This document shows positions 1 to 64,000 of a stretch of DNA of 64,000 nucleotides, piece by piece. Source of the stretch: Streptomyces sp. V4I2 (GTDB lineage: Bacteria; Actinomycetota; Actinomycetes; Streptomycetales; Streptomycetaceae). Numbering within the stretch: position 1 is the first letter of the stretch; each line of letters starts with the position of its first letter. The notes under the pieces were generated by a model. The model did not search any database and was not told the DNA's origin. It saw only the letters and a program-made list of their open reading frames with translations. Position numbers and translations under genes: made by a program. The stretch spans positions 4,278,001-4,342,000 of the forward strand of contig NZ_JAUSZM010000003.1 in the NCBI RefSeq assembly GCF_030817655.1. The letters are read 5' to 3'.

Positions 1-29
1 TCGGCACGTCAGGGCAACAGGAGGACGCA

Positions 30-1358
30 ATGCGAGCACGTACCCGAATCGCCCGCAAGACGATGGTCCTCGCGGCCGTCGCCGCGCTGGGCTCCGGGCT
101 GCTGGCCGGCTGTGCCGACGACGGCGACGACGGCGGCGACGGTTCGTCTTCGGGCGAAGGCGGCGGCGGCAAGACCACGATCACTCTGGGTCTCTTCGGC
201 ACCCAGGGCTTCAAGGAAGCCGGCCTCTACGCCGAGTACGAGAAGCTGAACCCGAAGATCAAGATCGCCGAGAACGTCGTCGAGCGGAACGAGAACTACT
301 ACCCCGCTCTCGTCAACCACCTGACCACCAACAGCGGTCTGCAGGACATCCAGGCCGTCGAGGTCGGCAACATCGCCGAGGTCGTGAACACCCAGGCCGC
401 GAAGCTGATGGACCTGTCCAAGGTGTCGGGCGTCCAGTCGAGCAACTGGCTCGACTGGAAGTGGAAGCAGGCCACCACCAAGGACGGCCAGACCATCGGT
501 CTCGGCACCGACGTCGGCCCGATGGCCATCTGCTACCGCAAGGACCTGTTCGAGCAGGCCGGTCTGCCCTCCGACCGCGAGGAGGTCGGCAAGTCGTGGG
601 CGGGCAGCTGGGAGAAGTTCGTCGAGGTGGGCAAGACCTACCAGGGGAAGGCGCCCAAGGGCACCACCTTCCTGGACTCCCCCGGCGGTCTGCTGAACGC
701 GATCGTCAGCGGTGAGAGCGAGAAGTTCTACGACGCCTCCGGCGAGGTCATCTACAAGACCAACCCGGCCATCAAGAAGGCCTTCGACCTCACCGCGCAG
801 GCCGCGGAGGACGGGCTGATCGGCAACCAGACGCAGTTCCAGCCCGCCTGGGACACGACGATCGCCAACAGCAAGTTCGCCGCGATGTCCTGCCCGCCGT
901 GGATGCTCGGCTACATCAAGGGCAAGTCGAAGCCCGAGGCGGCCGGCAAGTGGGACGTGGCCACCTCGCCCAAGCCCGGCAACTGGGGCGGCACCTTCCT
1001 CGCCGTGCCGAAGTCCGGCAAGAACACCGAGGAGGCCGCGAAGCTCGCCGCGTGGCTGACCGCGCCCGAGCAGCAGGCCAAGCTGTTCGCCAAGCAGGGC
1101 AGCTTCCCGAGTGCCCCGGCCGCGTACTCTCTGCCGCAGGTCACCGGTGCGAAGAACACCATGACCGGTGACGCCCCGATCGGCACGATCTTCGCCGACG
1201 CCGCCAAGCAGATCCCCGCCCAGGTGATCGGCCCGAAGGACCAGATCATCCAGCAGGGTCTGACCGACAACGGCGTCATCCTGGTCACCCAGGGCAAGTC
1301 GGCCAAGGAGGCCTGGGAGACGGCCACCAAGACCATCGACAACAACCTGGAGAAGTGA
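30..1358 (+). CDS. cebE: Cello-oligosaccharide ABC transporter, substrate-binding lipoprotein
   Basis: Extracellular family 1 sugar-binding protein that captures cellobiose or cellotriose outside the membrane and hands it to the two permeases that follow. The first 28 residues form a lipoprotein signal: basic start, hydrophobic core, then LLAGC with the lipidated Cys at 28 and an acidic, Gly/Ser-rich linker. At 442 aa it has the usual length. An AGGAGG ribosome site lies 5 nt before the ATG. The stop overlaps the GTG start of the next gene, so the genes are cotranscribed. The cebE name rests on close resemblance to remembered Streptomyces CebE and on the downstream GH1 gene with a CebR-like box; the sugar itself is inferred. 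The promoter lies outside the window. The ATPase (normally the shared MsiK) is not encoded here. Confidence 0.88.
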   Translation: MRARTRIARKTMVLAAVAALGSGLLAGCADDGDDGGDGSSSGEGGGGKTTITLGLFGTQGFKEAGLYAEYEKLNPKIKIAENVVERNENYYPALVNHLTTNSGLQDIQAVEVGNIAEVVNTQAAKLMDLSKVSGVQSSNWLDWKWKQATTKDGQTIGLGTDVGPMAICYRKDLFEQAGLPSDREEVGKSWAGSWEKFVEVGKTYQGKAPKGTTFLDSPGGLLNAIVSGESEKFYDASGEVIYKTNPAIKKAFDLTAQAAEDGLIGNQTQFQPAWDTTIANSKFAAMSCPPWMLGYIKGKSKPEAAGKWDVATSPKPGNWGGTFLAVPKSGKNTEEAAKLAAWLTAPEQQAKLFAKQGSFPSAPAAYSLPQVTGAKNTMTGDAPIGTIFADAAKQIPAQVIGPKDQIIQQGLTDNGVILVTQGKSAKEAWETATKTIDNNLEK

Positions 1359-2377
1359 CCGGTATGACCACCCGGCACGACACCGCCGCGCCCCCCGACA
1401 AGGAGGGGGGCGCGGCCCCGGGCCGCCCGCCCGCCGACGCCGTGCCCGAGGTGGACAAGCGCCGCCGGGCCCGGCTCTCCCGCCGCTGGCAGCGGGACAT
1501 GCGCTGGAGCCCGTACGCGTTCGTCTCGCCCTTCTTCCTGCTCTTCCTCGCGTTCGGTCTGTTCCCGCTGATCTACACCGGCTGGGCCTCGCTGCACACG
1601 GTGGAGATGACCGCGCCCACCGACATGGAGTGGGCGGGCCTGCGCAACTACACCCGGATCTTCGAGGACGACTTCTTCTGGAACGCCGCGAAGAACACCC
1701 TGACCATCGGCATCATCTCGACGGTCCCGCAGCTGCTGATGGCGATGGGCATCGCCCACATCCTCAACTACAAGCTGCGCGGCTCGACCTTCTACCGGGT
1801 CATGATGCTCGCGCCGTACGCGACGTCGATCGCGGCCGCCTCCCTGGTGTTCGTGCTGCTCTTCGGCCGCGACTACGGCATGATCAACTGGGCGCTGAAC
1901 GCCGTCGGCATCGACAACATCGACTGGCAGAACGACAAGTGGGCCTCCCAGTTCGCCGTCTCGTCGATCGTGATCTGGCGCTGGACCGGCTACAACGCGC
2001 TGATCTACCTGGCCGCGATGCAGGCGATACCGCAGGACCTGTACGAGTCGGCGGCCCTGGACGGGGCCAACCGCTGGCAGCAGTTCATCCACGTCACCCT
2101 GCCGTCGCTGCGCCCGACCATCCTGTTCACCGTGGTCGTGTCGACCATCGGCGCCTCCCAGCTCTTCGGTGAGCCGCTGCTGTTCGACGCGAACAAGGGC
2201 ACCTCCGGCGGTTCCCAGCACCAGTTCCAGACGCTCGGCCTCTACCTGTACGAGCAGGGCTGGGTCAACCAGCACCTGGGCCGCGCCTCGGCGATCGCCT
2301 GGACGATGTTCCTCATCCTCATCGTGGTCGGGATCATCAACTACGTCATCTCGCGCCGGCTGCGCGCCAGTAGTTAG
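1355..2377 (+). CDS. cebF: Cello-oligosaccharide ABC transporter permease, MalF type
   Basis: Inner-membrane permease of the CUT1 sugar ABC family, first of a heterodimeric pair. A hydrophilic N-terminal tail of about 45 residues precedes roughly six membrane segments. The EAA loop that contacts the ATPase is seen near residues 230-250 (ESAALDGANRWQQF). The GTG at 1355 overlaps the cebE stop; an ATG at 1364 is an equally possible start. The gene lies between the binding protein and the second permease with an 11-nt gap downstream, a standard cebEFG order. Assignment as a permease is firm; the substrate follows from context. Confidence 0.87.
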   Translation: MTGMTTRHDTAAPPDKEGGAAPGRPPADAVPEVDKRRRARLSRRWQRDMRWSPYAFVSPFFLLFLAFGLFPLIYTGWASLHTVEMTAPTDMEWAGLRNYTRIFEDDFFWNAAKNTLTIGIISTVPQLLMAMGIAHILNYKLRGSTFYRVMMLAPYATSIAAASLVFVLLFGRDYGMINWALNAVGIDNIDWQNDKWASQFAVSSIVIWRWTGYNALIYLAAMQAIPQDLYESAALDGANRWQQFIHVTLPSLRPTILFTVVVSTIGASQLFGEPLLFDANKGTSGGSQHQFQTLGLYLYEQGWVNQHLGRASAIAWTMFLILIVVGIINYVISRRLRASS

Positions 2378-2388
2378 GAGAACCGGCC

Positions 2389-3291
2389 GTGACGACGACA
2401 CTGACCCCGCAGGACACGACCGACGAGAAGCCCAAGCGCATACGGCGGCCCAGGTCGGCGCGCGCGGGCGGGCAGATGCACGCCGGTCCGATCGCGTACA
2501 TCATCCTCGCCCTGTTCACCATCGGCTCGCTGTTCCCACTGGTGTGGACGGCGATCGCCGCATCCCGCGACACCCAGCGCCTGGCGCAGACGCCGCCGCC
2601 GTTCTGGTTCGGCTCGAACCTCTTCGACAACCTCGAGATCGCCTGGAACGACGCCAACCTCGGCGAGGCGTTCATCAACACCACCTTCGTGGCGGGAGTG
2701 TCGGCGGCGACCATCGTGTTCCTGTCGACGATCGCCGGGTTCGCCTTCGCCAAGCTGCGGTTCAAGGGCCGGGGCGCGATGATGCTGATCGTGATCGGCA
2801 CCATGATGGTGCCGCCGCAGCTCAGTGTGATCCCGCTGTACATGATGGTCGCCGAGCTCGGCTGGACCGATCAGCTGAAGGCCGTCATCTTCCCGTCGCT
2901 GGTGAGCGCGTTCGGTGTGTTCTTCATGCGGCAGTACCTGATCCAGGCGCTGCCGGACGAGATCATCGAGGCGGCCCGGGTGGACGGCGCGAGCAGCTGG
3001 CGGGTGGTGTGGCACGTGGTGTTCCCGGCCGCGCGGCCCGCGATGGCCGTCCTGGGCATGCTGATGTTCGTCCAGACGTGGAACGACTTCCTGTGGCCGT
3101 TCCTGGTCCTGACCCAGACCGGCAGCCCCACCGTGCAGGTCGCGGTCGCGGGACTCGGCCGCGGCTTCACGCCCGACCAGTCGCTGATCATGGCGGGCGC
3201 GCTGCTGGGCACGCTGCCGCTGCTGCTCGTCTTCGCCATCTTCGGCAAGCAGATCGTGGGCGGCATCATGCAGGGCGCGGTCAAGGGCTGA
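2389..3291 (+). CDS. cebG: Cello-oligosaccharide ABC transporter permease, MalG type
   Basis: Second CUT1 permease subunit, about six membrane helices, with the EAA motif [18 protein letters not shown] near residues 200-217. The GTG start has an AGGAGA ribosome site 7 nt upstream. It closes the transporter operon: a GC-rich hairpin follows about 20 nt after the stop, before bglC. No ATPase gene is present, in line with the family habit of sharing MsiK encoded elsewhere. Confidence 0.87.
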
Positions 3292-3313
3292 GGCCCGGTC
3301 CGCTGCTGCTTCC

Positions 3314-3343
3314 GGGGGCCGAGCCACCGCTGCCTCGGCCCCC
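3314..3343 (+). terminator. Hairpin between cebG and bglC
   Basis: A perfect 10-bp stem (GGGGGCCGAG with CTCGGCCCCC) around a 10-nt loop begins 22 nt after the cebG stop. There is no T-run, as is common in Streptomyces. It suggests that bglC is at least partly transcribed from its own promoter in the remaining 80 bp. Confidence 0.5.
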
Positions 3344-3411
3344 GCTCTCTTCCTCCCCTCTCTTCCCTCTCTTCCCCCCATCCCCCGACTGTCGGTCGGC
3401 ACGACCTCCTA

Positions 3412-3425
3412 TGGGAGCGCTTCCA
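3412..3425 (+). promoter_or_regulatory. CebR-like operator overlapping the bglC ribosome site and start codon
   Basis: TGGGAGCGCTTCCA is a 14-bp near-palindrome, one base from the known CebR box TGGGAGCGCTCCCA of Streptomyces cellobiose genes. Its last A is the first base of the bglC ATG, and its GGGAG doubles as the ribosome-binding site. Bound repressor would block elongation or the start region of the mRNA template. The match is seen directly; that CebR binds here is inferred. Confidence 0.75.
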
Positions 3426-4873
3426 TGCCTGAGTCCGAAACGCCGGCGACCCCGGCGACCCCGGTGACCTTTCCTCCCGCGTTCCTCTGGGGCGCCGCGA
3501 CCTCCGCCTACCAGATCGAGGGGGCGGTGCGGGAGGACGGCCGTACGCCCTCCATCTGGGACACCTTCAGCCATACGCCGGGCAAGACGGCCGGCGGCGA
3601 GACCGGTGACATCGCTGTCGACCACTACCACCGCTACCGCGACGACGTGGCGATGATGGCCGGCCTCGGCCTGACCGCGTACCGGTTCTCGATCTCCTGG
3701 TCGCGGGTGCAGCCGACGGGCCGGGGCCCGGCGGTCCAGCGTGGCCTGGACTTCTACCGCCGGCTGGTGGACGAGCTGCTCTCCGTGGGCATCAAGCCGG
3801 CCGTCACCCTCTACCACTGGGACCTGCCGCAGGAGTTGGAGGACGCGGGCGGCTGGCCCGAGCGCGACACGGCGTACCGCTTCGCCGAGTACGCGCAGAT
3901 CGTCGGCGAGGCGCTCGGCGACCGGGTGGAGCAGTGGATCACCCTCAACGAGCCGTGGTGCAGCGCCTTCCTGGGCTACGCCTCCGGGGTGCACGCCCCC
4001 GGCCGCACCGACGCGGCGGCCTCACTGAAGGCCGCGCACCACCTGAACCTGGCGCACGGTCTGGGCGCTTCCGCGTTGCGCGCCGCGATGCCGGCCCGCA
4101 ACTCGGTGGCGGTGAGCCTCAACTCCTCGGTGGTCAGGCCGCTTTCACAGGACCCCGCCGACCTGGCGGCCGCCCAGAAGATCGACGACCTCGCCAACGG
4201 CGTCTTCCACGGACCGATGCTGCACGGCGCGTACCCGGAGACGCTGTACGCCGCGACGGAGCTGATCACGGACTGGTCGTACGTCCAGGACGGCGACCTG
4301 GCGGCGATCAACCAGCCGCTGGACGCGCTGGGGCTCAACTACTACACGCCGACGCTGGTGTCGGCGGCGGACACTTCGGTGAGCGGCCCGCGCGCCGACG
4401 GCCACGGCTCCAGCTCGCAGTCCCCCTGGCCGGGCGCGGACGACGTCGCCTTCCACCAGACGCCGGGCGAGCGCACGGAGATGGGCTGGACGATCGACCC
4501 GACCGGCCTGCAGGACCTGATCATGCGCTACACGCGTGAGGCGCCGGGTCTGCCGATCTACATCACCGAGAACGGCGCGGCCTACGACGACAAGCCCGAC
4601 CCCGACGGCCGCGTCCACGACCCCGAGCGGATCGCGTATCTCCACGGCCACCTGCGCGCGGTCCGCCGCGCCATCGCGGACGGCGCGGACGTGCGGGGCT
4701 ACTACCTGTGGTCCCTGATGGACAACTTCGAGTGGGCGTACGGCTACGGCAAGCGGTTCGGCGCGGTGTACGTGGACTACGCGACGCTGGAGCGGACACC
4801 GAAGTCGAGCGCGCTGTGGTACCGCGACGCGGCGCGGACGGGGACGCTTCCGCCGGTGGCGGCGGCCGAGTAA
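3425..4873 (+). CDS. bglC: Beta-glucosidase, glycoside hydrolase family 1
   Basis: Cytoplasmic GH1 enzyme that hydrolyses imported cellobiose and longer cellodextrins to glucose, supplying carbon and removing the inducer. The retaining-mechanism residues are visible: acid/base Glu176 in TLNEP and nucleophile Glu382 in ITENG. The N-terminal [14 protein letters not shown] signature of GH1 is at residues 20-33. The length of 482 aa is normal and there is no signal peptide, fitting an intracellular role. The start codon is part of the CebR-like box. It lies 133 bp downstream of cebG, as in other Streptomyces ceb loci. Confidence 0.9.
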
Positions 4874-4902
4874 GCCACTGTCCGGGGGGCCGGGGGACGG
4901 GG

Positions 4903-4929
4903 CGCGGCACGTGGAGGGGACGTGCCGCG
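4903..4929. terminator. Hairpin between convergent bglC and vapC-like gene
   Basis: Perfect 10-bp stem (CGCGGCACGT with ACGTGCCGCG) around a 7-nt loop in the short gap between two converging genes. It could end transcription from both sides. Confidence 0.5.
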
Positions 4930-4947
4930 GCTCGCGGTTCGGAGGGC

Positions 4948-5367
4948 TCAGAGGCTGCCCGGGGCCGTAAGCCACTGAGTCGGCTGCCCGGTGACCGAGG
5001 CGATGGTCTCGAAGTCGTTGTCGTAGTGCAGCATGGTCAGCCCCTGGAGTTCGGCCGTCGCGGCGACGAGCAGGTCCACCGCACCTGCGGAACGGTGCTG
5101 GCCCTTCTCGGTGAGTTCCCCCTGCACGTCCCAGGCGCGTGTCACGGCCCGGTCGTCGAGGGGCGTCCAGCCGAACAGCGCGTCCAGATCCTGGACCAGA
5201 ACGGCCCGGTCCTCGGCGTTCCTGGCGCTGTGGAGAAACTCGACTTCGGTCAGCGGACAGCGGGCGATCAGGCCCTCTTGCAGCGGCTTCTCCCAGAGGG
5301 TGCGAGCCTGCTGTTTAAGGATGCGGACCAATGCGCTGGTGTCGATGAGGTAGGTGGCCGCGCTCAT
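4948..5367 (-). CDS. vapC: PIN-domain ribonuclease toxin, VapC family
   Basis: Predicted toxin of a type II system; VapC proteins are Mg-dependent RNases. The PIN acidic residues are present: Asp9 (LIDTSALV), Glu41/Glu43 (LTEVEF), Asp98 (AVDLLVAA) and Asp116/Asp118 near the end (HYDNDF). The 139-aa length is typical. The ATG overlaps the stop of the antitoxin gene by ATGA, so the pair is translationally coupled. Its RNA target cannot be read from sequence. Confidence 0.85.
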   Translation of the reverse strand: MSAATYLIDTSALVRILKQQARTLWEKPLQEGLIARCPLTEVEFLHSARNAEDRAVLVQDLDALFGWTPLDDRAVTRAWDVQGELTEKGQHRSAGAVDLLVAATAELQGLTMLHYDNDFETIASVTGQPTQWLTAPGSL

Positions 5368-5573
5368 CGACGGTAGCTCTCCTTGTCCAGCAGCATGTCG
5401 AAGTCACCGGCGTCCGCCCGTGCCGCGAGCCGGGCCAGTGCGAGCGCGCGCTTCTTGCGTTCGACGCCTTCCCTGAGTGCGGCGTTGACCGTGTCCTTCT
5501 TGGTCTTGGTCCCGAACGCTATGGCCGCCTCGGCCAGCAGTTCCTCGTCGATGTCGATCAGCGTCTTGGTCAT
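5364..5573 (-). CDS. vapB: Antitoxin of the VapB type
   Basis: A 69-aa protein starting MTKTLIDIDEELL, with the short beta-strand and two helices of a ribbon-helix-helix DNA-binding antitoxin (residues 1-45) and a basic-then-acidic tail that would cover the toxin active site. A longer reading frame exists upstream, but AGGAGG lies 6 nt before this ATG. The start overlaps the stop of the ATPase gene upstream by ATGA and its stop overlaps the toxin start, giving a three-gene coupled unit. It probably represses its own transcription through the inverted repeat just upstream. Confidence 0.82.
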   Translation of the reverse strand: MTKTLIDIDEELLAEAAIAFGTKTKKDTVNAALREGVERKKRALALARLAARADAGDFDMLLDKESYRR

Positions 5574-6028
5574 GAGAGGACCTCCTGGATATCCGTTGGC
5601 GAATCCAGTATATCCACGAGCTCGAACCAGGTGGCTTTCCCCGGGCCGGGACCGTGCGTGCACACGCCCCAGGCGTCGGCGCCGTGGGAGATGAGGTGCA
5701 TGCCGCGGCCGTCCTCGTCGTCCTGGGCGGGGATGCGGACGGTGGGCAGGCCCGGGGCCTCGTCGCGGATGAGGATGCGGAGGCGATGCGGGTCCGTCCA
5801 GCCGGCGAAGAGGGTGACGGGGGTGGTGCAGCCCTTGTCGGCGCAGGCGTTGATGGCGTTGGTGACGGCCTCTGAGGTCAACAGGGCGACGGTGTCGGCG
5901 AGTTCGTGTCTACCGGATACGGCGAGCAGGTTGCGGACCGTTTCGCGGGCGGTGCGGACCCAGGCGGGGTGGGGCGGGAAGACGAGTGCGTTGAGGTCGG
6001 CAGACTGCTTGATCAGGAGGTTGACCAT
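5570..6028 (-). CDS. ATP-binding anti-sigma-like regulatory protein (RsbW/HATPase_c_2 type)
   Basis: A 152-aa GHKL-fold protein of the kind abundant in Streptomyces. The N-box-like region LLTSEAVTNAINA (about residues 50-62) and G-box-like DGRGMHLI near residue 125 are visible. Family members act as serine kinases or anti-sigma factors, or partner small XRE/DUF397 systems. The start codon lies on the same CCATGG palindrome as the divergent XRE gene, so there is no intergenic DNA; no other good start is evident. The end is coupled to vapB. Confidence 0.72.
   Translation of the reverse strand: MVNLLIKQSADLNALVFPPHPAWVRTARETVRNLLAVSGRHELADTVALLTSEAVTNAINACADKGCTTPVTLFAGWTDPHRLRILIRDEAPGLPTVRIPAQDDEDGRGMHLISHGADAWGVCTHGPGPGKATWFELVDILDSPTDIQEVLS
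5586..5616 (-). promoter_or_regulatory. Inverted repeat upstream of vapB, candidate autoregulatory operator and promoter
   Basis: TGGATAT at 5586-5592 and ATATCCA at 5610-5616 form a 7-bp inverted repeat with starts 24 bp apart, about two helical turns. On the minus strand a TATACT (5607-5612) could be a -10 element. The whole element lies inside the last codons of the upstream ATPase gene. Operator function is inferred from position ahead of an RHH antitoxin. Confidence 0.5.
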
Positions 6029-6455
6029 GGCACCCAGGAGTAATCCCAGCGAGCGTCAGCGCAGGCTGGGAGCAGAGCTGCGCAAGCTGCGCGTACGCGC
6101 AGGGCTGTCCGGCGAAAAGGCGGCTGCGATCCTCGACGCGGACCGTGCTCGCATCAGCAACATCGAGACCGGGCGCCTAGACGTGTCCCACAACCGCCTG
6201 TACAAGGTGCTCCGGGAATACGGCTGCCCACCCGGGCCCTACTTCGACACCCTGATGGCCATGGCCCAGGAACGCGGCAAGGGATGGTGGGACGAGTTCG
6301 CCGACACGATCGGCCCCGCAGCCCGGGACCTGGCAGAACTGGAATCACGCTCGACGGTGATGCGCACTCACAATCCGCTGAAAGGAACCTTGCCGTGCCT
6401 CAACTCGCCTGGCAGAAGTCGTCGTTCAGCACCGGCGGCGAGGGCGAGTGCGTAG
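6027..6455 (+). pseudogene. Truncated XRE/DUF5753-type helix-turn-helix regulator
   Basis: The first 110 or so codons encode a normal XRE helix-turn-helix (QRRLGAELRKLRVRAGLSG and ARISNIETGRLDVS) of the regulators that in Streptomyces carry a C-terminal DUF5753 domain of about 170 residues. Here the reading runs from DLAELESRSTVMRTHNP straight into sequence that is the leader and start of the DUF397 gene read in another frame. The DUF5753 domain is therefore missing, apparently by an internal deletion near 6370. AGGAGG lies 6 nt before the ATG. A short DNA-binding protein might still be made. Confidence 0.72.
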
Positions 6456-6586
6456 AACTGGCGGCATCCGCCCCGTCCTGCATCCGCCTCCGCGAAAGCG
6501 ACCACCCACACGAGATCGCCACGACCACGCCCCGTGCCCTGGCCAACCTCCTGCACGCCGTCAAGGTGGGAACCTTCAGTCGCTGA
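6395..6586 (+). CDS. DUF397 domain protein
   Basis: A 63-aa protein with the DUF397 hallmarks WQKSSFSTGGEGECVE and SCIRLRESDHP. Such proteins usually sit next to an XRE/DUF5753 regulator and an RsbW-like ATPase and resemble BldB-associated partners. The GTG start has AAAGGA 8 nt upstream. It overlaps the truncated XRE reading frame in another frame and its last 11 bases overlap the convergent antitoxin-like gene. The biochemical role of the family is not settled. Confidence 0.8.
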   Translation: MPQLAWQKSSFSTGGEGECVELAASAPSCIRLRESDHPHEIATTTPRALANLLHAVKVGTFSR

Positions 6587-6929
6587 GCCCCAGATGCGCG
6601 AACACGACGTCCCGGACACGGAGCACCGCGTCGGGGTCAATCGGGGCGAGGACCGGGACGGCGTGGCCCTCCTCGGCGAACACCTCGTCGAAGACGCGCC
6701 GGGCCCCCTCATGTTCCTGCTCGGAGATCGGTCCGTTGCGGCGCTCGTAGCCGGCCAGATACTCGTCGAGGATCTGGCCTCGCAGCTCACGCTCCACCGC
6801 CTCGGTGACGAACGCAGAGAACTCGCGCTTGCCGACCCGTTGGCGGATCGCCTCGGCCGTCCCCTCCGGGAGGGAAAGGCTGACCCGGGTGGCCGGCCCT
6901 TCCCCGATGCCGTACGAGGTCTCGCTCAT
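6576..6929 (-). CDS. Orphan RHH/CopG-like antitoxin-type protein
   Basis: A 117-aa protein with an N-terminal TRVSLSLPEGTAEAIRQRV segment typical of ribbon-helix-helix antitoxins, then a charged helical region (LDEYLAGYERRNGPISEQE). No toxin gene follows: the next gene downstream on this strand is the truncated-XRE/DUF397 patch on the other strand. The longer C-terminus (to HAVPVLAPIDPDAVLRVRD) is unusual. It may regulate itself or a distant partner. Moderate confidence that it is expressed. Confidence 0.6.
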   Translation of the reverse strand: MSETSYGIGEGPATRVSLSLPEGTAEAIRQRVGKREFSAFVTEAVERELRGQILDEYLAGYERRNGPISEQEHEGARRVFDEVFAEEGHAVPVLAPIDPDAVLRVRDVVFAHLGLSD

Positions 6930-6971
6930 GGAGCCCAGATTATGAAACGAGGAGGAGTTCAGCTCGGTCCT

Positions 6972-8975
6972 TCACCCGCGCGGCTCCCGCACGACCACGA
7001 CGTCCCCCGCAGGGACGGTGACCGTGCCGCCCTCGACCCGGTTGCCCGTCAACAGCTCGGCGCCGTCGCACGAGACCTCGATCTCCGCGTCCCGGTCGCC
7101 GTGGTTGATCAGGAAGAGGTAGTCGGCGTCCGCCCCGCGCCGGAGTGCTGCTTCCACGCCCTCCGGCGTGACGCGAACCGGCTCGACGCCCGCCTCCGTG
7201 CACATGCGGTCCAGCAGCGCGGCGAGCGTCGTCGGGTCCGGGAGCGTCGCCACGTACCACGTCGTGCCCGTGCCGTGGGGGTGGCGGGTCACCGCCGGGA
7301 CTTCAGTCAGCGGCCCGGACGTGTACGAGGTGATCGCCTCGGCGCCGGCCAGGTGCACGCGCTCCGACCAGAGGCCCGCCGTGCCGCCTTCGCTCAGGCC
7401 GACCGATTCTCCGGGCAGCAACGGGAAGAGTTCGTCCGTCCGCACACCCAGCGCCTTCCGGAACGCCCCCGGGTAACCGCCCAGCCGCACATGGCAGTTC
7501 TCGTCCACCGCGCCGCTGTGGAAGCCGACGGCCAGCGTGCCGCCGCTCTCCGCGAAGCGTGTCAGGTTGGCCGCGGCCTCGTCGTCGACGAGGTAGAGGC
7601 TCGGGGCCAGGACCAGGCGGTACGCCGACAGGTCGGCGTCCGGACGTACGAAGTCCACGGCGACGCCCGCCCGCCACAGCGGCTCGTACCAGGAGCGGAC
7701 CAGGTCCTGGAAGCGGACCTCGCCGCTGGGCTGTGAGGCCAGTTCGACGGACCACCAGGCGTTCCAGTCCCAGACGATGGCAACCTTCGCCGTGCCCGTG
7801 CTGCCGCGCACCTCCGCCAGTGCCTTCAGGTCGGCGCCGAGTGCGACGACGTCCCGCCAGATCTGGCTGTCCGTCCCGGCGTGCGGCAGCATCGCCGAGT
7901 GCCACTGCTCAGCACCCGCCTTGGCGGCCCGCCACTGGAAGTAGGCGATGCCGTCCGCGCCACGCGCCACGTGGGCGAGGGCGTTGCGGCGCAACTCCCC
8001 CGCGTTCTTCGCCCGGTTGACCGGCTGCCAGTTCACCGCGCCCGTCGAGTGCTCCATCAGCAGCCACGGACGCCCGCCCGCGAGCGACCGCACCAGGTCG
8101 CCGCTCAGCGCGATGTCGATCTCCGACTCCGGGTCCGCGGACTGGAGGTAGTGGTCGTTCGAGACGATGTCCAGCTCGGGGGCCCAGCGCCAGTAGTCCA
8201 GCGCGTCGAAGTTGTACATCACCATGAAGTTGGTGGTGGCCGGCACAGAAGGGGCCGCCTCCCGCAGCACCTCCCGCTCCGCCTTGTACAGGGACAGCAG
8301 TTCGTCGCTGCAGAAGCGACGCCAGTCCAGCTGGTGGGTCGGGTTGGGGACGGCTCCGGTGGCGCGCGGCGGGATGATCTCGTCCCAGTCGTAGTACCAC
8401 TGGCTCCAGAAGGTGGTGCCCCAGGCGGCGTTCAGCGCCGCCAAGTCGTCGTACTTCACCCGAAGCCACCTGCGAAAAGCCGCCGCGCTCTCGTCGCAGT
8501 AGCACTCCGCGTTGTGGCAGCCGTACTCGTTGTGGATGTGCCACATCACCACGGCCGGGTGATCGGCGTACCGCGCGGCGAGTTCGCCCGTGATCCGCAG
8601 GGCGGCCTCGCGGTAGGCGGGGCTGCTCGGGCAGAACGTCTGGCGGCTGCCGTACGACAGTCCGCGGCCGTCCCGGTCCACCGGCAGCGCGTCCGGGTGC
8701 GCGCGGAAGAACCACGCCGGCGGGGCCGCCGTCGGCGTCGCCAGGTCGGCGGCGATGCCGTTCTCGTGGAGCAGGGCGAGGATCCTGTCGAGGCGCGAGA
8801 AGTCGTACTCACCCTCGCGCGGCTCCAGCAGCGCCCACGCGAAGATGTTGACGCTGACCATGGTGACGCCGGCCTCGCGCATGAGGCGTACGTCCTCGGC
8901 CCAGACCTCTTCGGGCCACTGCTCGGGGTTGTAGTCGCCGCCGTAGGCGATACCCGGAACTTTCAAGGTGCTCAA
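6972..8975 (-). CDS. Beta-galactosidase, glycoside hydrolase family 42
   Basis: Intracellular retaining beta-galactosidase, 667 aa, the usual GH42 size. Acid/base Glu150 lies in WHIHNEYG and the nucleophile Glu308 in LLMEHSTG. Cysteines 115, 153, 158 and 160 match the zinc site seen in many GH42 enzymes. The start is a TTG whose last two bases are the first two of the TGA stop of the alpha-galactosidase gene; GGGAG lies 7 nt upstream. It is the last gene of the leftward galactoside operon, so galactosides of both anomeric types can be degraded after uptake. Confidence 0.88.
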   Translation of the reverse strand: MSTLKVPGIAYGGDYNPEQWPEEVWAEDVRLMREAGVTMVSVNIFAWALLEPREGEYDFSRLDRILALLHENGIAADLATPTAAPPAWFFRAHPDALPVDRDGRGLSYGSRQTFCPSSPAYREAALRITGELAARYADHPAVVMWHIHNEYGCHNAECYCDESAAAFRRWLRVKYDDLAALNAAWGTTFWSQWYYDWDEIIPPRATGAVPNPTHQLDWRRFCSDELLSLYKAEREVLREAAPSVPATTNFMVMYNFDALDYWRWAPELDIVSNDHYLQSADPESEIDIALSGDLVRSLAGGRPWLLMEHSTGAVNWQPVNRAKNAGELRRNALAHVARGADGIAYFQWRAAKAGAEQWHSAMLPHAGTDSQIWRDVVALGADLKALAEVRGSTGTAKVAIVWDWNAWWSVELASQPSGEVRFQDLVRSWYEPLWRAGVAVDFVRPDADLSAYRLVLAPSLYLVDDEAAANLTRFAESGGTLAVGFHSGAVDENCHVRLGGYPGAFRKALGVRTDELFPLLPGESVGLSEGGTAGLWSERVHLAGAEAITSYTSGPLTEVPAVTRHPHGTGTTWYVATLPDPTTLAALLDRMCTEAGVEPVRVTPEGVEAALRRGADADYLFLINHGDRDAEIEVSCDGAELLTGNRVEGGTVTVPAGDVVVVREPRG

Positions 8976-10285
8976 CGGTCGACTCCCGTCAGAAGACGGC
9001 GCGTAGTCTCCACGCCCCACTGGTCCAGCGACAGCAGCCGGTCGCTGGACGCCATCAGGCCGCCCGTCGCCTCGACGTGCGCCGCCCACCGCTCCCGGGT
9101 CTCCACCGCGGGGCGGGCCATCAGGCAGTCGGGGTCGTTGATCCAGAGGCGGCCGTGCTGCCACTGGCGGCCGGCGCCGGTGAACTCGGCCGGGTCCTGG
9201 CCGGGTTGGCTGTAGTCGTCGGCCTCGGGGCGGCGGTGCGGGGCCGTGTCGGGGCTGACCCGCATCGCGTCGAACAGGCCGATGGAGGGCAGGAGGGGGG
9301 CGCCGCAGCCCAGCAGGTAGGCGTCCTCGCCGATCGCGTCGCGGATCAGTTCGATGCCGGAGCGGTACGCCTGGAGAGCGTCCACGGATGAATGCCGTAC
9401 GCCGTCCAGAGCCCCCGCGTACAGGAAGTCGACCTTGAAGTAGTCGTAGCCCTCTGCGCGCAGCGTCGTGAAGACCGAGGTCAGGTACTCCGCCGCGGCC
9501 GGGTGGGTGGTGTCGAGGATGCTCAGGTCGTGGCCCCAGTTGCGGCCCGCGTGCGCGAAGCCGCCGTCGGCGTCCTTGACCAGCCAGTCGGGGTGCTCCG
9601 CGGCCAGGTCGCTCGCCGGGTCCACCAGGAAGGGGGCCGTCCAGATGCCGGCCCGGCGGCCCCGGGCGCGGATCGCGTCGGCGATCCCCGCGCGGGAGCG
9701 GAAGCGGCCGGAGAGGGTGAGCCAGTCGCCGAGGGCCTTCTGGTAGCCGTCGTCGATCTGGACGACGTCGATGGGCAGGTCGAGGGTGTCCATCGCACGC
9801 AGGTTCTCGTGGATGTCGTCCTCGGTGACGGCCGTGAAGTACTCGTACCAGGAGCACCAGACCGACGGGGCCGGACGCGGGGCCGCGAGCCCGAGGCCCG
9901 CGGCCCAGTCCGCCAGCGTCGACCGGATGTCCGTACCCGTGAACTCCTTCACCGGGCCGTCGGCGCTGATCTCCGCCGTGTCGCCCTCGACGAGCAGGCG
10001 GATCGACGGGACCTCCGTCAGCGGGTCCGCCGCCGCCCACAGCCGGACCGGCGAACCGTCGCCCGGGTCGAGCGCCAGCAGGCCCTCGCCCTGGAAGGTG
10101 CCCTCGGGGACGATGACGCCCGGCCGGTAGCAGACCGTCGCCCAGTTGTCGTTCGTCGGGCGGTACGGCGTCGCGTCGAGGGCGTAGGCGCCGCTGGGGC
10201 TCCAGGACTGCCAGCCCTCCTCGTGGACGCGGGCGTTCCGCGCGTCCACGGGCACGGAGGCGACCGGGGTGAAGGGGTTGTGCAC
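8972..10285 (-). CDS. Alpha-galactosidase, glycoside hydrolase family 36
   Basis: GH36/GH-D clan enzyme of 437 aa, a short form without a long N-terminal beta domain. The conserved VVQIDDGYQ is at residues 174-182, nucleophile Asp286 in YFKVDFLY and acid/base Asp346 in RVSPDTAP. There is no signal peptide, so it acts on imported melibiose- or raffinose-like sugars. The chosen GTG (VHNPFTP) lies 27 nt after the permease stop; its ribosome site is weak. Its stop overlaps the GH42 start. Confidence 0.87.
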   Translation of the reverse strand: MHNPFTPVASVPVDARNARVHEEGWQSWSPSGAYALDATPYRPTNDNWATVCYRPGVIVPEGTFQGEGLLALDPGDGSPVRLWAAADPLTEVPSIRLLVEGDTAEISADGPVKEFTGTDIRSTLADWAAGLGLAAPRPAPSVWCSWYEYFTAVTEDDIHENLRAMDTLDLPIDVVQIDDGYQKALGDWLTLSGRFRSRAGIADAIRARGRRAGIWTAPFLVDPASDLAAEHPDWLVKDADGGFAHAGRNWGHDLSILDTTHPAAAEYLTSVFTTLRAEGYDYFKVDFLYAGALDGVRHSSVDALQAYRSGIELIRDAIGEDAYLLGCGAPLLPSIGLFDAMRVSPDTAPHRRPEADDYSQPGQDPAEFTGAGRQWQHGRLWINDPDCLMARPAVETRERWAAHVEATGGLMASSDRLLSLDQWGVETTRRLLTGVDR

Positions 10286-10311
10286 GGAGGTCTCTTTCAA
10301 GCGGGGGGCGG

Positions 10312-11196
10312 TCAGCCCTTGTTGGCGCCCAGGGTCAGGCCGCTGACGAACTGGCGCTGGAGCACGAAGTACACGATCAGCGTCGGGATCGCGGTGAGCA
10401 GGGCGCCGGCGGCGACCAGGTTGGGGTCGGTGAAGTACGCGCCGGTCAGGTTGTTCAGCGCGGAGGTGATGGGCATGTTCTCGCCGGTGGAGATGAGGAC
10501 CAGGGCCCAGAAGAAGTCGTTGTAGATCCAGATGGACAACAACGTGGCCAGGGCCGCCATCGCCGGTCGGCACAGCGGCAGCACGATCTGCCAGTACATG
10601 CGCCACACCGAGGCGCCGTCCACCAGCGCGGCCTCGGTCAGCTCGTGCGGCAGCGAGCGCATGTAGTTGCTCAGCACGAACGCGCAGAAGCCGGACTGGA
10701 ACGCCACGTGGATGAGGACCAGGCCGAGCGCGGAGTCGTACAGCTTGCCGGACATGGTGATGCCGGGCAGGTCAACGAGCAGGTACAGGCGGTACAGCGG
10801 GGTGATGATGACCTGCTGCGGGAGCAGGTTGCCCGCGGTGAAGACCAGCAGCAGGAACAGGTTGACGCGGAAGTCGAAGCGGCTGACGTAGAAGGCGACC
10901 ATCGACGACAGGAACAGCGTCACCAGCACCGCCGGCACGGCGATGATCATCGTGTTGACGAAGTAGTGCCCCATGTCGGACTGCGTGAACGCGTTCGTGA
11001 AGTTGTCGAGGCTCAGCTTGTCCGGCCAGGAGACATAACCCTTCTCGCTGGTCTCCGAGTACGGCCGCAGGGCCGAGTACAGCGCCCAGAGCAGCGGCGC
11101 GAGCCAGGCCAGCGAGGCGCCCGCGAGGAAGAGGTGCAGCAGGATCCGGGCGGGGCGGACGGGCGTGCGGGTCTTGGTCATGACGGTGGTGCTCAT
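10312..11196 (-). CDS. Galactoside ABC transporter permease, MalG type
   Basis: CUT1 family permease of 294 aa with about six membrane segments and the EAA loop EAALVDGASVWRMYWQIV near residues 195-212. The ATG overlaps the stop of the partner permease (ATGA). Transport of alpha/beta-galactosides is inferred from the two glycosidases downstream. No ATPase is encoded in the operon, suggesting use of a shared MsiK-type ATPase. Confidence 0.86.
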   Translation of the reverse strand: MSTTVMTKTRTPVRPARILLHLFLAGASLAWLAPLLWALYSALRPYSETSEKGYVSWPDKLSLDNFTNAFTQSDMGHYFVNTMIIAVPAVLVTLFLSSMVAFYVSRFDFRVNLFLLLVFTAGNLLPQQVIITPLYRLYLLVDLPGITMSGKLYDSALGLVLIHVAFQSGFCAFVLSNYMRSLPHELTEAALVDGASVWRMYWQIVLPLCRPAMAALATLLSIWIYNDFFWALVLISTGENMPITSALNNLTGAYFTDPNLVAAGALLTAIPTLIVYFVLQRQFVSGLTLGANKG

Positions 11197-12173
11197 GCGC
11201 GCCGCTCCTTCCGGAAGGTGGACACCAGATACGGGATGATCACGACGAGGGAGATCAGCAGCAGCACGACCGCGATCGCGGAGCCGTATCCGATGCGGCT
11301 GGACTCGCCGATGATGTTGTTGGTGACCAGGATGGAGAGCAGTTCGGTGCCCTCGGCGCCCTTGTTGAAGACGAAGACCAGGTCGAAGGCGCGCAGCGCC
11401 TCGATGATGGTGACGACCAGGACGACGGTGTTGGTGGGGCGCAGGGTGGGGAAGATGACGTTCTTGAACGTCTGCCACTCGTTGGCGCCGTCCAGCGAGG
11501 ACGCCTCGCGCAGCGAGGGGTCCACGCCCTTGAGGCCGGCCAGGTAGAGGATCATCATGTAGCCGGTGTGGCGCCAGGACGCGGCGATGAGGATGGCCCA
11601 CAGGTTGAGGTCCGGGTCGCCGATCCAGTCGATGTACTTGCCCGGCTCGTTGGCCCCGATGACGCTGTTGATCAGGCCGGTGTCGGGGTTGTAGATGAGC
11701 TGCCAGACGAAGCCGATCACGGCCATCGACATGACCACGGGCAGGAAGAACGCGGTCTGGTAGACCCGGCTGAAGCGGATCTTCTTGTCCAGCTGCACGG
11801 CCAGGAACAGGCCCAGCGGGGTCGGGATCGCGATCAGGACCACGAACCAGATCACGTTGTGCTGGACGGCCGGCCAGAACTGCGGGTTCTGCTCGAAGAG
11901 TTCCTTGAAGTTCTGGAGCCCGACCCACTTGATCGAGTCGAAGCCGATGCCGTCCCAGGTGGTGAAGGCCAGCGCGATCGACGCGAAGGCCGTCACCCAC
12001 ACCAGGGCGATGTGCAGGAGCGTCGGCAGACCCGCCATCAACGCCAGGGTGAACCGGTCGCGGCGGGTGAGCAGACGGCGATGCCCGTGGGGCACCTTCT
12101 TCTTGGCGGGGGCAGTGCCCGCAGGCGGCACCGCGGCCGCCTCCGGGATCTCCTCTGTGGTTTCCGTTGTCAT
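11193..12173 (-). CDS. Galactoside ABC transporter permease, MalF type
   Basis: CUT1 permease of 326 aa with a Pro/Lys-rich cytoplasmic N-terminus of about 40 residues, then six predicted helices; EAA motif REASSLDGANEWQTFKNVI at about residues 217-235. It is coupled by ATGA overlaps to both the binding protein upstream and the second permease downstream. Confidence 0.86.
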   Translation of the reverse strand: MTTETTEEIPEAAAVPPAGTAPAKKKVPHGHRRLLTRRDRFTLALMAGLPTLLHIALVWVTAFASIALAFTTWDGIGFDSIKWVGLQNFKELFEQNPQFWPAVQHNVIWFVVLIAIPTPLGLFLAVQLDKKIRFSRVYQTAFFLPVVMSMAVIGFVWQLIYNPDTGLINSVIGANEPGKYIDWIGDPDLNLWAILIAASWRHTGYMMILYLAGLKGVDPSLREASSLDGANEWQTFKNVIFPTLRPTNTVVLVVTIIEALRAFDLVFVFNKGAEGTELLSILVTNNIIGESSRIGYGSAIAVVLLLISLVVIIPYLVSTFRKERRA

Positions 12174-13483
12174 GACGAGGCGAAGATCGTCTTCTTCTGG
12201 CGCTCGATCGAGGACAGCAGACTGTCGACGCCCTTGGGGTCACGGACGAACTTCTGCAGCGCGGGCTGCATCACCGTCGAGGTGAAGTCCGGGCGGCTGT
12301 CGCGGTCCATGAACTGGGTGAGGCTCTTGGCCCCGGCGATCATGTCGTACGCCTTCTTCTGCAGAGGCGTGTACGCCGAGGTGTCGGCCTTGGTGGAGGC
12401 GGCCACGACGCTCGGGTCGGCCTTGAGGTAGGCCTCCTCGGCCTCGGGGGTGCCCAGGAACTCCATGAGCTTGACGCCCTCGGCCTTGTTCTTCGGGCTC
12501 TTGCTCATCATGAAGCCGTCGGTAGGTGCCTCGACGGTGTCCTGGCCGTACGCCGGGTCGATCTCCGGGAAGGCGAAGAAGTCGAGGTCCTCGAGGTCGG
12601 CCGGGTTGGTGAACTGCTGGCCCACGAAGGTGCCCAGCAGGTACATGCCGGCCTTCTTCGACACCAGGGTCTGCGCGGCGTCCTGCCAGGTGCGGCCGAC
12701 GGCGCCCTCCTGGTGGTAGGGGAGGATCTCGGCCCACAGGTCGAAGACGGACTTCACCTTGGCGTCGGTCCAGGAGGCCTTGCCCGCCATCAGGTCGACG
12801 TGGAAGTCGTAGCCGTTCTTGCGGAAGTTGATCTGGTCGAAGGTGCCGAGCGCGGGCCAGGCGTCCTTGTCGCCGAAGGCGATCGGGACCAGCTTGTCCT
12901 TCTGCATCTGCTTGCACAGCGCGACGAAGTCGTCCCACGTGGTGGGGACCTCGTAGCCGTACTGCTTGAAGACGCTCTTCCGGTAGAACAGCGCCCAGGG
13001 GTACGTGTACAGCGGCACGAAGTAGTACTTGCCGTCCTCGCCCTTGCTGAGCTTCTGCATCGCCTCGGGGAAGTTGCCCGCGATCTTCTGCCACACGTCG
13101 TCGATCGGCGTGGCGAGGCCCTTGGCCGCGAAGAACTGCATCCGGTAGCCGGCGAACCAGGTGAACACGTCGTCCGGCGTGCCCTGCAGGTAGGAGTTGA
13201 TCTGCTCCTGGAACGTGTTCGAGTCCTTGGTGTTCACGTCGACCGTGATGCCGGACTTCTTCTTGTAGGCCGCGTACACGTCGGCGAACGCCTTCTTCGG
13301 CACCGCGTCGGACGCCTTGGAGCCGAGCGTGACCGTCTTCGGGTCGGCGGACGTGCCGCTGCCGCCACAGGCGCTCAGCAGGGGTATCCCGGCGCCGAGC
13401 AGGGCCGCGCCACCCATGCCGCGGAGCATGGTGCGGCGACTGGGGGACGGGAAGGAGAGGCCGGAGGGAGAGAGGTCGGGCAT
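12170..13483 (-). CDS. Galactoside ABC transporter substrate-binding lipoprotein
   Basis: Extracellular family 1 solute-binding protein, 437 aa. A twin-arginine-like SRRTMLRG precedes a hydrophobic stretch ending in LLSAC, so export and lipidation are likely, perhaps by Tat. The chosen ATG has CAGGAG about 7 nt upstream; the longer open frame beyond it reads through the promoter region. It is the first gene of a five-gene operon with overlapping junctions. Confidence 0.87.
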   Translation of the reverse strand: MPDLSPSGLSFPSPSRRTMLRGMGGAALLGAGIPLLSACGGSGTSADPKTVTLGSKASDAVPKKAFADVYAAYKKKSGITVDVNTKDSNTFQEQINSYLQGTPDDVFTWFAGYRMQFFAAKGLATPIDDVWQKIAGNFPEAMQKLSKGEDGKYYFVPLYTYPWALFYRKSVFKQYGYEVPTTWDDFVALCKQMQKDKLVPIAFGDKDAWPALGTFDQINFRKNGYDFHVDLMAGKASWTDAKVKSVFDLWAEILPYHQEGAVGRTWQDAAQTLVSKKAGMYLLGTFVGQQFTNPADLEDLDFFAFPEIDPAYGQDTVEAPTDGFMMSKSPKNKAEGVKLMEFLGTPEAEEAYLKADPSVVAASTKADTSAYTPLQKKAYDMIAGAKSLTQFMDRDSRPDFTSTVMQPALQKFVRDPKGVDSLLSSIERQKKTIFASS

Positions 13484-13557
13484 GAACGGCTCCTGACGGG
13501 GAGGGTCGGTCGGGTCGGGCGGAGATCCGATCGCAATCGACCAGAAATCAACTTGAC

Positions 13558-13603
13558 CAAACACGTTTGCGCAATGACAGCCGTATGTCAGGTCATACGT
13601 CAA
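13558..13603 (-). promoter_or_regulatory. Promoter and two operators of the galactoside operon
   Basis: On the minus strand TTGACG (13598-13603) and TGTCAT (13574-13579) are separated by 18 bp. A perfect 6-bp inverted repeat, CGTATG-6-CATACG (13582-13599), fills the spacer. A second perfect repeat, CAAAC-2-GTTTG (13558-13569), lies at the expected start point and has the form of a LacI/GalR operator. No regulator gene is adjacent, so the repressor is unknown. Confidence 0.5.
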
Positions 13604-13686
13604 TAGCTTTCGGGCCGTTTTGTCGAAACGTAATCGACACGAGCCCTCCCGCCCGGATGGGAACGTTCACGGAGGGGATGGGACGC

Positions 13687-15105
13687 TCAGGGAAGGGGTC
13701 GGGACCGGTTGCTGAAGGTGGAGACCAGTCGGCCGGGCCGACGCCGTCGTACGGAGCCTCGGTGCCCCCGCCCCCGCCGCAGAGGCGCCCGCTCGCGTCC
13801 GTCCAGCTGGATCCAGATCCGCACCTCGGTCCCGCCGAGCACCGACGCCCCGAGCCGCACGTCCCCGCCCGTCTCCTCCGCGAGCCGCCGCACGATGTCG
13901 AGGCCGAGCCCGGTCGACCCGGCGCTCCCCGAACCCCGGCCGCGCGCCATCGCCGCCGCGGGGTCGGGTATGCCCGGCCCCGCGTCGGACACCAGCACGA
14001 TCACCGCGTCCTCGCCGTTGTGCAGGTCCACCGCGAAGGCCGTGCCCACCGGGGTGTGCCGGAAGACGTTGCCCAGCAGGGCGTCCAGCGCGGCGACCAG
14101 GTCCGCGCGGGCCACGGGTATGCGCACCGGCCGGTCCGCCCCGGCCACCCGCCACTTGCGGCCCTCGTCCTCTGCGAGCGCCGACCAGAACGCCATCCGC
14201 TCACGCACGACCTCGGCGGCATCGCAGCCGGCGCCCGGCCCGGCGGCCGCGGTCTGCGGCTTGGCGTCCCGGGCGGTACGGATGATCGTGTCGACCTCGC
14301 GCTCCAACTGCGCGACCGCGGCCCGGGTCTGCTCGGCGGCCGGCCCGTCCCCGAGCGAGGCCGCGTTCAGCCGCAGCACGGTCAGCGGTGTGCGCAGCCG
14401 GTGGGACAGGTCGGCCGCCAACTCCCGCTCGTTCGCCAGGAGTTGTACGACCTGGTCGGCCATGGAGTTGAACGCCACCGCCGCCAGCCGCAGTTCGGTC
14501 GGCCCCTCCTCCGGCACCCTCGCGCCCAGCTTCCCCTCCCCCAGTTCGTGCGCGCCCTCGACCAGGCGCTGTGCGGGCCGCACCATCCGCACGCCCAGCC
14601 GGTCGGCGACCGCGACCGAGCCGACGACGAGCGCGGCACCGACCCCGGCGAGGACCGCCCACGCGGTGGCGACGCCGTTGCTGACCTCGGACTCCGGGAC
14701 GTACACCTCGACGACCGCGATCTCGCCGGAGCTCAGCGCGACCGGCTGGAGCAGCGTGGAGCCGCCGGGCACCTCGCTGGTGGAGGCGCGGCCCAGCTTC
14801 CGCACGGTCGCGATGTCCCCGTCGGCGGCGCGCTGCCGCCCGAGGTCGACGGCCGCGGCGCCGTCCGACGCCGGTATGTGCACGGCCAGGCCCGCGTCCG
14901 ACCCGGCCGAGGCGACGACCCGCTCCAGCTGGTCGCGGTCGGTGGTGATGGACAGGGCGGGGGCGACGGCCGCAGCCTGCCGTTCGGCGTTGGAGAAGGC
15001 GCGGTCCCGGGCCATCTCCTTGATGACGAGTCCGAGCGGGATGGCGAAGGCGACCACGACCATGGTGGTGACCGCCAGCGAGACCTTGACCAGTGCCCAT
15101 CTCAT
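13687..15105 (-). CDS. Two-component sensor histidine kinase
   Basis: Membrane histidine kinase of 472 aa: helix at residues 7-27, an extracellular sensor of about 115 residues, second helix at 148-168, HAMP, phosphoacceptor His235 in DLSHRLRTPLT, then an HATPase domain with N-box GNVFRHT, DAGPGIPD and GLGLDIV. The C-terminus has an Arg-rich tail. Its ATG overlaps the response regulator stop (ATGA). The signal is unknown. Confidence 0.9.
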   Translation of the reverse strand: MRWALVKVSLAVTTMVVVAFAIPLGLVIKEMARDRAFSNAERQAAAVAPALSITTDRDQLERVVASAGSDAGLAVHIPASDGAAAVDLGRQRAADGDIATVRKLGRASTSEVPGGSTLLQPVALSSGEIAVVEVYVPESEVSNGVATAWAVLAGVGAALVVGSVAVADRLGVRMVRPAQRLVEGAHELGEGKLGARVPEEGPTELRLAAVAFNSMADQVVQLLANERELAADLSHRLRTPLTVLRLNAASLGDGPAAEQTRAAVAQLEREVDTIIRTARDAKPQTAAAGPGAGCDAAEVVRERMAFWSALAEDEGRKWRVAGADRPVRIPVARADLVAALDALLGNVFRHTPVGTAFAVDLHNGEDAVIVLVSDAGPGIPDPAAAMARGRGSGSAGSTGLGLDIVRRLAEETGGDVRLGASVLGGTEVRIWIQLDGRERAPLRRGRGHRGSVRRRRPGRLVSTFSNRSRPLP

Positions 15106-15806
15106 CGCGCCGGCTCCGATCCCGGTGGCTCCAGCTTCACGCCGACGCCCCGCAGCGTGTGCAGATAGCGCGGACTCGCCGCCGTCTCGCCGAGCTTGCG
15201 GCGCAGCCACGACAGATGGACGTCGATGGTCTGGTCGTCGCCGTACGACTGCTGCCACACCTCGGCGAGCAGTTCCTTGCGGGGGACGACGACACCTGGC
15301 CGGCCGGCCAGGAAGGCGAGCAGGTCGAACTCGCGCCGGGTGAGGTCCAGCCGTACGCCGTCCAGCTCGGCCTGCCGGCGCAGCGGGTCGACGGTCAGGC
15401 CGCCGACGCGCAGTACGGTCTCCGGCGGAGCGTCCCCGCCGGCGCTGCGGGACCGTCGTAGGACCGCCGCCATCCGTGCCGACAGGTGCTCGACCGAGAA
15501 CGGCTTGGTCAGGTAGTCGTCCGCCCCCGCGTTCAGCAGCCGGACGATCTCCGTCTCGTCGTCCCGGGCGGTGGCGATGATCACGGGGACGTCGGTGATG
15601 CCGCGCAGCATCTTCAGGGCCTCGGAGCCGTCCAGATCGGGCAGACCGAGGTCCAGGATCACGACGTCGAAACGGAAATGGGCGACCTCGCGCAGCGCCT
15701 CCAGTGCCGTACCGACGCTGCGCACCGTGTGGGCGGCGTCGGTCAGGTGCCGGATGAGCGCCGAGCGTACGAACTGGTCGTCCTCGACCACGAGCACACT
15801 TGCCAT
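15102..15806 (-). CDS. OmpR-family response regulator
   Basis: A 234-aa regulator with receiver domain (acidic pocket Glu8-Asp9-Asp10, phosphorylated Asp52 in VILDLGLPD, Lys in LTKPFS) and a C-terminal winged helix (LTRREFDLLAFLAGRPG, DVHLSWLRRKLGE). The ATG chosen begins MASVLVVEDD; an upstream extension is open but unlikely. Operon with the kinase; target genes are not evident. Confidence 0.92.
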   Translation of the reverse strand: MASVLVVEDDQFVRSALIRHLTDAAHTVRSVGTALEALREVAHFRFDVVILDLGLPDLDGSEALKMLRGITDVPVIIATARDDETEIVRLLNAGADDYLTKPFSVEHLSARMAAVLRRSRSAGGDAPPETVLRVGGLTVDPLRRQAELDGVRLDLTRREFDLLAFLAGRPGVVVPRKELLAEVWQQSYGDDQTIDVHLSWLRRKLGETAASPRYLHTLRGVGVKLEPPGSEPAR

Positions 15807-15928
15807 GCGCCGCAACCTACGCCATGCGAGGGAGGCCCTTCCGGTGCCTGTGGACAACTTCGCACCTGTGGACAACGACCCGCGCACCGGGCGACATCGG
15901 TGGGACGCGTGAGGCAGTATGGCCCGCG

Positions 15929-16453
15929 ATGCGCAGAGGACTCATACACCTACTGGCTTGGACGCTCGCCACGGGCGCGGCGGTCACGCTGTCGTGGTGG
16001 GGCGTCCACTCGGTGATGACGGGCACGGCCTACGACCCGCCGCGCGCCCTGCCCATCACGGCGGCCGACGCGACCACGCAGGAGTCGAAGCCGCTGGCGT
16101 CGTCGACGGCCCGGCCGACGCCGTCCGAGTCGAAGAGCCCCTCGCGCGAGCTGTCCCCGGCCCCCACCCGGACCCCGTCGAGCCCGCCGAGCCCACCGAC
16201 GACGAGCGCCGGCCCGTCCCCCACGGCGTCCGGGCAGATCAAGAGCTACGACACCGACGGCGGCCGTGCGGTCTTCGACCTCGGGAAGACGTCCGCGACG
16301 CTGGTGTCGGCGACGCCCGGCACCGGCTGGTCGATGCAGGTGTGGAAGACGGACTCGTGGATCCGGGTGGAGTTCGGCTCGGGCGCGGACCGGGTGTCGG
16401 TGTTCTGCACCTGGCACGACGGGCCGCCGCGCGTGGAGATCGGGAACTACTAG
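15929..16453 (+). CDS. Hypothetical secreted or membrane-anchored protein
   Basis: 174 aa: an N-terminal hydrophobic helix (residues 5-25), a Ser/Thr/Pro-rich linker of about 75 residues typical of exported proteins, and a small C-terminal beta-rich domain ending in VSVFCTWHDGPPRVEIGNY. No family recognised. It is divergent from the response regulator with 122 bp between and might be one of its targets. The ATG follows a weak GAGG; an upstream frame extension is not convincing. Confidence 0.65.
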   Translation: MRRGLIHLLAWTLATGAAVTLSWWGVHSVMTGTAYDPPRALPITAADATTQESKPLASSTARPTPSESKSPSRELSPAPTRTPSSPPSPPTTSAGPSPTASGQIKSYDTDGGRAVFDLGKTSATLVSATPGTGWSMQVWKTDSWIRVEFGSGADRVSVFCTWHDGPPRVEIGNY

Positions 16454-16501
16454 ATCTATCGGGACCTACTGGATCTGTCGGGAGCCACTGGATCCGCTGT
16501 C

Positions 16502-17362
16502 TCACCGGAACGCGGAGGCCGGCGGCGCCGGGGAGGCCACCGCGGCCGCGTCGATCACCGGTACGGCCCCGCCCGTGAAGTCGGTCAGCGACCTGCCGTG
16601 TTCGACGCGGCCCGGGTGCGGGTCGGAGGCCGCGCGGCGGGTGAGTTCGGCGATCGGGAGCGGGTGGTCGCAGGCGACGAGGGCCGCGTTGCCGAAACGT
16701 TTGCCGCGCAGGACGGTCGGGTCGGCGACCAGGGCGAGTTCCGGGAAGCGGGCGGCCGCGGTGGCGATCTGGCCGCGCAGGTGGGCCAGCGGCGGCCCGT
16801 CGGCGAGGTTGGCGGCGTAGAGACCGCCCGGCTTCAGCGCCCGGCGGACCTCGTCGAGGAACTCGGTCGAGGTGAGGTGGGCCGGGGTGCGGGCGCCGCT
16901 GAACACGTCGGCGATGACGAGGTCGGCCCATCCGTCGGGCACCTTGGCGAGGCCTTCGCGGGCATCGACGGAACGCACCCGGATCCGGGCCCCCGTGTCC
17001 AACGGCAGCTCACGGCGGACCAGTTGGACGAGGGCCGCGTCGCGCTCGACGACCTGCTGGGTGGAGCGGGGGCGGGTGGCGGCGACGTAACGGGCGAGGG
17101 TGAAGGCGCCGCCGCCGAGGTGCACGGCGTGCACGGGCTTGCCGGGCTGGGCGGCCAGGTCGATGACGTGCCCGAGCCGCCGCTGGTACTCGAAGGACAG
17201 ATACGCCGGGTCGTCGAGATCGACGTGCGACTGGGGCGCCCCGTCGACGAGGAGTGTCCAGGCCCGCGCCCGGTCCCGATCGGGTATGAGCTGGGCGAGC
17301 CCGCCGTCCACGGGTTCGGCGACGGGGGCGCTGTCCCGACGGGCGTTCCTGGACTTTCCCAT
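16502..17362 (-). CDS. Spermidine synthase-like methyltransferase-fold protein
   Basis: 286 aa with the Rossmann fold of polyamine synthases: AVHLGGGAFTLARY (motif I, about residues 79-92), VVERDAALVQ, and DLVIADVFSGA in place of the catalytic DxxDP segment. An N-terminal beta portion holds PAYLSFEYQRRLG. The usual DSTDP is changed, so true spermidine synthesis is doubtful; Streptomyces proteins of this group are often called fused or spermidine synthase-like. It is convergent with the exported protein gene. Confidence 0.75.
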   Translation of the reverse strand: MGKSRNARRDSAPVAEPVDGGLAQLIPDRDRARAWTLLVDGAPQSHVDLDDPAYLSFEYQRRLGHVIDLAAQPGKPVHAVHLGGGAFTLARYVAATRPRSTQQVVERDAALVQLVRRELPLDTGARIRVRSVDAREGLAKVPDGWADLVIADVFSGARTPAHLTSTEFLDEVRRALKPGGLYAANLADGPPLAHLRGQIATAAARFPELALVADPTVLRGKRFGNAALVACDHPLPIAELTRRAASDPHPGRVEHGRSLTDFTGGAVPVIDAAAVASPAPPASAFR

Positions 17363-17435
17363 GACGCCATTATCAGGCGCCGCGAGGCGCGCGGCTCAGC
17401 GGGCTCGTGCCGGCGTCAGCGGGCTCGTGCCGCCG

Positions 17436-17867
17436 TCAGCGGCAGTTGTCCGCCGCCTCGATCAACCGGGCCGCCTCCCCCAGCGCCGCCCGCAGCACCG
17501 CCGGATCCGTCGCGAGGTCCGCCTCCCCCGGCGGCAGCAGCCAGTCCGATCCCTCCACCGACGGTTCGGGGCTCAGCCGCAGCCCCCGCCCGTCCGTCTC
17601 CGTGCAGGTGCTGCCCGGTACGTCCCAGCCGGCCGCGGTCCCCGGCGGGACCACGAATCCCAGCGTGCCGCAGTCGTCGTCGTGCAGGACGGGCCCGACC
17701 GCCTCGTCGCCCGCCCCGCGCCGCAGGATGTCGACCGCCTCGAGCCCGTGCCGCGTCGGCACGGTGACGACGTCGCACACGGCGTCCGGACAGGAAAGCG
17801 ACGTACTGGACGAAGACGCACTGGACGAAAGTGACATACGAGGATCGGCGCTGTGTCTGGTCCCCAT
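17436..17867 (-). CDS. Conserved hypothetical protein related to the DNA primase/polymerase-like Streptomyces family
   Basis: 143 aa starting MGTRHSADP with GGAGG 7 nt upstream. After a Ser-rich stretch (residues 11-25) a domain with VTVPTRHGLEAVDILRRG, GFVVPPGTAAGWDVPG and WLLPPGEADL follows; these motifs recall the small Streptomyces proteins related to bifunctional primase/polymerase N-termini. A function cannot be stated. 298 bp upstream are non-coding up to the NsdA-like gene. Confidence 0.6.
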   Translation of the reverse strand: MGTRHSADPRMSLSSSASSSSTSLSCPDAVCDVVTVPTRHGLEAVDILRRGAGDEAVGPVLHDDDCGTLGFVVPPGTAAGWDVPGSTCTETDGRGLRLSPEPSVEGSDWLLPPGEADLATDPAVLRAALGEAARLIEAADNCR

Positions 17868-18165
17868 ACCGGCCTCCACCACGGAACCCCTCCTCCAACG
17901 AACGGGTCGGGAGTCGGGCGGCTCCCGGTCCACAGGGTTCAACGCGCCCACCTGTCAACGGCTACGGCGGAAGTCCGCCGCAAAGGATGGCAGTTCATGG
18001 CAGATCACGGATGAGATATCCGGTTTGTAGCCAAACACCGCGTGGCGGGTCCGTCACAGCGGGTACGTTCTTGCCCGCCGGAAACCGGGGTGTCACACGG
18101 ACAACTCACCGTGAACCCACCTTGGTTCCGGCATGGTTCGACGGTTCGCACGAGAGGACCCGGCC

Positions 18166-19608
18166 ATGGCGTCGTCAATGGTGACCTCGTCCCAGTCCCC
18201 CAGACCACCGCAGCCCAACCTCGCGTTCCGGCAGTTGCGCGGACAGCGCTCGCCGGCCGAGTTCGCCGCTGCGGTGCGGCGGGCCGCCCGCGAGATCGGC
18301 GAGCGGGTCAGCTGCGACGCACGCTATGTCGGCCGGGTCGAGGCGGGTGAGATCCGCTGTCCCAACTATGCGTACGAACGGGTGTTCTTGCACATGTTCC
18401 CCGGCCGCACGCTCACCGACCTCGGGTTCGCGCCCCGCTCGTCCGTACGCGGACGACGGGCGCACGCCCCCGAGGACGCGCCCCCCTCCGGCGTCGCCGG
18501 CCCGGCGTACACCGCCGGTGAGACACCAGGGGCGTACGAGCCGTATGACACGCAGGACCCGTACGAGACGCACGACAACCACGAGGAGAGCGACGTGCTG
18601 CGTCGCGCATTCATGACCAGCGGAGGCGCCACCATGGCCGCCGTCTCGCTGGGCCCCTTGACACTCGCCTTCGACGCCGCGGCCGCGGAACGCCCCGTCC
18701 GGCGCGTCGGGACGAGCGAGGCGGGCGCCCTCGAAGAGGCCGTCCGCAGCATCCGGCTGCTCGACGACCGGCACGGCGCGGACGGCCTCTACCGTCGCGC
18801 GGCCGCTCCACTGCGCGCCGCCTACGCCCTGCTCGACGCCCACACGACCCGGCAGACGACCGCCGAACGGCTCCACTCGGGCGCCGGTGAACTGGCCATC
18901 TCGGTGGGCTGGCTGGCCCACGACTCGGGCCGCTTCGACGACGCCCGCTCGCACTACGCCGAGGCGCTCGCGACCGCCCGGATGACCGGGGACCCGGGCC
19001 TTGAGGCACACGCCTTCTGCAATACGGCCTTCCTCGCCCGGGACGCGGGCCGGCCGCGCGAGGCGGTACGCGCCGCGCAGGCCGCGCAACGCGTCGGGCG
19101 CCCGCTGGGCTCCGCCCGGCTGATGTCGCTGCTCGCGCTGCGCGAGGCGGGCGGCTGGGCCGGGCTCGCCGACCGCACCGGCTGCGAACAGGCACTCGCC
19201 CGCGCGCAGGCCCTCTTCGAGCGAGGCCACTCGGACGCCGACCCCGAGTGGATGAGCTTCTACGGAGAGGCCGAGCTGGAGGGCCTCGAGGCGCAGTGCT
19301 GGTCGACACTCGGCGACTGGCGGCGCGCGGCCCGGCACGCGGGCCGTGCGGCGCAGCTCCAGGACCCGCACTTCACCCGGAACATCGCCCTGTACACGGC
19401 GGAACTGGCGGACGACCTCGCGCGCGGGGGCCGCCCCGACGAGGCCGTGGCGGCCGGGATGCGGGTACTGGACCTGCTGGGCGAGGTCCAGTCGTCCAGG
19501 ATCCAGACGATGCTCGCGGGCACGGCACGGGTGCTGCTGCCGCATCGGCGGGCGTCGGGGGTGTCGACGTTCCTGGAACGCCATGCGAGTCTGCCGCGCA
19601 CGGCGTAG
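18166..19608 (+). CDS. NsdA-like regulator with TPR-type helical repeats
   Basis: 480 aa. An N-terminal segment (residues 10-70, QRSPAEFAAAVRRAAREIG and RYVGRVEAGEIRCPNY) resembles a degenerate XRE helix-turn-helix. After a low-complexity linker come LRRAFMTSGGATMAAVSLGPL and alpha-helical TPR-like repeats (from about 190 to the end), the layout of NsdA and related Streptomyces proteins that restrain development and antibiotic production. The ATG at 18166 has AGAGGA upstream; 18178 is an alternative. Paralogs exist, so I do not give it the nsdA name. Confidence 0.75.
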   Translation: MASSMVTSSQSPRPPQPNLAFRQLRGQRSPAEFAAAVRRAAREIGERVSCDARYVGRVEAGEIRCPNYAYERVFLHMFPGRTLTDLGFAPRSSVRGRRAHAPEDAPPSGVAGPAYTAGETPGAYEPYDTQDPYETHDNHEESDVLRRAFMTSGGATMAAVSLGPLTLAFDAAAAERPVRRVGTSEAGALEEAVRSIRLLDDRHGADGLYRRAAAPLRAAYALLDAHTTRQTTAERLHSGAGELAISVGWLAHDSGRFDDARSHYAEALATARMTGDPGLEAHAFCNTAFLARDAGRPREAVRAAQAAQRVGRPLGSARLMSLLALREAGGWAGLADRTGCEQALARAQALFERGHSDADPEWMSFYGEAELEGLEAQCWSTLGDWRRAARHAGRAAQLQDPHFTRNIALYTAELADDLARGGRPDEAVAAGMRVLDLLGEVQSSRIQTMLAGTARVLLPHRRASGVSTFLERHASLPRTA

Positions 19609-19620
19609 CCGCGGGCGGCA

Positions 19621-20217
19621 CTACGCCACGAGGTGCCCCACGTCGTTCCAGCTCTCGATCGCCGGCTCCCCGTAAGCCCAGCCGAGCACCGACAAGGACG
19701 TCGGATTGAGCCTGATCCGCGCCGCGAAGTCGATCGGCAGCCCCAGCCACCTCGCACCGATGGACCGGAGTATGTGCCCGTGCGCGAAGATCAGCACGTC
19801 CCGGTCCGCCGCCCGCGCCCAGGCGACGACCTCGTCCGCGCGGGCCGTCACCTCGGTGAGCGACTCGCCCTGCGGCACGCCGTCGCGCCAGATGAGCCAG
19901 CCGGGCCGGACATCCTGGATCTCCTGCGGGGTCATCCCCTCGTAGGAGCCGTAGTCCCACTCCATGAGCGTGTCCCAGGTGCTCGCGCGCTCGCCGAAAC
20001 CGGCGAGTTCGCACGTCTCACGCGCGCGTACCAGCGGGCTGGTGCGCACCTCGGCCCCGGCGAGACCGTCCAACGGCGCCCGGTGCAGGCGCTCGCCGAG
20101 CAGTTTGGCGCCGCGCCGGCCCTCTTCGAGGAGCGGTACGTCGGTCCTGCCGGTGTGCTTACCGGACAGCGACCACTCCGTCTGTCCGTGCCGGGCCAGC
20201 AGGATGCGCGGTGCCAT
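19621..20217 (-). CDS. Histidine phosphatase (phosphoglycerate mutase-like) family protein
   Basis: 198-aa acid phosphatase-type enzyme with the RHGQTEW catalytic motif at residues 8-14 (His9 forms the phosphoenzyme), conserved [13 protein letters not shown], acid donor Glu in [11 protein letters not shown] and second His in FAHGHILR. The substrate is unknown. It ends 12 nt from the convergent NsdA-like gene. Confidence 0.88.
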
Positions 20218-20425
20218 GAAGAGACCCTTCCGGGAGAAATGAGAGGCGGGGCCCCTCCATCATCGCGCACGCTGTACCAGGGTCCGCCCGAGGGCAACCC
20301 GGCGGGCGATCTCTGCGTCTTTGAGGGCCGGGGGCGTGCCACGGAGGCGCGCGCATGCGCCGTAAAGTGACACGACCGGACCAGGACCACCGGACGGGCG
20401 CGACGTGAAGGGGGAGGGCGATCGG

Positions 20426-21379
20426 ATGCCGCAGACCGAGACACCGGGCATCGAGGTGGCCCCGCGACCCCGGCTGCGCTGGTGGACCGAGCTGCCACTG
20501 ATCGTGCTGGTGTACGCCTGCTACTCCGCCGGCCGGCTCCTCGCCCGGGGCGACGTCACCAGTGCCGTCGACCACGGCCTGACGATCCTGCGCGTCGAGA
20601 AGGTCCTGCACATCAACGCCGAGCATCCCCTCAACCGGCTCTTCACGAGCGAGGCGTGGATCGGTGTACCGGCCGACTTCTGGTACGCGTCGCTGCACTA
20701 CATGGTCACGCCCGTGATCCTGGTCTGGCTGTTCAGGTCCCGTGCCGTGCACTACCGCATGGCCCGCACCTGGCTGATGACGTCCACCTTCATCGGCCTG
20801 ATCGGCTTCACCCTGCTCCCGACCTGCCCGCCCCGACTGCTCTCCCCCGGCTACGGCTTCGTCGACACGATGGCCCAGTACAGCTCGTACGGCTGGTGGG
20901 GCGGCGAGGCGAGCGCCCCGCGGGGTCTGGGCGGTATGACGAACCAGTACGCGGCCATGCCGAGCCTGCACGTGGGCTGGGCGGTGTGGTGCGGTGTGAT
21001 GCTGTGGAAGTACGGCGGGACGCGTACCGCGAAGGTCGCCGGTGTCGGCTATCCGTTGGTGACCACGATCGTGGTGATGGGCACCGCGAACCACTACTTC
21101 CTCGACGCGGTCGCGGGGGCGGCCGTGATGGGGGCCGGGCTGCTGCTCGCGCCCTACGTCATGCGGTACGGGGGCCGGGTCATGGAGCCGATGCGGGTCC
21201 GGTTCGCGGGCATCGCGGCGGTCTCTCCCGGCGCATCCGCCTCAATTGTCAGTGGCGGATGCCAGACTTCCGCGAGTGAGCACATTCCACGGCAGCGCGA
21301 GTCACAGTTCGCAGGCGGAGCCGAACCGAGTGCCTCTCCCACGGACGCGGGAGACGGGGCTGCGGCACCGGCTCGCTGA
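20426..21379 (+). CDS. PAP2-superfamily membrane protein (inositol phosphorylceramide synthase/AUR1-like)
   Basis: Membrane phosphatase or phosphotransferase of 317 aa with five to six helices. PAP2 motifs are visible: AMPSLHVGWAVW (catalytic His) and NHYFLDAVAG (His and Asp). The ATG at 20426 has GGGGAGG 9 nt upstream; a GTG at 20405 is less likely. The last 45-50 residues are low-complexity and hydrophilic, and their DNA carries the promoter and first codons of the nuclease operon. That tail may be a readthrough extension. The substrate is inferred only broadly as a lipid phosphate. Confidence 0.78.
   Translation: MPQTETPGIEVAPRPRLRWWTELPLIVLVYACYSAGRLLARGDVTSAVDHGLTILRVEKVLHINAEHPLNRLFTSEAWIGVPADFWYASLHYMVTPVILVWLFRSRAVHYRMARTWLMTSTFIGLIGFTLLPTCPPRLLSPGYGFVDTMAQYSSYGWWGGEASAPRGLGGMTNQYAAMPSLHVGWAVWCGVMLWKYGGTRTAKVAGVGYPLVTTIVVMGTANHYFLDAVAGAAVMGAGLLLAPYVMRYGGRVMEPMRVRFAGIAAVSPGASASIVSGGCQTSASEHIPRQRESQFAGGAEPSASPTDAGDGAAAPAR
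21246..21268 (+). promoter_or_regulatory. Candidate DNA-damage (PafBC-type) promoter of the nuclease-helicase operon
   Basis: TTGTCAGTG (21246-21254), then 8 bp, then CAGACT (21263-21268). The published mycobacterial/actinobacterial RecA-independent damage promoter is tTGTCRgtg-N8-TAnnnT. All nine bases of the first element and the exact spacing match; the -10 has C in place of the first T. The predicted transcription start is at about 21275-21276, exactly the GTG of the nuclease gene, so the message would be leaderless. Confidence 0.68.
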
Positions 21380-22469
21380 GCTGCGCGGTCCCGAGGTACC
21401 GGCCAAGGCGCTGGACGCCCGCGCCCTTGCGGCCCTCGCCGCCAATCCCGGCTGCAAGCGGCGGGCGATCCTGGACGGCGCCGGGGTGGACAAGGCGGCG
21501 CTGGCGGACGCGCTCGGCTCGCCGTCGGCTTTCGGCCAGTCGCAGTTCGCGCTCACGCGGGGCAACGCGTTCGAGTCGCGGGTCAAGGCGGACGGCGGCG
21601 CGGAACTGCTGCGGCTGGTGCACGAGAAGCTGGACCGCAAGGCCGAGCCGCCGTCGGACGCCGAGGTGCCCGACCTCACCGCGATCGGCCCCCAGGGCCG
21701 CACCGCCCGTACGGCCCTCGCCCTGCGCGACGCCACCGCGGCCGGCTGCTGGACACTCCTCGACCACCCGATGCTCGCGCTCGAAGTCGCCGGTTCGCCC
21801 GCCTTCCTGGAGCCGGACGCGGTGGTCGTGCACCCGGACGGCGGCTGGACGGTCGTGGAGATCAAGTCCTTCCCTATGCTGGACGGCTCGGCCGACCCGG
21901 CGAAGGTGGGCGCCGCCGCCCGGCAGGCCGCGGTGTACGTGCTGGCACTGGAGGAAGTGGCTGCCCGCCTCGCCCATGACGGAGGCCCGTCCCCGCGGGT
22001 GCGGCACCACGTCCTCCTGGTCTGCCCGAAGGACTTCTCCAACCTCGCCACCGCGTCCGCCGTGGACATCCGCAAGCAGCGCGCGGTGACCGCCCGCCAG
22101 CTGGCCCGCCTCACCCGCGTCCAGGACATCGCCGACGCCCTCCCCGAAGGCACCTGCTTCTCCCCCGACCGGCCCGCCGACGAGCTGACGGAGGCCGTCG
22201 AGGCGGTCCCGGCGACCTACGCGCCCGAGTGCCTGTCCGCCTGCGAGCTGGCCTTCCACTGCCGCGACCGCTCCCGCACGGACGGCGCGGTGACCTCCCT
22301 CGGCCGCTCGGTGCGCGCCGAACTCGGCGGCCTGACGACGGTCGAGGACGTCCTGGCGGCCGCCCGCGGGGAGTTGGGCGACCCGGACGATCCGGCGGTG
22401 GCGGCACTCAGAAGGGCCGCCGAGCTGCGGGCAGAGGCCCTCGGCCAGGGAGTGGCCGCATGTCGCTGA
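21276..22469 (+). CDS. RecB/Cas4-like PD-(D/E)XK nuclease with a four-cysteine Fe-S cluster site
   Basis: 397 aa (counted from the leaderless GTG). The nuclease core is readable: Glu100, Asp181 (FLEPDAVVV), Glu195-x-Lys197 (VVEIKSF) and the RecB-family QxxxY at Gln217-Tyr221. One N-terminal Cys60 (NPGCKRR) and a C-terminal Cys319-x3-Cys323-x5-Cys329 give the 1+3 cysteine pattern that holds 4Fe-4S in Cas4, AddB and Dna2 nucleases. It should cut single-stranded or end DNA with the helicase encoded two genes on. No cas genes are nearby. The stop overlaps the next ATG by 10 nt. Earlier in-frame TTG and GTG starts lie inside the promoter motif. Confidence 0.8.
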   Translation: MSTFHGSASHSSQAEPNRVPLPRTRETGLRHRLAELRGPEVPAKALDARALAALAANPGCKRRAILDGAGVDKAALADALGSPSAFGQSQFALTRGNAFESRVKADGGAELLRLVHEKLDRKAEPPSDAEVPDLTAIGPQGRTARTALALRDATAAGCWTLLDHPMLALEVAGSPAFLEPDAVVVHPDGGWTVVEIKSFPMLDGSADPAKVGAAARQAAVYVLALEEVAARLAHDGGPSPRVRHHVLLVCPKDFSNLATASAVDIRKQRAVTARQLARLTRVQDIADALPEGTCFSPDRPADELTEAVEAVPATYAPECLSACELAFHCRDRSRTDGAVTSLGRSVRAELGGLTTVEDVLAAARGELGDPDDPAVAALRRAAELRAEALGQGVAACR

Positions 22470-24058
22470 TCTCCACCCTCGCCAGGCTCGAAGCCGTCAG
22501 CACCGGCCGCGCCCAGCCCGCCGCCACCGTCCGGCACCGGCGGCTGTCCGAGCACCCCCTGGTCTTCGTGCCGCTCACCACCGCCGGTGAGGCCGGGGCC
22601 CCGCTCGGCGCGCTGGTGGGGACCGACCGGGACACCCCGCACCTGCTGGTCGTACCGCAGCCGCGCGACCGTGACCTCAGGTTCGCGTTCCTGGCGGAGC
22701 TGGCCGACGTCGTCCTGCCCCACCTCGACGCGTACGCCGGGTCGGTCGAGGCCGCCGAGCGCACCGAGACCGACCCGGAGACCGGCAAGCGGGTCAAGGT
22801 CGAGGTCGAGCTGTGCACGGACGCCCCGCAGCTGATCGTGCCGAGCCGCGCGGGCGTCGAGTTCGTACGGCTGCTGGGGCGCTCCATGCGCTTCAGGCGT
22901 ACGGCGGAACAGGACCCGGAGACGCCGTACCCCGCCCCGCCCCGGCTGCCCTTGCTGGGCCGCTGGCTGACCCACTTCGGGGAACGCGCCCGCGTGCCCG
23001 GCTCCTCGCTGCTGCTGGCCATGACCGATGTGCTGGCCCGGCACTGGGCGACCGGCCAGTCCACCCTGGAGGACCAGCACCTGGGCGCGCTGCTCGCCTG
23101 GATCGACCCGCCGGACGGCCTGTCCGGCGCCGAGGCCGCCCTCCGGGCCGAGCTGCGCCGGGACACCCAGGGCCAGCTGCTGTGTCCGCCCGCCGGCCCG
23201 GCCACCGACCCGGCGTTCGACAACAAGCTCCTCGCCCCCGCCCTCGAGCGCTACGACCGCGCCCGCCTCGCCCTCGCCGCCGCCGAGGACGGCCTGCAGG
23301 CCGACGACCGGCTCGGCATCCTCACCGCCGCCGAGCAGGAGATCCGCGCTCTGGTGGCGAGCCGGACCCGCCCCACCTGGGACGCGGTGTGGCGTGGCCT
23401 GGAGCTGCTGCGGGAGCTGCCCGAGGGCGCGCACGTCGAGGAGCGGTGGACCCGCGACCGCTGGTCGTTCACCGGCCACCGCGACCGCGTGCTGGCCGGC
23501 GAGCCCCCGCAGCCGCGCCGCGACGACGCGGTCACCGCCGCGAACAAGCTCGCCGCGCGCGAGCGCGAGCAGGCCCGGCTCGAGGCGCAGGAAGCCCTGG
23601 ACGACCCGCTGGTGATGGCGGGCCGGCGGCTGTCCGGCGAGGCGCTCGCGGGCGAGGTCACGGACGTCGTCATGACGTACAGCGAGGGCAAGCGCCCGAG
23701 CCCGCGCCCGTTGGTGACCGTACGGACGGACGACCGGCCGCACCTCGGGGAGCGGGTGAAGGTGTACCGCTCGCTGGGCGGGAAGCCGCAGGCGGCCGAG
23801 TTCGTGGGCTTCGCGGACGAGGGTGCCCTGGTGGTCCTGCGGATCGTCGACAAGATGGGCCGCGGCAAGGAGCCCGAGGTGGGGTCCGTGCCCGAGAAGG
23901 GCGACCCGGTCTGCTTCACGCTGTTCGAGCACGAGCAGCGCGGCGGCGCCAAGCTGCCCGACCCGGAGGACACGCCGTGGACGCACGGCGGACCGCCGGG
24001 CGAGGCCGCCGCCGTGCCAGAAGTCTCCGACCCCGTGACCGAGGAGGACGTGCTGTGA
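22460..24058 (+). CDS. Unrecognised 532-aa protein between nuclease and helicase
   Basis: I recognise no family. The N-terminal 110 residues are mixed alpha/beta (HPLVFVPLTTAGEAG, HLLVVPQPRDRD), the centre is helical and Arg/Glu-rich (to about 400, with AANKLAAREREQARLEAQE), and the last 120 residues are beta-rich (PLVTVRTDDRPHLGERVKVYR, GFADEGALVVLRIVDKMG), like the small barrel that UPF1/SMUBP2-type helicases carry as domain 1B. No catalytic signature is visible. Tight overlap with both neighbours (10 nt and GTGA) argues for a fixed-ratio complex. I infer an adaptor or DNA-binding subunit. Confidence 0.72.
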   Translation: MSLISTLARLEAVSTGRAQPAATVRHRRLSEHPLVFVPLTTAGEAGAPLGALVGTDRDTPHLLVVPQPRDRDLRFAFLAELADVVLPHLDAYAGSVEAAERTETDPETGKRVKVEVELCTDAPQLIVPSRAGVEFVRLLGRSMRFRRTAEQDPETPYPAPPRLPLLGRWLTHFGERARVPGSSLLLAMTDVLARHWATGQSTLEDQHLGALLAWIDPPDGLSGAEAALRAELRRDTQGQLLCPPAGPATDPAFDNKLLAPALERYDRARLALAAAEDGLQADDRLGILTAAEQEIRALVASRTRPTWDAVWRGLELLRELPEGAHVEERWTRDRWSFTGHRDRVLAGEPPQPRRDDAVTAANKLAAREREQARLEAQEALDDPLVMAGRRLSGEALAGEVTDVVMTYSEGKRPSPRPLVTVRTDDRPHLGERVKVYRSLGGKPQAAEFVGFADEGALVVLRIVDKMGRGKEPEVGSVPEKGDPVCFTLFEHEQRGGAKLPDPEDTPWTHGGPPGEAAAVPEVSDPVTEEDVL

Positions 24059-25386
24059 CCGCCTTCGATCCCGGCGCCGAGGCTTCCCGCGCCACGGAGG
24101 CGATCCTCCACGACACCCTGCACGGCTCGGCGCGCGGTGTCGTCGTCGACTCCCCGCCCGGCGCCGGCAAGTCGACGCTCGTCGTGCGCGCGGCGCTGGA
24201 ACTGGCCGACGCGGGGCGCCCGTTGATGGTGGTCGCGCAGACCAACGCCCAGGTCGACGACCTCGTGCTGAGGCTCGCGGAGAAGAACCCCGACCTGCCG
24301 GTGGGCCGGCTGCACAGCAGCGACGCCGACCCGTACGACAAGGCGCTCGACGACCTGGCGCAGGTACGGAAGTCCGCGAAGGCCGGCGACCTCACCGGGC
24401 TCGCGGTCGTGATCTCCACGGCCGCCAAGTGGGGGCACGTCAAGGTCGACGAGCCGTGGCGGCACGCCATCGTCGACGAGGCCTACCAGATGCGCTCGGA
24501 CGCGCTGCTCGCCGTGGCCGGGCTCTTCGAGCGGGCGCTGTTCGTGGGCGACCCGGGCCAGCTGGACCCGTTCGCGATCGTCGGCAGCGAGCAGTGGGCG
24601 GGCCTGTCGTACGACCCCTCCGGCTCCGCCGTGACGACCCTCCTCGCGCACAACCCCGAGCTGCCGCAGCACCGCCTGCCGGTGTCCTGGCGGCTCCCGG
24701 CGTCGGCCGCGCCCCTGGTCTCCGACGCCTTCTACCCGTACACGCCGTTCCGCAGCGGCACCGGCCACGGCGACCGGCGTCTCACCCTCGCGGTCCCGTC
24801 GGACGGCTCCGGCCCCGACCGGGTGATCGACGAGGCGGCGGAATCCGGCTGGGGCCTGCTGGAGCTGCCCGCACGGCACACCCCGCGGACGGACCCCGAG
24901 GCGGTACGGGCCGTGGCGACGGTCGTCCGACGCCTGCTCGACCGGGGCGGCGCGGCCACCTCGGAGCGCTCCCCCGACCCCACGCCCCTGACCGCCGACC
25001 GGATCGCCGTGGGCACGGCACACCGGGACCAGGCCGCGGCGGTCCGCGCGGCCCTGGCCGACCTGGGCGTCCCGGACGTGACCGTCGACACGGCGAACCG
25101 CCTCCAGGGCCGCGAGTACGACGTCACGGTCGTCCTCCACCCGCTCTCCGGCCGCCCCGACGCCACCGCGTTCCACCTGGAGACAGGCCGCCTGTGCGTC
25201 CTGGCCTCCCGCCACCGGCACGCCTGCATCGTGGTGTGCCGAGCCGGCGTCACCGACCTGCTCGACGACTACCCGTCGACGGAACCGGTCCAGCTGGGAA
25301 CGCTGGTGAAGTTTCCGGACGGCTGGGAGGCCAATCACGCGGTGCTGGCACACCTGGCCGAGCACAGGGTGGCCTGGCGACCGTGA
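24055..25386 (+). CDS. Superfamily 1 helicase, UPF1/Dna2-like
   Basis: 443-aa ATPase. Walker A SPPGAGKST at residues 33-41, Walker B IVDEAYQM at 139-146, motif III FVGDPGQLDPF at 163-173, motif V-like VDTANRLQGREYDVTVV and motif VI-like LASRHRHACIVV. The Q-dependent order fits SF1B Dna2/NAM7/UPF1 helicases, but the usual 1B barrel is absent, which may be supplied by the preceding protein. The GTG start overlaps the previous stop and has GAGGAGG upstream. The last 22 codons are repeated 159 bp downstream. Confidence 0.84.
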   Translation: MTAFDPGAEASRATEAILHDTLHGSARGVVVDSPPGAGKSTLVVRAALELADAGRPLMVVAQTNAQVDDLVLRLAEKNPDLPVGRLHSSDADPYDKALDDLAQVRKSAKAGDLTGLAVVISTAAKWGHVKVDEPWRHAIVDEAYQMRSDALLAVAGLFERALFVGDPGQLDPFAIVGSEQWAGLSYDPSGSAVTTLLAHNPELPQHRLPVSWRLPASAAPLVSDAFYPYTPFRSGTGHGDRRLTLAVPSDGSGPDRVIDEAAESGWGLLELPARHTPRTDPEAVRAVATVVRRLLDRGGAATSERSPDPTPLTADRIAVGTAHRDQAAAVRAALADLGVPDVTVDTANRLQGREYDVTVVLHPLSGRPDATAFHLETGRLCVLASRHRHACIVVCRAGVTDLLDDYPSTEPVQLGTLVKFPDGWEANHAVLAHLAEHRVAWRP

Positions 25387-25539
25387 CCGGCACAATCCAC
25401 GCCGCCGACCGCCATGTCGCCATGTCGCCGGACAGAGTCCGGCACGCCGCCGGAGGCGGCCGATGAATACAGCCCGGACGGCTGGGAGGCGAACCACGCG
25501 GTGCTGGCACACCTGGCCGCGCACAGGGTGGCCTGGCGA
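25315..25539 (+). repeat. 66-bp direct repeat: the end of the helicase gene duplicated downstream
   Basis: Bases 25315-25380, encoding the last helicase codons (PDGWEANHAVLAHLAEHRVAW), recur at 25474-25539 with three mismatches, offset by 159 bp. The copy lies in non-coding DNA and reads AHLAAHRVAW in an open frame without a helicase core. It is a remnant of a local duplication. Nothing else is recognisable between 25387 and 25736 except further short GC-rich echoes. Confidence 0.85.
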
Positions 25540-25736
25540 CGTGACCCGCTCGGGGAACACCGGGCCGCCCGGCGACCTGACCGGCACAGGGAACATCCCG
25601 TGGCCCGGAGGCCTTGATATCGCCGGAGTGACCCGGGCCGCCGCCGGAGGCATCCGGCCCTCTTGCGCGGGCGCGGGACAATGGACGGTGGCCCACTCAC
25701 CGACGGGCCATCCGTGACGTACGAGGAGGAGAAGAC

Positions 25737-26102
25737 ATGGCGGAGCCCACGCCGCGTCGGAACGAACCGCGGCTACGCCCCGCGCCCTTGCTCTTCGAGC
25801 CCGCGCAGGTCGCCGAGGACCCGGAGCACTTCTTCGATCTGGAGTCGATCGACGACCCCCGCGCCCTGCTCACCCGTGCCACGGAGCTGACGCACGCGTT
25901 CCGTGCGGCGACCGACCGTGCCGTGGAGTTCCAGGCGATGGCGGCGGCCCAGCTGGCCGACCCGCGCCGCTTCGACCGGCTGACGCCGGCGGACATCGCG
26001 GCGCGCGCCGAGTGGACCGAGGACTACGCGAAGAAGATGGTCGAGTTCGGCCGGGATCTGCTGCGGGGCGCCGAGGGGCCGGGGCACGCCGATCCGGTGT
26101 GA
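25737..26102 (+). CDS. Conserved hypothetical protein, 121 aa
   Basis: A small acidic, largely helical cytoplasmic protein (LLTRATELTHAFRAATDRAVEFQAMAAAQLADP, then LTPADIAARAEWTEDYAKKMVEFG). GGAGGAG lies about 6 nt before the ATG. No signal peptide, membrane segment or catalytic motif. It lies alone between the duplication remnant and the primase-like gene. Coding-type codon bias supports it as real. Confidence 0.7.
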   Translation: MAEPTPRRNEPRLRPAPLLFEPAQVAEDPEHFFDLESIDDPRALLTRATELTHAFRAATDRAVEFQAMAAAQLADPRRFDRLTPADIAARAEWTEDYAKKMVEFGRDLLRGAEGPGHADPV

Positions 26103-26276
26103 GTCGCGTGAGTCCTGTGAGCCGTCTGGACCCTGTGAGAGCAGTGGGAGTCATGTGAACCGCATACGCTGCCCGGCATATGCCAGGCGGGCAAGATACT
26201 CCCTCTCACCCCGTCACGTCCCGGTTTCCGGCAACCCTCGGGGAGGGAACGCTCACCGCCGGTAGATGTTGACGGC

Positions 26277-26873
26277 ATGAGCAGCACACGCGAAGAGACC
26301 GTCGCCGACCGCTTCGACGTCTCGGGGGTCACCCCGGACGGAGCCGCCTGGCTCGCCTCGGCGGGAGCGTATCCGCGCAGCACCCTCGCACTCTGGGACG
26401 AGCGCCCCGACGCCCCGGTCGTCCTTCCCTGCGGCACCGCCTTCGACGTCGTCGGCGCGCCCGCGATCTTCGGGCGCCGGATGCTGGACCGGCTGTGGGA
26501 CGAGGGCCCGGGGTCGGGGCCGGTCGCGGCGTTCCGGGGCCGGATGCTGCTGTTCGCCGCGCCCGGCACGGCACAGCGGCTGCCCGCGCTGCTGCACTGG
26601 GAGGAGTTCGGGCGTACGAAGGCCATTCCGCCGCTGCTGTGCCACGGCACCGGCGACGCGGTGACCGTCCCCGCACCGATGGGCGCCGCCGGCTCCGGCA
26701 CTCCGTCCGGCTGCCGCTGGCTGGTCGCCCCGGACACCCGTCACCCCTGGCTGCCGGGCCCCGAGGTGCTGCTCTGGGCGGCCGTACGGGCGGCCCGCGC
26801 GGCCGTGCGGATATCGATTTTTCCCCCGGCCGAACAGGATGCTAAGGTCTACGACGTCAGCAGGCGCCGCTAG
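26277..26873 (+). CDS. Bifunctional DNA primase/polymerase-like protein (N-terminal domain type)
   Basis: 198 aa resembling the numerous Streptomyces proteins related to the primase-polymerase N-terminal domain: WLASAGAYPRSTLALWDERPDAPVVLP and GTAFDVVGAPAIFGRRMLDRL, then WLVAPDTRHPWLPGPEVLLW. The metal-binding acidic triad of an active primase is not evident, so it is probably not a polymerase. The stop codon TAG is made by bases 8-10 of the tRNA-Lys gene, so the two overlap by 10 bp. A palindrome GGCATATGCC lies at 26175-26184 upstream. Confidence 0.68.
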   Translation: MSSTREETVADRFDVSGVTPDGAAWLASAGAYPRSTLALWDERPDAPVVLPCGTAFDVVGAPAIFGRRMLDRLWDEGPGSGPVAAFRGRMLLFAAPGTAQRLPALLHWEEFGRTKAIPPLLCHGTGDAVTVPAPMGAAGSGTPSGCRWLVAPDTRHPWLPGPEVLLWAAVRAARAAVRISIFPPAEQDAKVYDVSRRR

Positions 26874-26937
26874 CTCAGTTGGTTAGAGCAGCTGACTCTT
26901 AATCAGCGGGTCCGGGGTTCGAGTCCCTGGCGGCGCA
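26864..26937 (+). tRNA. tRNA-Lys (CTT), copy 1
   Basis: A 74-nt cloverleaf: acceptor stem GCGCCGC/GCGGCGC, discriminator A, D-arm with AGTTGG, anticodon stem GCTGA/TCAGC with loop CTCTTAA (anticodon CTT, Lys AAG), T-arm with GGTTCGAGTCC. CCA is not encoded. Its first 10 bases are also the last codons of the upstream gene. Two identical genes follow in the window. Confidence 0.97.
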
Positions 26938-26946
26938 CAGACACGA

Positions 26947-26976
26947 AAAGGCCTCTCGCGCGAGCGAGGGGCCTTT
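26947..26976. terminator. Terminator hairpin after tRNA-Lys copy 1
   Basis: Stem AAAGGCCTCTCG with CGAGGGGCCTTT (11 of 12 paired) around a 6-nt loop, 10 nt after the tRNA and 30 nt from the stop of the convergent protease gene. Flanking A and T bases let it work in both directions. Confidence 0.7.
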
Positions 26977-27005
26977 CGCGTACCTCATACAGAGAAGCGG
27001 TCCGC

Positions 27006-28268
27006 CTATCCGGTCGTGATCTTCACCGTCCAGGCCCCCGAAACCGTCCGTCCCTCCACCTCCAGCCGTACGTCCTCGTCCGGCACCGTGAAGCTCTCGC
27101 CGACGCCGACCGGGGCGTCCGCGAGGGGCGGGAAGACGGAGGTCTCCCAGCAGGCCTCGCTGTGCGGGTGGGCGTCGATCACCTCGACCGGTCCGCCGCC
27201 GGACGCGGCGCCGCTGCGCACCCGGTAGACGAGGATGCCCGGCCGGCACACGTCCGCGTCGTTGCCGACCGGCCCGCGTGCCTCGAAAGCGAGCGCGCTG
27301 TCGGTCCCTGTGCGCACGACCGCGAGCTTGGTGCCGTGGCCGAGCCCGAAGGCCGGCGCACCGGCGGCGCCCACGACGGGGACGCCCGGCCCCGCGCCGA
27401 GCGGCTCCATTGTCAGCCGGGTCGGCCCGGTGCCCTGCACACACGCCACCTGCCGGGGCCGCAGCCAGCCGAGCTTCCACTTGTGCCAGCCGAACAGGTC
27501 CGGCGCCAGCGCGAACTGGCTGCCCATCAGGTCCCAGTCCCCGACATAGGTGTCCCAGTCGCCCTTGCCGTCCACCGGGCGGTGGTAGAGGTCCGGCAGG
27601 TCGAAGACGTGCCCGGTCTCGTGGGCCAGGACCAACCGGTCCGGCGGATGCTGCTCGAACACCGTGACGACCCGCCGGATGTCCGCGCCGTCGGCCCGCA
27701 GCGGAGTGTCGAGGTTGACGACCTTCGTCGCGTCGGAGTCCACGCCGGGCGCGTCCGGATCGGCGACGAAGTACACGATGTCGTAGCGCGAGAAGTCGAC
27801 CTGCCCGTCGGCGGCGGCCAGCGCGTCGCGCAGGTAGGCGGCGCGGTGGGCGGCGTTCCAGTCGCGCTGTATGGCGTACGCCGTCGAGGGCTTCGGCATC
27901 CGGATCCAGTACCCGAGCGGGTGCGGGCGGAGGGTGAACCTGCCGTAGGAGGCGCGCTCGAAGAAGCGGCTGGTGGCCGGGAAGTGGTCGGCGGTCAGCT
28001 CGGCGGGGGTGGTCAGCGGGACCGAGTCCGGGAAGGACAGGAAGACCATCACCGCGTTCAGCGAGCGGGCCGGGCGCGGATAGGCGGCGTTCCAGGTGTC
28101 CAGACCCTCGGAGTGGTGGGCCTCGGTGCGCTGGAGGGCGCACGGGGTCGCCGCCAACGGTTCGGCGACCGAGGGGCCGGTCACGAGGGAGGTCGCGGCG
28201 AGCGCCGACAACGTGGTGAACACGGCCGCGGTACTGCGCAGTCGGGGGCGCGGGAACGGACGCGGCAC
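27006..28268 (-). CDS. Secreted M6-family metalloprotease
   Basis: 420-aa exported zinc protease. The GTG start (VPRPFPRPRL) has GGAGG 6 nt upstream and opens a signal peptide with hydrophobic core STAAVFTTLSALAATSLVTG. The zinc motif is His216-Glu217-x2-His220 followed by Asp226 (AHETGHVFDLPD), the M6 immune-inhibitor-A signature. Next comes WDLMGSQ, matching the Met-turn region. The C-terminal 130 residues are beta-rich. Scavenging of extracellular protein is the likely role. Confidence 0.85.
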   Translation of the reverse strand: MPRPFPRPRLRSTAAVFTTLSALAATSLVTGPSVAEPLAATPCALQRTEAHHSEGLDTWNAAYPRPARSLNAVMVFLSFPDSVPLTTPAELTADHFPATSRFFERASYGRFTLRPHPLGYWIRMPKPSTAYAIQRDWNAAHRAAYLRDALAAADGQVDFSRYDIVYFVADPDAPGVDSDATKVVNLDTPLRADGADIRRVVTVFEQHPPDRLVLAHETGHVFDLPDLYHRPVDGKGDWDTYVGDWDLMGSQFALAPDLFGWHKWKLGWLRPRQVACVQGTGPTRLTMEPLGAGPGVPVVGAAGAPAFGLGHGTKLAVVRTGTDSALAFEARGPVGNDADVCRPGILVYRVRSGAASGGGPVEVIDAHPHSEACWETSVFPPLADAPVGVGESFTVPDEDVRLEVEGRTVSGAWTVKITTG

Positions 28269-28580
28269 AGGGACCTCCGGGTGCGGTTCACGGGACACCG
28301 CACCCAGATTGCTGCCGTTTGTCGTACTACGCCCTGTTTGCCTGCACCAGATGAGTGAGAGAGCCGAAGAAGGGTCAGGATCGACACCCCCGGATCGCTC
28401 ACGGAACGTCACAACTGGTCAGACGCCTGAAAGACCCGTCCAGACGCGTGCAGAAACGATCTGTCATAAAGCCCTGTCCTTCCGGGACACTGGACACTGG
28501 CTGGAAGGGCCTGGGGCCAGCCTCTATGATCGGCACACTTTCCTGGCGGACAGCGATCGAGTGCACTGCGGGAGCAAGCG

Positions 28581-30404
28581 GTGAGCGGAACGTCCGAAGG
28601 GCCGACGGCCACGGCAGACCTCGACGGGTCAGCCGTAACAGAGAGTGATGTCCGCACGTCTCCCGGTGGGGAGACCCCGCCCTGCGATGCGGTGTCCTAC
28701 CGTTCGGTGTTCACGTCCGCGCCGCTCGCGATGGCCGTCGTCGACCGCGAGGGGCTGGTCGTCTGCGCCAACGACGCGTTCGACGCCCTGCTCGGCGCCG
28801 GCACCGAGTCGCTGTCCGGCCGGGTCGCCGCCGACCTGGTGGACCTGGCCTCGGACGCCCGCACCTGGCACGCGTACCGCGAGGTGCTGCGCGGCCGCCA
28901 GGCGAAACTGCGCTGCACGCGCCGGCTCAAGCATCACGACGGGAACTCCCTGTGGGTGCAGGTCCACGTCGCTCCCCTCGCGGAGAACGAGCCCGGGGTC
29001 CTGCTGTCGGTCGCCGACATCAGCGCCCGGCGTGAACTCCAGGCGCGGCTGCGGCACTTGCAGATGCACGACCCGGTGACCCGGCTGCCCAACCGCGCCC
29101 TGTTCTTCGAACGTCTTTCGGCCGCGCTGGAGGCGGAGTCGTACGAGCAGAGCGGCACCGGCCGGATCGGGCTGTGCTACCTCGACCTGGACGGCTTCAA
29201 GGCCGTCAACGACACGCTCGGCCACCGGGTCGGCGACCGGCTGCTGGCCGCCGTCGCCGAACGCCTCACCCGCTGCGCCGACGAGGCGGGCTACGGCCGG
29301 GCGAGCGCGCCGCTGGTCGCCCGGCTCGGCGGTGACGAGTTCGCCCTGCTCGTCGAGGACTCCACCGGCACCGAGCAGCTCGCCGATCTCGCCGAGGCCG
29401 TACTGGAGGCGGTCCAGGCCCCGTTCGACCTCTCGGGGCAGCGGATGTCGGTGTCGGCCTCGATCGGCGTGGTCGAACGGCAGGCGGCGGGGACCAGCGC
29501 GACCGGTCTGATGCAGGCCGCCGACACCACGCTGTACTGGGCGAAGGCCGACGGCAAGGCCCGCTGGACCCTCTTCGACCCGGAGCGCAACGCCCACCGC
29601 ATGACCCGCCAGGCCCTCGCCTCCACGCTCCGCCCGGCCATCGAGCGCGACGAGTTCGTGCTGGAGTACCAGCCGCTGGTGTGCATGGAGGACGGCCGGC
29701 TGCGGGGCGTCGAGGCCCTGGTCCGCTGGAATCATCCGCAGTTCGGAATGCTGACGCCGAATCGGTTCATCGGACTGGCCGAGGAGGACGGCTCGATCGT
29801 GCAGCTCGGCCGCTGGGTCCTGGCCACGGCCTGCCGCCAGGCCCGGCGGTGGCAGCTGGACCATCCCGACGAGCCGCCGATCTTCGTCAGCGTGAACGTG
29901 GCGGTGCGTCAGGTCTGGGACTCGGATCTGGTCGCGGACGTGGCGGAGATCCTGGCGGAGACGGGCCTGGAGCCGCAGCTGTTGCAGCTCGAACTGACGG
30001 AGTCGGCGGTCATGGGCTCGGCGGGGCGCCCGCTGCAGGCCCTCCAGGCGCTCAGCGACATGGGCGTGGGCATCGCGATCGACGACTTCGGCACCGGCTA
30101 CTCGAACCTGGCGTACCTGAGCCGGCTGCCGGTGTCCGTGCTGAAACTGGACGGGTCCTTCGTACGGGGCTTCCAGTACGAAGGGGAAGGCGTCCCGCCG
30201 AACCCGGCCGACGAGGTCGTCGTCGAGGCGATGATCCAGCTCGCCCACCGGCTCGGCCTGACCGTCACCGCGGAGTGCGTGGAGACGTCGGCGCAGGCGG
30301 CCCGGCTGCGGCGGATCGGGTGCGACACCGGCCAGGGGTGGCTGTACTCGCGGCCGGTGCCGCCGGATCGTATCTCCGGATTGTTGGGCCTAGTCGTTCG
30401 GTAG
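28581..30404 (+). CDS. PAS-GGDEF-EAL cyclic di-GMP signalling protein
   Basis: 607-aa soluble protein: PAS domain (about 40-150; VFTSAPLAMAVVDREG), GGDEF domain with intact GGDEF at 250-254, EAL domain from Glu378 (GVEALVRW) with ELTESAV, IDDFGTGYSN, LKLDGSFVRG and AECVET all present. Both a diguanylate cyclase and a phosphodiesterase could be active. In Streptomyces c-di-GMP controls BldD and thus sporulation. The GTG start follows GGGAG. The preceding 312 bp hold no gene. The 3' end overlaps the convergent oxidoreductase by 15 bp. Confidence 0.9.
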   Translation: MSGTSEGPTATADLDGSAVTESDVRTSPGGETPPCDAVSYRSVFTSAPLAMAVVDREGLVVCANDAFDALLGAGTESLSGRVAADLVDLASDARTWHAYREVLRGRQAKLRCTRRLKHHDGNSLWVQVHVAPLAENEPGVLLSVADISARRELQARLRHLQMHDPVTRLPNRALFFERLSAALEAESYEQSGTGRIGLCYLDLDGFKAVNDTLGHRVGDRLLAAVAERLTRCADEAGYGRASAPLVARLGGDEFALLVEDSTGTEQLADLAEAVLEAVQAPFDLSGQRMSVSASIGVVERQAAGTSATGLMQAADTTLYWAKADGKARWTLFDPERNAHRMTRQALASTLRPAIERDEFVLEYQPLVCMEDGRLRGVEALVRWNHPQFGMLTPNRFIGLAEEDGSIVQLGRWVLATACRQARRWQLDHPDEPPIFVSVNVAVRQVWDSDLVADVAEILAETGLEPQLLQLELTESAVMGSAGRPLQALQALSDMGVGIAIDDFGTGYSNLAYLSRLPVSVLKLDGSFVRGFQYEGEGVPPNPADEVVVEAMIQLAHRLGLTVTAECVETSAQAARLRRIGCDTGQGWLYSRPVPPDRISGLLGLVVR

Positions 30405-31484
30405 TCCGTACGCGTCCGCGATCAGTTCGTAGGAGCGCAGGCGCAGGTCTCCGGCATGCGCGTGGGACGTGATCATCAGCTCGTCGGCGCCGGTGCGCTT
30501 GTGGAGGTCGTCGAGGCCGGAGCGGACCTCGTCCACCGTGCCGTGGATGACGTTGGCGTTCCAGGAGTCGATGAACTCCTGCTCCATGGGGCTGAACGGG
30601 TACGCCTCGGCCTCCTCCGGGCTGGGGACGAGGCCGGGGCGGCCGGTGCGCAGGCGGACCATGTTGAGGGCGGCGGCGCGGACCTGGCGGCGGGCCTCGT
30701 TCTCGTCGTCGGTGGCGAGGGCGGAGACGCCGATGAGGGCGTACGGCTCGTCGAGGACGGCGGAGGGCCGGAACGACTCCCGGTACAGGTCGAGGGCCGG
30801 GACGGTGTTCTGCGCCGAGAAGTGGTGCGCGAAGGCGAAGGGCAGGCCGAGGGAGCCGGCCAGGCGGGCGCTGAAGCCGGAGGAGCCGAGCAGCCAGACG
30901 GGCGGACGGTGCGGGGACTGGACGCCGCCGGGGGACGTGGCCTGGATCGGGCCGGGTACGGCGTGGATACGGCGGTAGGGGTGGCCGTCCGGGAAGTCGT
31001 CGTCCAGGAAGCGGATCAGCTCGGCGAGCTGCTGGGGGAAGTCGTCGGCGCCTTCGTTCAGGCGCTCGGTGCGGCGGAGGGCTGCGGCGGTGGCGCCGTC
31101 CGTGCCGGGGGCTCGGCCGAGGCCGAGGTCCACGCGGCCGGGGGCCATGGCTTCCAGCGTGCCGAACTGCTCCGCGATGACGAGCGGGGCGTGGTTCGGG
31201 AGCATGACGCCGCCCGAGCCCAGGCGGATGCGGGTGGTGTGGGCGGCGAGGTGGGCGAGGATCACGGCGGGGGAGCTCGACGCCACGCCCGGCATGGAGT
31301 GGTGTTCGGCGACCCAGTAGCGGTGGTAGCCGCGGGACTCCGCGAGGCGGGCGATGTCGACGCTCGTGCGGAGGGCGTCGGTGGCGGTGCGGCCTGCGCC
31401 TACGGTGACCAGGTCCAGTACGGAGAGGGGGACGGGGGCGGTGCCGTGCGGTGTTCCCCGGGTCTCGTCTGCCGTTGCGGTCAC
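30390..31484 (-). CDS. LLM-class flavin-dependent oxidoreductase (luciferase-like monooxygenase)
   Basis: 364-aa TIM-barrel enzyme of the alkanal monooxygenase-like type: RYWVAEHHSMPGVASSSPAV, GGVMLPNHAPLVIAEQFGTLE and GRVDLGLGRAPGTD are family motifs. The GTG start has GGAGG 9 nt upstream; an open extension beyond it is not coding-like. Substrate unknown. It is not coupled to the isomerase genes beyond the inverted repeat at 31589-31740. Confidence 0.87.
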   Translation of the reverse strand: MTATADETRGTPHGTAPVPLSVLDLVTVGAGRTATDALRTSVDIARLAESRGYHRYWVAEHHSMPGVASSSPAVILAHLAAHTTRIRLGSGGVMLPNHAPLVIAEQFGTLEAMAPGRVDLGLGRAPGTDGATAAALRRTERLNEGADDFPQQLAELIRFLDDDFPDGHPYRRIHAVPGPIQATSPGGVQSPHRPPVWLLGSSGFSARLAGSLGLPFAFAHHFSAQNTVPALDLYRESFRPSAVLDEPYALIGVSALATDDENEARRQVRAAALNMVRLRTGRPGLVPSPEEAEAYPFSPMEQEFIDSWNANVIHGTVDEVRSGLDDLHKRTGADELMITSHAHAGDLRLRSYELIADAYGLPND

Positions 31485-31588
31485 GGTGGGTGCCTCCTGT
31501 TGTGGGCCGTGCGCTGTCCTCCGGGGGTTAACAGGAGACAGTCTCCGCTTATTCCCGGGTGCCCGGTGTTGGTGCGGGCGGCGTGTGC

Positions 31589-31740
31589 TGGGGGCTCCGC
31601 CCCCAGACCCCGGGCCTATGCCCACCCACCACCCGTCTCGGTGGGTCGAGAGGTATGCCACCGGGGCGAGGGTCACCTTCTGTCCGACCGAGTCGGGTGG
31701 TGGGTGGGCACAGGTCGGGGGTCCAGGGGGCGGAGCCCCC
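31589..31740. repeat. Long imperfect inverted repeat
   Basis: About 52 bp at 31589-31643 (including GGGGGCTCCGCCCCC and CCCACCCACCACCC) are mirrored at 31687-31740 (GGGTGGTGGGTGGGC, GGGGGCGGAGCCCCC) around a 43-nt centre. The arms contain mismatches. The RNA would fold into a very long hairpin after the isomerase genes, so it may act as a terminator; such GC-rich elements are scattered in Streptomyces genomes. Confidence 0.65.
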
Positions 31741-31757
31741 TGGGGCGGGGCGGGGAG

Positions 31758-32489
31758 TCAGGCCTGTACGAGGGGTTCCCTCGTGAACAGTGCACCCAGC
31801 GCCGGTGCGTTCACCCGCCGGTCCGTCAGGCGCAGCGCCTCCCATACCGTGACCTGGTTCGCCGTCAGTACCGGCTTGCCGAGTTCCTTCTCCAGGGTCG
31901 GGATGTGGGCCGCGGTGTGCAGCGCCGTGTCGGGGAGCAGCAGCGCGTCCGCCGACACGTCGTCCGCCTCGCGGGCCAGCGCGAACACCTCCGCCTCACC
32001 CCACGTGCCGACCTCCGCCGCCGTGATGATCCCGGACGGGCGGACCCCGACCACCTCGATGCCCGCCGCCCGCAGGAACTCCGCGAACAGATCGGCCACG
32101 TCGTCGGGGTAGGTCGCGCCGACCGCGACCCGCTTCGCCCCGATCTCGCGGGCCGCGTGCACGAAGGCGAAGGACGTGGAGGAGGCCGGCATGCCCGCCG
32201 TCAGGGCAAGGGTGCGGACCTGGTCGTGGGCGCCCTCCCAGCCGTACACGAAGCTGCCGCTGGTGCATGCCCAGACCACCGACTCGGCGCCCGCCATGCG
32301 CAGTTTCTCGACGCCGGCCGCGAGCCGGCCCGCCGAGCCCATCTCGAGCAGGGCGTCGACCCGGTGGGCGTCCTCGCCGATGTCGGTGTGCACGAGGTCC
32401 AGCCGGACGTCGCTGCCCAGCAGCTGTTCGATGCGCGGGTAGTCGTCCTCGGCCGAGTGGCCCGGATAGAGGAACCCCAGTGCTGTCAT
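31758..32489 (-). CDS. Maleate isomerase / Asp-Glu racemase superfamily protein (second copy)
   Basis: 243 aa of the AMDase/maleate cis-trans isomerase/EutA group. Catalytic-type Cys in VVWACTSGSF (about residue 76) is present; the second Cys, expected in a CTNLP- or LPDTAL-like segment, is replaced (LLLPDTALHT), so chemistry may differ from a two-Cys racemase. The ATG at 32489 has GGAAGG 6 nt upstream and overlaps the stop of the first copy (ATGA). Confidence 0.78.
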   Translation of the reverse strand: MTALGFLYPGHSAEDDYPRIEQLLGSDVRLDLVHTDIGEDAHRVDALLEMGSAGRLAAGVEKLRMAGAESVVWACTSGSFVYGWEGAHDQVRTLALTAGMPASSTSFAFVHAAREIGAKRVAVGATYPDDVADLFAEFLRAAGIEVVGVRPSGIITAAEVGTWGEAEVFALAREADDVSADALLLPDTALHTAAHIPTLEKELGKPVLTANQVTVWEALRLTDRRVNAPALGALFTREPLVQA

Positions 32490-33340
32490 GTCCACCCTTC
32501 CTGCTGCTGTTCTTCATCCGGCAGTCCCGGTACGTCCGGCAGCGCCTGCGCTTCCGGCAAGGCCGGCAGGGCCGGCACGTCGGGCAGTACGGGACCGGAC
32601 TGTCGCGCCGCCGGATCGATCAGCGCCTGGTACGGCCCCACGGCTCGGGTACCCAGTCGGCGCAGCGCCGCCCACATCGTCACCTGGTTGGCCGAGATCA
32701 CCGGGATGCGCAGCTCCGCCTCCAGCTGGGGGATCACGTCGTACGTGGGCAGGTTGGTGCAGCTGATGAACAGCGCCTCGGCGCCGCCGTCCACCGCCCG
32801 GCGCGCCATCTCCGCCACGTCCCGGTACGGCACCTTCCAGATGTGCCTGGTCAGACCCATGTACGCGCACCCGGTGACGGCGACCCCCGCCTCCGCCACG
32901 TACTCCTCGAGGGCCTGGGTGACGGACACCGTGTAGGGCGTCACCAGCGCCACCCGCCGTACGTCGAGTTCGGCCAGCGCCTCCAGCAGCGCGCCGGACG
33001 TCGTCACCGAGGGCAGGTCGCCCGCCTGGGTCATCGCACAGCGCATCGCGCGTTCCCCGGCGATCCCTCCGACGAAACTGCCGGAGGTGCAGGCGTAGGC
33101 GACGACCTCGGGGGCGATGGCGGTGAGGGTGCGGACCGCGTCGTGCAGGGTCTCGTGCTCGCTGACCAGCCGGGCCAGGTCGAGGCTGACCTCGACGGGC
33201 ACGTACGGCGTGCGGGTCAGATGGAGGGACACCTCGTCGGGCACCCAGCGCCACAGTTCGCGGTCGAGGGCGAAGTCGAAGGGGGCGACGACACCGACGC
33301 CGCGCTGGGGGCGGGGACCACCGAGAAAAGTGACGTCCAT
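32486..33340 (-). CDS. Maleate isomerase / arylmalonate decarboxylase-like protein (first copy)
   Basis: 284 aa, same superfamily as its neighbour. Two Cys motifs are present: VAYACTSGSFVGG and LFISCTNLPTYDV, as in maleate isomerases and EutA. A Pro/Leu-rich C-terminal tail of about 40 residues (PDVPALPALPEAQALPDVPG) is unusual. A promoter with TTGACC-17-TACCTT lies about 65 bp upstream. It is divergent from the hydroxyacid dehydrogenase and probably acts in the same pathway. Confidence 0.8.
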   Translation of the reverse strand: MDVTFLGGPRPQRGVGVVAPFDFALDRELWRWVPDEVSLHLTRTPYVPVEVSLDLARLVSEHETLHDAVRTLTAIAPEVVAYACTSGSFVGGIAGERAMRCAMTQAGDLPSVTTSGALLEALAELDVRRVALVTPYTVSVTQALEEYVAEAGVAVTGCAYMGLTRHIWKVPYRDVAEMARRAVDGGAEALFISCTNLPTYDVIPQLEAELRIPVISANQVTMWAALRRLGTRAVGPYQALIDPAARQSGPVLPDVPALPALPEAQALPDVPGLPDEEQQQEGWT

Positions 33341-33405
33341 GGCAGACACCGGCCTCACTGTGGGAAGCGGGAGGGGAACGGACCGTGCACATGCCCGTGT
33401 TGACG

Positions 33406-33434
33406 AAGGTAGGTTCGGGTGCGAGCGTGGTCAA
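33406..33434 (-). promoter_or_regulatory. Vegetative-type promoter for the isomerase pair
   Basis: On the minus strand TTGACC (33429-33434) is 17 bp from TACCTT (33406-33411), a good fit to the HrdB consensus TTGACN-17-TANNNT. It gives a leader of roughly 60 nt before the ATG at 33340. Confidence 0.6.
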
Positions 33435-33526
33435 TCCGCCCTCGTGACGCCCAGGTCACGCCCCGGTCAACCCCTCATGTCCGCCCATGTCGGACGGCCG
33501 TGACCGTCCGAGAAACGGCTCGCCGA

Positions 33527-34486
33527 ATGACCGCTTCCGAATCCCCTCCGACCCTCTTGGTCCTCGACGCCGACCCGCTCCCCCGCCTCGGCAGGCTGAC
33601 CGGCCGGGCCCGGATCGAGCACGCGGACGCGTCGACGCTGGCCGAGCGGCTGCCGTTGGCCGATGTCCTGCTGGTCTGGGACTTCACCTCGCACGCGGTG
33701 CGCTCGGCCTGGCCGGGCGAGGGGCCGCGGCCGCGCTGGGTGCACACGGCGAGTGCGGGCGTGGACCACCTGATGTGTCCGGAACTGGCCGAATCCGACA
33801 CCGTGGTGACCAACGCCCGGGGTGTCTTCGACCAGCCGATCGCCGAGTACGTCGCCGCGCTGGTCCTGGCGATGGCCAAGGACCTGCCCCGGACGTGGGA
33901 TCTCCAGCGGGAGCGGACCTGGCGGCACCGCGAGTCGCAGCGGGTCGCCGGCACGCGCGCGTGCGTCGTCGGGTCCGGGCCCATCGGGCGGGCGATCGTC
34001 GCCACGCTCAAGGCGCTCGGCATCACCACGGCGCTCGTCGGGCGCACCCCGCGTACCGGTGTCCACGGCCCCGAGGAGCTGGACCGGCTGATGGCCCGCG
34101 CCGACTGGGTGATCGCGGCGGCGCCGCTCACGGAGCAGACGTACGGCATGTTCGACGCCCGCCGTTTCGGCGTGATGCAGCCCTCCGCGCGGTTCGTCAA
34201 CGTGGGCCGGGGGCAGCTGGTCGTCGAGGACGCGCTCGCCGAGGCGCTGGCCAAGCGGTGGATCGCGGGCGCGGCCCTGGACGTCTTCGAGCACGAACCC
34301 CTCAGCCCGGACAGTCCGTTGTGGCAGGTCCCGAACCTGATCGTGTCCCCGCACATGAGTGGCGACACGGTCGGCTGGCGGGACGAACTCGGCGAGCAGT
34401 TCGTGGAGTTGTACGAGCGCTGGGAGGCGGGCAGACCACTGACGAACGTGGTCGACAAGAAGCGGGGCTACGTCCCCGGACGCTGA
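33527..34486 (+). CDS. D-2-hydroxyacid dehydrogenase family protein
   Basis: 319 aa, NAD(P)-dependent. Rossmann motif VVGSGPIGRAI, catalytic Arg in NVGRGQLV (about 225-232), Glu in DVFEHEPL and His in SPHMSGDT are all in place. The start at 33527 lacks a strong ribosome site; a GTG at 33500 is possible. It precedes the amidase by 21 bp, so the two probably share a message, divergent from the isomerases. Confidence 0.86.
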   Translation: MTASESPPTLLVLDADPLPRLGRLTGRARIEHADASTLAERLPLADVLLVWDFTSHAVRSAWPGEGPRPRWVHTASAGVDHLMCPELAESDTVVTNARGVFDQPIAEYVAALVLAMAKDLPRTWDLQRERTWRHRESQRVAGTRACVVGSGPIGRAIVATLKALGITTALVGRTPRTGVHGPEELDRLMARADWVIAAAPLTEQTYGMFDARRFGVMQPSARFVNVGRGQLVVEDALAEALAKRWIAGAALDVFEHEPLSPDSPLWQVPNLIVSPHMSGDTVGWRDELGEQFVELYERWEAGRPLTNVVDKKRGYVPGR

Positions 34487-34507
34487 ACTCCCACGGCTGG
34501 AGAGCGC

Positions 34508-35932
34508 ATGACGGAGCAGGACCTCGATCTCACCGGACTGACTGCCGTACAACTCCTCGACGGTTACCGCAAGGGCGAGTTCAGCCCCGTCGACGTGACC
34601 CGCGCGACCCTGGCACGGGCCGAGCGGATCCAGCCGGAGGTGAACGCGTTCGTACGGCTCACCGCCGACGAGGCTCTGGCGCAGGCGGCGGCGTCGGCCG
34701 ACCGGTGGCGGCGCGGCGAGCCGGCCGGTCTGCTGGACGGCGTGCCGGTCACGGTGAAGGACATCCTGCTGCTGCGCGGGGCACCGACCCTCAAAGGCTC
34801 GAAAACCATCTCCGAGCAGGGCCGTTGGGACGAGGACGCCCCGTCCGTCGCCCGTCTGCGCGAGCACGGCGCGGTCTTCCTCGGCAAGACCACAACCCCG
34901 GAGTTCGGCTGGAAGGGCGTGACGGACTCGCCCCAGTCCGGCGTCACCCGCAACCCGCACGACCCGACCCGGACCGCGGGCGGCTCCAGCGGCGGCGCGG
35001 CGGCGGCCGTGGCGCTGGGCGCGGGACCGCTGGCCCTGGGCACGGACGGCGGCGGCAGCGTCCGTATCCCGGCGGCCTTCTGCGGGATCTTCGCGCTGAA
35101 GCCGACGTACGGCCGTGTCCCGCTCTACCCCGCGAGCGCCTTCGGCACCCTCGCCCACGTGGGGCCCATGACCCGCGACGCGGCGGACGCGGCGCTGCTC
35201 CTCGACGTCATCGGCACCCCGGACTCCCGCGACTGGTCGGCCCTCGCCTCGCCGCCCGGCTCCTTCGCGGCGGGCCTCGCGGGCGGGGTGCGTGGCCTGC
35301 GCGTGGCGTACTCCCCCTCCCTCGGCGGCCAGGTCGCCGTCCAGCCGGCGGTCGCGGCGGCGGTCCGGCGGGCGGTGGAACGCCTCGCGGAACTCGGCGC
35401 GTACGTCACGGAGGCCGACCCCGACTTCACCGACCCGGTGGACGCCTTCCACACCCTGTGGTTCAGCGGCGCGGCCCGGGTGACCCAGTCTCTCGGCCCG
35501 CACCAGCGGGAGCTGCTCGACCCCGGCCTCCAGGAGATCTGCGCCCAGGGCGCCCGCCTCACCGCTCTCGACTACCTGGCCGCGGTGGACGTCCGTATGG
35601 AACTCGGCCGCCGCATGGGCCACTTCCACGACTCCTACGACCTGCTGGTCACCCCCACCCTCCCGATCACGGCCTTCGAGGCGGGCGTCGAGGTCCCGAA
35701 GGGCTCGGGCCACCGCCGCTGGACGGGCTGGACGCCCTTCACCTACCCCTTCAACCTGACCCAGCAGCCGGCGGCGACCGTACCGGTGGGCACGGACGGC
35801 GACGGACTCCCGGTCGGGCTCCAACTGGTGGCGGCCCGGCACCGGGACGACCTGGTACTGCGGGCGGCGCACGCGCTGTACGAAGCCGGGGTCGCCGATA
35901 CGGCCCTCTCCCTCACGCCCTCCGGAAGCTGA
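34508..35932 (+). CDS. Amidase, amidase-signature family
   Basis: 474-aa hydrolase with the Ser-cisSer-Lys triad visible: Lys84 (VTVKDILL), Ser160 in AGGSSGG and nucleophile Ser184 in GTDGGGSVRIP. It cleaves a carboxamide; the substrate is not readable, but neighbours point to a small imported compound. A GGAG lies before the ATG. Its last 20 bases overlap the convergent DUF3830 gene. Confidence 0.9.
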   Translation: MTEQDLDLTGLTAVQLLDGYRKGEFSPVDVTRATLARAERIQPEVNAFVRLTADEALAQAAASADRWRRGEPAGLLDGVPVTVKDILLLRGAPTLKGSKTISEQGRWDEDAPSVARLREHGAVFLGKTTTPEFGWKGVTDSPQSGVTRNPHDPTRTAGGSSGGAAAAVALGAGPLALGTDGGGSVRIPAAFCGIFALKPTYGRVPLYPASAFGTLAHVGPMTRDAADAALLLDVIGTPDSRDWSALASPPGSFAAGLAGGVRGLRVAYSPSLGGQVAVQPAVAAAVRRAVERLAELGAYVTEADPDFTDPVDAFHTLWFSGAARVTQSLGPHQRELLDPGLQEICAQGARLTALDYLAAVDVRMELGRRMGHFHDSYDLLVTPTLPITAFEAGVEVPKGSGHRRWTGWTPFTYPFNLTQQPAATVPVGTDGDGLPVGLQLVAARHRDDLVLRAAHALYEAGVADTALSLTPSGS

Positions 35933-36407
35933 GCGACTCCCCCAGCGCCCCGGCCCGCCACAGGTCGTTGCATCCCTGGGCCAGTTCGTCCAGGCCCTCC
36001 ACGATCTGGCCCCAGACGATGCCCGGCACCCATCCCACGTCTCCGTTGAGCAGCAGGTTGTTGCGTTCGTAGAAGAGGGCCAGGTCGACGACCGTCGTGC
36101 CGGGGCGCACCTCGCGGTCGTAGCCGTAGGACTGCGTGCCCAGTTCCGCTCCGGCGAAGGAGAAATAGCACAGATCGCCGGGGATGGGCGTGACTGTCGG
36201 ATTTTCCAGAGGCGGCTCGGATTGGGCGAAAGGCGGGAAAAGAGCGTAGATCTCGTTGCGTGCGTACTTCGCGTGGTAGACGTCGCCGGCCAGCGGCAGG
36301 GCGTCCCAGACGGCCGCGCAGGTGATCGGCGCGCGGTCGTCGAGGAGCTTTGCCGTGGCGGTGATACCGCGCTTGACCAGCGAGACTTCGATGTAGCGGT
36401 CAGCCAT
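35913..36407 (-). CDS. DUF3830 family protein
   Basis: 164 aa, a small cyclophilin-like-fold protein (TATAKLLDDRAPITCAAVWDALPL, then HAKYARNEIY, YFSFAG and VWGQIVEGLDELA). Members often lie beside amino-acid-type ABC importers and amidases, as here. The role is unknown. Starts at 36407 (MADRYIEV) or 36416 are both possible. It is divergent from the transporter operon. Confidence 0.72.
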   Translation of the reverse strand: MADRYIEVSLVKRGITATAKLLDDRAPITCAAVWDALPLAGDVYHAKYARNEIYALFPPFAQSEPPLENPTVTPIPGDLCYFSFAGAELGTQSYGYDREVRPGTTVVDLALFYERNNLLLNGDVGWVPGIVWGQIVEGLDELAQGCNDLWRAGALGESLSFRRA

Positions 36408-36504
36408 GCGTTCCATGGTCCCCCGCCGGTCAAGAGCGCCTCGTCGAAGATCGGGGCCGAAACTGACCTGCATAACTCGCATGCTCTCGGGTAGCCGCGC
36501 CGCC

Positions 36505-37410
36505 ATGGCTCCACCACTGGAACATGGCACACACACGTCCGGGCCCACGCGCCGGTCGCTGCTCGCGGGGGTAGCGGCGGTCGGCGCGCTGGGCGCCGCC
36601 GGGTGCTCACGCGTGGCCACCGCGTCGAGCACGGAGGGCGGTGAACTCCTCGACCGGCTGAAGGCGGCCGGTGTCGTACGGCTGGGGATAGCCGGTGAGA
36701 TCCCCTTCGGGTACATCGACACGAACGGTGAGTTGACCGGCGAGGCGCCGGAGCTCGCGCGGGCGATCTTCAAACGGCTCGGGGTCGACAAGGTGCAACC
36801 CGTGCCGACCGAATTCGGCTCGCTCATTCCGGGGCTGAACTCGCAGCAGTTCGACGTCGTCGCGGCCGGGATGTACGTCAATCCCGAGCGCTGCGAGCAG
36901 GTCATCTTCGCCGACCCCGACTACCAGATGCTCGATTCGTTCATCGTGCGCAGGGGCAACCCGAAGGGGCTGCACAACTACAAGGACGTCGTCGAGAAGA
37001 GGGCCAGGTTCGCCACCGGCACCGGGTACGCGGAGATCCAGTACGCCGTCGACGCGGGGTACAAGGAGAGCGACATCCTGATCGTGCCGGACCAGGTGGC
37101 CGGGCTGAACGCCGTGGAGGCGGGGCGGGTCGACGTCTTCGCCGGGACCGCGCTCACCACCCGCGAGGTGGTGAAGAAGTCCAGCAAGGCCGAGGCCACC
37201 AAGGCCTTCGCGCCGCTGGTCGACGGGAAGCCGCATGTGGACGGGGGCGCCTTCGCCTTCCGGCCCACCGAGACCAATCTGCGGGACGCCTTCAACGTCG
37301 AACTGCGAAAGCTGAAGAAGAGTGGGGAGTTGTTCCGGATCCTGCGGCCGTTCGGCTTCACGGAGGCCGAGATGACCGACCTCACCGCGAAGGAGCTGTG
37401 CGGCGGATGA
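36505..37410 (+). CDS. ehuB: Ectoine/hydroxyectoine-type ABC transporter, substrate-binding protein
   Basis: 301-aa family 3 (polar amino acid type) binding lipoprotein. A twin-arginine signal TRRSLLAGVAAVG ends in GAAGC, so it is exported folded and lipidated. Binding-fold motifs include GVVRLGIAGEIPFGYID, GLNSQQFDVVAAGM and GYAEIQYAVDAGY. It resembles EhuB, but the ectoine-degrading eut genes are absent, so the solute may be another zwitterion. An ATG at 36481 is an alternative start; neither has a clear ribosome site. Confidence 0.75.
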   Translation: MAPPLEHGTHTSGPTRRSLLAGVAAVGALGAAGCSRVATASSTEGGELLDRLKAAGVVRLGIAGEIPFGYIDTNGELTGEAPELARAIFKRLGVDKVQPVPTEFGSLIPGLNSQQFDVVAAGMYVNPERCEQVIFADPDYQMLDSFIVRRGNPKGLHNYKDVVEKRARFATGTGYAEIQYAVDAGYKESDILIVPDQVAGLNAVEAGRVDVFAGTALTTREVVKKSSKAEATKAFAPLVDGKPHVDGGAFAFRPTETNLRDAFNVELRKLKKSGELFRILRPFGFTEAEMTDLTAKELCGG

Positions 37411-38132
37411 CCTCGGGACTGTGGGAACTCGTACTCAAGGGGATATGGACCACCGTCCAGCTCCTCGTCTTCAGCTCGCTGCTCGCCGCGGCCGCGGCCT
37501 TCGTCGCCGGCGTCGCCCGCACCCACCGGCTGTGGATCGTCCGCTTCCTCGCGGGCCTCTACACCGAGGTGTTCCGCGGGACCTCCGCGCTGGTCATGAT
37601 CTTCTGGGTGTTCTTCGTGCTGCCGATCGCCTTCGGCTGGCAGCTGGTCCCGATGTGGGCGGGCACGCTCGCGCTGGGGCTGACCTACGGGGCGTACGGC
37701 TCGGAGATCGTGCGCGGCGCCCTGAAGGCCGTGGACCCGGCGCAGCAGGAGGGCGGGATCGCGCTCAGCTTCACGCCCTGGCAGCGGATGCGGCTGATCA
37801 TGCTGCCGCAGGCGGTGCCGGAGATGATCCCGCCGTTCTCCAACCTGCTGATCGAACTGCTCAAGGGCACCGCCCTGGTGTCGGTGATGGGCATGGGTGA
37901 CCTGGCCTTCAGCGGCAATCTGGTGCGCCTCGCCTTGCAGGAGAGCGCGGAGATCTACTCGTATCTGCTGGTGATCTATTTCGTGATCGCCTTCCTGCTC
38001 ACCCGTGTGATGCGTGGGCTGGAGAAGAAGTTGAAGGCGGGCGTCGGCAAGACGCCGCAGCGCGAGGTGTCCGCGCATGAGCTGAAGCGCGCCGAGACGA
38101 CCGGGGTCGGCGCGGCCGGAGGTGCCTCATGA
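37407..38132 (+). CDS. ehuC: Ehu-type ABC transporter permease
   Basis: 241-aa HisM-type permease, four to five helices, EAA-like loop VDPAQQEGGIALSFTPWQRM around residues 110-130. The ATG overlaps the binding-protein stop. The C-terminal 35 residues are hydrophilic. First of two permease subunits. Confidence 0.78.
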   Translation: MTSGLWELVLKGIWTTVQLLVFSSLLAAAAAFVAGVARTHRLWIVRFLAGLYTEVFRGTSALVMIFWVFFVLPIAFGWQLVPMWAGTLALGLTYGAYGSEIVRGALKAVDPAQQEGGIALSFTPWQRMRLIMLPQAVPEMIPPFSNLLIELLKGTALVSVMGMGDLAFSGNLVRLALQESAEIYSYLLVIYFVIAFLLTRVMRGLEKKLKAGVGKTPQREVSAHELKRAETTGVGAAGGAS

Positions 38133-38779
38133 AGTGGGACTGGGACGCGGTGAGCGACTTCATGCCGCACTTCTGGGACGGTCTGCTGGTCACCCTGCAG
38201 GCGCTGGCCCTCGGCTCGTTGATCTCGTTCGCGCTCGGACTGGTGTGGGCGCTGCTGATGCGCACGCCCTCGCGCTGGGTGCGCTGGCCGGTCGGTGTGG
38301 TCACGGAGTTCGTGCGCAACACCCCGCTGCTGGTCCAGCTGTTCTTCCTCTTCTATGTGCTACCGGAGTGGGGCGTGACCCTGTCGGCGCTGGCCACCGG
38401 CGTGATCGGCATCGGGCTGCACTATTCGACGTACACGATGCAGGTCTACCGCGCCGGCATCGAGGCCGTGCCGCCCGGCCAGTGGGAGGCGGCCACGGCG
38501 CTGAACCTGCCGGTGGCCCGGACCTGGCGGGTGGTGATCCTGCCGCAGGCGATCCGCCGGGTGGTGCCGGCGCTCGGCAACTACGTCATCGCGATGCTCA
38601 AGGACACGCCGATGCTGATGGCGATCACCGTGTTGGAGATGCTCGGGCAGGCGCGGCTGTACTCCCAGGAGCACTTCCAGTTCACCGAGCCCCTGACCGT
38701 GATCGGCGTGGCCTTCATCCTCATTTCCTATCTGGCCTCCCTTCTCCTGCGAGCACTGGAGCGACGTCTTGTCCACTGA
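38129..38779 (+). CDS. ehuD: Ehu-type ABC transporter permease
   Basis: 216-aa HisQ/M-type permease with EFVRNTPLLVQLFFLFY and the EAA loop EAVPPGQWEAATALNLP, both classic for polar amino acid uptake systems. Overlaps ehuC by ATGA and the ATPase gene by 11 nt. Confidence 0.8.
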   Translation: MKWDWDAVSDFMPHFWDGLLVTLQALALGSLISFALGLVWALLMRTPSRWVRWPVGVVTEFVRNTPLLVQLFFLFYVLPEWGVTLSALATGVIGIGLHYSTYTMQVYRAGIEAVPPGQWEAATALNLPVARTWRVVILPQAIRRVVPALGNYVIAMLKDTPMLMAITVLEMLGQARLYSQEHFQFTEPLTVIGVAFILISYLASLLLRALERRLVH

Positions 38780-39566
38780 CGCCCCCCTGATGAAAGAGCC
38801 CGACGCCAACGCGAACCCGCCGGTGGACGGCAGCGAGCTGATCCGCCTGGAGCAGGTCACCAAGCGGTTCGGGGACAACACGGTCCTCGATCACCTCGAC
38901 TTCTCCGTCAACGCGGGCAAGCACGTAACCCTGATCGGCCCGTCCGGCTCCGGCAAGACCACGATCCTGCGGCTGCTGATGACGCTGACGAAGCCCGACG
39001 AGGGCACGATCACCGTCGACGGGCAGCAGCTCTTCCCGGCGCCCGAGAAGCAGGTCCGCGAGGTCCGCAAGAAGATCGGGATGGTGTTCCAGCAGTTCAA
39101 CCTGTTCCCGAACATGACGGCTCTGCGGAACATCACCGAGGCGCCCGTCACCGTCCTCGGGATGTCCAAGGGCGAGGCGGAGGAGCGCGCCCGCGACCTG
39201 CTCGACCTGGTGGGCCTCGCCGACAAGGCCGACGCCCGCCCGAGCCAGCTGTCCGGCGGCCAGCAGCAGCGGGTGGCGATCGCCCGGGCGCTGGCGATGC
39301 GGCCGCAGGTGCTGCTGCTCGACGAGGTGACCTCCGCGCTGGACCCGGAGCTGGTCGCGGGCGTTCTGGACGTGCTGCGGAACATCGCCCGCACCACCGA
39401 CATCACGATGCTCTGTGTGACCCACGAGATGAACTTCGCCCGGGACATCTCCGACCAGGTCCTGATGTTCGACTCCGGCCGGGTCATCGAGTCGGGAGCG
39501 CCGGAGAAGATCTTCAGCGAGCCGGAGCACGACCGGACGCGAGAATTTCTCAGCGCGGTCCTGTGA
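38769..39566 (+). CDS. ehuA: Ehu-type ABC transporter ATPase
   Basis: 265-aa ATPase: Walker A GPSGSGKTT at 57-65, Q-loop VFQQFNLFPNMTALRN, signature LSGGQQQRVAIARAL, Walker B LLLDEVTSALD and H-loop VTHEM. The TTG start has GGAG 8 nt upstream; ATG at 38790 would drop seven residues. It completes a four-gene importer. Confidence 0.85.
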   Translation: MSTDAPLMKEPDANANPPVDGSELIRLEQVTKRFGDNTVLDHLDFSVNAGKHVTLIGPSGSGKTTILRLLMTLTKPDEGTITVDGQQLFPAPEKQVREVRKKIGMVFQQFNLFPNMTALRNITEAPVTVLGMSKGEAEERARDLLDLVGLADKADARPSQLSGGQQQRVAIARALAMRPQVLLLDEVTSALDPELVAGVLDVLRNIARTTDITMLCVTHEMNFARDISDQVLMFDSGRVIESGAPEKIFSEPEHDRTREFLSAVL

Positions 39567-39621
39567 CTACAAGAGGTGAACGTGGTTCAACAACCGAGGT
39601 CCGGGGGACGGGTCATGACTT

Positions 39622-39633
39622 TGGCATATGCCA
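39622..39633. promoter_or_regulatory. Perfect palindrome upstream of the IclR gene
   Basis: TGGCATATGCCA, a perfect 12-bp palindrome, lies in the 214-bp gap between the transporter operon and the IclR gene. It may be the regulator's operator. A 10-bp core GGCATATGCC also occurs at 26175-26184. The rest of the gap shows no gene. Confidence 0.35.
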
Positions 39634-39780
39634 GAGTGCCAGTCCCCCTGCTGAGAGGGCTGCGATACCTACCTAATCTCGTCAACAACCGCTCACTACA
39701 AGCCTCTTGCCCGTTATCGTGGAAGGGCTTCGCTGTCCGGATTACGGCCCAGTTGTAAGAGTGAGCGCAGGGGGAACACC

Positions 39781-40539
39781 GTGGCGCTGATGCACGAGCC
39801 GACCGCGCCGTACCACTCGGCCCAGGACGCCCTGCGCGTCCTGGAGACCGTGGCGCGACACACCACCGGAGTCACCGACACCCGTCTCGCCCGCCTGACC
39901 GGCCTCAACCCGGAGCGACTGACCACGCTCCTCAGGATGCTGCGCCGCGAGGGCTACGTCGAACAGGTCGCCGACGGGGCGTACGTCACCGGGGCCGCCC
40001 TGAGGCGCCTCGGCTCCGCCCACGAACGCGAACAGGCCCTGCGCGAGAGGCTTCAGGGCACCCTCGACCGGCTGCGCGACTCGATCGGCGCCGCCGTCTA
40101 CATCAGCCGGTACGTGGACGGCGAGGTCACCATCGCCCAGTACGCCGACGGCCCCGCCACCCCCTCGGTCAACGAGTGGGTCGACTTCCGCTACTCCGCC
40201 CACGCCACCGCGCTCGGCAAGAGCCTGCTCGGCCAGCTCGACCACAACGGCCGCCGGGACCACCTCTCCCGCCACAAGATGGCCCGCCTCACCTCGCGCA
40301 CCATCACCAGCGACAAGCTGCTGCTCTCCCGCCTGGAGACCCAGCCGCCCACGGTGCCCCACCTCGACCTCCAGGAGTACGCCGTCGGCACGGTCTGCGC
40401 GGCCGTCCCGATCACGGCCGGCTCCTCGGTCGGCTGCCTCGCCCTGTCCCTGCCGGTCGAGCACGCCCACCGGCTCCGCCAGGCCGCGGACAAACTGAAC
40501 CGGGGAGCCGCTCCGGTACTGCTGTCCCTGGCGATCTAG
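39781..40539 (+). CDS. IclR-family transcriptional regulator
   Basis: 252 aa: winged helix at residues 15-75 (SAQDALRVLETVARHTTG, LARLTGLNPERLTTLLRMLRREGY) and a C-terminal effector-binding domain (RYSAHATALGKSLLGQL, GTVCAAVPITAGSSVGCLALS). IclR proteins usually sense small acids and control nearby catabolic genes, here probably the importer, amidase and isomerase genes. GTG start with a purine-rich GCAGGGGG upstream. Confidence 0.87.
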   Translation: MALMHEPTAPYHSAQDALRVLETVARHTTGVTDTRLARLTGLNPERLTTLLRMLRREGYVEQVADGAYVTGAALRRLGSAHEREQALRERLQGTLDRLRDSIGAAVYISRYVDGEVTIAQYADGPATPSVNEWVDFRYSAHATALGKSLLGQLDHNGRRDHLSRHKMARLTSRTITSDKLLLSRLETQPPTVPHLDLQEYAVGTVCAAVPITAGSSVGCLALSLPVEHAHRLRQAADKLNRGAAPVLLSLAI

Positions 40540-40626
40540 ACCGCCGACCATTGGTCGGAAGCACCCCCGCGGACCAGGTAGTATTTTCTGTGTCGTCGGC
40601 CGCGAAGAGCGGTCGGCGGGAGTCAC

Positions 40627-40700
40627 GCGCCGCTAGCTCAGTTGGTTAGAGCAGCTGACTCTTAATCAGCGGGTCCGGGGTTCGAGTCCCTGGCGGCGCA
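40627..40700 (+). tRNA. tRNA-Lys (CTT), copy 2
   Basis: Identical in all 74 bases to copy 1, same anticodon CTT and no encoded CCA. A TAGTAT at 40579-40584 may be its -10 element. Confidence 0.97.
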
Positions 40701-40706
40701 CGATGT

Positions 40707-40753
40707 CGAGGGCGAGGCGTGTTCGCAGAAAGCGCGAACCGGCCTCGCCCTCG
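40707..40753 (+). terminator. Terminator hairpin after tRNA-Lys copy 2
   Basis: CGAGGGCGAGGC (40707-40718) pairs with GCCTCGCCCTCG (40742-40753), with an inner GTTCGC/GCGAAC stem. A very stable hairpin directly after the tRNA. Confidence 0.7.
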
Positions 40754-40807
40754 TCGCTTCTGCGCGGCTACGCCGCGCGTTGCGGGGGCGCCGCCACCCA
40801 CACCCCC

Positions 40808-42427
40808 TCAAGCAGGGCCTCTCGTGGAAACGAGGGGCCCTTCGGCGTCTGCCGAGGTCAGCCTCCGGTACGCCTGCTCACCGGGCGGCCGCCACCACAC
40901 CGGATCGGCACACCGGACCCCCTCCTTCCTGAGCCGCGCCCGGTGGATCTTGTTCGTCGCGGTGACCGGCATCCGCTCCAGCACGCGCACGAACCGGGGC
41001 GCCATCTTCGTCCCCAGGTCGGGCTGGGCGAGCAGGAACTCGGCGAAGGACCGCGGGTCGAAATCCCCGGCGATCGCCGCCATCACCTGGTCCCCGGTCA
41101 CCGGGTCCGGTACGGCGTAGACGGCGACGGCGACCGCGCCCTCGTAGCGGGCGAGGATGTTCTCGATCATCGCGGCGGCCAGGTTCTCGCTGTCGACGCG
41201 CAGCCGGTCGTCGGTGCGGCCGGCGAAGTAGAGGAAGCCGTCGGCGTCGCGGTAGAAGAGGTCGCCGGTCCAGTACCAGCCGTCGTCCCGCAGCCGTGCC
41301 GCGTCCGCGTCCGGGTTGCGCCAGTAGCCCTCGAAGGGGCTGGGGCCGCGGTTCACCAGCTCCCCGATGGCCTCCTCTCCGTTCAGCAGCCGCCCGGCCG
41401 CGTCGAAGACCGCCGGCGGGCACTCCTCGCGCGTGTCCGGGTCGAGCACCACGAGTCCGGGTGCCGCCGGGCCCACCGCGCCGGCCGGCGTGCCCGGCCC
41501 CCACTGGATCGCCGCGCCGCCCTCCGACGACCCGTAGCCCTCCACCAGCCGCACCCCGAACCGACGCTCGAAGGCCGCCGCGTCCACCGCCCCCGCCTCC
41601 GTGCCGAAGCCCAGTCGCAGCGGGTTGTCCCGGTCGTCGGGGCGCGGCTCGGTGGCGAGGAGATACTGGATCGCCCGGCCCACGTAGGTGAAGTACGTCG
41701 CCCGGTGGCGCCGTACGTCCGCCAGGAAGCCGGACGCCGAGAACCGCCGGCGCAGCGCCACGCCCGCGCCGGCCGCGAGGGCGGGGGCCCAGTCGGCGAT
41801 CACCGCGTTGCCGTGGAACATCGGCATGCAGACGTAGTGCACGTCGTCCGGGCGGACGGCGAACTGGTCCGCCAGGGAGCGCCCGGCGGCGGCCAGGCGG
41901 CCCTGGGAGCAGAGCGCGGCCTTCGGGGCGCCGGTCGAGCCGGAGGTGAAGTACAGGAGGAGGCGGTCGGCCGGGGTGGCCCGGGAGGGGTCCGGCCGCG
42001 CGTCCGCGTAGGGGGCGAGCAGGTCCTCGTACTCCTGTGAGTCGGTCACCAGGAGGCGTACTCCGGGCAGCCGCAGGCCGGTGAGGAGCGGCAGGTGGGC
42101 GCGCTCGGTGACCAGGATGCGGCACTCGGTGTGCAGGATGTCGCGGGCGAGTTCGGGCCCGCGGCGGGTGGGGTTGACGCCGGCGACGGCGACCCGGGCG
42201 AGGGCCACGGCGCTCAACCACAGGGGGTACTCGGGGGTGTTGTCGAGCAGGACCCCGATGTGCGCCTCGGGCGGCAGGAGGTCGGCCAGCAGCGCCGCGC
42301 GGGCCGCCGCGCCCGCCGCCACCTCGTGGTGCGTGAGCGTCCGCTCCCCGCACCACAGCCCGGGCCTGTGGTCGCCCCACCGTGCCGCCACGAGTTCCGC
42401 GACCGTGCTCCGCCGACTGGACTCCAT
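40808..42427 (-). CDS. AMP-binding acyl-CoA ligase, FadD-like
   Basis: 539-aa adenylate-forming enzyme. ATP motif YFTSGSTGAPK at 159-169, EGYGSSEGG, GELVNRGPSPFEGY, hinge FLYFAGRTDDRLR and a C-terminal TNKIHRARL with the catalytic-type Lys. It activates a carboxylic acid, probably fatty, to its CoA ester. Its last codons contain a 12-bp hairpin (40814-40841) that resembles the tRNA terminators. Lone gene, convergent with tRNA-Lys copy 2. Confidence 0.87.
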   Translation of the reverse strand: MESSRRSTVAELVAARWGDHRPGLWCGERTLTHHEVAAGAAARAALLADLLPPEAHIGVLLDNTPEYPLWLSAVALARVAVAGVNPTRRGPELARDILHTECRILVTERAHLPLLTGLRLPGVRLLVTDSQEYEDLLAPYADARPDPSRATPADRLLLYFTSGSTGAPKAALCSQGRLAAAGRSLADQFAVRPDDVHYVCMPMFHGNAVIADWAPALAAGAGVALRRRFSASGFLADVRRHRATYFTYVGRAIQYLLATEPRPDDRDNPLRLGFGTEAGAVDAAAFERRFGVRLVEGYGSSEGGAAIQWGPGTPAGAVGPAAPGLVVLDPDTREECPPAVFDAAGRLLNGEEAIGELVNRGPSPFEGYWRNPDADAARLRDDGWYWTGDLFYRDADGFLYFAGRTDDRLRVDSENLAAAMIENILARYEGAVAVAVYAVPDPVTGDQVMAAIAGDFDPRSFAEFLLAQPDLGTKMAPRFVRVLERMPVTATNKIHRARLRKEGVRCADPVWWRPPGEQAYRRLTSADAEGPLVSTRGPA

Positions 42428-42466
42428 GGGCGCGCACGGTAGTTGACGTACCGTCAGATGTGGAGG

Positions 42467-42928
42467 CTAGGGCATGAATCCGTCCGCCACGTCGAAGATC
42501 TCGTGGGCCACGACCATGAAGCCGAGGCAGAACAGGGCCATCGTCCCGAAGAACGCCAGCAGGCAGCCCGTGCCCGCCGCCAGCTTCCCGGGCGCCGGCG
42601 CCTTGGCCGTGGCCCGCTCCGGGCGGTCCGCCGCGTAGTGCACGGTGACGAGGTCGCCCTCGATGGTCGTCCCCCGGCCGCCCGTCTCGTCGAACCGGAC
42701 GACGCGGCCCTCGCGCGTGGCGAACTCGTAGACGTGGTGCAGGGTCGTGCGCACGGACGAGTCGCCGCCGCCGCTGGTCGTCGTGTACACCCGCAGACAG
42801 CGCGCCTCGGCCGTCAGGCCGCTGTTCCAGGCGCTGCTGACCTCACGGGCGCGACGGACCACCGTGAACGCGGCGAATCCCAGGATCCCGATCATGAGCA
42901 GCGGCACGACGTAGAAGAAGGCTTCCAT
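42467..42928 (-). CDS. DUF3592 membrane protein
   Basis: 153 aa with two membrane helices (residues 4-24 and about 115-140) and between them a beta-rich domain (TLHHVYEFATREGRVVRFDE, VHYAADRPERA) characteristic of DUF3592. Function unknown; probably at the cell membrane. Confidence 0.78.
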   Translation of the reverse strand: MEAFFYVVPLLMIGILGFAAFTVVRRAREVSSAWNSGLTAEARCLRVYTTTSGGGDSSVRTTLHHVYEFATREGRVVRFDETGGRGTTIEGDLVTVHYAADRPERATAKAPAPGKLAAGTGCLLAFFGTMALFCLGFMVVAHEIFDVADGFMP

Positions 42929-43046
42929 GGTGTCCCCCGATGTTCGTACGCCGTCACGTTCGACGGCGTGTGGGGAACCTACCCGCGGGGGGCGCCGGAC
43001 TGTCTCAAGCAGTGCTCAAGCTTCCGGCAGCCCCCGCGGGCGGCAC

Positions 43047-43652
43047 TCAGAACGTGACGTCCGAGCAGGCGTAGAACGCGTTCGCCGTGTCCGCGATCGT
43101 CCACACCGCGACGACGACGTGCCGGCCGCTCAGGCCGGACGGCAGGGTGCCGCTGTGGGAGAGCGTGGACGGGGGTCGCTGGCCGTTGTAGGGGACGGTC
43201 AGGAACGGGGTGAGGTTGAGGTCCGAGCGGGCCAGGTTGTGGTTCTGGTTCCAGCCCGGCTTGGTGACGTAGTACTTGAAGTCGGTCGTGGCGTGCATGG
43301 CCGTGAACTGCCAGCGGAACGTGTAGCTCTGACCGCCCGACACCCTCGTCGTGGGCCAGGCGCCGCCCGACGGGGTCTTCGGGCTGTCGAGCTGGGCGAA
43401 GGGCGTGTTGCCCCCGGAACAGATGCGGCCGTCGGCCGGTCCGGACGCGGGGAAGCCCTTGGGACCCTCGACGCTCTGCGGCTCCCACTGGATGTTGCCG
43501 CAGTTGGTCACGGTGCCGTTCTGGCAGAGCTTCTGACGGCTGATGGGGAGGTCGGTGTAGCCGTGGCCGCTCGCGCCGCCGGACGAGAGCACGAGGGCTC
43601 CGGTCGTCGTGAGGCCGAGCGCGGCGGCGTACCACTTGGTCTTTTTGCGCAT
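43047..43652 (-). CDS. lpmP: Lytic polysaccharide monooxygenase, AA10 family (LpmP-like)
   Basis: 201 aa, secreted copper enzyme that oxidatively cleaves chitin or related glycans. After a signal peptide the mature protein starts at His30 (SGHGYTDLP), and with His120 (TAMHATTDF) this forms the histidine brace. No extra binding module. AGGAG lies 7 nt before the ATG. Its place three genes from cslA-glxA matches S. coelicolor SCO2833, where LpmP helps deposit tip glycan. A DasR-like box lies upstream. Confidence 0.85.
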   Translation of the reverse strand: MRKKTKWYAAALGLTTTGALVLSSGGASGHGYTDLPISRQKLCQNGTVTNCGNIQWEPQSVEGPKGFPASGPADGRICSGGNTPFAQLDSPKTPSGGAWPTTRVSGGQSYTFRWQFTAMHATTDFKYYVTKPGWNQNHNLARSDLNLTPFLTVPYNGQRPPSTLSHSGTLPSGLSGRHVVVAVWTIADTANAFYACSDVTF

Positions 43653-43697
43653 GCTGCCGCTCCTGGTGAACGTGGGGGAGTTTCAGTGAGCTGTGCA

Positions 43698-43713
43698 GGT
43701 AGGTCTAGACCAA
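43698..43713 (-). promoter_or_regulatory. DasR-like (dre) operator upstream of the LPMO gene
   Basis: The palindrome GGTCTAGACC is the core of the DasR responsive element (consensus ACTGGTCTAGACCAGT); 11 of 16 positions match overall. It lies about 50 bp before the LPMO start. DasR links chitin and GlcNAc supply to gene expression in Streptomyces, which suits this enzyme. Confidence 0.6.
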
Positions 43714-43770
43714 GTCCCAGATTATTGCCGCCCCTTGAACATGTCCATACCAATCGCGAGGACCCTTGGG

Positions 43771-44958
43771 TCAATTCACGGAGCCCGCCTCGGCCCGGCC
43801 CGCACAGAACGCCACCGTCAAGTCCTTCACCAGCGCCTTGCGTTCGTAGTCGTCCAGCTCCACCAGCCCCCGCATGGTCAGCCGCGTCACCGTGTCCTCC
43901 ACCGAGTCGACCACCGAGGTGAGCACGGTCGCCCGGTGCTGGGCGTCCAGCGCCGCGATCCGGCGTCGGTGCATCGCGGACGCGACCTCGGGCGCGTACT
44001 CCAGCCGCACCGGCTGCACCGAGAACACCTCGACCCCGACCGGCGCCGCGTCCGCCGCGACCATCCGGGTCAGCGCGTCCCCGGCGGTGTCGGCGGACCC
44101 CCGGCCGGACCCGGGCATCTCCACCGGCACCCGGGCGAGCCCCGCCTCCACGCACTCACGCAGATACGTCTCGTGGTCCTCGACGCCCAGCGTGGCCCGC
44201 GCGGTGTCCCGCACCCGCCACACCACCAGCACCACCGCCCTGAGCGCGACCCCGCTCGCGTCGGCCGCCGGCATCGGCTCGCTGCGCCAGTGCCGCAGCC
44301 GTACGTCCACCCGGCGGCGCAGCAGCAGCGGGTTGACCCACAGCAGTCCGGTGCGCCGGACCGTGCCCCGGTAGCGGCCGAACAGACCGAGCACCCAGGC
44401 CCGCCCGGTCCGCCCCCGGGCCAGCCCGCCGAAGCCGAACAGCCCAAGGGCGCCCGCACCCGCGTACGCCGCCCACTGCGCCGGGCCGAGGCCCGCCCCG
44501 GCGTACGACGGCAGCCCGAGCGCCTGCACCGCGAGCGGCGCCAGCGCGCCCGCCCACCACGACGTGACCACACAGCCAGCCGCCCCGCAGACACCGGCGA
44601 ACACGCCCGCCGCGCCCGGCAGCACCCGCGCGGGCCGCTCCCTCAGCGCGGGGTCGACCTCGGGCGCGGGCCGGGGCTTCGACGGCACCGGCCGCCTGAA
44701 GCGGGGCTGCTCCCCCGTACCCTGCCGCCGCCCCACGACGGCCGGCTTCAGCGGCACCGACACCGGATCAGGCTCGTCGCGGAACAGCAGATGGACGGGG
44801 ATCTCGGTGGTCGCCTCGTTCTGGATGAGCCGGGCGGGACGGGAAGGCCCCTCGGACTCGGCGACACGCTCCGGGATGTGCTCGGGGACGTGCTCCGGGA
44901 TGTGCTCGGGAGTGTGTTCGGGGACGTGCTCGGGTGTGTGTGAAGTGGTCGTGCTCAT
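43771..44958 (-). CDS. SPFH/band-7 domain membrane protein
   Basis: 395 aa. The N-terminus is a repeat of PEH(V/T/I) units (residues 8-30), followed by a disordered region, two or three hydrophobic segments (about 115-185) and an SPFH domain (LRAVVLVVWRVRDTARATLGVEDHE, VEVFSVQPVRLEYAPEV) with a helical end. SPFH proteins scaffold membrane microdomains. It lies between the LPMO and NlpC/P60 genes, so a role in tip growth is possible but unproven. Confidence 0.8.
   Translation of the reverse strand: MSTTTSHTPEHVPEHTPEHIPEHVPEHIPERVAESEGPSRPARLIQNEATTEIPVHLLFRDEPDPVSVPLKPAVVGRRQGTGEQPRFRRPVPSKPRPAPEVDPALRERPARVLPGAAGVFAGVCGAAGCVVTSWWAGALAPLAVQALGLPSYAGAGLGPAQWAAYAGAGALGLFGFGGLARGRTGRAWVLGLFGRYRGTVRRTGLLWVNPLLLRRRVDVRLRHWRSEPMPAADASGVALRAVVLVVWRVRDTARATLGVEDHETYLRECVEAGLARVPVEMPGSGRGSADTAGDALTRMVAADAAPVGVEVFSVQPVRLEYAPEVASAMHRRRIAALDAQHRATVLTSVVDSVEDTVTRLTMRGLVELDDYERKALVKDLTVAFCAGRAEAGSVN
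44876..44940 (-). repeat. 12-bp tandem repeats in the SPFH gene
   Basis: Five to six degenerate 12-bp units encode HxPE repeats near the SPFH N-terminus. Third positions and the variable residue differ between units, so the repeat is old or under coding selection. The His-rich segment could bind metal. Confidence 0.75.
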
Positions 44959-45027
44959 GCGTGCCTCCAGCCTCCGCGCCAGATACGCCGTGCCAGTACG
45001 TGGGTTGCCCCATGCCGGTGCGTGGGT

Positions 45028-46416
45028 TTACGAGAAGAGCCGCCGCCAGGTCTCCGGACCCGGGTGGCCGTCCGCCGCGCCGCCCCGCCAGCCCTGGGCG
45101 CGCTGGAAGGCCTCGACGCCCCGCCGGTCCGCCTCGCCCCAGCGCGGTCCCGGGCCGGTCGTGTAGTACGTGCCGAACCCTTTCTTCACCAGCTGCTTCC
45201 CGAGCTGGGTGACGTACTGGTTGGTCGCCCCGGGCCGGAACATCGCCCGCCCCGGATAGCCGGGCACCCCGTGGGAGGTGGGCCCGGCAGGCACGGAAGG
45301 TCCGGCCGCCCCGGCCGTGACGTCCCTGCCCTGCCCCGTCACCAGCAGCTGCCAGGTCCGCGGCCCCGGCAGCCCGTCGGCGTCCCCGCCCCGCCAGCCC
45401 TGGGCCTGCTGGAAGGCCTGGGTCGCCCTGCGGTCCGCGTCCGACCAGCGCGGTCCCGGACCGGAGGTGTAGTAGCGCCCGGCGCCGCGCTCGACGAGCA
45501 TGCGTCCGAGCTGGGTGACGTACTTGTTGTTCGCGCCCGGCCCGAAGTACGCCGCTCCCGGGAACGGCGCGTTCACCGGGGCGGCCGGTTTCGCGGTGTC
45601 CGGCTTGCCGGGATCCGGTTTCACGGGGTCCGGCTTCGCGGGATCCGGTTTCACGGGGTCGGGCTTCGCGGGATCCGGCTTCGACCCCGCCGTACTGCCC
45701 GCGAGCCCCTTGTAGCGGTAGGCGACGTACCGGTCGGAGTGGCTCCAGTAGGCGTACGGGGTGGACTGTTTGCGGGCGTACGGGCGGGTCGCCTCGTAGG
45801 CGATGTAGTAGGTGTGCGTGTAGTCCGTCCAGCCGCCGAAGATCACGACGTGCGAGCCCTTCTCGGGGTCCGCCGGATTGTGGAAGAGGAGGATGTCGCC
45901 GGGCCGCAGATCGTCCTTGGCGATCCGCACCCCGTACTGGCCGAGGCTGCCCGTCCACTCGTTCCCGGGGAGATTCCAGGCCATCGACACGAAGCCCGAG
46001 CAGTCCTGCCGGTACCCGTCGCCCCAGTACCCGCTCATGCTGTACGGCACCTTCGCGGCGACCCACCGCTTGGCCCGTTTGATGATGTCCGCGCGGGTGG
46101 TCGTGGGCGTCTTCACCGGCGCCGGCCGCCCGCCCGGGCCGTGCAGCGGGGCCTTGCCGCCCTGCGGGGTATCAGGCTCGTCACCTGCGGGAACGCCCGG
46201 ACGGGCGGGCGCGTGGGGGGCGGCGAGGGCCGGTGCCGCATGGCCGGAAACAAGCGCCGTGGAGGCCGCCGCCGCGAGGATCACCGCCCGGTGGGCGGCG
46301 GGGTGACGGCCGGTCGGGGACGACGGGGAAGACGGCAGGACCCGTCGCCAGTGAACGCATCCGGGGCAGTCGCAGTCGCTCGCGGGATCGAATTCCTCGA
46401 AGACCGGAGTCGTCAT
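45028..46416 (-). CDS. Secreted NlpC/P60-like peptidase with two peptidoglycan-binding-type repeats
   Basis: 462 aa. A Cys-rich cytoplasmic start (CDCPGC, residues 15-20) precedes an unusual internal signal region (VILAAAASTALVSG). The NlpC/P60-type domain has catalytic Cys139 (YRQDCSGFVS) and His in GSHVVIFGG. A KPDP(A/V) linker, encoded by 15-bp repeats, leads to two similar C-terminal domains (GRYYTSGPGPRWSDADRR and GTYYTTGPGPRWGEADRR). It probably trims the wall near the cslA-glxA machinery. GAGGGG lies 6 nt before the ATG. Confidence 0.82.
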   Translation of the reverse strand: MTTPVFEEFDPASDCDCPGCVHWRRVLPSSPSSPTGRHPAAHRAVILAAAASTALVSGHAAPALAAPHAPARPGVPAGDEPDTPQGGKAPLHGPGGRPAPVKTPTTTRADIIKRAKRWVAAKVPYSMSGYWGDGYRQDCSGFVSMAWNLPGNEWTGSLGQYGVRIAKDDLRPGDILLFHNPADPEKGSHVVIFGGWTDYTHTYYIAYEATRPYARKQSTPYAYWSHSDRYVAYRYKGLAGSTAGSKPDPAKPDPVKPDPAKPDPVKPDPGKPDTAKPAAPVNAPFPGAAYFGPGANNKYVTQLGRMLVERGAGRYYTSGPGPRWSDADRRATQAFQQAQGWRGGDADGLPGPRTWQLLVTGQGRDVTAGAAGPSVPAGPTSHGVPGYPGRAMFRPGATNQYVTQLGKQLVKKGFGTYYTTGPGPRWGEADRRGVEAFQRAQGWRGGAADGHPGPETWRRLFS

Positions 46417-46604
46417 GCGATTCCCCTCACACTCCAGATGGAAATGTCCGCACCTGTACACGTTTGCCAGTTTCTCAACTGTCTTCCCGACGCGCATGCT
46501 GACGGTCCGAATGATGTACGGCGGCCCGCTCCGGGCCGCCCTCCCGCCCCCGTCGGCGGTCCGGAGCACCCTCCGCCATCCGGTAAGCTCGTGCAGGTCA
46601 GCGG

Positions 46605-46678
46605 GCGCCGCTAGCTCAGTTGGTTAGAGCAGCTGACTCTTAATCAGCGGGTCCGGGGTTCGAGTCCCTGGCGGCGCA
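46605..46678 (+). tRNA. tRNA-Lys (CTT), copy 3
   Basis: Identical to the other two copies in all 74 bases. It is 188 bp upstream of the NlpC/P60 start on the opposite strand. Confidence 0.97.
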
Positions 46679-46685
46679 CAGACAC

Positions 46686-46717
46686 GACAGGCCCCCTGCT
46701 CAGGCGGGGGGCCTGTC
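46686..46717 (+). terminator. Terminator hairpin after tRNA-Lys copy 3
   Basis: GACAGGCCCCC with GGGGGCCTGTC, an 11-bp stem 8 nt after the tRNA. Confidence 0.7.
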
Positions 46718-47118
46718 GCGCTTCCGGCGGGGGTCTTCACTCACTCTGCCGTCCACAATGACTCCACAAGGTCCCCACAGGCGCCACAATGAACGCGTAT
46801 GACCGGTAAACACCGCGTTTCGCATCTTGCGATCATGATGAACACCGTAGAACCCTGGTTTTCAAGATGCTGCGGATTCGCGGCAGTTGGGGGGGAAGGA
46901 ACCGGTTGCCCGGTTGATCGGGGAGAGGGGCCCCGTTCGTGACCGGATGCCGAGGGGGGCATCATGCAACCGGAAGGTCGTGGTTCCGTGTCTTGTAAAT
47001 GTGGAGCATGTGGTGACTGCGACCCACCGCTGATACGAATGTGAAGGTCGAGGGGGACCTGAGCAGACGTAAGGAAACGACGAAACACGCGGCGCTCCCG
47101 CGTGTGGGGGGATGACTC
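46718..47118 (+). other. Long non-coding leader/promoter region of cslA
   Basis: About 400 bp without a credible gene and with visibly lower GC than its surroundings. It must hold the cslA promoter. I could not identify a riboswitch or a specific operator. A purine-rich GGGGGGA precedes the cslA ATG. Confidence 0.5.
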
Positions 47119-49134
47119 ATGACGTCGACGCCGACGGGCGCCCGGCAGGACTCCGACCCGTCCCGAACCACCCAGCTCAGGGTGCCTTCGCATCGGACCG
47201 GTACGTTCCGCCGGATCAAGAAGACACTTCCGAAGTACGACTACGAGCACTACAGCAGACTGGCCGGTCCCCTCACGCAGCCCGATCCGGGCAAGCCGTA
47301 CAGGGTGCAGTACCGCTCGTTGATCTCCCAGGAGCCGCACCGCATCAGGGTCGCGCTGATGCTCGCCGCCGCGCCGCTGCTCTCGCTGGTCCTGCTGGCC
47401 TGGCTGCTCCAGCCCGAGCACTGGACCGAGCGCGACTACGCGGCCTTCTCCTGGCTGCCCGCGCTCGACATCGTGATGCTCGTCTCGATCGGTCTGATCG
47501 AGTTCTTCCGCTGCATGAACGTGCTGTCGAACGCGCACGCCACCCTGGTCGCCCGCGACCCGATCCCGGTGGTGCCCGAGACCGGCACCAGAGTCGCCTT
47601 CCTCACCTCCTTCGTGCCCGGCAAGGAGCCGCTGGAGATGGTGACGAAGACCCTGGAAGCCGCGGTGCGGATCAGGCACCGCGGCCTCATGCATGTCTGG
47701 CTCCTCGACGAGGGCGACGATCCGGCGGTCAAGGAGGTCTGCGAGCGCCTCGGCGTACACCACTTCTCCCGCAAGGGCGTCGCGAAGTGGAACCAGGCCA
47801 AGGGCCCGCACCGCGCCAAGACCAAGCACGGCAACTACAACGCCTGGCTGGACGCGCACGGCGACAACTACGACTTCTTCGCCTCCGTGGACACCGACCA
47901 CGTGCCGCTGCCGAACTACCTGGAGCGGATGCTCGGCTTCTTCCGCGACCCGAACATCGGCTTCGTCATCGGCCCGCAGGTCTACGGCAACTACGACAAC
48001 TTCATCACCAAGGCCGCCGAGTCGCAGCAGTTCCTCTTCCACGCGCTGATCCAGCGCGCCGGCAACCGCTACGGCTCGCCGATGTTCGTGGGCACCTCGA
48101 ACGCCGTGCGCATCAAGGCGCTCAAGCAGATCGGCGGTCTGTACGACTCGATCACCGAGGACATGGCCACCGGCTTCGAGATCCACCGCCACAAGAACCC
48201 GGCGACGGGCAAGAAGTGGCGCTCGGTCTACACCCCGGACGTGCTCGCGGTCGGTGAGGGACCCAGTGCCTGGACGGACTTCTTCACCCAGCAGATGCGC
48301 TGGTCACGAGGGACGTACGAGACGATCCTCAAGCAGTACTGGAAGGGCTGGTACTCGCTGCCGCCGAGCAAGCTCTTCAACTACACGATGATGATCATCT
48401 TCTACCCGATGTCCGCCCTCAACTGGATTCTCGCCGCACTGAGTTGCGCGCTGTTCCTGGGCCTGGGCGCCTCGGGTGTGAACATCGACCCGACCGTGTG
48501 GCTGATGCTCTACGGCAACGCCTCCGCGCTGCAGATCGGCCTCTACATCTGGAACCGCCGGCACAACGTCTCCCCGCACGAGCCGGAGGGCTCCGGCGGT
48601 GTCGCCGGCATGGTGATGTCCGCGCTGTCCGCGCCGCTCTACGCCAAGGCGCTGATCGACTCCGTCCTGCGGCGCAAGAGCAAGTTCGTGGTCACCCCCA
48701 AGGGCGACTCGGCGAGCCCGGACCGGTGGTTCGGGACCTTCCGGTACCACTGGTACTTCATCGTGCTCTTCACCGGCTCGATCACCGCCGGATTCGTCTT
48801 CGGGCACTCGCACCCCGCGATGATCATCTGGGCGATGTTCGCCACGCTGATCACCGCGACGCCGATCTTCGCCTGGCGCCACATGCTGCGGCAGGCGAAG
48901 AAGCGGCCCGACGTGCCCGAGCAGGGGCCGCAGGACGAGGCTCCCGTCGCCGCCCCCCAGCCCGCGGCTACAGCAGCTCCCGCAGCGGGGCCCTACGAGC
49001 CGCAGCCGCTGCCCACGCAGCGCACGGCGGCCCAGCACGCCCCGCAGCACAAGCCGAGCTGGGCCGCGTCGAACGGGACGGAAGACCAGACCATGCAGAT
49101 CGCCCTTGGTGGACTTGGGGGACGTAAGGAATGA
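47119..49134 (+). CDS. cslA: Cellulose synthase-like glycosyltransferase (GT2) for hyphal-tip glycan
   Basis: 671-aa membrane processive beta-glycosyltransferase. Two N-terminal helices, then the GT2 domain with DEGDD, SVDTDH, TEDMATG and QQMRW (D,D,D,QxxRW complete), then further helices and a Pro/Ala-rich cytoplasmic tail. In S. coelicolor and S. lividans CslA makes the beta-glycan at growing tips and works with GlxA. The ATGA overlap with glxA supports one operon. No PilZ domain is present. Confidence 0.93.
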   Translation: MTSTPTGARQDSDPSRTTQLRVPSHRTGTFRRIKKTLPKYDYEHYSRLAGPLTQPDPGKPYRVQYRSLISQEPHRIRVALMLAAAPLLSLVLLAWLLQPEHWTERDYAAFSWLPALDIVMLVSIGLIEFFRCMNVLSNAHATLVARDPIPVVPETGTRVAFLTSFVPGKEPLEMVTKTLEAAVRIRHRGLMHVWLLDEGDDPAVKEVCERLGVHHFSRKGVAKWNQAKGPHRAKTKHGNYNAWLDAHGDNYDFFASVDTDHVPLPNYLERMLGFFRDPNIGFVIGPQVYGNYDNFITKAAESQQFLFHALIQRAGNRYGSPMFVGTSNAVRIKALKQIGGLYDSITEDMATGFEIHRHKNPATGKKWRSVYTPDVLAVGEGPSAWTDFFTQQMRWSRGTYETILKQYWKGWYSLPPSKLFNYTMMIIFYPMSALNWILAALSCALFLGLGASGVNIDPTVWLMLYGNASALQIGLYIWNRRHNVSPHEPEGSGGVAGMVMSALSAPLYAKALIDSVLRRKSKFVVTPKGDSASPDRWFGTFRYHWYFIVLFTGSITAGFVFGHSHPAMIIWAMFATLITATPIFAWRHMLRQAKKRPDVPEQGPQDEAPVAAPQPAATAAPAAGPYEPQPLPTQRTAAQHAPQHKPSWAASNGTEDQTMQIALGGLGGRKE

Positions 49135-51068
49135 AGGACCAGGCCGGCCGCCGCCGTGTCCGTCGACTCGCGATAGGCACAGCGGTGGTGCTCGCGCTGG
49201 CCGGGATGAACGGGCCGTGGCTCTACCGCTTCGGCACCGAGAAATACCACCAGTACCAGATCAACAAACCCGAATACAAAGCCGAGAACGGCAAGTGGGA
49301 CGTCATCGACTTCCCGGAGGAGTACCGCCAGAACACCATCCACGCGGCGCTGCTGCGCACCGGCAAGGTCCTGCTCGTCGCGGGGTCGGGCAACAACCAG
49401 CAGAACTTCGACGACAAGAAGTTCGACACCCGGATCTGGGACCCGGTCAAGGGCACCATCAAGAAGGTCCCGACGCCCAAGGACCTGTTCTGCACCGGCC
49501 ACACCCAGCTCGCCAACGGCAACCTGCTGATCGCGGGCGGCACCAAGCGGTACGAGAAGCTCAAGGGTGACGTCACCAAGGCCGGCGGCCTGATGATCGT
49601 CCACAACGAGAACCCGGACAAGCCGATCACCCTGCCCGCGGGCACCAAGTTCGTGGGCAAGGAGAACGGCAGGACCTTCGTGTCGAAGGACCCCGTCGTC
49701 GTCGAGCGGGCGACGAAGAAGTTCGACAAGGAGACCGGCAAGTTCCTCGGCAACACCCCGGGCCTGGGCCGTATCTACGTCGAGGCGCAGAAGAGCGGCG
49801 CCAAGTACGAGACCGGCACGCAGGACAACTACACCGTCCAGGGTCTGTCCGGCGCCGACGCCAAGAACACGTACGGCATCGCGCAGAAGCTCGCCCTCGA
49901 CAAGAAGGACTTCCAGGGCATCCGGGACGCCTTCGAGTTCGACCCGATCGCCGAGAAGTACATCAAGGTCGACCCGATGAAGGAGGCCCGCTGGTACCCG
50001 ACGCTCACCACCCTGAGCGACGGGAAGATCCTCAGCGTCTCGGGCCTGGACGACATCGGGCAGCTGGTCCCCGGCAAGAACGAGGTCTTCGACCCGGAGA
50101 CCAGGAAGTGGAAGTACCTGCCGAAGACCATGCAGTTCCCGACGTACCCGGCGCTGTTCCTGATGCAGAACGGCAAGGTCTTCTACTCGGGTGCGAATGC
50201 GGGCTACGGACCGGACGACGTGGGCCGCGACCCGGGCGTCTGGGACGTGGACACCAACAAGTTCACCAAGATCCCCGGGCTCAGCGATCCGAAGCTGCTG
50301 GAGACGGCGGGGACCGTGCTGCTGCCGCCGGCGCAGGACGAGAAGTACATGGTGATCGGCGGTGGCGGGGTCGGCGAGTCCAAGCTGTCCAGCAACAGGA
50401 CCCGGATCGTCGACCTGAAGGCGGACAGTCCGAAGTTCGAGGACGGGCCGACGCTCGAGAAGGGCACCCGTTATCCGCAGGCCTCGGTGCTGCCCGACGA
50501 CACCGTGCTGGTGTCGGGCGGTTCGGAGGACTACCGCGGGCGCGGTGACTCCAACATCCTCCAGGCGCGGCTCTACCACCCGGACACCAACACGTTCGAC
50601 GAGGTCGCCGAGCCGCTGGTGGGCAGGAACTACCACTCCGGGTCGCTGCTGCTGCCGGACGGGCGGGTGATGTTCTTCGGGTCGGACTCGTTGTACGCGG
50701 ACAAGGCGAACACGAAGCCCGGGGTGTTCGAGCAGCGGATCGAGATCTACACGCCGCCGTATCTCTACCAGGGCTCGCGGCCGTCGCTCTCGGGCGGGCC
50801 GCAGACCATCGAGCGCGGGGAGTCGGGGACGTTCACCTCGCAGCACGCGTCGTCGGTCAAGTCGGTGCGGCTGATCCGGCCCAGTGCCGCGACGCACGTG
50901 ACGGACGTCGACCAGCGGTCGATCGCGCTGGACTTCAAGGCGTCGGGCGACAAGATCACCGTGACGGTGCCGAAGAACAAGAACCTTGTTCAGTCGGGGT
51001 GGTACATGGTGTTCGTGAACGACGACCAGGGGACGCCCAGCAAGGCCCAGTGGGTCAGGGTTCCCTAG
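49131..51068 (+). CDS. glxA: Mononuclear radical copper oxidase GlxA (galactose oxidase-like)
   Basis: 645 aa, same length as the S. lividans enzyme. An N-terminal signal anchor (residues 10-30) places it outside the membrane. By alignment with galactose oxidase the cross-linked pair is Cys121 (DLFCTG) and Tyr289 (EARWYP), with Trp288 stacked above. The axial Tyr and a copper His are in GRNYHSGSLLLPDG and the second His in AATHVTDVDQR. It oxidises the CslA glycan or a related sugar and is needed for tip deposition and development in studied species. Confidence 0.93.
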   Translation: MKDQAGRRRVRRLAIGTAVVLALAGMNGPWLYRFGTEKYHQYQINKPEYKAENGKWDVIDFPEEYRQNTIHAALLRTGKVLLVAGSGNNQQNFDDKKFDTRIWDPVKGTIKKVPTPKDLFCTGHTQLANGNLLIAGGTKRYEKLKGDVTKAGGLMIVHNENPDKPITLPAGTKFVGKENGRTFVSKDPVVVERATKKFDKETGKFLGNTPGLGRIYVEAQKSGAKYETGTQDNYTVQGLSGADAKNTYGIAQKLALDKKDFQGIRDAFEFDPIAEKYIKVDPMKEARWYPTLTTLSDGKILSVSGLDDIGQLVPGKNEVFDPETRKWKYLPKTMQFPTYPALFLMQNGKVFYSGANAGYGPDDVGRDPGVWDVDTNKFTKIPGLSDPKLLETAGTVLLPPAQDEKYMVIGGGGVGESKLSSNRTRIVDLKADSPKFEDGPTLEKGTRYPQASVLPDDTVLVSGGSEDYRGRGDSNILQARLYHPDTNTFDEVAEPLVGRNYHSGSLLLPDGRVMFFGSDSLYADKANTKPGVFEQRIEIYTPPYLYQGSRPSLSGGPQTIERGESGTFTSQHASSVKSVRLIRPSAATHVTDVDQRSIALDFKASGDKITVTVPKNKNLVQSGWYMVFVNDDQGTPSKAQWVRVP

Positions 51069-51078
51069 GACGTACGAA

Positions 51079-51116
51079 AGTGGGGGCGCCCTCCGGGTTC
51101 GGAGGGCGCCCCCACT
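51079..51116. terminator. Bidirectional terminator between glxA and cslZ
   Basis: A perfect 17-bp stem with a GGTT loop lies between the converging genes, 10 nt after the glxA stop. One of the strongest hairpins in the window. Confidence 0.85.
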
Positions 51117-51135
51117 CACGTAAGGACCGGTCGGA

Positions 51136-52155
51136 CTAGTCGGAAGCCTTGGCCAGCTTCAGCGCGTAGTCCGCCCACCACTCGCCCGCCTTCGGGCCGC
51201 CCTTGCACTCGCCGTCCGACTCTCCCGGGCGCTTGACCCAGACGTAGGCGTCCACCAGGGGGTCCGCCGTCTTGGTCGTCGGGGTCTCCCCCAGTGCCCG
51301 GCCGGGCGGGTTGCACCAGCGTTCGTCGGGGTTGCCGCCCGTGTAGGGGCCGTTGCCGTTGCGGCTGGTGTCGATGACGAAGGGCTTGTTGCCCACCTTC
51401 GAGGAGAGCTCCTTGCCGTAGGCGATGGAGTCCTCGGTGGAGTAGAAGTTGGAGACGTTGACGGAGAAGCCGTCGGCCTGGCCGATGCCGGCGCGCTGGA
51501 GGGGTTCGAAGATCTGGTCCGGCTTGCCCCAGCCGGCGTTGCCCGCGTCGATGTAGACCTTGGTGTTCTTCTGGGACGTGAGCTTGCCGACCGCCTCGTT
51601 GAGCAGGGCGTAGCGCTCCTCGTGGAACTCCTCCGGTGTGCAGTTGTCCACCATGTGCAGCACCGCGTCCGGTTCCAGGATCACCGTCGCGGGGCGGTCG
51701 CCGATGCCCTTGACGACGCTGTCGACGAACGCCCGGTACGCGTCGCCGTCGGCGGCGCCGCCTCCCGAGAACTGGCCGCAGTCCCGGTGCGGGATGTTGT
51801 AGAGGACGAGCAGCGCGTCCCGGTCCGCCTTCTCGGCGGCCTCGGTGTAGCCGCGGGCCTGCTCCTCGGGGTTCTCCGGGACGATCCACTCGGCGGCCGG
51901 CTGCTCGGCCAGCTTGCGGATCTGCTCGGCCTCAGCCTTCTTGCCCGCCTTCTCGTAGTCCTTCACCTGCTGCGCCGCGCTGCCGTCCGGGTTGACCCAG
52001 AACGGGCTTGTCCCCTTGGGCTGTTGGGTGATCGAGGCACCGGCGTTGTCGTTCTCCTTGTCCCCTCCGTCGTCCGAGGAACAGCCTGCCACCAGCAGTG
52101 CCGCCCCCAGCACCACCGCGGCAGTCCGCGTTCCGGCCCCCCTGCTGACGTACAT
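51136..52155 (-). CDS. cslZ: GH6 endoglucanase-like lipoprotein CslZ
   Basis: 339 aa. The ATG (MYVSRGAG) with GGGGGAG upstream opens a lipoprotein signal ending LLVAGC. GH6 features: YNIPHRDCGQFSGGG (catalytic-acid region), VILEPDAVLHM, YIDAGNAGWG and VIDTSRNGNGP. GH6 enzymes invert beta-1,4-glucan bonds; near cslA-glxA it probably trims the tip glycan. The promoter region is shared with the divergent GAF pseudogene. Confidence 0.88.
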   Translation of the reverse strand: MYVSRGAGTRTAAVVLGAALLVAGCSSDDGGDKENDNAGASITQQPKGTSPFWVNPDGSAAQQVKDYEKAGKKAEAEQIRKLAEQPAAEWIVPENPEEQARGYTEAAEKADRDALLVLYNIPHRDCGQFSGGGAADGDAYRAFVDSVVKGIGDRPATVILEPDAVLHMVDNCTPEEFHEERYALLNEAVGKLTSQKNTKVYIDAGNAGWGKPDQIFEPLQRAGIGQADGFSVNVSNFYSTEDSIAYGKELSSKVGNKPFVIDTSRNGNGPYTGGNPDERWCNPPGRALGETPTTKTADPLVDAYVWVKRPGESDGECKGGPKAGEWWADYALKLAKASD

Positions 52156-52322
52156 CCACTCCCCCTTGGGTGCACCGTTCCAAGTCTCAATCCTGACACA
52201 CCAGACACGTGGCCCACGAGGCCGCCCGAACCTTGTCCAAGAGCTGTTACAGCGCCGATGGTCGGGGTAGGCGCGCGCCCGTCCAGGGGGGCACGTCCAC
52301 CTCTGCAGAGGAGTGCTCGCAT

Positions 52323-52692
52323 ATGCGGTACACCACCAGGGGGATCCGGCTCGCGGCAGCACTGGTGGAGGCCGCGGACACCCTCACCGACGGCTTCGAG
52401 ACCACGCCCCATTTACAACGGATGTCCGACCACTGCGTCGAGCTGCTCTCCGCGCGGACGGCCGGGGTCATGCTCATCGACGGCGGCGAGGCGGTGTCGC
52501 TGGCCGGCAGCAACCGGCACCAGGAGGTGGCGCTCGACCTGCTGGAGGCGCAGTACGGCGGCGGGCATGCGCCGGCACGCCAGGCGGCGCCGGCTGTCGC
52601 TGGACCGGGTCGCGGGCGCGGTCATCGAAGGGCTCGCGGACGACGCCGGACTGCGCCGGGAGGTGGAGGGGCCGCTCGACGGACCGTCGTAG
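52323..52692 (+). pseudogene. Decayed GAF-ANTAR-type regulator
   Basis: The first 80 codons encode a GAF-like start (LAAALVEAADTLTDGF, MSDHCVELLSARTAGVMLID). After LLEAQYGGG the coding signal jumps to another frame and resumes with RRRLSLDRVAGAVIEGLADD, like the end of an ANTAR domain. The middle of the gene is missing and a frameshift separates the ends. GAGGAG lies before the ATG, so a short GAF fragment could still be translated. Confidence 0.7.
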
Positions 52693-52982
52693 AAACCGCG
52701 TACCCTTCGCGTCGCACCAGGCATCACCAGCATGGATCACGCAGAGCCACCGGCCGGGACTTGGCGTCACACGGCCTCTGGGCCCCGGCGCACATCCGTT
52801 CTAGAGTCTTCTCATACGGCCCCGGCCCCCGGCCACGCGTTCACTTGCTCCGTGGCTTCCAAGCCTCCCGCGCCGGCGCCGGGTTACTCCCGCAACCCGT
52901 GCGCGCGCGGTCGAGGACCAGCCCGGTCGGCGGCTTCGGGGGGAGCGGGTCGCCGACCGGGCCGGGTGCGACTGACTTCTGT

Positions 52983-53172
52983 TCAGGCCCGCCTGCGCCT
53001 CACGAAGAGGACCAGCGCGCCGCCGAGCAGCAGTGCGGCCGGCGCCCGTCGCGGCGGCCACGGGCAGGATGCCGCTGCCGCCGGTGCCGGCGAGGGAGCC
53101 GGTGTCGTCGGCGGCGGAACCGGTGTGGGTCCGGGGTGGGTGCGGGCGTCCCCGGGCACTGAACTCGCTCGG
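52983..53172 (-). pseudogene. C-terminal remnant of a sortase-anchored (LAXTG) surface protein
   Basis: About 60 codons: TGSAADDTGSLAGTGGSGILPVAAATG, with LAGTG at 53080-53094, then a +1 frameshift near 53045 after which AALLLGGALVLFVRRRRA and a stop complete the hydrophobic anchor and basic tail. The body of the protein is absent. 52693-52982 show no gene. Confidence 0.68.
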
Positions 53173-53205
53173 ACGGGGCACGCAGATGTACTCCGGTGCG
53201 CCTGG

Positions 53206-53255
53206 GGTCTTCTCAGGTCTTCTCAGGTCTTCTCAGGTCTTCTCAGGTCTTCTCA
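53206..53255. repeat. Five tandem copies of a 10-bp repeat
   Basis: GGTCTTCTCA is repeated five times without a mismatch, 12 bp after the sortase gene stop. A perfect array usually means recent slippage; the copy number may vary between strains. Confidence 0.95.
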
Positions 53256-53267
53256 CGGGTGCCGGAT

Positions 53268-53933
53268 CTAAAGTCCCGCGCCCGTGAGATAGGCCGAGAC
53301 GATCACGTTCGCCGTGTAGCTGCGGCTCGCCCGGTCGAAGTTGCCGCCGCAGGTGATCAGCCGCAGCTCGGCCCGTCCGGTCTGGCGGGGGCCGTACGCC
53401 TGCTGGGCGTCGAAGCGGTCGCGGGTGACGACCTGGACGTCGTCCACGGTGAACTCGGCGACCTTGCCGTCGTCGCGGATCACCCGGACCGTCTCGCCGG
53501 GCTTGAGGGAGCTGAGCTTGTAGAAGACGGCGGGCCGGGTCTCGGTGTCGACGTGCCCCACCATCAGCGCGGTCCCGGCCGCCCCCGGCTTCACGCCTCC
53601 CGCGTACCAGCCGACGACCCCGGACTGCTCGAACGGGGGCGGGTCGATCGCCCCCGCCCCGTCGAGCCCTCGCGCCACCACCGGCGCCTGCACGTCGAGG
53701 AAGGGGATGTCGACGCGCTGTGGCAGGGCCGCGCCGAGCGGCCGGTGTGCGGGCGGGAGTTCGACCTCCGGCGGCCGCCCGACCGCCGCCATGTCGCCCG
53801 TGGTGGGCGCGGATGTCCCGTGCCGTACGTCGGTCACCTCGCGCCCCCACAGCCACAGCCCGAGCAGCAGCACCGCCCAGGCAATGCCGGTGATCAGACG
53901 TCCGGTGCCGGAGGAACGTTCGTGGTCGGACAT
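53268..53933 (-). CDS. Class F sortase
   Basis: 221-aa transpeptidase with one N-terminal membrane helix (residues 13-30). Catalytic His127 (VGHVDT), Cys195 (LITCGGNFD) and Arg204 (SRSYT) are all present. It should cleave a Leu-Ala/Pro-x-Thr-Gly signal and attach surface proteins. Substrate candidates are the neighbouring genes. It begins 6 nt after the upstream gene's stop, so the two form an operon. Confidence 0.86.
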   Translation of the reverse strand: MSDHERSSGTGRLITGIAWAVLLLGLWLWGREVTDVRHGTSAPTTGDMAAVGRPPEVELPPAHRPLGAALPQRVDIPFLDVQAPVVARGLDGAGAIDPPPFEQSGVVGWYAGGVKPGAAGTALMVGHVDTETRPAVFYKLSSLKPGETVRVIRDDGKVAEFTVDDVQVVTRDRFDAQQAYGPRQTGRAELRLITCGGNFDRASRSYTANVIVSAYLTGAGL

Positions 53934-53939
53934 GGCGGG

Positions 53940-54518
53940 TCAGCCCGTCCCGCGGCTCCGGCGGGCACTCCGGAGCACGACGGCCACCGCGGCGGCCGCG
54001 GCGAGAAGCAGTCCGATCACGGTGTGTCCGGTACCGGGACCGGTGGCACGGGCGTCCTCGTCGGCTTCCGCGCCGGTTTCGACCGCGGCGAGGTGCGCGG
54101 TACCACCGCCGCCGGCCTGCACGGGGGCGACCGGGGACGCGTGGGTGGTGGGCTGATGGGTCGGCTGGTCCGGCCGCGGTGACTTCTCCACGACGGTCAG
54201 GCGGGCCTTGCGGTCGGCGCCGCCGCAGGTGACCGTCACGTCGTACGCGCCCGCCTGGAGCGAGGTGCGGATACGCGTCTCGCCGACGAGTGTGCCGTCG
54301 GCGCCGGTAAGCCGGACCTCCGCGACGAAGGCCGCGGAGACCGCCGTGGCGGTCCGGGCCGTGCAGCCGGAGACGCGCAGCGCGATGTCGGTGCCGGGGA
54401 CGGGGGACGAGGGGGTCACCGCGATGCCACCGCCTCCGTCCTCCGCGTACGCCGCCGGGGTGAGGGCGGCGGTGGCGAGCATCAGGCCGGTACAGAGAGT
54501 GAGACGTAGGGAACGCAT
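53940..54518 (-). CDS. Secreted surface protein in sortase operon
   Basis: 192 aa: signal peptide (MRSLRLTLCTGLMLATAALTP), an Ig-like beta domain (VTPSSPVPGTDIALRVSGCTA to ARLTVVEKS), a Pro/Thr/His-rich stalk and a C-terminal helix with basic end (LLLAAAAAVAVVLRSARRS). No exact LAXTG or LPXTG is present ahead of the helix (GPGTG), so it may be only membrane anchored. GGAGG lies 6 nt before the ATG. Confidence 0.75.
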   Translation of the reverse strand: MRSLRLTLCTGLMLATAALTPAAYAEDGGGGIAVTPSSPVPGTDIALRVSGCTARTATAVSAAFVAEVRLTGADGTLVGETRIRTSLQAGAYDVTVTCGGADRKARLTVVEKSPRPDQPTHQPTTHASPVAPVQAGGGGTAHLAAVETGAEADEDARATGPGTGHTVIGLLLAAAAAVAVVLRSARRSRGTG

Positions 54519-54646
54519 CGTGAACCTCCAGATACCTGGAGCCTCCCCCGGCGGCCGGGGCCCCGCATCCTCAGCGGGGCCCGCACTGCTCCGAACGGGG
54601 GACGTTCCGCCGCTCCGAACGGGGCACGTTCCGCCCCTGTCGGGTT

Positions 54647-55426
54647 TCAGACCCGGTCGACGAGGTCCGCGATCGAGTCCACGACCTTCGACGGCCGGTA
54701 CGGGAAGTTCTCCACCTGCTCGGGCCGGGTCAGGCCGGTGAGCACCAGGTACGTCTGCATTCCGGCCTCCATGCCCGCCAGGACGTCGGTGTCCATCCGG
54801 TCGCCGATCATCGCGCTGGTCTCGGAGTGCGCGCCGATCGCGTTGAGCCCGGTCCGCATCATCAGGGGGTTCGGCTTGCCCGCGAAGTACGGCTGCTTGC
54901 CGGTCGCCTTGGTGATCAGTGCGGCGACGGCACCGGTGGCCGGGAGCGGGCCCTCGGTGGAGGGGCCCGTCTCGTCGGGGTTGGTGGCGATGAAGCGGGC
55001 GCCGCCCTCGATGAGCCGTACGGCCTTCGTCATGGCCTCGAAGGAGTAGGTCCGCGTCTCCCCGAGGACGACGTAGTCCGGCTCGTGGTCGGTGAGGATG
55101 TAGCCGATGTCGTGCAGCGCGGTGGTCAGGCCCGCCTCGCCGATGACGTACGCCGATCCGCCCGGCCGCTGGTCGTCCAGGAACTGGGCGGTGGCCAGCG
55201 CCGAGGTCCAGATGGACTCGACCGGCACGTCCAGGCCCATCCGCCGCAGCCTGGCGTGCAGGTCGCGCGGGGTGTAGATCGAGTTGTTGGTGAGGACCAG
55301 GAAGGGCTTCCCGGACTCCTTCAGCTTCTTGAGGAAGGCGTCGGCGCCGGGGATCGGTACGCCCTCGTGGATGAGTACACCGTCCATGTCGGTGAGCCAC
55401 GACTCGATGGGCCTGCGGTCTGCCAT
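54647..55426 (-). CDS. HAD-superfamily phosphatase, NagD type (HAD-IIA)
   Basis: 259 aa. Motif [11 protein letters not shown] holds the nucleophile Asp and acid/base Asp; [11 protein letters not shown] is motif II, Lys in FAGKPNPLM motif III and [10 protein letters not shown] motif IV. NagD-type enzymes dephosphorylate sugar phosphates or nucleotides. AGGAG lies 9 nt before the ATG. Probably independent of the sortase genes. Confidence 0.88.
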
Positions 55427-55556
55427 GTGCGGGATCTCCTGCCGTACGCATGCCGCATGTACGCGGTGCTGGATGCGCCCCCAGCCTAAACAGTGGCCGG
55501 ATCTTGGGGAATGGCCAGTTCCCGGTGGGGTGGCGGAGGAGCGGGTCAGCACCGGC

Positions 55557-56336
55557 TCAGCGGCGTCTGCGGGCCCGCAGCAGGGTGGCGCCGGTGACGA
55601 TCAGCAGGGTGGTGCCCACGAGGGCGACGACCACGGGGCGGCCGGTGCGGGCGAGTTCGTAGGCATGGTCGGGACGGTCGGCCCTGTCGTCTTCATCGGC
55701 TTCGCCGGTGCCGGGGTCGGTGGCTGCGGCGCTCGGGCTGCGCTCCCGCTCCTCGCTCGGTTCGCTGTCGATGCCGAAGCGGTAGTCGTTGGACTGGCCG
55801 ATCCACTCGCCGTCGTCGTCGTGGCGTTGTACGACGGCCGCGTTGGCGGTGACCTCGTTCGGTACGGCGTCCGAGGTGACCGCGAGCCGGACCTTCACGG
55901 TGAGGGTCCGGCCCGGGCCGACGGTGAAGCCGGGGAAGCCGGCCCGCTCGTCGGCGAAGACACCCACGAGTTCGTCGGCGTCGGTGCGCTCGAAGCGGAT
56001 GGGGTGCGGGCGGGTGCCGCCCCGCGCTGTGCCGTCGTAGAACTCCAGGCGCGGCTGCGACGGTTGGAGCGCCCGCTCGTCGTCGGCGAGGACGACAACG
56101 GGGTGGATGTTCGCGCAGATCCGGCGGGTGGTGTTGGTCAGGTCCAGATACCAGGTGCCGTAACCACCCCCGGCCTCATAGGACTCGGGCCCGCCATGAA
56201 TCCGCGTGGTCACCGGAAAGGCCCGGTCGCCGGGCGCGACACAGGAGGCACCGGAGTCGGCGTACGCCGACGCGGGGAGGAAGGCGACGGCGGCTGCGAG
56301 ACAGAGGGACACGGGCACGGGCATAGGCAGTCGCAT
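55557..56336 (-). CDS. Secreted protein with LAXTG sortase signal
   Basis: 259 aa: signal peptide ([24 protein letters not shown]), a beta-rich ectodomain ([36 protein letters not shown]), an acidic linker and the sorting signal ELARTG followed by a hydrophobic helix and RARRRR. LARTG is the LAXTG form used by Streptomyces sortases. It is the one intact sortase substrate near the sortase gene. Ectodomain function unknown. Confidence 0.8.
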
Positions 56337-56681
56337 GAACACATGACCATGCCGGGCGGGGGCGAGGTGGCGGCGATGCCATGCCGGGCGGGGCGGGGGT
56401 GACGGGTGGATTCCGCCCGTTTGGCGGGTGGGGGTGGCCGGTGGATTCCGCCGGCGGGGTGGGGGTGGGGCTGCGCGGCGCCGGTCGCCGGGGCAGCCCG
56501 CGCCGTCAATCCGCGGGCGGTCGACGCCGGCAACCTCGCCGGCAGTCGACGCCGTCATCCGCGGGCAGTCGTGCCGCTGGGGCGACTCCCGACCCAAAGA
56601 GGCGCGGCACCCCGTCAGCGCCGGGCTGCGCGACCCACCCCCGGTCAGCCACAGCCGACCTGCACGCACCACACGGGCCGG
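56337..56681. other. 345 bp without a gene
   Basis: Very GC-rich DNA with repeated GGTGGATTCCGCC (56404 and 56441) and paired GTCGACGCCG/CCGCGGGC motifs near 56510-56570. Open frames here lack coding character. The upstream signals of the LARTG gene must lie at its left edge. Confidence 0.45.
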
Positions 56682-57917
56682 CTATCCGTCGCCCCGCCCG
56701 AACAGCGGCGCCAGCAGCAGCTGGGCCGCCCCTTCCGCCACTCCGCCGGAGGCGACCCGTACCGGTACCGCCCCCTCACCCCGGGCGCGGGCGTCGAGAA
56801 CGGCCGCGACCCCTCGTACGAAAGCGTCCGGCGCCCCGGCGACCGTACGGCCGCCCAGCAGGACGAGGTCGATGTCCAGCAGGCCGACGAGGTTCGCGGC
56901 GCCCTCCCCCAGTACCCGCGCCGCCTCCTCGATCTCGCCGCGCGCCACCGCACCCAGACACAGGGTCTCCACGCAGCCCCGGTTCCCGCACTCACAGCGC
57001 GGCCCGTCCAGCTGGATGACCTGGTGGCCGAACTCGCCCGCACCGGTCCGGGCCCCTCGATGCACGGCACCGCCGATCACGAGCCCGGCACCGAGCCCCG
57101 TACCGAGGTAGAGGTAGGCGAAGGACCCGCCCGCGCCGCCCTCTCCCGCCACCGCCAGTCCGAGCGCCGCCGCGTTGGTGTCCTTGTCGACGACGACCGG
57201 CACCCCGAGCCGCCGCACCAGCGCGTCCCGCAGCGGAAAGCCGTCCCACTCCGGAAACCCGGTGACCCGATGCAGCATGCCCCGGGCGTGATCAAGGGGC
57301 CCTGGGAGAGCTATGCCGACACCGAGAAGGGAGCCGATGTCGGAGAGGGACGCCCTAACCGTGGAATCCGGAACAGGCGGGACAGGCAGGACAGGCGGAG
57401 CAGGCGGAACAGGCGACGCAGTCGGCCCCGCCGCCCCCAGCCCCTCCCCCGCCAACCCCTCGACCACCCGAGCCACCGCCCCCACCACGGCCTCCGCCCC
57501 CGCACCAAGGTCCAGCGGCGCCCGGCGTTCCCCGACCACAGCCCCGTTCAGGTCGACCAGCACCGCACACAGCTCGTCCCGGTCCAGATGGACCCCGACC
57601 GCATGCCCCGCCCCCGGCACCAGCCGCAGCACCGTCCGCGGCTTGCCGCCCGTCGACGCGCGGTGCCCGGCCTCCGCCGCCAGCCCCTCCTCCCGCAGCC
57701 GGGCGGTGATCTTGCTGACGGCCTGCGGGGTCAGCCCCGTCCGTTCGGCGAGTTCGAGGCGGCTGATGCCCTCCGTGCCGGCCGTGCGCAGCAGGTCGAG
57801 CACCAGTGCGGTGTTGTGGCTGCGCAGAGCGCGCAGGTTCACCCCCGCCGGGCCACCGACCACCCCCGCGCCCTCGCCCGCCCCCGCATCGCCGCTACCG
57901 CCCTTCGCCCTGTTCAC
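56682..57917 (-). CDS. ROK-family transcriptional repressor
   Basis: 411 aa: N-terminal winged helix (about 28-85; LELAERTGLTPQAVSKITARL) and sugar-kinase-like ROK domain with DKDTNAAALG, GTGLGAGLVIGG, GEFGHQ and zinc motif CECGNRGCVE. The kinase Asp is in the usual place, but with an HTH it acts as a regulator. A Pro/Val-rich insert (about 165-188) encoded by 9-bp repeats interrupts the ROK fold. It faces the Gfo/Idh gene across a clear inverted-repeat operator. Confidence 0.88.
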   Translation of the reverse strand: MNRAKGGSGDAGAGEGAGVVGGPAGVNLRALRSHNTALVLDLLRTAGTEGISRLELAERTGLTPQAVSKITARLREEGLAAEAGHRASTGGKPRTVLRLVPGAGHAVGVHLDRDELCAVLVDLNGAVVGERRAPLDLGAGAEAVVGAVARVVEGLAGEGLGAAGPTASPVPPAPPVLPVPPVPDSTVRASLSDIGSLLGVGIALPGPLDHARGMLHRVTGFPEWDGFPLRDALVRRLGVPVVVDKDTNAAALGLAVAGEGGAGGSFAYLYLGTGLGAGLVIGGAVHRGARTGAGEFGHQVIQLDGPRCECGNRGCVETLCLGAVARGEIEEAARVLGEGAANLVGLLDIDLVLLGGRTVAGAPDAFVRGVAAVLDARARGEGAVPVRVASGGVAEGAAQLLLAPLFGRGDG

Positions 57918-57940
57918 GCCCCCATTCTCCCCGGCGCTTG

Positions 57941-57967
57941 CACTTTGGCAACAGCGTTGCGAAAGTG
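57941..57967. promoter_or_regulatory. Operator between the ROK regulator and the oxidoreductase
   Basis: Arms CACTTTGGCAAC (57941-57952) and GTTGCGAAAGTG (57956-57967) are complementary at 11 of 12 positions around AGC. It occupies half of the 56-bp gap between the divergent starts and reaches the oxidoreductase ribosome site, so one bound repressor would control both genes. Confidence 0.75.
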
Positions 57968-57973
57968 GAGGCC

Positions 57974-59056
57974 ATGACTGGACGCAAGACTGCTGGTACT
58001 CCCCTCCGCGTGGGCCTCGTCGGCTACGGCCTCGCCGGCTCCGTCTTCCACGCCCCGCTGATCGCCGCCACCGAGGGCCTCATCCTCGACACGGTGGTCA
58101 CCTCGAACCCCGAGCGCCAGGAGCAGGCCCGCGCCGGGTTCCCGGACGTACGCCTGGCGGCCGCGCCGGAGGAGCTGTTCGACCGGGCCGACGAGCTGGA
58201 CCTGGTCGTCGTCGCGTCCCCGAACAAGACGCACGTCCCGCTCGCCACCGCCGCCCTGAAGGCGGGCCTGCCCGTGGTCGTGGACAAGCCCGTCGCCGGC
58301 ACGGCCGCCGAGGCACGCGAGCTGGCGGCCCTCGCCGAGGAACGCGGCCTGCTCCTGTCCGTCTTCCAGAACCGCCGCTGGGACAACGACTTCCTGACCC
58401 TGCGCAAGCTCATCGCCGAGGGCGAGCTGGGCGACATCTACCGCTTCGAGTCCCGCTTCGAACGCTGGCGGCCCCAACTGAAGGGCGGCTGGCGGGAGTC
58501 TGGCGACCCGGCAGAGATCGGAGGTCTGCTCTACGACCTCGGCAGCCACGTCGTCGACCAGGCGCTCGTCCTCTTCGGCCCCGCCGCCTCCGTGTACACC
58601 GAGTCGGACGTCCGCCGCCCGGGCGCGCAGACCGACGACGACACGTTCATCGCGATCACCCACACGAGCGGCGTGCGCTCGCATCTGTACGCCTCCGCGA
58701 CGACCGCCCAACTCGGCCCCCGCTTCCGGGTGCTGGGCTCCAAGGCGGGCTACGTGAAGTACGGCCTCGACCCGCAGGAGGCGGACCTGAAGGAAGGCCG
58801 CCGCCCGGGGCCCGACTGGGGCCTGGAGCCCGAGGAGCTGTGGGGCCGTGTCGGCGCCGGCGACTCCCCCCTGACCGGCGGCGGCCGCCCCGAACCGACC
58901 CTCCCCGGCGACTACCCGGCCTACTATGCGGCCGTGGCCAGGGCCCTGGCCGACGGCGGTCCCAACCCGGTGACCGCGCTGGAGGCGGCCGCCGCCCTCG
59001 ACGTACTGGAGGCGGCGCGCCGTTCGGCCCACGACGGAGTGGCGGTGTCGCTGTGA
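57974..59056 (+). CDS. Gfo/Idh/MocA-family oxidoreductase
   Basis: 360-aa NAD(P)-dependent sugar or cyclitol dehydrogenase. Rossmann motif VGLVGYGLAGSVFHAPLI, then EKP-like VVVDKPVAGT (Asp for Glu, Lys kept), RRWDNDFLTLRKL and GGLLYDLGSHVVDQAL with the catalytic His. Similar to the YdgJ-like branch. GGAGG lies 3 nt before the ATG. It is cotranscribed with the UPF0303 gene. Confidence 0.87.
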   Translation: MTGRKTAGTPLRVGLVGYGLAGSVFHAPLIAATEGLILDTVVTSNPERQEQARAGFPDVRLAAAPEELFDRADELDLVVVASPNKTHVPLATAALKAGLPVVVDKPVAGTAAEARELAALAEERGLLLSVFQNRRWDNDFLTLRKLIAEGELGDIYRFESRFERWRPQLKGGWRESGDPAEIGGLLYDLGSHVVDQALVLFGPAASVYTESDVRRPGAQTDDDTFIAITHTSGVRSHLYASATTAQLGPRFRVLGSKAGYVKYGLDPQEADLKEGRRPGPDWGLEPEELWGRVGAGDSPLTGGGRPEPTLPGDYPAYYAAVARALADGGPNPVTALEAAAALDVLEAARRSAHDGVAVSL

Positions 59057-59589
59057 TGAGCAACCAGTCGCACAACAAGTCGAACCAGTCGCACCACCAG
59101 GAGATCACCCCGAAGTTCCACCCGGAGCTCACCCCGCCCCTGGAGGAGCTGGAGGCTCAGGAACGCCGGCTGGTCTTCCGCCAGTTCACCCACGACGACG
59201 CGTGGGCGCTGGGCTCGCTCCTCGTCGACCTGGCCCGCGAACGCCAGGCCCCCGTCGCCATCGACATCCACCGCGCGGGCCAGCAGCTCTTCCACGCCGC
59301 CCTGCCCGGTTCCGCCCCCGACAACGACGCCTGGATCGCCCGCAAGCGCCGGGTCGTGGAGCGCTACGGCTCCGCCTCCTACCTGGTCGGCGCCCGCTGC
59401 CGCGCCAAGGGCACGACGTTCGAGGAGTCCTCCCGCCTGGACCCGGACGAGTACGCGGCCCACGGCGGCTCCTTCCCGATCAACGTGGAGGGCGTTGGCG
59501 TGATCGGCGCGGTGACGGTGTCCGGGCTGCCGCAGTTGCAGGACCACCGGTTCGTCGTGGAGGCGCTGGAGCAGTTCCTGGAGCAGTGA
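59056..59589 (+). CDS. UPF0303 / heme-degrading-domain-like protein (GlcG/HbpS fold)
   Basis: 177 aa. After a Gln/His/Asn-rich start it shows ALGSLLVDLARERQAPVAIDIHRAGQQ and VISGLPQLQDH-like end (VTVSGLPQLQDHRFVVEALEQF), matching UPF0303. The TGATG junction with the oxidoreductase indicates coupled translation. Function of the family unclear. Confidence 0.82.
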   Translation: MSNQSHNKSNQSHHQEITPKFHPELTPPLEELEAQERRLVFRQFTHDDAWALGSLLVDLARERQAPVAIDIHRAGQQLFHAALPGSAPDNDAWIARKRRVVERYGSASYLVGARCRAKGTTFEESSRLDPDEYAAHGGSFPINVEGVGVIGAVTVSGLPQLQDHRFVVEALEQFLEQ

Positions 59590-59702
59590 GGCGTACGGGC
59601 GCATTGGCGTGCGGGCGCATTGGCGTGCGGGGAAGATCTCGACGCCCCCTCCGGTTGGCACCGACGTACCGCACACCCACCGACCGGAGGGACCCCCACC
59701 CC

Positions 59703-60578
59703 ATGAGTGACGCCTTGAAGGAAACCATCGGACGGTACGGCATCTGGAGTGCCGGCCTGCGCTCGGAGGACCCGGCCCGGCGCGGCGAACTGACCGAGGC
59801 GGCCGCCGAGTTGGAGGAACTGGGTTACGGCGCCGTCTGGCTGGGCGGCAACAGCGCCGCCGCCCACGCCGTACCGCTGATCGAGGCGACCTCGACGCTC
59901 ACCGTCGGCACCAGCATCCAGAGCATCTGGGAGCACGAGCCCGCCGACAGCGCCGCGAGCTTCGCGGAGCTGGAGGCAGCCCACCCCGGCCGCTTCCTCC
60001 TCGGCCTCGGCGTCAGCCACGCCAAGCGCGCGGACCAGTACCGCCGCCCCTACTCGGCCCTGGTCGCCTACCTCGACGCACTGGACGCCGCGGGCGAGGC
60101 GGCCGTACCCGCGAACCGTCGCCTCCTGGCCGCCCTCGGCCCGAAGAGCCTCGAGCTGGCCCGTGACCGCTCCGCCGGCTCGATCCCGTACCTGGTCACC
60201 CCCGAGCACACCGCATACTCCCGCGAGATCCTGGGCGAAGCCCCGCTGCTGGCCCCCGAGTTGGGGGTGGTCCTGGAGTCGGACCCGGCTCGCGCCCGCG
60301 CGCTGGCCCGCGGGTTCCTCGCCATGTACCTCACGCTGCCGAACTACACCAACAACTTCCTGCGCCACGGCTTCACGGAGGACGACCTCGCAGACGACGG
60401 CAGCGACCGCCTGATCGACGCCCTGTTCGCCTGGGGCGACGAGACGACGATCCGCACCCGCATCGACGCGTTCTTCGAGGCGGGCGCGGACCATGTGGCA
60501 CTACAGGTGGTGAACGGCGAGCCGAGGGATGCCCTGCCGCGCAAGGCATGGCAGAGCCTGGCTTCCCTACTGGCGTGA
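59703..60578 (+). CDS. LLM-class F420-dependent oxidoreductase
   Basis: 291-aa TIM-barrel enzyme. AAAELEELGYGAVWLGGN, STLTVGTSIQSIWEHEPADSA and HPGRFLLGLGVSH are hallmarks of the actinobacterial F420-linked LLM group. Cofactor choice (F420 rather than FMN) is inferred from family. 113 bp separate it from the upstream gene. Confidence 0.82.
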   Translation: MSDALKETIGRYGIWSAGLRSEDPARRGELTEAAAELEELGYGAVWLGGNSAAAHAVPLIEATSTLTVGTSIQSIWEHEPADSAASFAELEAAHPGRFLLGLGVSHAKRADQYRRPYSALVAYLDALDAAGEAAVPANRRLLAALGPKSLELARDRSAGSIPYLVTPEHTAYSREILGEAPLLAPELGVVLESDPARARALARGFLAMYLTLPNYTNNFLRHGFTEDDLADDGSDRLIDALFAWGDETTIRTRIDAFFEAGADHVALQVVNGEPRDALPRKAWQSLASLLA

Positions 60579-60701
60579 GCTGACCGACTTCTCAGGGGCG
60601 CGGGGCTGTGACATATGCGGCTCCGCCGCGTGGGCGCGACCAGCCACGGACGGCCCGCAGCCGCCGAACAACCGCAGTCCCCGGCCCTCCCAGCGGAGCG
60701 T

Positions 60702-61559
60702 TTACGCGTCCTTGAACTCCTGCCGCTGCCGACCGAGCCCTTCGATCTCCAGCTCCACCACATCCCCGGCACGGAGGAACGGCTTCGGCTCGGGCGCCCC
60801 GAGTGCGACCCCCGCCGGCGTCCCCGTGTTGATCACGTCACCGGGATACAAGGTCATGAACTGGCTGACGTACCGCACGACTTCTCCCACGGGGAAGATC
60901 TGCTCGGCGGTCGTACCGTCCTGCTTCAGCTCCCCGTTCACCCACAGCTTCAGCGACAGATCCTGCGGATCCGGCACCTCGTCCGCCGTCACCAGCCACG
61001 GCCCCAGCGGGTTGAAGGTCTCGCAGTTCTTCCCCTTGTCCCAGGTCCCGCCCCGCTCGATCTGGAACTCCCGCTCGGACACGTCGTGCGCGACGGCGTA
61101 CCCGGCGACACACCCCAGCGCCTCCTCCACGGACTCCGCATACCGAGCCGTACGCCCGATGACGACCGCCAGTTCGACCTCCCAGTCGGTCTTCACCGAC
61201 CCGCGAGGGACCAGCACCGTGTCGTAGGGCCCGACCACCGTGTCCGCGGCCTTGAAGAAGATGACCGGCTCGGCGGGCGGCTCGGCCCCGGTCTCGCGGG
61301 CGTGGTCGTGGTAGTTCAGCCCGATGCACACGATCTTGCCGATCCGTGCGAGCGGCGGTCCGACCCGCAGCCCGGTGGCGTCCAGTGCGGGCAGCGAACC
61401 CGCGTCGACGGCGGCACGGATCCGGCCGAGCGCCGCGTCGTCGGCGAGCAGCGGTCCGTCGATGTCGGGTACCACGCCGGACAGGTCCCGCAGGGTGCCC
61501 TCGGCGTCGAGCAGCGCGGGCCGCTCCGATCCCGCCGTACCGACTCGCAGCAGCTTCAT
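60702..61559 (-). CDS. Fumarylacetoacetate hydrolase family protein
   Basis: 285 aa. Metal-binding and catalytic motifs are intact: GKIVCIGLNYHDHA, KAADTVVGPYD, DWEVELAVVIGR, DVSEREFQ and NTGTPAGVALG. Members include ureidoglycolate lyase-like and 2-keto-3-deoxy acid hydrolases, so it likely cleaves or dehydrates a sugar-acid-derived keto acid. GGGAG lies 8 nt before the ATG. Confidence 0.87.
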   Translation of the reverse strand: MKLLRVGTAGSERPALLDAEGTLRDLSGVVPDIDGPLLADDAALGRIRAAVDAGSLPALDATGLRVGPPLARIGKIVCIGLNYHDHARETGAEPPAEPVIFFKAADTVVGPYDTVLVPRGSVKTDWEVELAVVIGRTARYAESVEEALGCVAGYAVAHDVSEREFQIERGGTWDKGKNCETFNPLGPWLVTADEVPDPQDLSLKLWVNGELKQDGTTAEQIFPVGEVVRYVSQFMTLYPGDVINTGTPAGVALGAPEPKPFLRAGDVVELEIEGLGRQRQEFKDA

Positions 61560-61698
61560 GATCACAATCTCCCTCGATCGCGGGGTCGTCGTCCGACGGG
61601 TGCAGCCATCGGATGACTGGTCGATCGTCCAAGGTCGGCGTCCAGTCCGCAATACCCGGTTCACGGACTGGACCGTCACCACCTCGGTCCCCTGCTGG

Positions 61699-62415
61699 TC
61701 AGCGGTACAGCACCGCCCGCTCCACCGCACTCCACGTCGTACTGGTCACCACGTACAGCGCGGCGGCGAGCGGCACCACCGCCACGGTGACGAGTGTGAA
61801 GAAGGACATGAACGGCATGACCTTGGTCATCGCACCCATCCCGGGCACCGGCTGGTCCCCGTTCCCCACCGGCATCGCCGGATTCGCGGCCATCATCCGC
61901 TTCGTACGGCGAAAATTGAACACGGCCACCACGGCGACGAACACGAACAGCCCGACGTACACGAGCCCGGGAGCCCCGAACATCCCGCCGTCGCCGAGCG
62001 CGTCGGCCCAGCGCTCGCCGAGGGGCGCGGCGAACAGCTGGTGGGAGAGGAGCTCGTTGGCCTGTCCGCCGATCTGCGTGTTGGAGAACGTGTGGTAGAG
62101 CAGGAAGAACGCGGGCAGCTGGAACAGGCTCGGCATACAGCCCGACAGCGGCGACACCTTCTCCTCGGCGTGCAGCTCCATCACGGCCTTCTGAAGCTTC
62201 TGGGGGTCCTTCCCGTGCTTCTTCTTCAGCTCCGCGACCTTCGGCTGGAGCGCGGCCCGGGCCTTCTGTCCGCGCGCGGCGGCCCGGGACAGGGGATGCA
62301 CGAGGAGTCGTACGAACGCGGTGATCAGGACGATCGCGGCGGCGGCCGCGGTGGCTCCGAACAGCGGCTGGAGCAGGTCGGCGAGGTGCCGGACCAGATC
62401 GGCGAAAACGGACAT
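61699..62415 (-). CDS. YidC/Oxa1-family membrane protein insertase, second paralog
   Basis: 238 aa with four to five membrane helices, the hydrophilic-groove Arg in TAFVRLLVHPL, the cytoplasmic loop KVAELKKKHGKDPQKLQ and SGCMPSLFQLPAFFLLY. It lacks the long C-terminus and the rpmH-rnpA context of the main yidC, so it is a paralog. The DUF6412 gene just upstream is probably in the same operon. Confidence 0.88.
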   Translation of the reverse strand: MSVFADLVRHLADLLQPLFGATAAAAAIVLITAFVRLLVHPLSRAAARGQKARAALQPKVAELKKKHGKDPQKLQKAVMELHAEEKVSPLSGCMPSLFQLPAFFLLYHTFSNTQIGGQANELLSHQLFAAPLGERWADALGDGGMFGAPGLVYVGLFVFVAVVAVFNFRRTKRMMAANPAMPVGNGDQPVPGMGAMTKVMPFMSFFTLVTVAVVPLAAALYVVTSTTWSAVERAVLYR

Positions 62416-62500
62416 GGGTGAGCCCTCCGAGGGTCTCGTCGTGCCGGGGTGAGGAGTGAGTCGGCATGACGACCCGCGCGGGGTCGGACTCGTAAGAGGT

Positions 62501-62563
62501 GCCCTACGGCCTTACTGGCCTACGGCCTTACTGCCCTACGGCCTTACTGCCCTGCTGCCTTAC
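62501..62563. repeat. 16-bp tandem repeat between YidC and DUF6412 genes
   Basis: Three near-perfect copies of GCCCTACGGCCTTACT plus a decayed fourth run from the gap into the last codons of the DUF6412 gene. The repeat looks recent. Confidence 0.9.
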
Positions 62564-62883
62564 GGCAGGCCCCACGCGACGGTCGCCGGGAGGGCGTGTC
62601 CCGGCGCTCGGGGGCGGGTGCGTCCCCTGGCGTCGGGGTCGCGTTGGGGCAGGAACGCCGTACGGAGGTCACGGTCGCGGATGGCCGTACGCACCCTGGT
62701 GGGCGGGACGGCGAGCGCGGAGCGCGAGGCGACGAGCGAGCAGACGGCGAACGCGGAGCCGGCCGCGGCGGTCGCGGCGAGCGCGACGGTGGCGGAGAGG
62801 CTGCCGGCGTCGAGCAGCACGACGTCGAGGAAGAGGATCAGCAGGAGGGCGGCGGGGCGAAGCTTCGACACCGTACGGATCAC
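62560..62883 (-). CDS. DUF6412 protein
   Basis: 107 aa: two hydrophobic segments (PAALLLILFLDVVLLDAG, LSATVALAATAAAGSAFAV) then a basic, Arg/Pro-rich tail with RDLRTAFLPQRDPDARGR. These small membrane proteins are typically found next to a YidC paralog in Streptomyces. The GTG start has GGGAGG 7 nt upstream. Confidence 0.75.
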   Translation of the reverse strand: MIRTVSKLRPAALLLILFLDVVLLDAGSLSATVALAATAAAGSAFAVCSLVASRSALAVPPTRVRTAIRDRDLRTAFLPQRDPDARGRTRPRAPGHALPATVAWGLP

Positions 62884-62964
62884 GCTCGGCCCTCCCCTCT
62901 CACGTCTGCATCTCACGTCTGCTGGCTCTACTCGTCCTGCCCTTGGTTATACCTGATCGACTGG

Positions 62965-63492
62965 TTATACCTGATCGACCAGGACAGGCTGCAACAGCCG
63001 CCTGGGCTTCAGCAGCGCCCGGCTGACCGGATCCGCCGGGTCCGGATCGAGTCCGGGGCCCGGCTCCATGAGGACGTCCTCGACCGGTACGACGGTCGCG
63101 CAGGCGGGGCATTCGCCGTACGGGCCGAGTTCCGTGCCGCAGTCCGCGTGCCGGAAGTAGCGCAGCTGGGCCGCGGAGAAGTGCTCGCGACCCCACAGGC
63201 CGAGCGAGCGCACGGTGGGCCACAGCGCGATGGCGCGGGCGGTGACGACGTACTCGTCGCGCGGCGGCGACTCCTGATAGCGGCGCTTCTCCAGGATCCC
63301 CGCGGCGGTGAGTGTGTGGAGGCGGTCGGCCAGGACGGCGCGCGGGATGCCGAGGTGGACGAGGAAGTCCTTGTAGCGGCGGACGCCGTAGAGCGCGTCG
63401 CGGATCACCAGGAGCGTCCACCGCTCGCCGACGATCTCGAGCGCGCGGGCGATCGAGCACTCCTGTGTCACGTAGTCCTTGCCCAGTGCCAT
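62965..63492 (-). CDS. HxlR-family transcriptional regulator
   Basis: 175 aa. The winged helix is typical: ECSIARALEIVGERWTLLVIRDALYGVRRYKDF cannot be mistaken (split across residues 11-43), followed by RAVLADRLHTLTAAGIL. A C-terminal extension holds HADCGTELGPYGECPAC, a possible zinc site. It is divergent from an MFS exporter with a shared 69-bp promoter holding two operator-like sites, so it probably represses the exporter. Confidence 0.88.
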   Translation of the reverse strand: MALGKDYVTQECSIARALEIVGERWTLLVIRDALYGVRRYKDFLVHLGIPRAVLADRLHTLTAAGILEKRRYQESPPRDEYVVTARAIALWPTVRSLGLWGREHFSAAQLRYFRHADCGTELGPYGECPACATVVPVEDVLMEPGPGLDPDPADPVSRALLKPRRLLQPVLVDQV

Positions 63493-63519
63493 GGCGTCCA
63501 CTGTAACCACTTTGCGAGG

Positions 63520-63585
63520 GGTTGGTTCAATGAACGAACCGATGCTGCTACGGTACGTCGCATGGCCAGGTTCAGTGAACGAACC
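63520..63585. promoter_or_regulatory. Paired operator-like sites of the HxlR/MFS intergenic region
   Basis: A 17-bp sequence beginning GGTTCA and ending TGAACGAACC occurs at 63524-63540 and again at 63569-63585 with one mismatch, 45 bp apart. Each contains an 11-bp palindrome GTTCANTGAAC. The first extends to a 21-bp inverted repeat (9 of 10 pairs). The second covers codons 3-8 of the MFS gene. Confidence 0.7.
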
Positions 63586-64000
63586 CTCGTCGACATCGAG
63601 GCTCCCCGCACCGCACCCGAACCGGAGGTGCCCCCACGCCCCGCCGCCACCCTGGCCCTCACCAGCGCCGCCACCGCCGTCGCCCTGATGACGTACACCG
63701 CGCCGATGGTCACCCTCCCCGAGACCGCCGCCGCCCTGCACACCCCGCTGTCCGCCCAGGCATGGCTCCTGAACGGCACCCCGCTGGGCCTGGCCGCGCT
63801 CCTCCTGGTCGCCGGCACCCTCGCCGACGACTACGGCCGCCGCCGGCTCTTCGTCTCCGGCACCCTCGCCCTCGGCATCACCACCGCCCTCGGCGCCCTC
63901 GCCTCCACGACCTGGCTGTTCACCCTGGCCCGGGTCGCCCAGGGCGCGGCCAGCGCGGCCCTCCTCGCGAGCAGCCTCGGCCTGATCGTCCACGCGCACC
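63562..64000 (+). CDS. MFS drug/metabolite exporter, partial
   Basis: The gene runs off the right edge; 146 codons are visible. A hydrophilic N-terminus of about 30 residues precedes membrane segments with AATAVALMTYTAPMVTLPE, SAQAWLLNGTPLGLAALLLVAG and the MFS loop motif DDYGRRRLF, then LARVAQGAASAALLASSLGL. This matches 14- or 12-helix DHA exporters. Control by the divergent HxlR protein is likely. Confidence 0.85.
   Translation, partial: MARFSERTLVDIEAPRTAPEPEVPPRPAATLALTSAATAVALMTYTAPMVTLPETAAALHTPLSAQAWLLNGTPLGLAALLLVAGTLADDYGRRRLFVSGTLALGITTALGALASTTWLFTLARVAQGAASAALLASSLGLIVHAH

Follow-up and report, generated by a model that had tools for sequence, protein, structure and literature searches.

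The window analysed here, the whole 64,000-nucleotide stretch from Streptomyces sp. V4I2, carries a cassette of three plus-strand genes, referred to as NUC, MID, and HEL. According to the ORF calls, adjacent genes overlap by 10 and 4 bases. The features of the locus are as follows.

20405..21379, + strand: upstream membrane-protein gene, its 3' end overlapping the promoter and the NUC start
21246..21268, + strand: RecA-NDp (PafBC)-like promoter, with -35 element TTGTCAGTG (21246-21254), an 8-base spacer, and -10 element CAGACT (21263-21268)
21276..22469, + strand: NUC, predicted Fe-S PD-(D/E)XK nuclease, 397 aa from GTG 21276, the frame being open to TTG 21246
21453..21455, + strand: first predicted Fe-S cysteine codon of NUC (Cys60 from the GTG, Cys70 from the TTG)
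21816..21866, + strand: PD-(D/E)XK core of NUC (D191, E205, and K207 in TTG numbering)
22230..22262, + strand: last three predicted Fe-S cysteine codons of NUC (Cys319/323/329 from the GTG)
22460..24058, + strand: MID, middle subunit, 532 aa
22550..23449, + strand: MID residues 31-330, predicted DnaQ-like fold of the type seen in family B DNA polymerase exonuclease domains, lacking the catalytic DxE
23612..23935, + strand: MID residues 385-492, predicted stalk end and 1B-type beta barrel, best match IGHMBP2
24055..25386, + strand: HEL, SF1B helicase core (domains 1A and 2A), 443 aa from GTG 24055
24151..24177, + strand: HEL Walker A (SPPGAGKST), invariant except for the nearly invariant S40
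24475..24489, + strand: HEL motif II (DEAYQ)

The initial annotation of this DNA described three overlapping genes for an Fe-S nuclease, a 532-aa protein, and an SF1 helicase, and the ORFs and their conservation confirm this arrangement. The GTG at 21276 is conserved as the NUC start in 102/102 motif-bearing core loci, and the Cys60/319/323/329 numbering of the initial annotation fits this start. The alternative TTG start at 21246 falls inside the -35 element. The upstream gene, which we take to encode a PAP2-like membrane protein, lies on the same strand in 78 of the 82 core loci whose flank extends to 2.5 kb or more.

MID was present in 129/132 genomes of the genus Streptomyces. The three genes are constant neighbours, and not rare ones as would have spoken against the initial annotation: the order NUC-MID-HEL was kept in 20/20 loci examined (15 divergent or out-of-genus, 5 core), and among 115 core loci MID was flanked by NUC in 112/112 and by HEL in 114/114 with enough flank, the locus sets of these counts partly sharing genomes. 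Because of these counts, the gene order is not due to chance. Except in genome G343, HEL was the next gene after MID in the loci examined. The 11 genomes of the order without MID had no NUC (0/11) and no full HEL (at most 29 bits). Distances of NUC, MID, and HEL were correlated at 0.83-0.94 over 31 loci, values inflated by shared phylogeny. No relatives of MID were found in phages and viral contigs.

At E<=10, NUC was assigned to no family in either Pfam or NCBIfam, and its single sequence matched no PDB chain. Its predicted fold matched Cas4 (7mi4, Z 10.8), EXO5 (9.2), AdnA (8.4), AddB (7.9), and Dna2 (5eaw, Z 7.0, over Dna2 58-411); RecE and lambda exonuclease were also among the matches. 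The first cysteine was aligned in 30/31 NUCs, the remaining one being an alignment gap, and the last three in 31/31. NUC is a RecB-type nuclease with the 1+3 cysteine pattern first annotated for it, and an Fe-S cluster is predicted from the Cas4-type fold and the conserved cysteines. All 10 aligned core NUCs keep the PD-(D/E)XK core intact. In the five members of one divergent NUC clade, four of which adjoin pPIWI-RE, Arg takes the place of K207. The NUC profile also matched two engineered helical-repeat proteins in the PDB (2e-10 and 2.9e-7), taken as a composition effect, along with two weak matches.

HEL belongs to the Pfam families AAA_11/AAA_12 and has an SF1B (Upf1-like) helicase core. 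It matched Dna2 643-806 (E 6.6e-12) and, nearly as closely, SMUBP2, with UPF1 next; on the IGHMBP2 chain 4b3f, it matched 206-265 and 330-612. The HEL GTG lies inside the end of MID, and only about 35 residues separate it from Walker A, too few for a 1B domain, in agreement with the initial description of a Dna2/UPF1-like helicase lacking an obvious 1B barrel. This argument rests on the window gene; the distance of 39-49 residues in relatives depends on how the sequences were cut and was not used. Structure 9kwf was a weak match of HEL, and a literature search for it pointed to a paper on acidophile helicases.

The 532-aa MID protein had been assigned to no recognised family, and the family search likewise gave nothing from NCBIfam at E<=10 and, from Pfam, only Caa3_CtaG below threshold (E 0.015). 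Its single sequence matched no PDB chain, Foldseek returned nothing at E<=0.001, and the sole PDB match of the MID profile was chance-like, giving no sequence support for a 1B barrel. Structure prediction of MID alone, a check proposed in the initial annotation, yielded a 1B-type barrel and a DnaQ-like fold. Predicted models without clear relatives often reach Z 7-8, so that the two best matches (9.6 and 9.1) are moderate. Families missing from the VIA structure-match lists were not counted as excluded.

MID residues 385-492 matched IGHMBP2 in its stalk and 1B barrel (4b3f 36-142) with Z 9.6 at 2.7 A over 87 residues of the predicted fold. A small barrel unrelated to helicase 1B domains, in a MID that is a regulator or DNA clamp merely accompanying the nuclease and the helicase, would fit the lack of sequence-level support and the scores of the best unrelated barrels, those of the FNR type (Z 8.0-8.4). 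We regard this as unlikely: the best match and the Sen1 and SETX structures all fall on the same segment, that corresponding to IGHMBP2 1B, the barrel follows helices placed where a stalk is expected, and it stands at the end of MID, with a HEL lacking 1B as the next gene in the loci examined (G343 excepted). There is moderate support for the C-terminus of MID being an Upf1-like 1B accessory domain, with stalk and barrel directly before domain 1A.

In the VIA structure comparison, MID residues 31-330 matched exonuclease domains of family B DNA polymerases, with Z up to 9.1 at 3.7 A over 181 residues. From this fold match, one could propose that MID is an active DnaQ-type exonuclease and that the cassette holds two nucleases, like fused TM0106 proteins with RNase_H_2; both fused TM0106 proteins scanned have RNase_H_2 between nuclease and helicase, and MID keeps E204 in 31/31 and D205 in 30/31. 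However, an acidic residue at MID 33-43, the site of the Exo I DxE as taken from the aligned range of the fold match and not from a residue map, is absent in 31/31, and the MID profile has no similarity to the RNase_H_2 of four TM0106 proteins. An active MID thus seems very improbable, and its exonuclease-like domain is, judging from its residues, seemingly catalytically dead.

Several known systems resemble the cassette. The TM0106 family (TIGR03491) has the same order of parts, namely PD-(D/E)XK, a DnaQ/RNase H-like fold, and an SF1B helicase. Unlike the cassette, TM0106 is one chain, and its RNase_H_2 domain keeps the acidic residues by eye. The kinship to TM0106-type proteins suggested in the initial annotation holds at the sequence level for HEL (hhalign 99.3 percent with the TM0106 helicase) but not for NUC and MID, which scored below 1 percent against the fused proteins with whole and trimmed profiles (shallow, four fused sequences). 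TIGR03491 was over its cut-off in 0/147 genomes of the order.

Bad, the Geobacillus DNA2-like helicase-nuclease (WP_053413574), is described as a rare and sporadic single chain of 1245 aa, in which a central part of unknown structure lies between an Fe-S RecB-type nuclease and an SF1B helicase, and its gene adjoins a type III methyltransferase gene (PMC7430649). The cassette likewise has an Fe-S RecB-type nuclease, an SF1B helicase, and a part between them, and three cassettes of its divergent version adjoin type III restriction-modification (RM) genes. Unlike Bad, it consists of three genes, is core to the genus, and has a DNA-damage-type promoter; the central parts are compared by description only. 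A search for a fused Bad-like protein with PLuB_AAA (NF040671) was unspecific (310/346 genomes matched, 0 over the cut-off).

As in eukaryotic Dna2, nuclease and helicase follow one another, NUC and HEL matching the corresponding Dna2 segments in order; unlike in the single Dna2 chain, they are encoded by separate overlapping genes. To our knowledge, eukaryotic Dna2 has no DnaQ-like domain. Because it comprises three separate genes, the cassette is not filed as a DNA2 or a Bad, only as working like one. AddAB and AdnAB share with it Fe-S nuclease folds, SF1 motors, and end processing; their motors are SF1A, with the nuclease behind the motor, whereas the cassette motor is SF1B. The genes of archaeal HerA-NurA are linked to Mre11-Rad50 genes. 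HerA-NurA is similarly a helicase-nuclease, reported to work with Mre11-Rad50, but it consists of unrelated protein families, and only the divergent version of the cassette is linked to SbcCD.

The promoter-like sequence ends 7 bases before the NUC start codon. The RecA-NDp/PafBC consensus is TTGTCRGTG-N8-TANNNT; the NUC promoter fits it in the -35 element and spacing, and its -10 element is CAGACT, not TANNNT. The DNA polymerase IV and DNA ligase promoters of the same genome also have a CANNNT -10. The pattern was found upstream of NUC in 102/112 core loci, and 8 of the other 10 had the -35 with one mismatch. Because the search pattern fixed the -35 and two -10 positions, the independent conservation is limited to the spacer, the other -10 positions, and the GTG. 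With up to one mismatch, the promoter at 21246 was the sole match in the window, but 17/100 shuffles also reached one, so a single match is no rare event; more weight falls on the counts in core loci and across the genome and on the repair genes downstream of some sites. Genome-wide, there were 88 sites vs. 4 for the reversed control pattern. The pattern also occurs upstream of the genes for UvrA, UvrB, RuvC, a RarA-like ATPase, a Hel308-like helicase, DNA polymerase IV (dinB), and DNA ligase; 7 of 14 scanned downstream genes were not repair genes, in a choice of 14 biased towards repair. The LexA SOS box is GAAC-N4-GTTC with flanks, and no match to this consensus with up to 3 mismatches was found in 18432-23204 of the window. 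The LexA-box count of the whole window (57 vs. 26 in shuffles) was taken as composition or coding and set aside. On sequence grounds, the core cassette appears to have a RecA-NDp-like promoter of the DNA-damage type, in common with repair genes. Three findings go beyond the initial annotation: the promoter, the apparently inactive exonuclease-like domain in MID, and a second version with links to defence, described next.

This divergent version adds a fourth gene, UP, in the order UP-NUC-MID-HEL. For UP, neither Pfam nor PADLOC gave an above-threshold family, and no solved structure was convincingly related to it. The -35 9-mer was absent in all 23 non-core cassettes checked (up to 3.5 kb upstream of MID, less where the locus ends). 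Of 19 UP-type cassettes, 16 have either pPIWI-RE genes or an SbcCD (Mre11-Rad50) pair next to them. SbcCD adjoins 10/19 (one in pieces) vs. 0/85 core loci. In 5 of 7 searched genomes with a cassette-linked SbcD, a second full-strength SbcD lies elsewhere; genome G025 had no second SbcD and genome G005 only a weak one.

The surroundings of UP-type cassettes raise the question of whether defence against phages or plasmids is the main role of the cassette; the core copy would then be a defence locus that was domesticated or is widely kept. pPIWI-RE genes adjoin 6/19 UP-type cassettes and lie about 9 kb away in a seventh, Wadjet adjoins 3/19, type III RM genes adjoin 3/19, two UP-type copies are on plasmids, and the weak PADLOC matches of HEL are defence helicases. 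Against this stand the core copy in 129/132 genomes of the genus, its promoter type in common with repair genes, and the 12 marker genes of UP-type neighbourhoods, none of which occurred near any of the 85 core loci. A primary defence role is accordingly improbable. Action on RNA or RNA-DNA hybrids, of which Upf1-like helicases are capable, would suit the near-equal closeness of HEL to SMUBP2 and Dna2, followed by UPF1, and a MID barrel nearest to IGHMBP2, Sen1, and SETX. We give it little credence, as the NUC fold is that of a Cas4/Dna2 DNA nuclease, the promoter context is that of repair genes, and SbcCD adjoins the UP version.

Because of the fold and sequence matches of NUC, MID, and HEL, the three proteins cover a Dna2/IGHMBP2-type chain in successive parts. 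A split three-subunit helicase-nuclease whose middle protein supplies a barrel, as initially proposed, is supported at the level of fold (IGHMBP2 Z 9.6) and gene organisation. We consider it likely that the cassette is a DNA-damage-inducible three-subunit Dna2/Bad-like helicase-nuclease, with a core version for repair and a UP version for defence or replicon arms. A PafBC-type activator would turn on the operon after DNA damage, giving a leaderless message, and translational coupling would let NUC, MID, and HEL be made in step and then assemble. MID may dock its 1B barrel onto HEL to give a complete motor on single-stranded DNA, moving 5'-3' by analogy with Dna2 and Bad. The seemingly dead exonuclease-like domain may hold NUC near the DNA entry, where NUC would cut the unwound strand. 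In DNA repair, the core version would process ends or flaps, or mend gaps or forks. The UP version, often with its own SbcCD to open ends, might have the same task in defence or on replicon arms.

A broader reading is offered tentatively, as one that may well prove wrong. The cassette could be a bacterial counterpart of Mre11-Rad50 and Dna2 resection, a three-subunit enzyme with 1B in trans. Its core form would be a damage-induced repair enzyme of Streptomyces, and UP-NUC-MID-HEL, often with linked SbcCD, a portable end-processing module in pPIWI-RE, Wadjet, and restriction loci. In the clade linked to pPIWI-RE, NUC would have lost its PD-(D/E)XK residues, and the neighbouring intact-looking Fe-S nuclease PprPDDEXK might take over the cutting.

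No description of the cassette was found in open-licence PMC papers, on which basis the three-gene set is apparently undescribed. The literature on PLuB and TM0106 yielded nothing on the cassette genes, nor did the term-matched passages of two Streptomyces papers, one on the LexA regulon and one on orphan proteins, mention the cassette. Two of the three proteins fall into no family, which makes the cassette easy to overlook.

Streptomyces has linear chromosomes whose ends are unstable and which pose many questions of repair. For genetics, a Dna2-like enzyme that is damage-regulated and present in nearly all Streptomyces species would offer a direct new target. If the 1B domain of a helicase is carried by a separate subunit, its role could be tested by adding or removing it, and with the UP version the connection of Mre11-Rad50 and Dna2-like enzymes to defence loci would become open to testing.

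The cassette consists of three overlapping genes, encoding a predicted Fe-S PD-(D/E)XK nuclease (NUC), a 532-aa middle protein (MID) and an SF1B helicase (HEL), in a host genome of 11.1 Mb (4 contigs):

ends at 22469, plus strand: NUC, overlapping MID by 10 bases
22460-24058, plus strand: MID, overlapping HEL by 4 bases
24055-25386, plus strand: HEL, AAA_11/AAA_12

NUC, MID and HEL form a unit. The order NUC-MID-HEL on a single strand was kept in 20/20 loci of one set (15 divergent or out-of-genus loci plus 5 core loci, i.e. copies of the Streptomyces genus-core cassette); in L033, NUC is split into two pieces with the order kept. Among the 115 best-scoring core loci, which share some genomes with that set, NUC preceded MID in all 112 with a flank of 1 kb or more, and HEL followed MID in all 114 with 1.2 kb or more. 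The one exception was genome G343, with HEL approximately 36 kb away from MID; transposase-like genes (by eye) lie beside the HEL displaced from NUC-MID (L202, 5387-6834). MID was present in 136/147 genomes of the order (counted from rows, 129/132 of the same genus and 7/15 others) and in 12/346 genomes of the phylum sample, ten of them same-genus. The 80 best named relatives of MID, out of 588, comprised 79 from Streptomyces and one recorded as 'Actinobacteria bacterium'. NUC was absent from all 11 order genomes lacking MID, and HEL gave at most a 29-bit match there, in the Walker region. Pairwise distances of the three proteins correlated across 31 loci (r 0.83, 0.90 and 0.94), values that shared phylogeny alone could yield.

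Several features were observed around the cassette. The gene for a PAP2-like membrane protein (20405-21379), whose 3' end overlaps the cassette promoter and the NUC start, lies upstream in 78/82 core loci. The coding end of HEL (25318-25359) is repeated just 3' of the gene at 25477-25518, with 2 differences in 42 bases, a partial tandem duplication of the sequence for the C-terminus. A 114-bp direct repeat, whose second and third copies are 76 and 90 percent identical to the first at spacings of 13.8 and 6.0 kb, is a possible integration site:

26843-26956: first copy, holding a tRNA-Lys(CTT) gene
40606-40719: second copy, holding a tRNA-Lys(CTT) gene
46584-46697: third copy, holding a tRNA-Lys(CTT) gene

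NUC matched no Pfam or NCBIfam family at E<=10. Its AlphaFold model (pLDDT 83.5) matched Cas4 7mi4 (Z 10.8, 4.3 A, 199 residues), EXO5 (Z 9.2), RecE (Z 8.9), lambda exonuclease and MGME1 (Z 8.4-8.5), AdnA (Z 8.4), AddB (Z 7.9) and Dna2 5eaw (Z 7.0, covering Dna2 58-411); the top Foldseek match was the Argonaute-associated Cas4 protein ACE1 (E 1.5e-4). The 1+3 cysteines were kept in 31/31 aligned sequences, bar one gap at the first Cys, and D191, E205, K207 and Q227 (numbered from TTG 21246) were intact in all ten core sequences aligned. In the five aligned NUCs of one divergent clade, K207 was replaced by Arg in 5/5 and E205 by Leu in three, and D191 was altered in two. pPIWI-RE genes sit next to four of the five; the remaining one, G124, had none within the fetched flanks.

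MID had one Pfam match, below threshold; sequence profiles found no solved relative, and a Foldseek search by itself returned nothing at E<=0.001. In its model (pLDDT 85.9, good), residues 385-492 aligned with IGHMBP2 4b3f 36-142, which we take to be the stalk and 1B, at Z 9.6 (2.7 A, 87 residues), the highest score overall. Hits to Sen1 and SETX covered the corresponding segment, and other barrels, chiefly FNR-like, ranked below (Z up to 8.4). Residues 31-330 aligned with archaeal family B polymerases over residues 135-341 of the latter, presumably the DnaQ-like exonuclease domain (Z 9.1, 3.7 A, 181 residues). Since positions 33-43 are free of acidic residues in all 31 aligned MIDs (E44 is kept in 29/31, E204 in 31/31 and D205 in 30/31), this domain is read from model and alignment as a putative, catalytically dead exonuclease-like domain.

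The HEL profile was closest to Dna2 (5eaw 643-806, 6.6e-12) and next to SMUBP2 (4b3f 206-265); in a single-sequence search, HEL 103-397 aligned with SMUBP2 330-612. HEL starts within the 3' end of MID and its Walker A follows about 35 residues on, leaving no space for a 1B ahead. The matches thus place MID and HEL on consecutive stretches of a single IGHMBP2-type chain, and likewise NUC and HEL on consecutive stretches of Dna2.

The fused relatives differ in architecture: Bad (bacterial DNA2-like helicase-nuclease, compared by description only) and TM0106 are one chain, whereas the cassette is three genes. Two scanned TM0106-type (TIGR03491) proteins carried RNase_H_2 and AAA_11/12 on a single chain, one with PDDEXK_1 above cut-off. 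Against a profile of four fused proteins, HEL was related to the TM0106-type helicase (probability 99.3); MID and NUC had no detectable relation (0.1 and 0.3), nor did their trimmed domains. A TM0106-type protein scored above cut-off in 0/147 genomes of the order and 7/60 of the phylum. A 1227-aa TM0106-like protein in G195 (L175, 2434-6117) gave weak family matches only, and by eye both the nuclease and the helicase motifs seem degenerate. The fused enzyme that has been characterised is Bad, whose central conserved domain is described in PMC7430649 as of unknown structure. The cassette was compared with DNA2, Bad and TM0106 for one-chain architecture and family cut-off; it has three chains and no score above cut-off, and was therefore not filed under these names.

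The RecA-NDp promoter motif is TTGTCRGTG-N8-TANNNT. Upstream of NUC, the TTG at 21246 opens TTGTCAGTG-N8-CAGACT, which fits this motif save the first base of the -10. A match in the window alone is unsurprising (17/100 shuffles also give one). The pattern TTGTCRGTG-N8-NANNNT was found upstream of NUC in 102/112 core loci, and 102/102 of these have a GTG 30 bases downstream of where the motif begins (21276 here). Eight of the other ten have one -35 mismatch, and two have no pattern in the stretch searched even with that mismatch. Mean identity across motif-bearing loci was 67 percent in the 40 bases ahead of the motif and 89 in the spacer. The own genome contains the pattern 88 times, versus 4 for the reversed control. 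At 63 own-genome sites with TTGTCA, the first -10 base was T in 33, C in 23 and G in 7; 16 of the 23 CA sites are CANNAT. CA-type sites, one also ahead of a WYL-domain regulator, may be a second promoter class. Downstream proteins were scanned at 14 of 30 fetched sites; because some were picked for familiar-looking first residues, the repair or DNA-processing fraction, 7/14, is biased. These were UvrA, UvrB, RuvC, RarA-like, Hel308-like, DNA polymerase IV and NAD-dependent DNA ligase, the -10 of polymerase IV and ligase starting with C like that of NUC; the other seven were not repair or had no family. No SOS box was found near the cassette, and the -35 9-mer occurred in 0/23 non-core cassettes checked, within 3.5 kb upstream of MID or to the locus end. 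According to PMC8223512 and PMC6789036, PafBC acts on RecA-NDp promoters and in mycobacteria drives a DNA-damage regulon that does not depend on LexA and includes UvrABC, AdnAB, RecA, RuvA and RuvC.

A divergent second version, preceded by a conserved gene, UP (~280 aa, no family found), occurred in at least 15 order genomes, with listed MID matches of 41-50 percent identity (some second MID matches look like core-gene pieces). It was a second copy in 12 same-genus genomes and the sole copy listed in three others. UP matched strongly in exactly these 15; G079, without a cassette, gave a weaker match and G039 fragments. In G079 (L204, 7667-10646), the UP homologue has a short protein ahead, HU-like by eye, and is followed by a 724-aa protein without Pfam family.

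Nineteen UP-type cassettes were compared (15 order genomes, two plasmids, Nonomuraea and G195). Divergently transcribed SbcCD lay beside 10/19 (one plasmid copy being fragmented), pPIWI-RE genes beside 6/19, Wadjet beside 3/19, and type III RM genes beside 3/19 with a remnant at a fourth. A seventh cassette had pPIWI-RE genes ~9 kb away plus SbcCD, and 3/19 had neither within the fetched flanks. The UP-type loci fall in a few clades, so they represent a smaller number of independent events. Around 85 core loci, 64 of them covering at least 13 kb, none of the 12 marker genes of these neighbourhoods was found. PprPDDEXK, divergent and adjoining UP, retains the D...ELK pattern and Cys-rich tail (by eye). 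The accessible main text of the pPIWI-RE paper mentions neither RecB nor SbcC (PMC3702460). Cassette-linked SbcD was 41-75 percent identical to plasmid SbcD; of 7 such genomes searched, 5 carry another SbcD elsewhere (32-37 percent), while the second match in G005 was weak and G025 had none. Two UP-type cassettes lie near ends: one with SbcCD and Wadjet 14-19 kb from the end of an 8.87-Mb contig (L182, G048:C1:1-20000), another ~13 kb from the end of linear plasmid NZ_CP108489. At L186 5420-8182, a UvrD helicase-PD-(D/E)XK fusion beside type III RM genes adjoins a UP-type cassette; such a fusion and context are described in PMC5704561.

Predicted folds, gene order, conservation and promoter sequence are the observed basis of the split-motor reading. 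NUC, MID and HEL would assemble, with a polarity of the motor and cutting of DNA, and the DNA-damage-type promoter would regulate the cassette. Our best reading of the cassette is a Dna2/Bad-like motor-nuclease, split over three genes, that serves the repair of DNA damage and has a second version linked to Mre11-Rad50 and to defence loci.
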